From positions 1 to 33,787 of the forward strand of contig CANGQQ010000007.1 of NCBI GenBank assembly GCA_947456025.1: a stretch of 33,787 nt of DNA, read 5' to 3'. The notes beneath the pieces were generated by a model. That model made no database searches and had not been told where the DNA came from. It saw nothing but the letters and a program-made list of their open reading frames with translations. This stretch comes from Chitinophagaceae bacterium (GTDB lineage: Bacteria; Bacteroidota; Bacteroidia; Chitinophagales; Chitinophagaceae). Every line of letters begins with the position of its first letter. The stretch's first letter is position 1. Below, piece after piece: positions 1-33,787 of this stretch. The position numbers and the translations under genes were made by a program.

Positions 1-383
1 TAGGTATGAAAGCTGGTAATGGTGCGATAGCGAAGAAAGGCCATTGTTGTTTGAAGGATAAAAAGCACCAGCAACAGGATCATTTCAGGAAGATGTAATT
101 TGATGAAGTCGTATTTCCAATAAAACATGGCTATCAGTGCAACGACAATCGTCAGGTCGTCTCCAATGGAATCGAGACGTGTTCCAAAAACACTGGTCAC
201 TTTAAATTTACGGGCAAGGAAACCGTCAATCAGATCGGTGAAGAAACTGATGCCCAGTAACCATTTAAACCATTCATATTCCGATGTAAAAATAAGAAGC
301 AGCAACAAGGGGGCTGCCATTACACGATAAAGTGTAATGCCATTGATGACGTAGTAGCTGGCAGGATGCGATTTCGATTTCAT
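1..383 (-). CDS. CDP-alcohol phosphatidyltransferase family protein (3' end outside window)
   Basis: Membrane enzyme that transfers a phosphoalcohol group from a CDP-linked donor, as in phospholipid head-group synthesis (PgsA/PssA-type). About 127 codons are visible on the minus strand, starting at the ATG at 383 and running open to the window edge, so the C-terminus is missing. The complete family signature D-x2-D-G-x2-A-R-x8-G-x3-D-x3-D is present: Asp50, Asp53, Gly54, Ala57-Arg58, Gly67, Asp71 and Asp75. These residues bind the metal and the CDP moiety. Hydrophobic segments lie at about 20-33, 41-49 and 76-86, with a further one beginning near residue 97, as expected for a multi-pass protein. 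It diverges from proB across about 150 bases. The exact substrate (glycerol phosphate, serine, inositol or other) cannot be read from this fragment. Confidence 0.9.
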   Translation of the reverse strand, partial: MKSKSHPASYYVINGITLYRVMAAPLLLLLIFTSEYEWFKWLLGISFFTDLIDGFLARKFKVTSVFGTRLDSIGDDLTIVVALIAMFYWKYDFIKLHLPEMILLLVLFILQTTMAFLRYRTITSFHT

Positions 384-521
384 CGATTCTGTTTAGTGGA
401 ATTAAAAAATCTTCCTGTTTGTATTAAAGTTACGACTTACAACTGATCGTTTTGGGAACGTGCATATCTGAATCTTTTTATAGAAAGCCGGGAGGTGTTT
501 AAGAAATTTTAAGGTTCAACG

Positions 522-529
522 TACATTTG
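522..529 (+). promoter_or_regulatory. -7 promoter element of proB
   Basis: TACATTTG is a full match to the Bacteroidota -7 consensus TAnnTTTG. It ends only three bases before the ATG at 533, so transcription would begin at or just inside the start codon. No convincing TTTG -33 element lies 19-21 bases upstream; the nearest is TGTTT near 496-500. The match may therefore be fortuitous. Confidence 0.3.
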
Positions 530-532
530 CTG

Positions 533-1615
533 ATGTTTTTAAATGAGAAACGAATTGTGATCAAAGTTGGTTCCAATGTACTGGCACAGCCGGACGGCGG
601 CTTGTCGGTTGAACGCATCCGGCAATTGACTTCGCAAATAGCAACATTACAAAAAAGCGGGTACGAATTGGTACTCGTATCATCGGGTGCAGTTGCTTCC
701 GGCAGGTCCCTGATACAGTTGTCGGAAAAAATGGATGAAGTAAGTCAACGACAGGTATTGGCGGCTGTTGGACAGGTTAAGTTATTGAATATTTATGCCG
801 ACTTTTTTCAGAAAAGCGATATGCTTTGTGCACAGGTCTTGGTAACAAAAGAAGATTTCAGGGATCGTGAACATTATCTCAACATGAAGAATTGCATCAC
901 CACTTTGTTAGACAACAATGTGGTGCCTATCATTAACGAAAATGATGTGGTCTCTGTAACTGAATTGATGTTTACGGATAATGATGAACTGGCGGGGTTG
1001 GTTTCCGGTATGGTCAATGCGTCCAAACTTATTATACTTTCTAACATCGACGGAATTTATAATGGAAATCCGAAAGATAAAAGCAGCACCGTTATTCCAC
1101 AAATCTCCTACGGTGACAAACAATTTACCCAATACGTTACATCCGAAAAATCAAATTTCGGAAGAGGGGGGATGATGACGAAATGTTCGATGGCTCATAA
1201 AGTTGCCGGTTTGGGAATTGCCGTACAAATCGCCAATGGAACGAAAGATGGAATTCTGCTTGATATCATTGATGGGAAGCCGATTGGTACCTCTTTCATT
1301 CCAAAGAAAACGACTTCCAACATCAAAAAGTGGGTTGCACACTCGGATGGTTTTGTAAAAGGAACTGTCTTCATTGATGCGGGCGCTGTACAGGCTCTTT
1401 TGTCTGATACTCCTACCAGTTTGTTGCCTGTTGGTGTTTTAAAGGTTGAAGGAGTTTTTGGAAAAGGTGATCTCATCCGTATTTGTGACAGATCCGGTAA
1501 GCAACTGGGTGTTGGAAAAGCGCAGTATAATTCCGACAAAGCAGAGGATCTCAAACGAAAGAAAAATCAGAAAGCATTAGTGCATTACGACTATTTGTTC
1601 TTAAATCATATATAA
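533..1615 (+). CDS. proB: Glutamate 5-kinase
   Basis: Cytosolic enzyme that phosphorylates glutamate to gamma-glutamyl phosphate, the first step of proline synthesis. The protein has 360 residues from the ATG at 533, close to the usual length of about 365 for the long form with a C-terminal PUA domain. Visible in order are the amino-acid kinase glycine loop IVIKVGSNVL at the N-terminus, SSGAVASG, INENDVV, TDNDELAGLVS, LSNIDGIY and the nucleotide-binding GRGGMMTK segment. A PUA-like domain occupies roughly the last 85 residues. A TTG six bases upstream (527) is in frame, but the ATG gives the normal family N-terminus. The stop is 12 bases before proA, so the two form an operon. Proline feedback inhibition is typical of the family but is not tested by this sequence. 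Confidence 0.96.
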   Translation: MFLNEKRIVIKVGSNVLAQPDGGLSVERIRQLTSQIATLQKSGYELVLVSSGAVASGRSLIQLSEKMDEVSQRQVLAAVGQVKLLNIYADFFQKSDMLCAQVLVTKEDFRDREHYLNMKNCITTLLDNNVVPIINENDVVSVTELMFTDNDELAGLVSGMVNASKLIILSNIDGIYNGNPKDKSSTVIPQISYGDKQFTQYVTSEKSNFGRGGMMTKCSMAHKVAGLGIAVQIANGTKDGILLDIIDGKPIGTSFIPKKTTSNIKKWVAHSDGFVKGTVFIDAGAVQALLSDTPTSLLPVGVLKVEGVFGKGDLIRICDRSGKQLGVGKAQYNSDKAEDLKRKKNQKALVHYDYLFLNHI

Positions 1616-1627
1616 TTCGGTTACGTT

Positions 1628-2872
1628 ATGTCGAATCAGGAAAAATTTATTGCAGTCAAAAAAGCCGCCCGTCATCTAGCATCGCTGGAACAGGATACCA
1701 TCAACCGGATACTTCTGGGACTGGCAGAGGCGGCCGAGTCAAATATTGATTATTTATTGACTGAAAATAAGAAGGATCTTGATCGCATGCCTTCCACGGA
1801 TCCGCGTTATGATCGCCTGCAATTAACCGGTGAGCGTATCAAAGATATTGCACAGGAGATCCGGAATGTGGCTTCCCTTGAATCACCCTTGCAACGAGTA
1901 CTTGAAGATCGCACGTTGCCCAATGGGCTTCATATTTCAAAAGTATCCGTTCCGCTGGGAGTGATTGGCATTATCTATGAATCCAGGCCCAATGTGACTT
2001 TTGATGTTTTTTCACTTTGTTTCAAAGCCGGTAATGCTTGTATTTTAAAGGGTGGGAGTGATGCTGAGTTTTCAAACAAAGCGATTGTGTCGTTGATTCA
2101 TGGTGTGTTGGAACAAAATCAGATCGATCATAATAGTATTTTTTTACTGCCCCCTTCACGTGAAGCGGCTGCAGAATTGTTGAATGCATCGGGATTCGTG
2201 GATGTAATCATTCCGAGAGGTAGTCAGCAACTGATCGATTTTGTGCGAAAGAACGCACGCATTCCCGTTATTGAAACCGGTGCGGGGATCGTTCATGTAT
2301 ATTTCGATCAAAGCGGCGACCTTGAAAAGGGGAAGGCCATCATAACCAATTCAAAGACGAGACGCGTCAGTGTATGCAATGCATTGGATTGTTTACTGAT
2401 TCATGAAGACCGCCTGAAGGACCTGCCTGCTTTAGTGCGTCCTTTAGCCGATAAGCAGGTTGTTTTATTTGTCGATGAGAAGGCGTATCAACAACTGCAA
2501 GATCAGTATCCGGCCGAACTGCTCCGTGTTGCAGTTCCTGAACATTATGGTACGGAGTTTCTCGATTATAAAATGGCTGTTAAAACGGTTGCTGATTTGA
2601 ACGAAGCATTGGATCATATTGCACGTTTCAGTTCTATGCACAGTGAATGCATCGTTGCCGAAAATCCGGAGCAACAACAACGTTTTATACGGGAAGTAGA
2701 TGCAGCAGTGGTCTACACAAATGTATCAACGGCGTTTACGGATGGAGCCCAGTTTGGCCTGGGAGCTGAAATCGGAATCAGTACGCAAAAATTACATGCC
2801 CGTGGACCCATGGCCCTTAGAGAAATTACAAGCTATAAATGGGTTGTTGCAGGTTCCGGTCAAATCCGATAA
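1628..2872 (+). CDS. proA: Gamma-glutamyl phosphate reductase (glutamate-5-semialdehyde dehydrogenase)
   Basis: NADPH-dependent reduction of gamma-glutamyl phosphate to glutamate 5-semialdehyde, the second step of proline synthesis. At 414 residues it has the normal family length. It shows the aldehyde-dehydrogenase-superfamily pattern of Pro[17 protein letters not shown] near residues 110-125, [28 protein letters not shown], the catalytic cysteine Cys250 in VSVCNALD, and the C-terminal block with [11 protein letters not shown]. The start lies 12 bases after proB, consistent with channelling of the unstable phosphate intermediate between the two enzymes. The third pathway gene, proC, is not in the window. 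No frameshift or missing key residue was seen. Confidence 0.96.
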
Positions 2873-2891
2873 AGAAAACAGAGGAAAAGTT

Positions 2892-2919
2892 TTTGTAAAC
2901 TAAAAAAATTAGTATATTG
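2892..2919 (+). promoter_or_regulatory. Promoter of the XRE/S24 repressor with embedded palindrome
   Basis: TTTG at 2892-2895 and TATATTG at 2913-2919, separated by 17 bases, resemble the Bacteroidota -33/-7 pair. An interrupted palindrome, ACTAA-N5-TTAGT (2899-2913), fills the spacer. It extends to 7 of 8 paired positions over 2896-2916. An 8-base direct repeat, AAAATTAG, occurs at 2905-2912 and 2927-2934, 22 bases (two helical turns) apart. This arrangement suits binding by a dimeric repressor, plausibly the gene's own product. The autoregulation is inferred. Confidence 0.45.
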
Positions 2920-2940
2920 CACCAATAAAATTAGCAAATT

Positions 2941-3690
2941 ATGGCAATGGCAAATCAAAACATGAAGTATTTGCGTAAGCAACATGGATTGACACAAGAT
3001 GAATTTGCCCGCAAATTGGGAATTAAACGGTCTTTATTGGGTGCCTATGAAGAAGAACGGGCAGAACCGCGTTATGATGTGCTTGAAACCGTAAGTGATC
3101 TTTTTAAAGTTAGCATTGATGATTTATTGCGCAAGGACTTAGGCGAAACCAAGGGCAGTTATTTAGCAAAACGGCGTCAATTGAAAATGGCAGCCGAAAG
3201 CAATGTTGTTTATTTTGTGCCTGTAAAAGCCGCAGCCGGTTACCTGAACGGTTATGCCGATCCGGAGTTCCTCGATGAACTCAATACATTCACGTTGCCC
3301 ATGTTAAGCAGCGGTACTTATCGGGCTTTTGAAATTATTGGGGATAGTATGCTGCCTACACCAAGTGGCAGTGTGATTGTTGGTGAAAAAGTAGATAGTC
3401 TTGAGGACGTAAAGAACAACCATGCTTACATCATACTCAGTAAAACAGAAGGAGTCGTTTACAAACGAATCGTCAAGAATAATCGTGCTAAAAATAAGCT
3501 TACGCTGGTAAGCGATAACCCGTCGTTTCAACCGTATCAAATTAATGCCGAAGATGTACTTGAGTTCTGGAGTGCTCAAATGGTTATCAGTAAAGTGAAT
3601 CAAACACAGCGTTGGGATATGAATAACCTGGCTTCCTTAGTAACCAACTTACAAGATCAGGTCAACCACTTAAAAAAGAAAATGAATTAG
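2941..3690 (+). CDS. XRE-family repressor with LexA/CI-like S24 autopeptidase domain
   Basis: DNA-binding regulator of 249 residues. Residues 6-64 form a Cro/CI helix-turn-helix (LTQDEFARKLGIKRSLLGAYE). Residues about 88-215 are an S24 peptidase domain. Its catalytic serine is Ser136 in GDSM and its lysine is Lys175 in VVYKRI, 39 residues later, close to the LexA spacing. An Ala99-Gly100 pair lies where LexA and CI cleave themselves, so autocleavage is chemically plausible. The C-terminal tail (about 225-249) looks like a short coiled coil. The ATG at 2941 is followed by a second in-frame ATG at 2947; either could be used. It lies 68 bases after proA but has its own promoter and terminator. 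Its inducer and targets cannot be told; it could be an SOS-type or a general stress repressor. No phage genes surround it. Confidence 0.88.
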   Translation: MAMANQNMKYLRKQHGLTQDEFARKLGIKRSLLGAYEEERAEPRYDVLETVSDLFKVSIDDLLRKDLGETKGSYLAKRRQLKMAAESNVVYFVPVKAAAGYLNGYADPEFLDELNTFTLPMLSSGTYRAFEIIGDSMLPTPSGSVIVGEKVDSLEDVKNNHAYIILSKTEGVVYKRIVKNNRAKNKLTLVSDNPSFQPYQINAEDVLEFWSAQMVISKVNQTQRWDMNNLASLVTNLQDQVNHLKKKMN

Positions 3691-3710
3691 ATCGAACTTT
3701 GATTTCGTGA

Positions 3711-3757
3711 CCGGATTTCACATCTTACAGATTGGTGAAATCCGGTTTTCTTTTTGT
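3711..3757 (+). terminator. Rho-independent terminator after the XRE/S24 gene
   Basis: A perfect 11-base-pair stem (CCGGATTTCAC at 3711-3721 with GTGAAATCCGG at 3735-3745), a 13-base loop and a T-rich tract at 3746-3756. It begins 20 bases after the stop codon. Confidence 0.9.
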
Positions 3758-3905
3758 TTGGATTGTATCGGAGCAGCCGTTCTAATGGGTTACCCTTATT
3801 ACCTGTTTAAGACTTGCCTTTAAAGGAGTATTTTATTGAGCGGAATGTTTTTTTTATGAACATAACGCTACTAACTTGTATGGAACTAACGTAAACTATT
3901 ATTCT

Positions 3906-4079
3906 ATGCTACAAATGATTTTATCCGACGACAGTATTATTTTCATTGCCATTCATGCTTTTCTTCTTGGTATTGTAATTGGTGTTGCTGTTACCAATCA
4001 TGGCAAGAAAGCGCTTAAAAAGCAACTGCGTAATCTGGCAGAAGCATATGACCATGGAATTGATAAAAATTTCGTTTAG
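3906..4079 (+). CDS. Small single-pass membrane protein of unknown function
   Basis: Unrecognised 57-residue ORF from the ATG at 3906. A TTG at 3876 would add ten residues. It has an acidic N-terminus, one clear hydrophobic segment of about 20 residues (IIFIAIHAFLLGIVIGVAV), then a basic stretch (HGKKALKKQLRN) that would sit in the cytoplasm by the positive-inside rule, and a polar tail. It lies 148 bases after a strong terminator and converges with the deacetylase gene, whose stop is 26 bases away. The membrane-then-basic-helix layout is typical of small envelope proteins, but there is no family assignment. The coding call rests on composition alone. Confidence 0.5.
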   Translation: MLQMILSDDSIIFIAIHAFLLGIVIGVAVTNHGKKALKKQLRNLAEAYDHGIDKNFV

Positions 4080-4105
4080 TATCCGGCATTTATTTGCATC
4101 AGTGG

Positions 4106-5029
4106 TTACGAAGTAAGATTGTAAATTTTTATTGCTGTACGGAATGTATTGCAATGCGCTTCTACAATCGTTTGAATTTTAGGTGAGTAACCTCCTCCCA
4201 TTGCAACTACACAGGGTATTTGAAAGCGATGTGCCGTCTCAAAAACGATTTCATCTCTTTGTACACACCCCTCCATTGTTATCTTTAGTTTTCCGAATTT
4301 GTCAGTTTGCAACACATCTACCCCCGAGAGATAAAAGATGAAATCCGGCTTAATGCGTTCCATCAATCGCATCAGATGGTGTCTTAATAGACTTAAATAG
4401 GTATGGTCGTCGGTTCCGTCTTTTAAAGGGATATCCAGATCGCTTTTCTCTTTATGAAAAGGATAGTTGTGTTCTCCGTGCATACTAAAAGTGAAGACCC
4501 TTTGTTCCTGTTCAAAAATACGGGCGGTACCATTCCCCTGATGAACATCCAGATCAACGATCAGGATTTGCTTTGCTTTCTTTTGAGCCAGAAGAAGATT
4601 CGCTGCAACGGCAAAATCATTAAAAATGCAAAACCCTTCGCCGCGGTCTGCAAAAGCATGATGGGTTCCCCCCGCAACGTTAAAGGCGATACCCTTATCG
4701 AGTGCGGCGAAAGCACAATCAATCGTCCCCTGTGTAATGATCCGCTCACGTTCAATTAAAAGATCCGACAATTCAAATCCAATTTTTCGTTGTTCCCGTG
4801 GCGATAAGTTCAATTCGATCAATTGATACAAGTAATCCCGGGTGTGTGTTTTTAAGATGAATTCATCCGGACAAGCCCGGGGTCTATGCAATTGATGGTG
4901 TGTGATGGATCCTTCATGAATCAATTGTTCCGGAATCAATTCATACTTTAACATCGGAAAGCGATGATCCTCCGGTAGGGGGTGTTTATAAACGGGATCG
5001 TACGCAATGTATAATGGATCGGAGGGCAT
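4106..5029 (-). CDS. Histone deacetylase superfamily amidohydrolase
   Basis: A 307-residue zinc-dependent deacetylase-fold enzyme. Bacterial members remove acetyl groups from acetylpolyamines, acetoin-related substrates or protein lysines; the substrate here is unknown. The active site is complete: the tandem histidines His123-His124 in GGTHHA, the EGFCIFND block (131-138), zinc ligands Asp161 and His163 in DLDVHQGNG and Asp238 in SGVD, and the transition-state tyrosine Tyr281 in GGGYS. The length matches short bacterial class members. It stands alone on the minus strand, with 370 bases before the next minus-strand gene. No signal peptide is seen, so it is cytosolic. Some relatives are labelled acuC-like, but I do not assign that name. 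Confidence 0.9.
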   Translation of the reverse strand: MPSDPLYIAYDPVYKHPLPEDHRFPMLKYELIPEQLIHEGSITHHQLHRPRACPDEFILKTHTRDYLYQLIELNLSPREQRKIGFELSDLLIERERIITQGTIDCAFAALDKGIAFNVAGGTHHAFADRGEGFCIFNDFAVAANLLLAQKKAKQILIVDLDVHQGNGTARIFEQEQRVFTFSMHGEHNYPFHKEKSDLDIPLKDGTDDHTYLSLLRHHLMRLMERIKPDFIFYLSGVDVLQTDKFGKLKITMEGCVQRDEIVFETAHRFQIPCVVAMGGGYSPKIQTIVEAHCNTFRTAIKIYNLTS

Positions 5030-5399
5030 AATGGGACTTCTAATTTGAACACATTAACAGATCAGGTAAATTAAAAGTTGCTTTTAGAGAATGCTTTTTA
5101 ATAACATGTTTTTTTGAATGGAAACCAAAGACTTCAACACAAGTTATCGTAGTGTCTGTTGATGGTATTGTTATAGCTTGTAAGATCCTTCAATACCAGA
5201 AGAGGTATACCTGGAAGGTTTTTTTATGAATGAAGCATTGATACAGAAATTCTTCGTTCACATCCAAGGTCTTGAAATGACATGATTTTTTTTAGGATTG
5301 AACGTGAATTATAAAATAGGTTTCAATATGAGATTAGAAATGAAACCCATTGCAAATGAAATTAGTCTAAGTTGTTCAATTTCGCTACGGAAAAGTGCC
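5030..5399. other. Intergenic region with a possible alternative-hairpin element
   Basis: 370 bases without a clear gene between two minus-strand genes. It contains a plus-strand hairpin followed by seven T (5187-5225) and an upstream segment able to pair with part of that hairpin (see the separate entry). A 19-codon plus-strand ORF (5226-5285) starts directly after the T-tract; I do not count it as a gene. The rest is AT-rich and I see nothing further in it. Confidence 0.5.
5164..5225 (+). promoter_or_regulatory. Candidate terminator/antiterminator hairpin pair
   Basis: CCTTC (5187-5191) and ATACC (5193-5197) can pair with GGTAT (5204-5208) and GAAGG (5214-5218) to form a bulged stem followed by TTTTTTT (5219-5225). 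GGTATTG (5164-5170) is perfectly complementary to CAATACC (5191-5197), so forming that helix would break the terminator-like stem. The layout resembles an attenuator, but the terminator stem is imperfect and no recognised gene follows on the plus strand. Confidence 0.25.
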
Positions 5400-5888
5400 T
5401 TACTCCTTTGACTCCTGTTCTGAAGTTTCAGTTCCTGTTTCCGGAATGGTGGTTTTGTTTGCTTGACACCATTTACTGATCGCTGCAACTTCTTCAGTTG
5501 TAAGAACAGCATCTTTATGAATTAATGTATAACTCTTAAGAGGCATTTCTCCCTCCTTGATGACTTCCACAATTTCTTCAAGATACTCTTGTTGTTCGCT
5601 TGCAGGGTAAGAACCGAATTCGTTAAAATTGAGATGTTCTTTTCCTTCATCAATATGGCGTTGCAGCCAGATTCCTACAGGCTGCAGTGATGCATACCAG
5701 GGATAAGTTGTCTGATTGCTATGACAGTCATAACATGCTCTTTTTAACGCACCGGAAACAGTAGTGTTCATTGGATATAATTGACCGGCATCCTGTGGAA
5801 AAGGACCTTCGGCTTGATTGCGTTCCGGACGATAAAACTGAAGGAGAACCAGTACGGCAATAGCGGCATACAATATTTTTTTAAGCAT
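5400..5888 (-). CDS. Haem-binding domain protein (c-type haem, membrane anchored)
   Basis: A 162-residue protein with an N-terminal hydrophobic segment (residues 4-17) that acts as a signal or anchor, placing the rest in the periplasm. It carries one c-type haem attachment motif, Cys52-x-x-Cys55-His56 (CYDCHSN), followed by YPWYASLQPVGIWLQRHIDEG, a run typical of the Haem_bd family (PF14376). Met115 in GEMPLKSY is the likely sixth ligand of the iron. The C-terminal 25 residues are polar and rich in Glu and Thr. The likely role is electron transfer or haem sensing, but the partner is unknown and no oxidase or reductase gene adjoins it. It is a single gene with flanking non-coding DNA on both sides. 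Confidence 0.87.
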   Translation of the reverse strand: MLKKILYAAIAVLVLLQFYRPERNQAEGPFPQDAGQLYPMNTTVSGALKRACYDCHSNQTTYPWYASLQPVGIWLQRHIDEGKEHLNFNEFGSYPASEQQEYLEEIVEVIKEGEMPLKSYTLIHKDAVLTTEEVAAISKWCQANKTTIPETGTETSEQESKE

Positions 5889-5967
5889 AAAAGGGTTTTA
5901 AAAGTGTTTGGATTTCGAATAAATCTAAGGTGCCTTTTGACTTAAAGGTAGTTAAATAAAGATTTAC

Positions 5968-6081
5968 ATGGATGGCAAAACAAGAAAATTGAGGCGCAAG
6001 ATGAAAGCGGAATGGATTTCTATTTTCGGATTTTTGTTGATCGTTTCTTGTAATCGAATGCTAAAGAAAAGGAACGATTAA
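5968..6081 (+). CDS. Candidate tiny lipoprotein (37 or 26 residues)
   Basis: Plus-strand ORF starting at the ATG at 5968 (37 residues) or the in-frame ATG at 6001 (26 residues). It has a basic N-terminus (KTRKLRRK), a hydrophobic core (WISIFGFLLIVS) and a lipobox IVSC, with the lipidation cysteine at residue 28 (or 17). Only nine residues follow the cysteine (NRMLKKRND). This is the signal sequence layout of a bacterial lipoprotein with almost no mature part, like entericidin- or lysis-peptide-type proteins, although no sequence match to those is claimed. Its stop overlaps the stop of the convergent binding-protein gene. No clear promoter was found, so it may be a chance ORF. Confidence 0.35.
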   Translation: MDGKTRKLRRKMKAEWISIFGFLLIVSCNRMLKKRND

Positions 6082-7244
6082 TGCATTCTGGAGACCAAAC
6101 CGTTTTTTCGTTTTAATAAATAGATCTTCCTGTTTTCATAATAATCGGGCTTCCCGGTGACAGGATTGTAAACGGGTTTGAAATTGTATTCCGAAAACAA
6201 GAAAAAAGATTTATCATTCAGATTGCTGAACAGTTTATTTTCATATTTCAGCAAAAGGTTGGTAAAATACCAGGTCTGCTCAAAACCTTTATAGGCAAGA
6301 TCAGAAGGTTTTCCTTCGGTTAATACCGTAAATTGGTTGGTAAACTGGCTCCATTTTGTTGTTCCGGTATTAAAAAAAGTGGTTGTATAATAAACGGAAA
6401 GGTCCTTCCATTGGGGCAACGTAAGATCTTTCATGGTTTCCCAGGTGGGCATACCCATCAATTCAATCGGATACCTTTTGCAGAGCGGGGCAACGGATTT
6501 AAGAAGTGTTTGAGCGAACTTTTCTTCAAGGGATCCAGCGATGATCAAATTCACACGTTGACTGTCGAGCTTGACTTCAATTTCCTGTGTATTGGCCGAA
6601 TCTTTCAGCCAAATTGTTTGCCATCTAAGCAATTCTTTCCCGTTCCCGGCCTTGTTTTGTTTTTCAAAATAAGATGCCAGTTTATCTTCCTGAGCACCTT
6701 TTTTTCTGAAGTAAAGGATGTTAGAAGTGGGGAAGGTTCGCAGAATGTAATTGTAAAGGGCTTCGCAATGTGTAGGAAGCGTTGTATTTACAATGATCGT
6801 GAAAGGATTATTCGTAACACCTCCGTCATTTGGATAGGTGGAGGAAATAAACGGAATTCCGTGAAGCAGTGCTTGTTCTGCCAGTTGTTTGTAGTCGTTG
6901 CCGGCAACGGCTCCAATAATGAGGTCCAGCGAATCAAACGTGCGTGTAGTTTTTAAAAAGCTGATCGATTGCTTCTCCGATTTAACATCGAAAATATAAT
7001 ACTCAAGCGTGCCGTTGGTTTGTACAGAGTCCATGGCCATCATGGCGCCTTTGGTAAAATCAAGACCCGGCAAAATGTGACGGGGCATTTGTTTATCAAA
7101 CCTGTAATCGCCTTTTGTAAAGGAAGAGTCCAGAAACAGACTACTGAAAATGCCAATCCTGAAACGTTTTGCTGATGGTTCTACCTGTGCAAAAGCAAAG
7201 TCGTGCAGGAGAACAAATAATAATATGGTGCTTAGTTTTTTCAT
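6078..7244 (-). CDS. Periplasmic type-1 binding-fold protein (ABC amino-acid receptor-like)
   Basis: A 388-residue exported protein. Residues 1-19 are a signal peptide (basic start, hydrophobic core, cleavage after AFA-Q). The mature part resembles type-1 periplasmic binding proteins: RIGIFSSLFLDSS at the first strand, LDFTKGAMMAMDS, then DLIIGAVAGNDYKQLAEQALLHGIPFISS, the strand-helix-strand pattern of branched-chain amino-acid receptors. A second half starts with SNILYFRKKG. No permease or ATPase gene is nearby, so it is unlikely to be a classical ABC transport receptor. It begins 24 bases after the guaA stop and is probably co-transcribed. From memory, LysM-containing relatives occur beside guaA in other Bacteroidota; no LysM repeat is visible here. 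Its ligand is unknown. Confidence 0.75.
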   Translation of the reverse strand: MKKLSTILLFVLLHDFAFAQVEPSAKRFRIGIFSSLFLDSSFTKGDYRFDKQMPRHILPGLDFTKGAMMAMDSVQTNGTLEYYIFDVKSEKQSISFLKTTRTFDSLDLIIGAVAGNDYKQLAEQALLHGIPFISSTYPNDGGVTNNPFTIIVNTTLPTHCEALYNYILRTFPTSNILYFRKKGAQEDKLASYFEKQNKAGNGKELLRWQTIWLKDSANTQEIEVKLDSQRVNLIIAGSLEEKFAQTLLKSVAPLCKRYPIELMGMPTWETMKDLTLPQWKDLSVYYTTTFFNTGTTKWSQFTNQFTVLTEGKPSDLAYKGFEQTWYFTNLLLKYENKLFSNLNDKSFFLFSEYNFKPVYNPVTGKPDYYENRKIYLLKRKNGLVSRMH

Positions 7245-7268
7245 TCCGGTTCATTCCTGGTCCGCTAA

Positions 7269-8804
7269 TTATTCCCATTCAATTGTTGCAGGCGGCTTAC
7301 TGCTGATATCGTACACAACCCGATTGATCCCTCTTACCTTGTTGATGATTTCATTTGATATGTGCGCCAGAAACTCGTAGGGGAGGTGAGCCCAGTCTGC
7401 GGTCATTCCATCAACAGATGTAACGGCCCTGAGGGCTAGTGTAAATTCGTATGTACGTTCATCACCCATGACTCCAACACTTTGTACCGGCAACAGGATC
7501 GCACCGGCCTGCCATACTTTGTCATAAAGTTGATGCGTTTTCAATCCTTGTATAAAAATAGCGTCTGCTCTTTGAAGCAGATCCACTTTCTCTTCAGTGA
7601 TTTCACCTAAAATTCGAATGGCTAAACCGGGGCCCGGGAAGGGATGTCTGTTTAACAGATCGGAAGGTATACCCAGTTCTGCACCCACTTTTCGTACTTC
7701 ATCTTTAAATAAGTAACGGAGAGGTTCTACCAATTCCAGTTTCATGGTTTCCGGAAGGCCACCCACATTGTGGTGTGATTTGATTGTTACCGAGGGGCCG
7801 TGAACAGAAATACTTTCGATCACATCCGGATAGATGGTGCCTTGTCCCAAAAGTTCGACACCCTCAATTTTATGTGCTTCCATATCAAAAACCTCGATAA
7901 AGGTTTTGCCAATGATTTTACGTTTTTCTTCAGGGTTGCTTTTCCCTGCTAATTTGGTATAAAAATGCTCGCGTGCATCGATTCCCTGCACATTCAAACC
8001 GATTTGATTGTACGTATCCAAAACTTGGCGGAATTCATCTTTTCTTAAAACGCCATTATCGACAAAGATTCCATACAAATTATTTCCGATGGCTCTATGT
8101 ATCAGTGTTGCAGCAACGGTAGAATCAACACCGCCACTGAGTGCCATGATAACCTTTCGGTTACCGATTTGTTTTTTTAACGCCTCAACTGTTTCCTGTA
8201 CAAAGGAAGCGGGAGTCCATTCTCCTTTGCAGCCACAGATATCCAGAAGGAAGTTTTTAATCATTGTTTTTCCCTCTGATGAGTGGTACACTTCCGGATG
8301 AAACTGAAATCCGTAGAGGGGATGTTTGGTTTTTCCGTTGGATCTGAAAGCGGCAACCGGAATGGAATCGGTTACTGCCATGATTTCAAATCCTTCGGGT
8401 AAGTCCAGAATACTGTCGCCATGGCTCATCCATACCTGAGAGGTATCACCAATCCCTTTGAGTAACACATCTTGCTGTTGCTTGTGTAACATCGCTCTTC
8501 CGTACTCCCTTTTTTCACTTTTTTCGACTCTGCCGCCAAATTGCTTGGCAGTAAGTTGTGCTCCATAGCAGACACCTAATACGGGGAATTGTCGTGTCAG
8601 CAATTCAACATCAACAAACGGAGCATTGGGATCGTTCACCGAAAAAGGGCTGCCCGATAAAATGATGCCTTTCAAAAATTCATCCGCAACCACAGGTTTG
8701 TGATAAGGAATGATTTCGCAGTAAACGTTACATTCTCTTACTGCGCGGGCGATCAATTGCGTATACTGAGAGCCGAAGTCAAGGATTAAAATCTTTTCTG
8801 TCAT
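7269..8804 (-). CDS. guaA: GMP synthase (glutamine-hydrolysing)
   Basis: Converts XMP to GMP with ATP and glutamine, the last step of guanine nucleotide synthesis, in the cytosol. The protein has 511 residues, the usual length of the single-chain enzyme. Residues 4-190 are the class-I glutamine amidotransferase: [13 protein letters not shown], nucleophile Cys79 in GVCYGAQ, and His169 and Glu171 in FQFHPEV. Residues from about 205 form the ATP pyrophosphatase with P-loop SGGVDS (223-228) and the [13 protein letters not shown] block. The C-terminal dimerisation domain ends with the typical [12 protein letters not shown]. The start is the ATG at 8804. It heads a probable two-gene operon with the binding-fold gene. 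Nothing is missing. Confidence 0.97.
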
Positions 8805-8866
8805 GGTGCGGCGAAGGTAACAAAAAAGGAAAGATCAGGAGGAGACGATTCCGGTATTTGCTATCT

Positions 8867-8874
8867 CAAACATA
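8867..8874 (-). promoter_or_regulatory. -7 promoter element of guaA
   Basis: Read on the minus strand this is TATGTTTG, a full match to the Bacteroidota -7 consensus, about 62 bases before the guaA start. The -33 region is only T-rich. A second weaker candidate, TACCTTCG (8812-8819), lies seven bases before the ATG and would give a leaderless transcript. Confidence 0.38.
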
Positions 8875-9090
8875 CAAATGGGCCAGAGAAAAAGATCCGA
8901 AAACCGGTGAAGAGCTTTTCTGGTACCTGAACTATAGGTAAAGGATTGGATGACGTTCCATACAGTGGATCAACAAACGGGTGCTGCTTAGCAGGAGATG
9001 TATGAGTTGAGTTTATGCACAGAAGACTTCGTTTTGGGGATAACTTGATTTTTGGTGAAAAAAAATAAAAAAGATTTAAACTTAAATTGC

Positions 9091-9236
9091 ACAGCGCAAC
9101 CCGTTTTTAAAATCCAGTTACTCAGTTCGCTGCTTTTGTTAAACACAAATGATTCGGTACTTCATGAAGCTGGTATAAAATTCCGGTATTGCTTTTGAAA
9201 GTTTTTCTGAGAGACGCCCATGCGTCTCTTTTTTTT
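9091..9236 (+). ncRNA. Candidate small RNA ending at an orphan terminator
   Basis: A strong plus-strand terminator at 9210-9236 has no plus-strand gene upstream. A -7-like TAAATTGC at 9083-9090 would start a transcript of about 140 bases. Local pairings inside it include CAGCG (9092-9096) with CGCTG (9128-9132), TTTGT-N5-ACAAA near 9135-9150 and the self-complementary CTTCATGAAG near 9160. I do not recognise an RNA family. The 5' end is a guess. Confidence 0.28.
9210..9236 (+). terminator. Orphan rho-independent terminator
   Basis: AGAGACGC (9210-9217) pairs perfectly with GCGTCTCT (9222-9229) around the loop CCAT and is followed by seven T. No gene precedes it on the plus strand. Confidence 0.85.
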
Positions 9237-9271
9237 GAACACTACGCTTGATCTTGTTAAATCTGCGGGGA

Positions 9272-9301
9272 AATAAAAAACCCATCCAAAAGGATGGGTT
9301 T
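9272..9301 (-). terminator. Rho-independent terminator of rpsT
   Basis: AACCCATCC (9279-9287) pairs with GGATGGGTT (9292-9300) around an AAAA loop. On the minus strand the stem runs into a T-rich tract (9272-9280). It lies 30 bases after the rpsT stop. Confidence 0.88.
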
Positions 9302-9330
9302 ATATAAAAAAGAAATAAATCTAGTTCTTA

Positions 9331-9585
9331 TCAAGCCAAAGTGTTCAATTTACGGGCAAGTTTGCTTTTTAAGTTTGCGGCTTTATTTTTATGAATAACT
9401 CCACGTTTTGCCAGTTTGTCGATCATTGAAGCTACATCAGGCATCTTTTCACTTGCTTCTTTAGCACCTTTTAATGCCTGCAGATCACGTATTGCATTAC
9501 GCGTTGTTTTACCGTAGTAACGGTTGCGATCCCTGCGGGTTGCGCTTTGACGAACATCTTTTCTGGTAGCCTTATGATTTGCCAT
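9331..9585 (-). CDS. rpsT: 30S ribosomal protein S20
   Basis: Binds 16S rRNA early in small-subunit assembly. The protein has 84 residues from the ATG at 9585, the normal S20 length. It starts with the family hallmark MANHKATRKDVRQS and is highly basic and helical throughout (RDRNRYYGKTTRNAIRDL, HKNKAANLKSKLARKLN). The open frame extends 12 codons further upstream, but that stretch covers the promoter and gives a non-family N-terminus, so the shorter start was chosen. It is a single-gene unit with its own promoter (9605-9637) and terminator (9272-9301). Confidence 0.96.
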   Translation of the reverse strand: MANHKATRKDVRQSATRRDRNRYYGKTTRNAIRDLQALKGAKEASEKMPDVASMIDKLAKRGVIHKNKAANLKSKLARKLNTLA

Positions 9586-9604
9586 ATACGTTTTTTTCGG
9601 ACGG

Positions 9605-9637
9605 CAAAGGTAGGGTGACAATCCGTAAAATCCAAAA
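9605..9637 (-). promoter_or_regulatory. Promoter of rpsT
   Basis: On the minus strand, TTTTGG (9632-9637) and TACCTTTG (9605-9612) are separated by 19 bases. This fits the Bacteroidota -33/-7 consensus well and would give a leader of roughly 12-15 bases before the ATG at 9585. It is the best promoter match in the window. Confidence 0.65.
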
Positions 9638-9689
9638 TTAAAGCGAATAAAATCCTTAAAAAGGGGATGGGAGTGCTTAAAAGCCCCCT

Positions 9690-10814
9690 TTAGTAGCTCT
9701 TTTTCAATTTCAAAGCCTTTATTTTTTGGTAGGAAGACTCAATGCGATCGCGACTTATCTGTCCGGAAACGACCAGTCTTTTCAGGGTAGCATGAATTTG
9801 TCCCGGCTCATAATCCCGAACACCCCGGATGTTGTTGCTGAACAACAACAAGTCTACGCCGGCATGTATCGTTAAAAGAAGGGTTTGTTCAATGGAATAT
9901 TGTTGGCTGATCGCTTTCATCATCAGGTCATCACTTAAAACAACGCCCCGGAAGCCTAAGCTGTCGCGTAACAGACCATTGATGATTTTGGAGGATAATG
10001 TAGCAGGAAGCAACGATGCGTCCAATTGACTGTTGATGACATGGGCTGTCATCACGGCATCGATCAGGTTGTTTTTTAATAACTCGGTATAGGGGATCAG
10101 TTCATTGGTTTGCCAAAATCTTGAAACATCTGCAACGCCCAAATGTGAATCATGGCGGGAATTTCCATGACCGGGGAAATGTTTGACGGCCGTGGTAATT
10201 CCAAAGTAGCGATGGCTTTTGATCACAATTCCCGCATGTTTTGCTATCTGGTAAGGGTCACTTGAAAAACAGCGTTCCCTTGCTCCTAAAACAGGACATT
10301 CGCTGTTCAGGACATCAAGTACCGGTGCAAAATTGAAATTGATTCCTAAACGGGAGAGTGTGAATCCGGTATTATCGGCATAGTACTTCGTTGTATCCTC
10401 GTTGTTCAGGGTCCCAAGCCATTGAGCCGAAGGCATGGGCGGAAAACCAAGTTCCGGTTTTAGTCGGTTAACAATTCCTCCTTCCTGATCGATTCCAATC
10501 CATAGTGGCAATGGGGCCGTTTTTTGAAAGGCGCAGGTCAAATTCCGGATACTTTCTGCCGTGTTAATGGAAGATAAATTCCGTCCGTAAAGAATCAGGT
10601 TGCCGATTTGGCCGGTTTGTACACATCGGTAAACCGCATCATTGGTATCAATTGCAGTTCCGTAGAATCCAAAGAGCAGCATTTGTCCGATTTTAAGATC
10701 CAGACTGTCCGGTTCCGAAACCGGAATTGAGTCCAGAATGCGCTCGCGGTTCAATCCCAGCATTATTGTTGTATTGCAGAGCAAAAAGCTACAGAGTGTA
10801 AGGAATCGTTTCAT
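9690..10814 (-). CDS. Glycoside hydrolase family 3 beta-N-acetylhexosaminidase (NagZ-like)
   Basis: Hydrolyses terminal beta-N-acetylglucosamine, probably from peptidoglycan fragments. The protein has 374 residues from the ATG at 10814; nine further in-frame codons upstream would put polar residues before the signal peptide. Residues 1-20 form an N-terminal signal sequence, so the enzyme is exported, unlike the cytosolic E. coli NagZ. The GH3 barrel shows IGIDQEGGIVNRL (106-118), the NagZ loop KHFPGHG…DSH (211-224) with the acid/base Asp222-His224 pair, and the nucleophile within LSDDLMM (293-299). Only the single barrel domain is present; there is no C-terminal esterase or second GH3 domain. 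Its stop lies 104 bases upstream of the rpsT start on the same strand, but rpsT has its own promoter. Confidence 0.9.
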   Translation of the reverse strand: MKRFLTLCSFLLCNTTIMLGLNRERILDSIPVSEPDSLDLKIGQMLLFGFYGTAIDTNDAVYRCVQTGQIGNLILYGRNLSSINTAESIRNLTCAFQKTAPLPLWIGIDQEGGIVNRLKPELGFPPMPSAQWLGTLNNEDTTKYYADNTGFTLSRLGINFNFAPVLDVLNSECPVLGARERCFSSDPYQIAKHAGIVIKSHRYFGITTAVKHFPGHGNSRHDSHLGVADVSRFWQTNELIPYTELLKNNLIDAVMTAHVINSQLDASLLPATLSSKIINGLLRDSLGFRGVVLSDDLMMKAISQQYSIEQTLLLTIHAGVDLLLFSNNIRGVRDYEPGQIHATLKRLVVSGQISRDRIESSYQKIKALKLKKSY

Positions 10815-10986
10815 GTGTTCCGTTTGTTTTAAATAAAGCATCTACAGGAATTCAAAGCTGTTCTGCTTGAGATCGAATTTTTAGTAAGCATGATTCTTTT
10901 GAAAATTCCCCGAAGCCGAAAATTACTAAACACGTATCTGCTTTCGTGAAAAAGATCGAAAAAGTTCTGTGAAAGAATTTACAGGC

Positions 10987-11019
10987 TTGTTCCCCTTTCG
11001 TTAAAACAACCGATATTTG
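10987..11019 (+). promoter_or_regulatory. Promoter candidate of sucAB
   Basis: GATATTTG (11012-11019) matches seven of eight positions of TAnnTTTG, and TTGT (10987-10990) lies 21 bases upstream. The implied leader is about 30 bases before the ATG at 11056. Confidence 0.32.
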
Positions 11020-11055
11020 CACCACTTTTTAATTCAGGCAACGATTTTATAGCAT

Positions 11056-13806
11056 ATGAAGGATTTCCAGTACATCACCAACTCACATCCACAGTATATT
11101 GAAAGTTTGTATCAGGATTTTGTAAAAGACCCTTTGAGTGTTGATCCTGAATTGAAAAAATTCTTTGAGGGCTTTGATTTTGCTGTTCACACGCAAAAAA
11201 GCAATGGTTCGGCTACGCCCGAAAAATCTCAGGTATCGGGGGCTGCAGATGTTGACTGGATGAAGGAAATTAATGTGTACCGATTGATCTTGGGTTATCG
11301 TAACAAAGCTCATTTGATTGCAAATACCAATCCGATCCGCAAACGCAAAGATCGCGATGCCAATCTGGATATCCGTTTTTTTGATTTAACGGAATCTGAC
11401 TTGAATCGTGCGTTTTATGCCGGACAGTTCATCGGACTTGGAAAAGCCACGTTGCAACAGATCATCGATCAGTTACAAAAGGTTTATGCATATCATGTAG
11501 GTATTGAGTTCAAATACATCGGTAAACAGGATCGGGTTGATTTTTTGATCCGTGAAATGGAACAGGAATTTTCCAAGTCCTTTCCTCTGGAAAAGAAAAG
11601 ACGCATTCTGGAAAAACTCAATCAGGGTGTTCTCTTTGAAAAGTTTTTGCACACAAAATACATTGGTCAGAAAAGGTTTTCGTTGGAAGGCGGTGAAACT
11701 ACAATCGCGGCTCTGGATGCAATCATCAATACGGCAGCAGACCACGATGTACAGGAAGTGGCCATTGGAATGGCACACCGCGGACGTTTGAATATTCTGG
11801 CAAACATCATGGGCAAAACCTATGAGCAGATCTTCAGTGAGTTTGAAGGAACGGCGAAGGTGGACCAAACCATGGGCAGCGGGGATGTGAAATACCATAT
11901 GGGTTATGGAAGTGAGGTGCAAACCAGTTCAAACAAAACAATTCATTTAAAGCTACTGCCCAATCCGTCTCATCTCGAAGCGGTCAATCCGGTAGTGGTT
12001 GGTTTTGCACGGGCTAAAGCAGATGTTCTGTACAAGAGTGATTTTGATAAAATATTGCCGGTGTTGATTCATGGCGACGCCTCGATTGCCGGACAAGGAA
12101 TTGTCTATGAGGTGTTGCAAATGAGCGGACTCGATGGCTATTATACAGGAGGTACGATTCATTTTGTCATCAACAATCAAATTGGATTTACAACCGACTT
12201 TGAGGATGCCCGAACTGCATTTTATTGCACATCGCTGGCTTCTATGGTACAGGCTCCGGTATTTCACGTAAATGGTGATGATGCCGAAGCTGTAGTGAAA
12301 TGCGTGGAAATCGCAACCCGCTATCGCCAGCAATTCAACAGCGATGTTTTTATCGATATGGTCTGTTATCGTAAACATGGTCATAACGAAGGGGACGATC
12401 CAAAGTTTACGCAGCCGCACCTCTACGCATTAATCGAAAAACATCCCAATCCCAGAGAAGTCTATGCACAGTATCTTTTGAAGAACGGTACTGCCGATGC
12501 ACAGGATCTGGCTAAGGAAATGGAAAAGAAATTCTGGAGTGATTTGCAGGAGCGTCTGGATAATGTTAAACAAAATCCTTTGCCCTATCATTATCAGCAA
12601 CCGGAACTTGCCTGGAAGAGCTTGCGCAAGTCAAACGACAGCGATTTTATTCAATCGCCTGTAACTGCCGTTACCGAAACAGAATTTGAAACGATTTTTC
12701 AGGCATTGATGCGCTGGCCTGATCATTTCAAACCACTCAAAAAAGTGGAGAAAATCATTCAGGAAAAGATCAAACTGTACAACGAGCAGCAAAAAATTGA
12801 CTGGGCAACCGGCGAATTGATGGCTTACGGAAGTTTGATGTTACAAGGGAAAGATGTACGAATGAGCGGTCAGGATGTACGCAGAGGGACCTTTTCGCAC
12901 CGCCATGCCGTACTGCGTGATGAGATTACGGATGAAGCCTACAGCAGACTTGATGCTATAGAAGGAGCCGCAGGAACTTTCAGGATTTACAATTCCTTGT
13001 TAAGTGAATACGGGGTTCTTGGTTTTGAATACGGCTATGCAATGGCCAACCCCGATGCCTTGGTGATATGGGAAGCCCAATTTGGAGATTTTTGTAACGG
13101 TGCACAAACCATGATCGATCAATTTATTGCTGCCGGAGAACAGAAGTGGACCCGCATGAATGGGGTAACGATGTTGCTGCCACATGGTTACGAGGGGCAG
13201 GGGCCCGAACACAGCAGCGCAAGACTGGAGCGATTTTTACAACTCTGCGCGGAAAATAATATGGTCGTTACCAACATTACCACTGCCGCCAATTTTTTCC
13301 ATGCGTTGCGCCGCCAACTAACCTGGCCGTTCCGGAAACCGCTTATCAACTTTTCGCCTAAAGCCAACTTGCGTCACATTGGTTCTTATTCAACCAAAGA
13401 TGAATTTTTAAACGGAGGCTTTAAGGAGGTACTTGATGACGCATCGGTATCAGACCCCGCTGCCGTAAAAAAGGTCTTGTTCTGCAGTGGTAAAATGTAT
13501 TTTGATCTCGAAGAACGTAAACGTAAAGATGCCAGAACAGATGTTGCATTGATTCGTTTAGAGCAGATCTATCCGCTCCCGGTACAACAATTGGAAGCAT
13601 TGTTCCGTAAATACAGTCGGGCCGCCTGGTTCTGGGTACAGGAAGAACCTTTAAACATGGGTGCTGCCGGATTTATGCAATTGAACCTCAAAACTTTGCC
13701 ATTTGGTGTGATCAGTCGCCAGGCGTCTGCCTCCACTGCAACCGGCTACAATAAAGTACACATTCAGGAACAAGAAGAAATCATTCAAACTGCTTTTGCC
13801 ATATAA
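11056..13806 (+). CDS. sucA: 2-oxoglutarate dehydrogenase E1 component
   Basis: Thiamine-diphosphate enzyme that decarboxylates 2-oxoglutarate and loads the succinyl group onto the E2 lipoyl arm, in the TCA cycle. The protein has 916 residues, close to the 930 of typical single-chain E1o. The N-terminus has the E2-contacting motif seen in this family (YIESLYQDFVKDP, PELKKFFEG). The cofactor domain shows GMAHRGRLN near 238, HGDASIAGQG near 338-347 and INNQIGFTT. The C-terminal transketolase-like part has HGYEGQGPEHSSARLER. The start is 29 bases after a weak promoter box. sucB follows after 29 bases, so the two subunits are co-transcribed. The E3 gene (lpd) is not adjacent, which is common. Confidence 0.96.
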   Translation: MKDFQYITNSHPQYIESLYQDFVKDPLSVDPELKKFFEGFDFAVHTQKSNGSATPEKSQVSGAADVDWMKEINVYRLILGYRNKAHLIANTNPIRKRKDRDANLDIRFFDLTESDLNRAFYAGQFIGLGKATLQQIIDQLQKVYAYHVGIEFKYIGKQDRVDFLIREMEQEFSKSFPLEKKRRILEKLNQGVLFEKFLHTKYIGQKRFSLEGGETTIAALDAIINTAADHDVQEVAIGMAHRGRLNILANIMGKTYEQIFSEFEGTAKVDQTMGSGDVKYHMGYGSEVQTSSNKTIHLKLLPNPSHLEAVNPVVVGFARAKADVLYKSDFDKILPVLIHGDASIAGQGIVYEVLQMSGLDGYYTGGTIHFVINNQIGFTTDFEDARTAFYCTSLASMVQAPVFHVNGDDAEAVVKCVEIATRYRQQFNSDVFIDMVCYRKHGHNEGDDPKFTQPHLYALIEKHPNPREVYAQYLLKNGTADAQDLAKEMEKKFWSDLQERLDNVKQNPLPYHYQQPELAWKSLRKSNDSDFIQSPVTAVTETEFETIFQALMRWPDHFKPLKKVEKIIQEKIKLYNEQQKIDWATGELMAYGSLMLQGKDVRMSGQDVRRGTFSHRHAVLRDEITDEAYSRLDAIEGAAGTFRIYNSLLSEYGVLGFEYGYAMANPDALVIWEAQFGDFCNGAQTMIDQFIAAGEQKWTRMNGVTMLLPHGYEGQGPEHSSARLERFLQLCAENNMVVTNITTAANFFHALRRQLTWPFRKPLINFSPKANLRHIGSYSTKDEFLNGGFKEVLDDASVSDPAAVKKVLFCSGKMYFDLEERKRKDARTDVALIRLEQIYPLPVQQLEALFRKYSRAAWFWVQEEPLNMGAAGFMQLNLKTLPFGVISRQASASTATGYNKVHIQEQEEIIQTAFAI

Positions 13807-13835
13807 CAATTAATTAAACGAAATACCAGCCAATT

Positions 13836-15059
13836 ATGATTGATATAAAAGTACCTGCCGTTGGCGAATCGATCAGTGAAGTCACACTTTTAAAATGGAC
13901 TAAGCCTGAAGGTTCCTGGGTTGAAAGGGATGAGGTTGTTGCGGAACTCGAAAGTGAAAAAGCTACATTTGAAATCAATGCCGAACAAGCAGGTGTTCTT
14001 AAATATGCTGCAAAAGAAGGTGACTCCTTGAAAATTGGAGATGTGGCCTGTCATATTGATGAAACGGCAGCAAGGCCGGAGGGTACTGTTGCAGAACCTG
14101 TTGCGACTGCAGTAACTCCCGTTCAGGAAGTGAGCGCGTCTCAGGCTCCGGTTACAACTGTTTCAAACGATGTAAAAGCAACTCCGGTTGCAGCAGCTAT
14201 CATCGCAGATAAGAAAGTTGATATACAGTCTATAAAGCCTTCCGGTGTGAGTGGCAAAATCTTGAAGGATGATGTTTTACAGGCCTTGTCGAATCCCGGT
14301 AAAATAACATTCAACGGATCGGCATTAAATGAAAGGGCAGTTCGCCGTGAGCGCATGAGTAATTTGCGGAAAACTATCAGCCGTCGTCTGGTGGAGAGTA
14401 AAAATACAACGGCCATGCTCACCACCTTCAATGAGGTAGACATGACAAAAATCATGGAAGTACGGTCGAAATTTAAGGACAAGTTCAAGGAGCAACATGG
14501 AGTGAATCTCGGTTTCATGAGTTTCTTTGCGAAAGCCTGCGCTACTGCTTTGACCGAATGGCCTGCTGTAAATGCATACATTGATTCCGATGAAGTCGTG
14601 TACCATGATTATGCCGACATTTCAATTGCCGTATCTACTCCGCGTGGGTTAACTGTACCGGTTATGCGCAATGTTGAAAGCATGTCAATGGCCGATGTGG
14701 AAAAAACTGTAGTAGAACTGGCGGCTAAGGCAAGAGACAATAAATTAACAATGGAGGATTTGCAAGGCGGCACATTTACCATCACCAATGGCGGTGTGTT
14801 TGGCTCATTAATGAGCACGCCCATTATCAATTTACCTCAAAGCGCCATTTTAGGTATGCACAAAATACAGGAGCGCCCCATGGCCGTAAACGGACAAGTA
14901 CTGATTCGTCCAATGATGTACCTGGCCTTGAGTTATGATCATAGAATCATCGATGGAAGAGAAAGTGTGGGTTTTTTAGTACGTGTAAAAGAATTGCTTG
15001 AAAATCCTGAACTGTTACTTTTCGGAAAAGATCCTGTCAGGACTTTATTAGGTGTTTAA
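13836..15059 (+). CDS. sucB: 2-oxoglutarate dehydrogenase E2 (dihydrolipoyllysine succinyltransferase)
   Basis: Core acyltransferase of the 2-oxoglutarate dehydrogenase complex. The protein has 407 residues. A single lipoyl domain occupies residues 2-76, with the lipoylated Lys42 in ESEKATFE. An Ala/Pro/Val-rich flexible linker follows, then a peripheral-subunit-binding domain around residues 132-153 ([19 protein letters not shown]). The catalytic domain ends with the active-site pair His369 and Asp373 in YDHRIIDG. The domain order and single lipoyl domain match OdhB/SucB rather than pyruvate E2 enzymes with several lipoyl domains. It lies directly behind sucA and is closed by a terminator at 15112. 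Confidence 0.96.
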
Positions 15060-15111
15060 TTGTGGATGATTGATCATCCTTCTAATGAGGTCTTCCATAC
15101 AACGTAGTTTC

Positions 15112-15139
15112 AAGAGCACTGTAAAAGGTGCTCTTTTTT
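15112..15139 (+). terminator. Rho-independent terminator of sucAB
   Basis: AAGAGCAC (15112-15119) pairs with GTGCTCTT (15128-15135), followed by a T run to 15139. A separate perfect hairpin, GGATGAT-TG-ATCATCC (15064-15079), sits between the sucB stop and this terminator. Confidence 0.85.
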
Positions 15140-15190
15140 GATTCAGATGGCGGAGTCTCTGATTGCATGATATTGTGTTTCTTTGCATAG

Positions 15191-16375
15191 ATGAGTCGGT
15201 TTCATTCCTATTTACAATCTGCAGCAGCAATCGTATCTTCCTATACCTGCGAGGAACCGTTTTCATCGTATATCAAACAGTATTTTTCACGCTATAAAAA
15301 ATTTGGCAGCAACGATCGTAAAACGATAACCCATCTTTGTTACTGTTATTTTCGAACCGGTCGTTCGCTAGATGTCTTGTCGGTTGAAGATCGTATTCTT
15401 TCAGCTTTATTCTTGTGTCAGCAAACATCACATCCTGTACTCCGTGCATTGAAGCCACAATGGGAGGAAGCGATCCATGCCTCTCCGGTTGTGAAGTTTG
15501 AGCAAATCGGACTCACTTATTCAGAAAAAACAATATTCCCATTCCCGGACCGGCTCTCCTGTGAGACTGATCGTGCACTGTTTGAAATCAGTCATTTGAT
15601 TCAGCCCGACCTCTTTCTCCGTATCAGGCCCGGAAAAACAGATCAGGTGCGAAGTGATTTGCACAGGGCGGGAATCATGTTTCGGGAACTGGAGAAACAG
15701 GTCTTGGTATTGTCCAACTCCAGTAAAATTGATTCGGTACTTGCGATTGATCAAGATGTTGTTGTTCAGGATTACAGTTCACAGCGCATCGGTTCCTTGT
15801 TGCAATTGCTGATTGACAGGGCCGTACCAATCAATCATGTATGGGATTGTTGTGCTGCGAGTGGCGGGAAATCCATATTGGCTTATGACAAGCTAAAGGA
15901 TATTCATTTAACCGTTTCGGATATTCGTTCTTCCATTCTTGTCAATCTGGACAAGCGCTTTAAACTAGCCGGGATCAAGAAGTATCATGCTTTTGTTGCC
16001 GATCTTTCAAACGAAAATGCGATCGATCTTTCTTTCACTAAACCGGATTTGATCTTGGCCGATGTGCCTTGCAGTGGTTCCGGAACATGGGGACGTACTC
16101 CCGAACAACTGACCTGTTTTCAGTCCGAACAAATTGACCGGTATGCATTGTTGCAAAAAAAGATTGTTTCGACTGCAAGTTCTTTTATAAAGCCGGGTGG
16201 ATATTTACTCTATAGTACCTGCTCTGTTTTTCAAAAGGAGAATGAAGAAGTGGTATCCTATCTTGAAGACAGCCTTGGTTTTGAGGTCCTTCACAAGGAA
16301 TTGTATAAAGGCTTTGAATGGAGAGCCGATTCCTTGTTTGGCGCATTGTTACGAAAACGAGTTGAAACGAACTGA
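15191..16375 (+). CDS. RsmB/NOP-family rRNA cytosine-C5 methyltransferase
   Basis: SAM-dependent RNA methyltransferase of 394 residues. Members methylate C5 of cytosines in 16S rRNA (RsmB at C967 in E. coli) or related RNAs; the exact site here is not known. The catalytic half shows the SAM motif DCCAASGGKS (219-228), motif IV with Cys294 in DVPCSGSGTWGR and motif VI with the nucleophile Cys344 in YSTCS. Both cysteines needed for m5C chemistry are therefore present. The N-terminal 140 residues are helical and resemble the NusB-like region only loosely, and appear shorter than in E. coli RsmB. The stop codon abuts the stop of the convergent subtilase gene with no base between. Confidence 0.87.
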   Translation: MSRFHSYLQSAAAIVSSYTCEEPFSSYIKQYFSRYKKFGSNDRKTITHLCYCYFRTGRSLDVLSVEDRILSALFLCQQTSHPVLRALKPQWEEAIHASPVVKFEQIGLTYSEKTIFPFPDRLSCETDRALFEISHLIQPDLFLRIRPGKTDQVRSDLHRAGIMFRELEKQVLVLSNSSKIDSVLAIDQDVVVQDYSSQRIGSLLQLLIDRAVPINHVWDCCAASGGKSILAYDKLKDIHLTVSDIRSSILVNLDKRFKLAGIKKYHAFVADLSNENAIDLSFTKPDLILADVPCSGSGTWGRTPEQLTCFQSEQIDRYALLQKKIVSTASSFIKPGGYLLYSTCSVFQKENEEVVSYLEDSLGFEVLHKELYKGFEWRADSLFGALLRKRVETN

Positions 16376-18343
16376 TTACCGGAGTACGATACGCTCAGTT
16401 CCAATGATACGAGCTTTGTGCTTTACCTTCAATGTGTAAATTCCTTTGGGCCAGTTTGCCCCGTCTATCGGAAGACGGAAATTAGAGACGGTCGCATAAC
16501 TGTATGTTTTAAACAGGGCTCCGTTTGATTGGTAGACCTCAATTTCCAAATTCGTTGTAGGTGCGTCTTTTGTAAGGGCAATTGTAAAAGATTCCTGTGC
16601 AGGATTTGGGAATACCAATGTCAAACGGCCATTGCAATTTCTTGGCGACAGTACACGTCCGGCACAAATGAGTTCAGAAAAAAATGTTGTTGCACCGGTG
16701 TCAATCGTTTGACGAATACGGTAGTCAATGTACCCGGGTGGCGTGTTAGGCAATTGGTCTTCGAATTGATACTGGTGTTGTTCAAATTCATCGCCTGTAC
16801 CTGGCACCACTGCAATCGTTTTAAAGTTGTTTTCACCGGGAAGCCTGCGTTCAATTGCATAGTGCATCGTTGCATTGTCTTTGCTTTTCCAATTCAAGGT
16901 GGTCACACATTCGGTACTGCTCAGTGTAAGGGTAGCCGTTTCCTGCAACAAAAGTGCAACGGCTTTTTTCATATCAGGAATACCAAATCCATATTGAGCT
17001 TCCGGTGAAGTATAGCGGTTGCCACTTTTTCGGATGGCCTCAAGAATTTGTCGGTTGTTGGTTTCCGGAAACAATTGCCAGAGACAGGTTGCTAATCCGG
17101 CAATGATCGGACAGGCAAAAGAGGTGCCGGTTCCTGATGAGAGTTCTCCGTTGGAAGAGGAAAGAACCGTTCCGATTCCAATTGCAAGCGCATCGGGTTT
17201 GATGCGTTTATCATAGGTTGGACCAAACGAGGATAAAGAGGCGATCGTACCTGTACCGTTAACAGCACCAACAGTTAAAACGCTGTCCGAATCGGCCGGT
17301 GCCAGCATGTACTTCCAAGAAGTGTTGCCTTCATTGCCTGCACTGTTTACAACCAGAATGCCTTTGCGAAAAGCCATATTGGCCATTTTTGTTATCAGGG
17401 TCGTTTGTCCGTCCAGTTGCTGATAAGAATGATTGTAGCTGTTGTTGTCAAATGTGCTGTAACCCAAGGAAGATGAAATAACATCTGTGCCACAGCTATC
17501 GGCAAATTCGGCTCCTATGCCCCAATAAAACTCTTCAATGGGGTATTCCGAATTCTCGTTTTCGGTGCGCAGTAAATAAAAAGAAGCATCCGGAGCAGCT
17601 CCAATAAACACGCCCGGAGTATGGGCGGCTACAATGGAAAGACAAAAGAGTCCATGTGCATTGTTTTCATTAACAAATGAATTGTTTGCAATGAAATCAT
17701 AGGTTATCGCAATTCGATTGTTGTTAAGTGCATCTTCCAGAAAGCGATTGGACAAATACCCTTGATATCCGGCGTCCATAAATGCGATGGCCATGCCGGT
17801 TCCCGTTGCTCCAAGGCGGTGCAAAAACGTTCCGTTGTGCAAATTGATTTGTTGAAAGGAAGCACCATAGTTTAAGGGGGCCGACAAACTTTCAGTTCTA
17901 CGGTGCGACAATAGGGGAGCATAGGGGATGACAGCCACTTTATTTTTGGGTTGCAATCGAAATGTTCCCGATCTGCGGAACGACCAGTCCACTGTTTTTT
18001 TGACAAATGGAAGTTGTTCGATTTCTGTTCGGAGCGAAGGATTGTTCGATTCAATTAAGATTGCATTGAGCCATTTTGAACGTCCCAGTATACGGGTGGG
18101 CCCTTGACTTAAAACAATATCAATGTATTGTTGATGTACCGGTAAGTCCAGGCTATCAACAGTAATGTTTTGTCGGGTTCTTCGATCTAATGCGCGGCTA
18201 CTTAAAAAATCGGAAGGACGAGAAAAAGAATAAGATGTTTGGCCTTTATCGGTAAAATATACTAAAAAATTGGAGGTTGACTGTGCGGATAGTTCAATGA
18301 AACAAAAGTGGAATAAGAGGTAAAGTATAAAGACTTGTTTCAT
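16376..18343 (-). CDS. Secreted S8 (subtilisin-like) serine protease with T9SS type-A sorting domain
   Basis: Exported protease of 655 residues. The signal peptide is residues 1-20 (MKQVFILYLLFHFCFIELSA). The S8 triad is complete: Asp190 in FMDAGYQG, His230 in NAHG and Ser408 in GTGTSFACP. Asn337 in NSAGNEG serves as the oxyanion-hole residue. Residues 21-150 look like an inhibitor-type propeptide region. After the catalytic domain a beta-rich fibronectin-like part leads to the C-terminal T9SS sorting domain (VFPNPAQESF … KGIYTLKV … RIVLR), which sends it through the type IX system to the cell surface. It sits 61 bases after a lipoprotein gene on the same strand and probably belongs to the mnmA-led cluster. 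Substrates are unknown. Confidence 0.92.
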   Translation of the reverse strand: MKQVFILYLLFHFCFIELSAQSTSNFLVYFTDKGQTSYSFSRPSDFLSSRALDRRTRQNITVDSLDLPVHQQYIDIVLSQGPTRILGRSKWLNAILIESNNPSLRTEIEQLPFVKKTVDWSFRRSGTFRLQPKNKVAVIPYAPLLSHRRTESLSAPLNYGASFQQINLHNGTFLHRLGATGTGMAIAFMDAGYQGYLSNRFLEDALNNNRIAITYDFIANNSFVNENNAHGLFCLSIVAAHTPGVFIGAAPDASFYLLRTENENSEYPIEEFYWGIGAEFADSCGTDVISSSLGYSTFDNNSYNHSYQQLDGQTTLITKMANMAFRKGILVVNSAGNEGNTSWKYMLAPADSDSVLTVGAVNGTGTIASLSSFGPTYDKRIKPDALAIGIGTVLSSSNGELSSGTGTSFACPIIAGLATCLWQLFPETNNRQILEAIRKSGNRYTSPEAQYGFGIPDMKKAVALLLQETATLTLSSTECVTTLNWKSKDNATMHYAIERRLPGENNFKTIAVVPGTGDEFEQHQYQFEDQLPNTPPGYIDYRIRQTIDTGATTFFSELICAGRVLSPRNCNGRLTLVFPNPAQESFTIALTKDAPTTNLEIEVYQSNGALFKTYSYATVSNFRLPIDGANWPKGIYTLKVKHKARIIGTERIVLR

Positions 18344-18404
18344 GATTCCTTTTGTCCGTTCTAACCATCAACACATTAGATTCCTTTTGGTTGTACCCGA
18401 AACA

Positions 18405-19214
18405 TTAATTGTGATCAATGAGCCACATTTTTACGCCAAATCCAAGGCGAACAGGATCATACGTAATTACTTCATTGGGAGGTGTACCCGTTGTTTTTTG
18501 ACGGGGCTGATTTTCCCAAAGTACATGTTCTCTGTATACAAGGCCAAGGTTTTTTGCGTATTTCTCAATTGAATATTCACGTGCGGCATAGACAGTGTTG
18601 GTAAGCATTGGAACGTTCACAGATTCGTCTGCTTGTAATACAGTCGTAACATTGGGATAACTGGTGCCTTCAATTGTTTCAGATCCATCTACCGTTTCGT
18701 AGGTGAAATCCCATTGGTTCATGTTGTCGTCAACACTCGTAGCATAAAGATCGGAATAGGGACGATCAGGTAAGAACGAATTGCCTTTCCAGGTAAAGCC
18801 TTGTACAACGGGTAACTGAATTTTAATAACACGTAAATTATTCTCAATAACTTCTACACGTTTATCCATGGGTACTACAATGTAGTTGCCATTGGAGATC
18901 CAGGGGCCTGATCCATTTACGTCGTTGATGTAGGTGTTGATCCTCCAGGCATCCCGGTTTAAATTGTCTTTGGTTTTCTCTTCAACAACGTGTTTTACCT
19001 GATAGCTTTTAATCACTTCGTTTTTTCCATTCTCAAATACAGTGGAATCCAGTCGGTAAATAAAATACTTGCCCACCATCTGGGGATAGAGTTCTGAAAC
19101 CGAAAGTGTTTCAAAATTCTCCGTTTGTTTGGAACAACCGGAAAAAAGCAGGATAAATGAACTGATCGCAATCAGTTTTAGAAGCATCATGTTTTGAAAA
19201 GAGAATCTGTTCAT
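18405..19214 (-). CDS. Lipoprotein of unknown function
   Basis: A 269-residue protein with a lipoprotein signal sequence: hydrophobic residues 10-24, then the lipobox FSGC with the acylated Cys27. The mature part is soluble and beta-rich, with no transmembrane segment. A repeated theme of YP/Y-x-V and W residues (WRINTYINDV, GFTWKGNSFLP, WDFTYETVDG) suggests an all-beta or jelly-roll-like fold. I do not recognise a family. Start choice: the ATG at 19214 gives a 27-residue signal region; the in-frame Met codons at residues 9 and 10 are alternatives. It lies 61 bases before the subtilase gene and 79 bases after the methyltransferase gene, so co-expression is likely. Confidence 0.8.
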   Translation of the reverse strand: MNRFSFQNMMLLKLIAISSFILLFSGCSKQTENFETLSVSELYPQMVGKYFIYRLDSTVFENGKNEVIKSYQVKHVVEEKTKDNLNRDAWRINTYINDVNGSGPWISNGNYIVVPMDKRVEVIENNLRVIKIQLPVVQGFTWKGNSFLPDRPYSDLYATSVDDNMNQWDFTYETVDGSETIEGTSYPNVTTVLQADESVNVPMLTNTVYAAREYSIEKYAKNLGLVYREHVLWENQPRQKTTGTPPNEVITYDPVRLGFGVKMWLIDHN

Positions 19215-19293
19215 TACAGCTAAATTAATAATTTTATTTCAAGAGATGCAATTGGTCATGATTTCGGCAGCGGCATTTGTTCGGTCCCGGTAA

Positions 19294-20178
19294 TCAAATG
19301 GCCGGACGTTGTGCAATAAAATTGAGTCCGAAATAAAAGTAGTTGCGAAGAAACGGATTCTTCTTATAAATCTTTTTCTCGGATTCAATTCGTTGATCGT
19401 AGTTCTCTTTGTTGATCTGAAATGGCATAAAAAGGCGCAAATACTCAACGTCCCGGATGCTGAAATGCTTTTGTTCAAACTGTTTTTTCCATTCGGCCAG
19501 ACTTCGGATGTTTTCGTTCCCCAGTAAAATAGTTTTTCCGATTTTTTCATCGTAGATCTCAATGATACGTTGGTTGCCTCTTTGTTTGAACAATTTTGCT
19601 CGTTGAATCAGATTGCTTCCGTTTTCCTCTACCGCAATAAGTTTTCCTCCGGGTTTCAGCGTTTTATAAAAAAGTTCGATTGCCCGATCCAGGGGTTCCA
19701 GATGATGAAGGGTGTCCTGTACGATACAAACATCTACACTCTGAACAGGTGGTTGTTGGTCAAAGAAATTTTCATGCGACCAGCTAAAGTTAGCTGCCGG
19801 ACCAAATTGCGACCAGTATGAAATTCTTTTTGGAAGGGCCGCCTCATAAAATTCAAGTGTTGTCCCAAAAACATTGTGCCCTTTCAGGGCAAGAAAAAGA
19901 GCGGTTGTTCCATAACCGCAACCGCAATCGAAGATGTTTAATTTGTCGGTTCCAATGTGACGTTCAATATACTTCAGTCGTTCGATAAAGTAGGCTTTTC
20001 GGAAATAAAACGAACTCTTGTTGTTCAGAAACTTGTAATAGGCGTGTAAATGCGGACTCTCTTTCAATTCCAGCAAGAAGAGTTCAAAAAAGTCTTCAAC
20101 ACTCATTTGCAGGTTTTTGCCCAGTATTGGTTCTTGCCGTTTTTTAGTTTCCGCTCTATGAACATGTGCTGTACTCAT
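19294..20178 (-). CDS. Class I SAM-dependent methyltransferase
   Basis: A 294-residue cytosolic methyltransferase. Motif I is IFDCGCGYGT (82-91), followed by the acidic/aromatic loop GTTLEFYEAALPKR and then the DVCIVQDTLHHLEPLDRA segment. This is the Rossmann layout of Methyltransf_11/25 enzymes. The N-terminal 75 residues are helical and lack homology I can name; the C-terminal 80 residues are basic. The substrate cannot be inferred. A second Met at residue 25 could be the real start, which would remove a polar extension. It begins 28 bases after the mnmA stop, so it is probably in the same transcript, but there is no evidence that it acts on tRNA. Confidence 0.82.
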   Translation of the reverse strand: MSTAHVHRAETKKRQEPILGKNLQMSVEDFFELFLLELKESPHLHAYYKFLNNKSSFYFRKAYFIERLKYIERHIGTDKLNIFDCGCGYGTTALFLALKGHNVFGTTLEFYEAALPKRISYWSQFGPAANFSWSHENFFDQQPPVQSVDVCIVQDTLHHLEPLDRAIELFYKTLKPGGKLIAVEENGSNLIQRAKLFKQRGNQRIIEIYDEKIGKTILLGNENIRSLAEWKKQFEQKHFSIRDVEYLRLFMPFQINKENYDQRIESEKKIYKKNPFLRNYFYFGLNFIAQRPAI

Positions 20179-20206
20179 TATAAACGCTAATAGAGATTGT
20201 AGGTCC

Positions 20207-21328
20207 TCAATTCCTTGTTTCGTTATCTCTTAGTATGATTCCTCCGCCGATCACATCGTTGCCTTCGTAGAATACAGCGCTTTGACCGGGAGCAATTCCT
20301 TTTGCATTCCCCATGAAGTGAACCTCTATGGATTGGTTCGATAAAGGATAAAGCTGAGCAAGCGTTCCTTCATCCCTGTATCGGATTTTTGTAAGCGCCT
20401 CCATTCCTGTTGGTATGGTGTCGTATTTAATGAGATTGAGTTTTCCAACCTGCATTTCTGTTTTTTTGAGATCCTCTTCTTCGCCTAAAACAACCGTGTT
20501 GGTTTCCGGATCAATGCTTGTTACGAAAACGGGCTTTCCAAATGTAATGTCTAGTCCCTTTCTTTGTCCGATGGTATAAAAGGGGTACCCTTTATGTGTT
20601 CCCAGTATTTTACCCGTTTTGTCCTTGAAATAGCCTCCGGCTACCTTTGTTTCCAGGTCGGGAACATTTCTTTTTAGAAAGCCTCTGTAATCGTTATCGG
20701 GTACAAAACAAATCTCATAGCTTTCGGCTTTTTTGGCTAATTCGGGGTATCCGAATTCGTGTGCCATTTGCCGGATTTCGGTCTTGTGGTAGCCTCCTAA
20801 AGGCAGCAGCGTTCTGCTAAGTAGATCTTGTTGCAGACCCCAAAGTACATAGCTCTGATCTTTGGTGGTGTCAATGCCTTTGCTGATGTAGTAGCGTTCG
20901 TTTTCATGGCGATTGATTTTGGCATAATGACCCGTTGCAATAAAATCACAATTCAATGCATCGGCTCTTTTCAGTAAAGCTCTCCATTTAATGTGTGTAT
21001 TGCAGAGTACACAAGGGTTGGGCGTGCGCCCGTTCAGGTATTCATCCACGAAATTTTGAATGACAAAATCGCCGAATTCGTCGCGTATATCAAGAATGTA
21101 ATGGGGGAATCCATGTTGCACGGCGGCTGCTCGGGCATCATTAAAACTATCAAGATTGCAGCAGCCGGTTTCTTTTTTCCCTTTTGCGCCGGTTCCACTG
21201 GATGCATAATCCCAGGTTTTCATGGTAATGCCCACTACTTCATATCCTTCGTGGTGTAACATGAGCGCTGCAACTGTACTGTCAATTCCGCCACTCATTG
21301 CGACCAACACTTTTCCTTTTTGGCTCAT
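20207..21328 (-). CDS. mnmA: tRNA-specific 2-thiouridylase
   Basis: Adds sulphur to C2 of the wobble uridine in tRNA-Lys, tRNA-Glu and tRNA-Gln. The protein has 373 residues, the standard size. It shows the PP-loop SGGIDS (12-17) for ATP, the catalytic cysteine pair Cys106 in NPCVLCN and Cys207 in YEICFVPD, TGHYAKI, GGYHKTEIR and the C-terminal tRNA-binding region. Residues 43-56 form a short Gly/Lys-rich insertion, followed by a CCN motif; this was not seen in the E. coli protein as I recall it. The start is the ATG at 21328, with a -7 box 19 bases upstream. It heads the minus-strand cluster. Confidence 0.96.
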   Translation of the reverse strand: MSQKGKVLVAMSGGIDSTVAALMLHHEGYEVVGITMKTWDYASSGTGAKGKKETGCCNLDSFNDARAAAVQHGFPHYILDIRDEFGDFVIQNFVDEYLNGRTPNPCVLCNTHIKWRALLKRADALNCDFIATGHYAKINRHENERYYISKGIDTTKDQSYVLWGLQQDLLSRTLLPLGGYHKTEIRQMAHEFGYPELAKKAESYEICFVPDNDYRGFLKRNVPDLETKVAGGYFKDKTGKILGTHKGYPFYTIGQRKGLDITFGKPVFVTSIDPETNTVVLGEEEDLKKTEMQVGKLNLIKYDTIPTGMEALTKIRYRDEGTLAQLYPLSNQSIEVHFMGNAKGIAPGQSAVFYEGNDVIGGGIILRDNETRN

Positions 21329-21346
21329 GTGCTTTGATTAAAAGGT

Positions 21347-21354
21347 CAAATTTA
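21347..21354 (-). promoter_or_regulatory. -7 promoter element of mnmA
   Basis: On the minus strand this reads TAAATTTG, a full match to TAnnTTTG, 18 bases before the ATG at 21328. No clear TTTG is seen at -33, so the call rests on the -7 box alone. Confidence 0.4.
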
Positions 21355-21514
21355 CGTGAATTGATTGAAGCGTATCGTATTAGGGGAAGCGAACAAGGTT
21401 GTATGCATGACCTTTTAACAATGTGCATAAACTTTTTGTTTTTTCGTACGTGCCAATATTCTAAAAAAATGTACTTTACAGGTTCATTTCAAAACAGCGA
21501 TAAATCAAAAAAGC

Positions 21515-21940
21515 ATGATTAAGTTACAAGTAATCGGAAATCTCGGAAAGGATTGTGTAGTGAACACTGTTAATGGAAAAACGGTCATGAATTTTACCGT
21601 GGCCCACACAGAAAAGTTTAAAGACAGCAGCGGCAACCAGCGCGAAAAAACCATTTGGGTGGAATGTTCTTATTGGAGCGATCGCACCGGGGTGGCTCCT
21701 TATCTTAAAAAAGGCACACAGGTTTATGTAGAAGGTGCTCCCGAAGTGCGTACGTATACAACACAGGATGGCAAATCGGGTGCCTCTTTGTCCATTCGTG
21801 TAGCTTCGATCCAGTTGTTGGGCGGTCGTGCTGCTGAGGGTGGATCGGCGCCTGCGCAGAATTACGGAGCCCCTGTTTCACAATTTCAAAATGAAGGACC
21901 CTCTGCTTCAAGTGAAATAGCAGATGATCTTCCTTTTTAA
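21515..21940 (+). CDS. ssb: Single-stranded DNA-binding protein
   Basis: Coats single-stranded DNA during replication and repair. The protein has 141 residues. The N-terminal OB-fold (1-105) includes VIGNLGKDC, VMNFTVAHTEKF, TIWVECSYW and LKKGTQVYVEG. A short flexible Gly/Ala/Gln-rich linker follows, then the acidic tip DDLPF, which docks partner proteins. The linker is short (about 30 residues). The start is the ATG at 21515. The gene converges with radC over a shared terminator, so both DNA-maintenance genes end in the same hairpin. A degenerate promoter-like T-rich stretch precedes it, but I see no convincing box. Confidence 0.96.
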   Translation: MIKLQVIGNLGKDCVVNTVNGKTVMNFTVAHTEKFKDSSGNQREKTIWVECSYWSDRTGVAPYLKKGTQVYVEGAPEVRTYTTQDGKSGASLSIRVASIQLLGGRAAEGGSAPAQNYGAPVSQFQNEGPSASSEIADDLPF

Positions 21941-21957
21941 TTAAAAATCAAAAAGTT

Positions 21958-21982
21958 AAAAGCCCCGCACGGGGCTTTTTTT
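21958..21982 (+). terminator. Shared bidirectional terminator of ssb and radC
   Basis: AAAAGCCCC (21958-21966) pairs with GGGGCTTTT (21971-21979) around GCAC, with a T-tract on the plus strand to 21982 and an A-rich tract on the left that becomes T-rich on the minus strand. The radC stop codon (21981-21983) lies in the plus-strand T-tract. Confidence 0.9.
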
Positions 21983-22670
21983 ATAAGAACCCCTCATCGG
22001 CAAAACTCAGAAATCCTTCATCGCTTACGATGATATGATCAAGTAACTGGATGTCGAAAAGTTTTGCTGCTTCTTTGATTTTCTGTGTGAGTAGTTTGTC
22101 GGCCTGACTGGGATTCAGGTTCCCGGAAGGATGGTTGTGGCAGAGTATCAGATGAACAGCATTGTGGATCAGCGCTTTTTTGAAAATGACTCTGGGATCG
22201 GCAACGGTTCCGGTAATACCACCTTCACTAATGGTTTCCCAATGGATGATTTTATTGGAACGGTTCAGGTACACAACCGCAAAAACTTCTCGTGTCCGGT
22301 CTTTCAAATGAGCTTGTAGAAAGCCCGCAACATCGCTGCTGTTTTTGACAATTGTTTTTTGAGCAACTCCTGCCTGACGTCTTCGGCCCAGTTCCAGCGC
22401 TGCTGCGATCGTTACAGCCCTTGCGGGTCCGATGCCTTTGATGTCCATCAGATCCGAAACATTCAGTTTGCCCAAATCCGAAAGATTGTTTTTGCATCGT
22501 GACAATAAAGACTGTGCAACTTCCAGAGCGGATTGATGTTGCGTTCCGGAACCGATCAGTATGGCAATGAGTTCAGAATTGCTTAGGCTTTCGGTGCCTT
22601 TCAGTAATAGTTTTTCGCGCGGGCGTTCGTCTTCAGCCCACTCCTTGATGGATTTTCGGTTAGCTTGCAT
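21981..22670 (-). CDS. radC: RadC-family JAMM domain protein
   Basis: A 229-residue protein of the RadC/YeeS family, named for DNA repair although its biochemical role is unsettled. The N-terminal 100 residues contain a helix-hairpin-helix (LMDIKGIGPARAVTIAAALEL) that could bind DNA. The C-terminal MPN/JAMM domain has the metal motif H178-x-H180-x7-S188-x-x-D191 in HNHPSGNLNPSQAD, complete for metalloprotease-type zinc binding. It is a chromosomal copy of typical length and no phage or plasmid genes adjoin it. The start is the ATG at 22670, with a promoter candidate just upstream (22675-22705). Confidence 0.94.
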   Translation of the reverse strand: MQANRKSIKEWAEDERPREKLLLKGTESLSNSELIAILIGSGTQHQSALEVAQSLLSRCKNNLSDLGKLNVSDLMDIKGIGPARAVTIAAALELGRRRQAGVAQKTIVKNSSDVAGFLQAHLKDRTREVFAVVYLNRSNKIIHWETISEGGITGTVADPRVIFKKALIHNAVHLILCHNHPSGNLNPSQADKLLTQKIKEAAKLFDIQLLDHIIVSDEGFLSFADEGFL

Positions 22671-22674
22671 GATT

Positions 22675-22705
22675 CAAAATAAATTCATAAATTGGAATAT
22701 CCAAA
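22675..22705 (-). promoter_or_regulatory. Promoter candidate of radC
   Basis: On the minus strand, TTTG (22702-22705) and TATTTTG (22675-22681) are separated by 20 bases. The -7 part is one T short of the consensus. The start codon is only four bases further, so the transcript would have almost no leader. Confidence 0.35.
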
Positions 22706-22997
22706 AATCCTGAAAAGCAAAAACCATGCGTATTGTTAATTTTCGCACCGACCGAATCATCAGGTCTTTTATCGTTTCCTTTTTTGTTTACAGTAATTTT
22801 CTGTTTTCGCTCTTTTTTGTGGCTTTGTTACTATGGAATCTTACAGTTCATAAAACGGAAAAACATCAATTCGCTGAACAGTCAAAATCTCTCCGTTCAG
22901 CTACCTCCGGATTGAGAGTGGTGGCACAGGTTCCTTAAATCTGAATGGGATGTTGAAAAAGCAGGGCTTTCTTTTCTGTTTAGAATGGTTGAAGACT

Positions 22998-23005
22998 TAT
23001 CTTCG
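22998..23005 (+). promoter_or_regulatory. -7 promoter element candidate of prs
   Basis: TATCTTCG matches seven of eight positions of TAnnTTTG and would give a leader of about 30 bases before the ATG at 23041. The -33 region is T-rich but without a clear TTTG. Confidence 0.3.
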
Positions 23006-23040
23006 CCGCAAATTTTCAATCCCCTTTCAAACTGCTTAAG

Positions 23041-23997
23041 ATGAATCACTCTGCTAAAATCTTTTCGGGTACTTCTTCCATGTATCTGGCTGAGAAAATT
23101 GCTCAAAAATTTGGAATACCGCTTGGTAATTGTATCACACAGCGTTTCAGTGATGGGGAGATTCAACCCATGTTTCAGGAAAGTATCAGAGGAGATATTG
23201 TTTTTTTGGTTCAAAGCACGTTTTCGCCTGCCGATAATATTCTGGAATTGTTGTTGATGATTGATGCTGCTAAACGCGCATCTGCTTATAAAGTCATTCC
23301 CGTTATTCCCTATTATGGTTATGCCCGTCAGGATCGGAAAGATAAACCCCGGGTTGCAATCGGTTCAAAATTGATTGCCAATATGTTAGAGGCTGCGGGT
23401 GCCGATAGAATCATCACCATGGACTTGCATGCAGCTCAAATTCAGGGCTATTTTGATATTCCGGTCGATCATCTGGAGTCGTCCTCAATTTTTATCCCTT
23501 ACATTGAAAGTCTGAAGCTTGAAAACCTTACCTTTGCGGCCCCCGATGTGGGAAGTGCAAACCGGATTCGTGAAATAGCAAGTTATTTTGAGGCAGAAAT
23601 GGTGATTTGCGATAAGCATCGTAAGCGTGCCAACGAAATAGCAAGCATGGTGGTAATAGGGGATGTGACAGACAGGGATGTTGTTTTGATCGATGATATC
23701 TGTGATACCGGTGGAACCTTGGTGAAATCGGCAGCTCTTTTAAAGGAAAAAGGTGCGAGAAGCGTAAGGGCGCTCATCACACATCCGGTTTTGAGCGGTA
23801 AAGCTTACGAAAACATCAACAACAGTGTTCTGGAAGAATTGGTGGTTTGTGATACTATTCCTTTAAAACAGGAAAGCTCCAAAATCAAAATTCTAAGCGT
23901 TGCGGATTTGTTTGCTGTTGCACTCAGAAATGCATTTGAAAACAAGAGTATCACGAGTTTGTTTATGCATTCCAACAAACGCAAGGAAATTAACTAG
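23041..23997 (+). CDS. prs: Ribose-phosphate pyrophosphokinase (PRPP synthetase)
   Basis: Makes PRPP from ribose 5-phosphate and ATP, feeding purine, pyrimidine, histidine and tryptophan synthesis. The protein has 318 residues, normal for the class I enzyme. It shows SDGEIQP near the N-terminus, YYGYARQDRKDKPR for ATP binding, MDLHAAQIQGYFDIPVDHL and the PRPP loop DDICDTGGT (218-226). The loop carries Cys at a position where many members have Ile or Met. It lies 22 bases before rplY, so the two are an operon; this pairing with L25 and then pth is common in bacteria. Confidence 0.95.
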   Translation: MNHSAKIFSGTSSMYLAEKIAQKFGIPLGNCITQRFSDGEIQPMFQESIRGDIVFLVQSTFSPADNILELLLMIDAAKRASAYKVIPVIPYYGYARQDRKDKPRVAIGSKLIANMLEAAGADRIITMDLHAAQIQGYFDIPVDHLESSSIFIPYIESLKLENLTFAAPDVGSANRIREIASYFEAEMVICDKHRKRANEIASMVVIGDVTDRDVVLIDDICDTGGTLVKSAALLKEKGARSVRALITHPVLSGKAYENINNSVLEELVVCDTIPLKQESSKIKILSVADLFAVALRNAFENKSITSLFMHSNKRKEIN

Positions 23998-24019
23998 TAA
24001 ATTTTAAAACCAAATAAAA

Positions 24020-24601
24020 ATGAAATCAATTACAATTGAGGGTCACTTGAGGACCGAAAACGGGAAAAAAGCCGCCCGTCAACTTCGCTCTCAGGAAATG
24101 GTGCCTGGTGTAATTTACGGAGGCTCTTCCGAAATTAACTTCTACGCATCTGCAAAAGCATTCAAAACACTGGTTTACACGCCTGAGTTCCAGACTGCGA
24201 ATGTAACGGTAAACGGAAAAACGTATAACTGCATTCTGAAAGATTTACAGTTCGATAAAGTTTCTGATGCATTAACGCATGTGGATTTACTGGAGTTGGT
24301 GGAAGACAAGAAAGTTATTGCAACCATTCCTTTGAAATTTACAGGAGCTGCTGCCGGTGTAAAAGCAGGCGGAAAGTTGATCACAAAAATCAAAGCGTTG
24401 AAGGTTAAAACCCTTCCTAAATATTTGAAAGAAGCCATTGAAGTGGACCTGACTCCGCTGGAACTGAATGGCAACATCAGAGTGGAAGACGTAAAGGTTG
24501 ATCATTACGAAATTATGAACTCACCCCGTATTCCGATTGCTTCAGTGGTAATGACGCGTCAGTTGAAACAAGAGGAAGCAGCTACTCCGGCGAAAAAATA
24601 A
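24020..24601 (+). CDS. rplY: 50S ribosomal protein L25 / general stress protein Ctc
   Basis: Binds 5S rRNA on the large ribosomal subunit. The protein has 193 residues, so it is the long (Ctc/TL5) form. The N-terminal L25 domain occupies about residues 1-92 (LRTENGKKAARQLRSQEMVPGVIYGG is its start) and the C-terminal TL5 beta-domain about 97-180 (VIATIPLKFTGAAAGVKAGG, RVEDVKVDHYEIMN). A short Ala/Lys/Glu-rich tail ends the protein. The start is an ATG 22 bases after prs. A strong terminator at 24623 closes the unit. Confidence 0.94.
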   Translation: MKSITIEGHLRTENGKKAARQLRSQEMVPGVIYGGSSEINFYASAKAFKTLVYTPEFQTANVTVNGKTYNCILKDLQFDKVSDALTHVDLLELVEDKKVIATIPLKFTGAAAGVKAGGKLITKIKALKVKTLPKYLKEAIEVDLTPLELNGNIRVEDVKVDHYEIMNSPRIPIASVVMTRQLKQEEAATPAKK

Positions 24602-24622
24602 TCAAACTGAAATTCATTTCAC

Positions 24623-24653
24623 AAATCCCCCTTTTGATAAGGGGGATTTTTTT
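24623..24653 (+). terminator. Rho-independent terminator of prs-rplY
   Basis: AAATCCCCCTT (24623-24633) pairs perfectly with AAGGGGGATTT (24639-24649) around a five-base loop, with T continuing to 24653. It starts 22 bases after the rplY stop. Confidence 0.92.
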
Positions 24654-24716
24654 AATTTGTAGATTCCTTGAAATCGAAATTCTTTTTCGGGGAATTAAGT
24701 ACTAAAAACGGACAGG

Positions 24717-25292
24717 ATGAAGTTTCTGATTGTTGGACTTGGAAATATAGGAGACGAATATGCGCATACCCGTCATAACATCGGTTTCGACGTGGTACAG
24801 GCTTTTATTCAGCAACATGGTGGAAGTTGGCGAACAGACCGACTTGCCTCCGTTGCTGAAGTGAAATTCAAAGGCAGAACTGTCATTTGCATCCAGCCCA
24901 CGACGTATATGAATTTGAGTGGTAAGGCCCTGAAGTACTGGATGGATAAAGAAAAAATTACCTTAGACCATGTGCTGGTGATCGTGGATGAATTGGCGCT
25001 TCCTTTGAATAAACTTCGTTTGAGGCCATCAGGGAGCCATGCCGGACATAATGGGTTGAAAAACATTGAGGACCTTTTACTTACCAATGCATACCCCCGA
25101 TTGCGCTTCGGGATTGGTAACGATTATCCAAAAGGGAAGCAGGTTGATTTTGTATTGGGAAAATGGAGTGTGGCCGAATTACCCGTTGTTAAACGAAAAA
25201 TCGAAGTTTCCGTGGAATTGATAGAAACATTCATCTTCTCAGGAATTGAAAAGGCGATGAATCACTATAACAAATTGGAAATAAACATATGA
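24717..25292 (+). CDS. pth: Peptidyl-tRNA hydrolase
   Basis: Recycles peptidyl-tRNA released from stalled ribosomes. The protein has 191 residues, the usual size. All key residues sit at or within two positions of those in the E. coli enzyme: Asn10 in VGLGN, catalytic His20 in TRHNIGFD, Asn66 in YMNLSG, Asp91 in VIVDELALP and Asn112 in SHAGHNGLK. The start is the ATG at 24717, 63 bases after the rplY terminator, so pth probably has its own promoter, which I could not place. The next gene follows after 109 bases. Confidence 0.96.
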   Translation: MKFLIVGLGNIGDEYAHTRHNIGFDVVQAFIQQHGGSWRTDRLASVAEVKFKGRTVICIQPTTYMNLSGKALKYWMDKEKITLDHVLVIVDELALPLNKLRLRPSGSHAGHNGLKNIEDLLLTNAYPRLRFGIGNDYPKGKQVDFVLGKWSVAELPVVKRKIEVSVELIETFIFSGIEKAMNHYNKLEINI

Positions 25293-25401
25293 TTTTTTCA
25301 TTTCCGATGATTAACTTCGTATTTCAACCTTCTGGGAAGGAAACGAATCCTGTGCTCCGATTGAAACAAAGCTTATCCTTTTACCAAAATTAACAGGAAC
25401 G

Positions 25402-26013
25402 ATGAAAATCTTTTGTGTAGGTCGTAATTATGCCGAACATGCTGCTGAACTCGGGAATGATATCCCCGATGAACCTGTGCTTTTCATGAAGCCCAAAAGT
25501 GCTTTGTTACAGCCTCACATGCCTTTTTATTACCCTGAGTTTACGAATGAACTGCATTATGAAGTTGAATTGGTTTTACGCATCTCCAAAAATGGTAAAT
25601 ACATTCAGGAACGGCATGCTTCCAAATATTATAACGCCATAACTGTTGGAATTGATTTTACCGCCCGCGACTTGCAAAACGATTTAAAAGAAAAAGGGTT
25701 GCCATGGGAAAAAGCAAAAGCTTGGGACAATTCGGCAGCAGTCGGTAAGTTCATTGACTTCAATCCGTTGGCACAAAAAGACGAAATGAATTTCAAACTG
25801 CTTAAAAATAAGGAGTTGGTTCAAAGTGGTCATACCGGACAAATGATTTTCAATTTCAATCAGATCATAGCGAATATCTCACAGTATTTCTCGCTCAATA
25901 TCGGCGATCTCGTCTTCACCGGTACCCCCAAAGGTGTGGGAGAATGTGTTGTTGGCGATGAACTGGAAGCCTTTCTGGAAGACCAGAGTTTACTTCAGGT
26001 TGAAGTAAAATAA
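25402..26013 (+). CDS. Fumarylacetoacetate hydrolase family protein
   Basis: A 203-residue single-domain FAH-fold enzyme. Relatives hydrolyse acylpyruvates, decarboxylate oxaloacetate or isomerise hydroxymuconate-type acids; substrate cannot be told here. Metal ligands are Glu54 and Glu56 in HYEVELVLR and Asp85 in VGIDFTARDLQ. The N-terminal IFCVGRNYAEHAAELG is the characteristic start of short FAH proteins, and FTGTPKGVG is the conserved glycine loop near the end. The length is typical of YcgM-type bacterial enzymes rather than of the 420-residue eukaryotic FAH. It has its own upstream gap (109 bases) and is followed by the 264-base leader of the giant surface gene. Confidence 0.9.
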   Translation: MKIFCVGRNYAEHAAELGNDIPDEPVLFMKPKSALLQPHMPFYYPEFTNELHYEVELVLRISKNGKYIQERHASKYYNAITVGIDFTARDLQNDLKEKGLPWEKAKAWDNSAAVGKFIDFNPLAQKDEMNFKLLKNKELVQSGHTGQMIFNFNQIIANISQYFSLNIGDLVFTGTPKGVGECVVGDELEAFLEDQSLLQVEVK

Positions 26014-26185
26014 TTTTAAATCCTTCTTTAATCCTTCAATTTTTATTGATTTTATCAGTTTGAATTTTGCATTTTTCTTTCATTTAAAGGTATACCCTTA
26101 TACGCGTTTCAGTTTAAGCCGTAATCTTCAATCATTCTGATATAGAACTTGTTACCGTCGTTGGAATCATCTAATTTTCAATTAT

Positions 26186-26223
26186 AGAACCTCTCAAAAC
26201 GTAAGCAAATTTTGTTAGGTTCT
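26186..26223 (+). promoter_or_regulatory. Imperfect hairpin in the leader of the giant adhesin gene
   Basis: AGAACCT (26186-26192) pairs with AGGTTCT (26217-26223) and CAAAA (26195-26199) pairs with TTTTG (26210-26214), separated by a 2x2 internal loop and closed by a ten-base loop. It lies 55 bases before the ATG at 26278. No T-tract follows, so it is not a terminator. TATAGAAC occurs as a direct repeat at 26141-26148 and 26183-26190, exactly 42 bases apart. Confidence 0.4.
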
Positions 26224-26277
26224 GCATTTCGGATATCCTTTTGAGCTGGTAAACAGCTTTTAAAAACTAAACGTAAA

Positions 26278-29200
26278 ATGAAAAGCCTTCTGACAACCAA
26301 GTTGCATCATGCATCTGGAAGAAAGGAATCAGGTACAATTGTTACCGAGCAAATGTCCCGTCTTTATAATCCAATCGATATCAAAAAGAACCATTTCGTA
26401 TTTCATTTTTTTATTGCCGTTTGTTTCTTGTTGTTTTCAGTGACGTCAAACGGTCAGGGAACTGCACAAGTCACGGCATCCGGCCCTTTAACCTTTTGTC
26501 AGGGGAATACGCTTGTTTTAACGGCAACAAATATCAATCCGTCTGCCACATTGCAATGGACCAAAAACGGTTCTCCTATTTCAGGATCTGTATCCGATAC
26601 GTTGAAGGTGACCCAATCCGGAACCTATAATGTTGAGGTGACCCAATTGGGTAGTACAACTACATTGAATGATGTTGTGGTAACCGTGAATCCTAAGCCC
26701 AATTTAAGATTGAATGGTACCGGCGCAACCACCATTAAGGGACAGCCTTATTTTAAAGTGTGTGCATCCTCAGCTCAATCCTTTACTTTCACCAATTCAT
26801 CATCTACCGCTTTTCTTAATACACGTTACGTCATACGCTGGGGTGATGGTACTCCTGATTATAATGCTACAAGTTTTACAACTCCAATTACTCATACTTA
26901 TCCGGTAGGTGTTCGACAAATGACGTACATCGTATATACTGCTAATTGTGTTGACAGTATGGTGTACAATGTGTTTGTAGGAAACATTCCCGCCGGTGGA
27001 TTGGTGGGAGTAGGAGGCTCTACAATTTGTTCCGGAGAAGAGCAAAAATTTGTAATTGCCGGTACGGAAAACAATCCCATCGGCACCATGTATATCCTGT
27101 ACTATAATGATGGCAGTAAACGGGATACTTTTTTTCATCCTGCACCCGATACAGTAAGTCATACGTTTGACTCCAGCAGTTGTGGATATACAAGTTCCAA
27201 TGGGATTCAAAGTTTTTCCAATTCCTATGGAGCGTTTTTAACGATTACCAATCCTTGTGGTGTTGCCGGCGGATCGATACTGCCAATTTATGTTTCAGAT
27301 AAGCCCAAGGTTGAATTCATCTTCAATCCCGGTGATACCGTTTGTGTAAACACTCCCGTGAATATTACCAACACAAGACCTTTTAGCCGGAATGTAGAAA
27401 ACGGGACCTGTACGCCCATTAAATATATATGGAGGGTTCGATCACTTACACCAGGGGGGACCTGGGCAATTACCAGCGGAACATTAGGACAGGATTTCGG
27501 GTCCAATGATCCGAATATTTGGCTTACAGGCTCACAGATAGTAGGGGTGCGATTTACGAAAACAGGTACTTATTCTGTGAAACTTGTCATGATCAACAAT
27601 ACACTTTGTGGTGCAGATAGTCTTGAAAAAATTATTTGTGTGAACCCGGTTCCGGATGCAGCTTATACAATTGATCGGACCACCGGTTGTGCACCTTTGA
27701 CGGTATCGGCTTCGGGAACTACGAATACGCCTGTATGTGGCACCAATCGGTTTAACTGGACAATAGTATATACTCCCATTACCGGTTGTACGCCTAATAC
27801 AGCATCGTATGAATTTGTAAATGGAACATCTTTATCATCATCGGCACCTCAACTTGAATTTCGGAATCCGGGGACCTATAAATTAATCTTGCAAACATTT
27901 GCTCCCGGAAATTTCTGTTCGTCTGCTTTGATAGAAAAAGAAATTATCGTCAAGGGGAAACCCGTTGTTCAACTTCAAGCACCTTCTGATATTTGTAAAA
28001 ACGCTACCATAAACCCTACTGCTCAGGTTTCTTGTTACACAGATGCGGCTACCTACAATTGGAATTTTGAATCCGGAAGTCCGGCATCCAGTGTATCTGC
28101 AATACCCGGATCAGTTTCTTATTCTGTAGCCGGTACGTATTCCATTAACCTGGATGTGACCAATGAATGTGGTACTACCGCTGTTGTTCAGCCGATAACA
28201 GTAAAGCCTGTTCCTGATGTCAATCGTCCTTCAAATATTACAGTATGTTCAGGAGCAAGTGTTGGGCCTATCCAATTCACTGGTAGTTTGGCTAATACGG
28301 TTTTCAACTGGACCAACAGTCAACCATCAATCGGTTTAGCTGCAACGGGTACAGGTACAATTAATACATTTAATGCAGTAAATAATGGCAGTGTTCCTGT
28401 TACCGCAACTATTACGGTCACACCTGCATTAAACGGTTGCGGAGCCGGTGCCAGCCAAACATTTACGATTACGGTCAATCCGCTCCCTTCTGCACCCGGT
28501 GTTTCCAATTTGCAACTTTGCAGGGAAGCGCCTTCAAACGCTTTGACGGCTACAGCATCCAATGGTCATACTCTTATTTGGTATGAAACAGCCAGCGGAT
28601 CTGCAACTTATCCTCAAGCTCCGGTGCCTTCAACGAACACTGTTGGGACAACAACTTATTATGTAAGTCAGAAATCAGATGCAACGTCTTGTGAAAGTAT
28701 TCGTTCTTCAATTGTTGTAACCATTTTGCCTAAAGCCGATCTGTCAGATTCTGTAATCACGATTTGCAGTGGTGAGGTTTTTAGTTTTGTTCCTGTAGGA
28801 GCACCCTCCGGTACAAAATACAATTGGAGTGCGCCTCAGGTATCTGGCGGATTAACAGGAGGGAGCGCCGGGTCATTAAAATCACTGGTTGATGGCAATT
28901 TAACCAATACCACTTCCAGTGTTCAAACTGCAACATATACCGTTACTCCGGTTACAGGAAGTTGTTCCGGTGCAACGTTTCAATTGAAAGTTCTTGTTCA
29001 ACCGAAGCCTGTCATAACTGCAAAATCCAGAGCAATTTGTAGTGGAGAGACTTTTACAGTTGCTCCGGTTGATGGACAATCTTCGGATTTAGTACCGGTT
29101 GTTACAACGTACACTTGGAGTAATCCGGTTGTGACTCCTTCAGGAGCAGTTACCGGTGTTTTGGCACAGCCTAATCCTCAAGCAGAGATTTCACAAATGC

Positions 29201-32200
29201 TTTTGAATATTACCAATGCACCTGCAACAGTAACTTATACGGTAACACCGCGTTCATTGATCAATGGAACAGTATGTACAGGATTGCCTTTTACAGTTTC
29301 AGTTACGGTGAATCCCAAGCCGTTAATTCCTTCCCAAACAGTGACGATTTGCAGCAGAAGTTCTTTCAATGTTACACCAACAAATAATTTGCCAAATACA
29401 AATGTTCCCTCCGGTACACGTTATACCTGGACAGAACCGGTGGTGACTCCTGCAGGTGCTGTAACCGGTAGTTCGGAACAGTTAAATCCGCAAACTTCCA
29501 TCAGTCAGGCATTGACGAATGCAACAGCTTCTACAGCAATTGTTACGTACACTGTTACGCCAATCAGTGCAGATGGTTCCGGTTGTGTTGGTGATCCTTT
29601 TTTAATTAATGTATTTGTCAATCCGCAACCCGGTATTGTTGATCAGGAAACAACAATTTGTAGTGGAGAGATTTTTAGTGTGGTTCCTGCAGGAACACCT
29701 GTGAATACGACGTACACATGGGGGATGCCCGTGAGTGATCCGGTGGGTGCAATTACTGGGGGGACTGCCCAATCCATTCCTCAAATTGCCATCAGTCAGC
29801 GTTTAACCAATACCACCAATAAACCGGCGACTATGATTTACACAATTCTGCCTGCTTTAGGTACGTCTTGTGCCAATGCCGGCTTTCTGGTAAAGGTGAC
29901 CGTGAATCCCAAACCGGTCATCCCGGATCAGTCGGTTACGGTGTGTAATAATGAAAGTGTCAATGTAGTTCCATCTGCTCAGCAAACCGGAACAATCATT
30001 CCCGCAAATACAACGTATAGTTGGGGAACTCCTGTTATTTCTCCATCAGGTGCAGTCACCGGTTTTTCAGCCGAAGCAAATCCGCAGCCTGCATTGATTC
30101 AAACTCTAACCAACCTTACAAATGCTCCTGCCATTGTCACTTACACTGTTACACCTTATTCCGGTGAAAATGGAAATTGCGTTGGTACTCCTTTTAAAGT
30201 AGCTGTTACCGTCAATCCGGATGCAAAGGCAATTTTGAATTTCAATACCAATTATGGTTGTCAACCTTATGCATTACAAATGGTAAACGGATCACCCGCA
30301 TCCGCCAGCAGTGCGTTCAATTGGTATGTCAATGATAATTTTATTGGAACAGGATCTCCATTTCCCGGTTATACAATTGCTGCCACTAATGACAGTGTGA
30401 CTGTTAAAATGGTCGCTCTGAGTAAGTTTGGATGTAAACAGGATAGTGTTGTTCAAAAGTTTTATACACGTCCGCAACCTCAGGCAATATTTACAAAGAA
30501 TCGTGATACCATTTGTGGTCCGGCAAGCATCACGATCACCAATACTTCACCCTTTTATACGGGAATGAATTATCGTTGGGATTTTGGTGACGGTCAAACC
30601 TCAACACAGTATCAGCCGGGTGCTGTTGTATTTCAGCCGGCCGTTTCTTTTGGCGACACATCGTATACTATCAAGTTGTCTGTTTTCAATGCATGCGACA
30701 CTGTTGAGTATACACAAAAAATTGTTGTACGTTCCAAACCCAATGCGGCGTTTACTTCCAATCGTTCATTTGGTTGTTCTCCTCTGAAAGTTGTATTTAC
30801 GAACACGTCATCCGGATTGGGGAATACCTATGTATGGGATTTTGGAGACCAGGTTCAAGTGCCGGCAACTGCAAAAGATACGATCAGTCATATTTACAGC
30901 ACGGGTTCAATTGGAACATTTAATGTTCGACTGATTGCAAACAATCATTGTGGTTATGATACTGCCGTTTTTCCATTGATAGTTCGTCCGAATCAAATTC
31001 GTTTGGATTTTGATATAGACGGAAATCAGAAAAGAGGTTGTGCATCTCATACAATTCGTATCATCAATAAATCAACCGGTGCAACTTCCTATAAATGGGA
31101 TATGGGTGATGGAACGATTCTGTTTACGACGCCGGCCAATGATACATTGAACTATACCTATACGACTCCGGGTGTGTATCCTGTTTATTTATTTGCAAGT
31201 AATGGTTGTTCAGACACTTCTGCCTTTATCTCCGATATTGAAGTGTTCGGTAAACCCTCTGCCGCTTTTACAGCCGATAAATACAACGCATGTATTGGCG
31301 ATAGCATACAGTTTTCGAATCAATCGGTAAATGCTTCTTCCTATTTGTGGAATTTCGGCAATAATGCGACATCGGCAACAATAAGTCCTAAATATGCATA
31401 CGTCAGTCCCGGCACCTATCAGGTTGCTTTGGTAGCCTATAAAAATTACGGGCAGGGTGTTGTATGTGTTGATACTATAAAACGTCCTGTGGTAATCAAT
31501 GATACGTTGCCACTTGCATTCGGTGTAAGTGCTGCAACAGGCAACTGTACGCCGTTTAAAGTAACTTTCAAAAACACGTTCAAGCCCTATGCATTTTTGC
31601 AGTGGGATTTTGGCGACGGAGTTCAATCTTCGGGAGATTCAGTTGTTCATACATATACCAGGAATGGATCATATACCGTTCGTTTGACCATACGTTCTGC
31701 AGGTGGTTGTGTGTACACGGGTACAAGGATCATTACAGTTGCTGCTCCTGAGGGAACAGTCAACATTCCGTCGGGTTTTCAGTGTCTTGAAAATAAAATC
31801 CGGTTTGAAGCAACAGCATTTAATACCGATTCCATTGTGTGGAATTTTGGAGATGGAATTGTATTGAAAACAACCGATCGTGTCGTATATCATCAATATA
31901 CAGCTCCCGGTTTGTATGTACCTAAAATCAGTTTTCTTTCTGCATCAGGTTGCCTGTTCCCGGTTCCGGATAAGGATACCATTCGTATTGAAGCAGTGCT
32001 TGCTGGATTCCGTTCGGTGCAGCAAAATTATTGTGGATATACCGATGTGCTTTTTTATGATACATCGAAATTGACATATGGAGGAGCGCTTGTCAAATGG
32101 AACTTTGGAGATGGGCAATCCGGTGTAGGGGCTTCCATTACACATCGTTATGCGTCTGCCGGCGTGTATCCGATACAGATGATTGTTACCGGAATTGCCG

Positions 32201-33489
32201 GTTGTGCAGATACAATTCAGCGATTACTTCCTGTAACGGTTCATTCCATTCCGGATGCTGCCATTGAAGGAAGTGTAAATGCATGTACGGTTTTGCCTTC
32301 TGTTTACAATGCAAATGTAAACGCCACAGACAGCATTTCGTTTTATCGCTGGATCCTTTCCAACGGCGTTAGTGCAAATACTTCCTCTTTTGTTTATCCG
32401 TTCAATACTCCGGGAACTTACGAATTAACGTTGATCGCAGGTACAAAATTTGGCTGTTACGATACGGTAAAAAATACTATTTACGTACAACAGTCTCCTT
32501 CAGTTTCAGTTTCACAAGATGCAACACTTTGTAAAGGAAAGTCCATTGTGCTCAATGCCAATGGTGCTGTATCTTATACCTGGTATCCTGTTGAGGGTCT
32601 GAGTTGTACCACCTGTTCATCGGTGTTGGCAAGTCCGGCAACCAGTACCCCATACGTAGTGAAAGGGATTGGTGCCAACGGATGTCCCGGTTATGATACG
32701 GTCCGCCTGACGGTTATTCAACCTTTGAAATTGGAAGTGAGTAAAAGTGATAGTATCTGTATCGGTTCATCGATTCAACTTTCAGCATCCGGTGCCACAT
32801 CTTATCGGTGGTCGCCTGCAACCGGACTTTCAGGGACAATGATTAGTAATCCGATTGCTACACCGGTCGTAACCACAAAATATCGTGTTGTAGGCTTTGA
32901 TGCAAACAGCTGTTTTACAGATACGGCATACATTACTGTTGGTGTAGGAAAGAAACCGACATTGTCACTGGGGCCTGATCAGGTTCTTGCAACAGGTACT
33001 CCTTTTGCATTGAATCCGGTTTACACGGAAGGACCCATGCGAACCTGGAAGTGGACTCCCGAGACTGATTTAAGTTGTGCCGATTGCTCCAATCCCATTG
33101 CAACCATTAAAAACGATATCAGTTATAAGGTGCAAGCTACAACAGTCTTTGGGTGTACCGTTTCTGATACTATTAATATCAAGGTGTTTTGCACTAATGC
33201 CCAGGTATTTATTGCCAATGCCTTTACACCGGACGGAGATGGCATCAATGATGTATTGATGGTTCAATCCAGAGGTATTAAAGCGGTTAAATATTTCCGC
33301 ATCTTTAATCGTTGGGGCGAGTTGATTTTTGAAAAATACAATGTGCAGCCCAACGATCCGTCCTATGGTTGGGATGGAAAAGTACGCGGTATTGCAAGTG
33401 CTCCTGCTGTATTTGTCTACACAGCTGAAGTTGTTTGTGAAAATGGATCATCTTACACGTATAAAGGGAATGTATCGTTGATACGGTAA
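26278..33489 (+). CDS. Giant T9SS type-B surface protein with PKD, Ig-like and CHU_C domains
   Basis: A 2403-residue exported surface protein, probably an adhesin like SprB, although no gliding function is shown. The signal sequence core is HFFIAVCFLLFSVTSNGQ (near residues 44-61). From the ATG at 26278 the n-region is 43 residues; an in-frame ATG at 26353 would give a more usual 18. Domains in order: an Ig-like domain (about 65-145), an early PKD copy with RWGDGT (near 187), further Ig/PKD-like domains to about 640, six PKD-like repeats and one Ig-like domain (about 640-1311), a PKD array with seven W-[DN]-[FM]-G-[DN] turns (about 1312-2070), Ig-like domains (about 2070-2305), and the C-terminal gliding-motility sorting domain with ANAFTPDGDGIND, FRIFNRWGE and YKGNVSLIR. 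It is followed after 51 bases by a PorP/SprF gene, its probable secretion partner. Confidence 0.93.
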   Translation: MKSLLTTKLHHASGRKESGTIVTEQMSRLYNPIDIKKNHFVFHFFIAVCFLLFSVTSNGQGTAQVTASGPLTFCQGNTLVLTATNINPSATLQWTKNGSPISGSVSDTLKVTQSGTYNVEVTQLGSTTTLNDVVVTVNPKPNLRLNGTGATTIKGQPYFKVCASSAQSFTFTNSSSTAFLNTRYVIRWGDGTPDYNATSFTTPITHTYPVGVRQMTYIVYTANCVDSMVYNVFVGNIPAGGLVGVGGSTICSGEEQKFVIAGTENNPIGTMYILYYNDGSKRDTFFHPAPDTVSHTFDSSSCGYTSSNGIQSFSNSYGAFLTITNPCGVAGGSILPIYVSDKPKVEFIFNPGDTVCVNTPVNITNTRPFSRNVENGTCTPIKYIWRVRSLTPGGTWAITSGTLGQDFGSNDPNIWLTGSQIVGVRFTKTGTYSVKLVMINNTLCGADSLEKIICVNPVPDAAYTIDRTTGCAPLTVSASGTTNTPVCGTNRFNWTIVYTPITGCTPNTASYEFVNGTSLSSSAPQLEFRNPGTYKLILQTFAPGNFCSSALIEKEIIVKGKPVVQLQAPSDICKNATINPTAQVSCYTDAATYNWNFESGSPASSVSAIPGSVSYSVAGTYSINLDVTNECGTTAVVQPITVKPVPDVNRPSNITVCSGASVGPIQFTGSLANTVFNWTNSQPSIGLAATGTGTINTFNAVNNGSVPVTATITVTPALNGCGAGASQTFTITVNPLPSAPGVSNLQLCREAPSNALTATASNGHTLIWYETASGSATYPQAPVPSTNTVGTTTYYVSQKSDATSCESIRSSIVVTILPKADLSDSVITICSGEVFSFVPVGAPSGTKYNWSAPQVSGGLTGGSAGSLKSLVDGNLTNTTSSVQTATYTVTPVTGSCSGATFQLKVLVQPKPVITAKSRAICSGETFTVAPVDGQSSDLVPVVTTYTWSNPVVTPSGAVTGVLAQPNPQAEISQMLLNITNAPATVTYTVTPRSLINGTVCTGLPFTVSVTVNPKPLIPSQTVTICSRSSFNVTPTNNLPNTNVPSGTRYTWTEPVVTPAGAVTGSSEQLNPQTSISQALTNATASTAIVTYTVTPISADGSGCVGDPFLINVFVNPQPGIVDQETTICSGEIFSVVPAGTPVNTTYTWGMPVSDPVGAITGGTAQSIPQIAISQRLTNTTNKPATMIYTILPALGTSCANAGFLVKVTVNPKPVIPDQSVTVCNNESVNVVPSAQQTGTIIPANTTYSWGTPVISPSGAVTGFSAEANPQPALIQTLTNLTNAPAIVTYTVTPYSGENGNCVGTPFKVAVTVNPDAKAILNFNTNYGCQPYALQMVNGSPASASSAFNWYVNDNFIGTGSPFPGYTIAATNDSVTVKMVALSKFGCKQDSVVQKFYTRPQPQAIFTKNRDTICGPASITITNTSPFYTGMNYRWDFGDGQTSTQYQPGAVVFQPAVSFGDTSYTIKLSVFNACDTVEYTQKIVVRSKPNAAFTSNRSFGCSPLKVVFTNTSSGLGNTYVWDFGDQVQVPATAKDTISHIYSTGSIGTFNVRLIANNHCGYDTAVFPLIVRPNQIRLDFDIDGNQKRGCASHTIRIINKSTGATSYKWDMGDGTILFTTPANDTLNYTYTTPGVYPVYLFASNGCSDTSAFISDIEVFGKPSAAFTADKYNACIGDSIQFSNQSVNASSYLWNFGNNATSATISPKYAYVSPGTYQVALVAYKNYGQGVVCVDTIKRPVVINDTLPLAFGVSAATGNCTPFKVTFKNTFKPYAFLQWDFGDGVQSSGDSVVHTYTRNGSYTVRLTIRSAGGCVYTGTRIITVAAPEGTVNIPSGFQCLENKIRFEATAFNTDSIVWNFGDGIVLKTTDRVVYHQYTAPGLYVPKISFLSASGCLFPVPDKDTIRIEAVLAGFRSVQQNYCGYTDVLFYDTSKLTYGGALVKWNFGDGQSGVGASITHRYASAGVYPIQMIVTGIAGCADTIQRLLPVTVHSIPDAAIEGSVNACTVLPSVYNANVNATDSISFYRWILSNGVSANTSSFVYPFNTPGTYELTLIAGTKFGCYDTVKNTIYVQQSPSVSVSQDATLCKGKSIVLNANGAVSYTWYPVEGLSCTTCSSVLASPATSTPYVVKGIGANGCPGYDTVRLTVIQPLKLEVSKSDSICIGSSIQLSASGATSYRWSPATGLSGTMISNPIATPVVTTKYRVVGFDANSCFTDTAYITVGVGKKPTLSLGPDQVLATGTPFALNPVYTEGPMRTWKWTPETDLSCADCSNPIATIKNDISYKVQATTVFGCTVSDTINIKVFCTNAQVFIANAFTPDGDGINDVLMVQSRGIKAVKYFRIFNRWGELIFEKYNVQPNDPSYGWDGKVRGIASAPAVFVYTAEVVCENGSSYTYKGNVSLIR
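28737..30210 (+). repeat. Tandem PKD-like repeats inside the giant protein (five copies)
   Basis: Five consecutive protein repeats of about 90-105 residues (near residues 820-1311). Each opens with a cysteine-containing block (ITICSGE, AICSGET, TICSRSS, TICSGEI, VCNNESV), continues with TYTW or YNW and P-V-x-P-x-GA-x-TG, and ends with TYTVTP … VNP[KQ]P. A sixth, more divergent copy precedes them near residues 644-740. The copies are clearly related in protein sequence but have diverged at the DNA level. Confidence 0.8.
30211..32490 (+). repeat. PKD domain array inside the giant protein
   Basis: About nine PKD-type domains of 75-95 residues. Seven carry the core turn WDFGD, WDMGD, WNFGD or WNFGN. 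Most copies hold two cysteines, one at the domain start (CGPAS, CSPLK, CIGDS, CTPFK) and one in the last strand (NACDT, NGCSDT, AGCADT), which could form one disulphide per domain. Confidence 0.8.
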
Positions 33490-33540
33490 CGCATAAATTA
33501 ATTCTGATAAACCTGAATCTGAAACTAAAAATCCATCCAA

Positions 33541-33787
33541 TGAAAAAGCAATTATTACTCATTTTTATTTTGTTGCTCACCCGGTTTGCCGGCGAAGCAC
33601 AGGATATCAATTTCTCCCAGTTTTATGAAACGCCCATGTTACGCAATCCTGCGCTGGCCGGTATTTTTGTTGGAGATATTCGTGTAACATCTGCATTTCG
33701 TTCACAATGGCAACAGGTAACAACGCCGTATCAAACATCTGCATTGGGTGTGGAAACCAAGTTTTCCGTAAGTGAATATTCCAATGA
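33541..33787 (+). CDS. PorP/SprF family T9SS membrane protein (3' end outside window)
   Basis: The first 82 codons of a PorP/SprF family protein. These are outer-membrane beta-barrel proteins required for secretion and surface anchoring of type-B T9SS substrates. Residues 1-20 form a signal peptide (basic start, LLLIFILLL core, cleavage after GEA-Q). The family opening follows: DINFSQFYETPMLRNPALAG, then SAFRSQWQQVTTPYQTSALG, matching the usual QWQ…PF/PY pattern. It starts 51 bases after the giant gene, with no terminator between, so the pair is an operon. The reading frame is open to the window edge. Confidence 0.93.

Follow-up and report, generated by a model that had tools for sequence, protein, structure and literature searches.

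S24 repressors with CI-type N-terminal domains occur in Bacteroidetes and, according to the accessible part of PMC8565304, use two operators, one of which is CTAA-N5-TTAG. This operator is reported there at umuDC, recA, recN, dinB, ruvB, splB and other genes. Gel shifts with altered half-sites demonstrated binding, the repressor's own promoter included, and RT-qPCR demonstrated induction by mitomycin C; a protein tested there is WP_025606010.1 of P. actiniarum. Chitinophagaceae are named among the families with large regulons, amounting to about nine operons; ssb and radC are targets in some species, and family members carry a terminal helix without known function. In the same part of that report, LexA homologs are described as absent from Bacteroidetes complete genomes. 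A second related system involves mobile DNA. The accessible part of PMC13393415 places ISCR transposases under E. coli LexA and counts only few articles reporting host SOS control of insertion sequences (IS).

The window, the whole 33,787-nucleotide stretch of Chitinophagaceae DNA analysed here, contains a gene for a protein of 249 amino acids (2941-3690, + strand) that its frame, Pfam matches, homology and structural model assign to the non-canonical LexA type. Its HTH_3 (PF01381; residues 9-62, E 1.5e-13) and Peptidase_S24 domains both score above the Pfam cut-off, and neither PF01726 nor TIGR00498, the profiles of canonical LexA with its winged helix, is found among its profile matches. An AlphaFold2 model of middling confidence (36 sequences, pLDDT 76.4, pTM 0.48) displays five N-terminal helices, the S24 domain and a C-terminal helix. 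The CI-type helix-turn-helix domain spans residues 3-64 (2947-3132, + strand), with modelled helices at residues 3-14, 19-26, 30-37, 45-55 and 59-64. The C-terminal helix, past the S24 domain, covers residues 227-248 (3619-3684, + strand; mean pLDDT about 73-75). The top Foldseek matches to this model are the lambda-186 hybrid repressor, the lambda repressor and LexA. A full autopeptidase set had been anticipated for this XRE/S24 protein and is present on the + strand: the predicted cleavage site Ala99-Gly100 (3235-3240), the predicted nucleophile Ser136 within GDSM (3346-3348) and the predicted general base Lys175 within VYKRI (3463-3465). Elsewhere in the window, 26278-33489 holds a 2403-aa frame that appears by eye to encode a large secreted repeat protein, and the frame that follows, from 33540, resembles by eye a membrane protein of gliding or type IX secretion.

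The repressor thus displays every tested feature of the non-canonical LexA family, namely the helix-turn-helix, the S24 domain, the cleavage set, the C-terminal helix and the operators described below. The family, its operator and its role have been in print since 2021, and the window protein is a new member. Compared with the relatives in the accessible part of PMC8565304, it is alike in domains, cleavage set, C-terminal helix, own-promoter operator and the targets recA and umuDC; its perfect-site regulon, known here from sequence, is however smaller and lacks dinB. With canonical LexA of the E. coli type it shares its predicted role and the S24 cleavage chemistry, whereas its DNA-binding domain is a CI-type HTH_3 rather than a winged helix and its operator is different. 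The lambda CI and P22 c2 repressors are similar in N-terminal fold, cleavage set and tandem operators; in contrast to them, the window repressor is chromosomal, lies away from phage genes and is predicted to control host repair genes.

The promoter begins with TTTG (2892-2895, + strand), which we take to be the -33 element of a Bacteroidota-type promoter and which has the same spacing in the promoters of 91 repressor genes among the matches listed in the collection scan discussed below. The -7 element is TATATTG (2913-2919, + strand), one T shorter than the consensus TAnnTTTG. Operator O1, CTAA-AAAAA-TTAG (2900-2912), corresponds to the published CTAA-N5-TTAG motif and is conserved 5′ of the orthologs. 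Together with its flanking A and T it reads ACTAA-AAAAA-TTAGT (2899-2913), the palindrome that had been predicted between the -33 and -7 elements. Operator O2, CCAA-TAAAA-TTAG (2922-2934), has one mismatch to CTAA-N5-TTAG, is placed before the ATG of the repressor gene and is recognized from its sequence and its conservation in orthologs. The direct repeat of the original prediction stands insofar as two copies of AAAATTAG are present 22 bases apart (2905-2912 and 2927-2934); it does not stand as a separate element, the second copy being the right part of O2. With up to two mismatches allowed, the window has no excess of the ACTAA-N5-TTAGT 15-mer, which occurs 11 times against 15.6 expected. 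With O1 between the promoter elements and O2 before the start codon, bound repressor should exclude RNA polymerase. With a spacing of 22 bp, both operators face nearly the same side of the helix, an arrangement that would fit cooperative binding of dimers.

Searching the genomes of 59 relatives with the repressor sequence gives a match in 50, and the repressor is the sole match in its own genome. Each of the 13 other genomes of the genus has one full-length ortholog of 78-86% identity. The gene is not universal in the family, which counts against its reading as the SOS repressor: among 22 same-family genomes outside the genus, a match of at least 53% is found in 17, one of 36-40% in four and none in one. 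The 30 best orthologs, the window protein included, comprise 14 from within the genus and 16 from the same family outside it. The original prediction had hung on conservation of the palindrome in orthologous promoters, and a perfect CTAA-N5-TTAG lies within 150 bp upstream of all 30. Across 200 mononucleotide shuffles of these upstream sequences, the number of orthologs with a perfect site averaged 0.17 and never exceeded 2. A second site, 20-24 bp from the first and with at most one mismatch, occurs in 23/30. Of the 16 orthologs from outside the genus, 14 have it in perfect form; of the 14 from within, nine have it with one mismatch and in five it is not found at that tolerance. Such conservation of predicted operators over ortholog promoters strongly supports the autoregulation that had been proposed. 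Ala99, Gly100, Ser136 and Lys175 are likewise invariant in 30/30 orthologs and in 78/78 members of a second sequence set, which is made up of the window repressor and 77 sequences from operator-pattern loci and is thus not independent of the pattern.

The proposal that the regulon could be found by searching the genome for the palindrome proved productive, as the search led to recA and umuDC. The genome (2.37 Mb) contains 13 perfect CTAA-N5-TTAG palindromes; a backwards control pattern occurs 113 times. Five of the 13 fall in three promoters (one at the repressor, two at recA, two at umuDC), giving a perfect-site regulon that is small beside the roughly nine operons of PMC8565304 and to that extent speaks against the SOS reading. 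Under a binomial model that assumes uniform placement and ignores base composition, at least five sites in 600 bp have a probability of ~1e-15. The sites at recA (contig C72) and at a UmuD-UmuC pair (C59; UmuD named by NCBIfam PRK10276.1, above cut-off) are tandem operator pairs located 5′ of the genes. In all 14 genomes of the genus, the own one among them, one or more perfect sites lie a short way upstream of recA, although in one locus (L055) the site comes after an earlier in-frame Met; a tandem pair is present in 12/14. In 12/14 same-genus genomes, the outer recA operator is also preceded, at a distance of ~16 bp, by a third operator with one mismatch (CTAA-N5-TTGG), ~76-78 bases before the start (L050 and other loci among L049-L062; in L055 counted from the earlier Met).

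The Y-family polymerases yielded 32 matches, of which 30 loci were read (two weak matches had no locus), with types assigned by eye. A perfect site is present in 14/16 umuDC-type loci; the two that lack one are L078 and L084, and L084 begins at a contig end. The dinB-type loci have a perfect site in 0/14. They serve as an internal negative control and also count against the SOS reading, since dinB is a target in other species according to the accessible part of PMC8565304. The ssb and radC genes of the window, named by eye, have no upstream site with up to two mismatches allowed. The other eight perfect palindromes of the genome are left out of the target count. Several of them fall within frames, of which two read by eye as ruvB and dnaX. 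Two more of the eight are lone intergenic operators, one ~90 bases 5′ of a gene for an FkbM-type methyltransferase (L044; contig C112 of G000, 5825-5837) and one ~185 bases 5′ of a gene for a secreted protein with a Por sorting tail (L034; contig C3, 5981-5993). Both could be extra targets or chance occurrences.

Taken together, the observation is confirmed as real and beyond chance, and the gene at 2941-3690 very probably encodes the repressor of the SOS response in this Chitinophagaceae bacterium, belonging to the CTAA-N5-TTAG group of the Bacteroidetes non-canonical LexA family. The family operator, the conserved residues and the sites at recA and umuDC make the role of SOS master repressor the most likely one. 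Canonical LexA gives nothing over the cut-off in the same genome, where one PF01726 match falls below it (21.3 of 23.7 bits). Canonical LexA-like proteins do occur in two genomes of the genus, G001 and G012 (TIGR00498 above cut-off), which is a point against the SOS reading. The loci in question are L048 (1465-2118 and 2409-3170, both + strand) and L047 (1060-1686, - strand). In L048 a SMODS (CBASS-type) nucleotidyltransferase comes after the LexA-like protein, and in L047 a frame that resembles TIR/SEFIR by eye lies near it.

The phage-repressor-type N-terminal domain and PHROG matches could also be expected of a relict or domesticated prophage repressor of the CI type, controlling only itself or a lost prophage, and a viral contig (L295, IMGVR_UViG_3300024996_000135) encodes a protein 70% identical to the window repressor. 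Such a reading is nonetheless extremely unlikely, given the one-to-one ortholog in every same-genus genome, the same operator at recA and umuDC, and the gene's surroundings. Its location outside any prophage had been part of the original prediction, and Pfam finds no phage-like gene among the eight neighbouring frames, six of which have a cellular-type match and two none. A looser form of the operator pattern, lacking TTTG, matches 74 stretches in a viral-contig collection. Only one of these encodes a repressor, and most downstream frames are very short, so that use of the operator by phages is not supported. The repressor of L295, which is preceded by two operators, may be host DNA or a captured repressor.

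Some of the perfect palindromes in the genome lie inside genes or 5′ of unrelated genes, as would be the case if the protein were a local regulator answering to a signal other than DNA damage and its palindromes elsewhere were there by chance. This is very improbable beside the tandem recA sites conserved across the genus and the induction of relatives by mitomycin C in the accessible part of PMC8565304. A protein that has lost cleavage and acts as a constitutive repressor is a negligible prospect in light of the four residues invariant in both sequence sets. The predicted self-cleavage residues being kept, the SOS repressor is expected to be cleavable, and from these residues, its targets and the accessible part of PMC8565304 we infer that cleavage is driven by RecA. 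That the repressor would be signal-inducible, as originally predicted, is borne out to the extent that operators at recA and umuDC make DNA damage very probably the signal.

In the proposed mechanism, a dimer on O1 would occupy the stretch that separates the -33 from the -7 element, and a second dimer on O2, about two helical turns further, would cover the DNA before the start codon, presumably in a cooperative manner. Occupancy of both would block the repressor's own promoter, while the same operators would block recA and umuDC. Upon DNA damage, RecA filaments would form on single-stranded DNA and lead the Ser136/Lys175 pair to cut the repressor between Ala99 and Gly100. The cut dimers would leave the DNA, so that repair genes and repressor gene alike are transcribed until repair is complete.

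The tandem arrangement of operators also occurs at IS ends. In a scan of the 14 genomes of the genus for tandem operators, 11 have one pair each, all at recA; the own genome has two (recA and umuDC), G009 none and G008 eleven. The 11 copies of G008 sit at contig ends (L108-L115 among them). Eight fetched copies have a common sequence up to a sharp border, followed by differing sequence. These copies read TTTG-N6-O1-C-TATTTTTG-C-O2-TT-ATG, one of them with one O2 base changed. Scanning a collection of species genomes for TTTG-N6-O1-N8..11-O2-N1..6-ATG gives at least 117 stretches, and the 117 matches listed consist of 91 repressor genes, 25 IS ends and one other. Among these listed matches, BLASTP identifies the downstream frame as a repressor gene in 88 and as an IS1595-type transposase in 13. 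The remainder were assigned by eye: three repressor genes truncated where the contig or locus ends (L123, L164, L185), one further IS1595-type transposase start (L221, for a total of 14) and 11 starts of a second IS type, termed type B (5 in JANYFI, 6 in JAIEQM). The last listed match, from Sporolactobacillus, precedes a 3-aa frame and is probably due to chance; base composition predicts at most about 2 chance matches over the collection.

One locus, L154 (JANYEA010000062.1, about 1-1000), contains a full element of about 1 kb. It is bounded by TAGGATTAGGTATT and, about 980 bases on, AATACCTAATCCTA, forming a 14-bp inverted repeat. Its transposase (300 aa) scores above cut-off for PF12762 and PF12760 and reaches 136 bits for NCBIfam IS1595 NF033547 (cut-off 75), and the operators are inside the element, between its end and the ATG. 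Multicopy IS ends with tandem operators in the repressor-promoter layout, immediately ahead of the transposase start, are found at L154, at L158, L163, L187, L196 and L217 (JANYFI), at L108-L115 (G008), at L194, at L221 and at L286. The 11 type-B ends retain at most 26 aa of frame before their contigs end. We infer that they are IS1595 as well from L286, a similar end with one operator mismatch and a full transposase over the PF12762 cut-off. The two operator-bearing transposase types are about 24-27% identical, and both have operator-less relatives (L279, L282 and L284; L281).

Six genomes contain operator-bearing IS, and four of them encode a repressor of 66-82% identity (split over two contigs in G421). 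A close repressor is missing in the other two, with none found in G425 and a 35% match containing a stop in G426. G426 and JANYEA have one and the same IS start, whose presence in G426 may reflect a binning error between sister samples. The repressor promoters of G421, G422 and JAGWRO (L176; the genome of L194) have two perfect operators, and that of G008 one perfect site. A survey of IS1595 within the family yielded 46 matches in 30/117 genomes, with 45 loci read and 44 scored. The tandem pair occurs in 0/44 of these loci, pointing to a rare trait, and a single perfect site in two; when frames were chosen more crudely and a stretch of 200 bases was taken, four of 45 loci had a single site. 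At L239 (G147), a lone perfect operator precedes the first Met of an IS1595 transposase frame by 27 bases and may represent the same kind of control with one operator. A transposase tree of 50 rows requires three changes for the three rows with operators, as many as shuffled labels do or more, and fits several gains as well as one gain with losses.

The operator-bearing IS are probably under host SOS control. It is fairly likely that IS1595-family elements of Chitinophagaceae-type genomes, with two types of transposase, have inside their ends the promoter layout of the SOS repressor, such that transposition would be held by the non-canonical LexA and released by damage, and, jointly with this reading, that the IS switch was copied from, or converged on, that of the SOS master repressor. 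ISCR elements, in the accessible part of PMC13393415, similarly have a host SOS operator in the transposase promoter; they differ in IS family and repressor family, and the IS1595-type ends, seen at the level of sequence, have tandem operators. A search of open-access main texts found, going by titles and abstract openings, no report of IS1595 or Bacteroidetes IS under the SOS repressor, and the string 'transpos' is absent from the main text of PMC8565304 in its accessible part.

With a genome of 2.4 Mb, this bacterium neatly exemplifies the claim, made in 2021, of a phage-like repressor replacing LexA in Bacteroidetes. The repressor itself belongs to a described family, and the IS result is the part that deserves a second look. 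If true, the control proposed for these IS would link DNA damage to IS mobility in a phylum long thought to be SOS-less.
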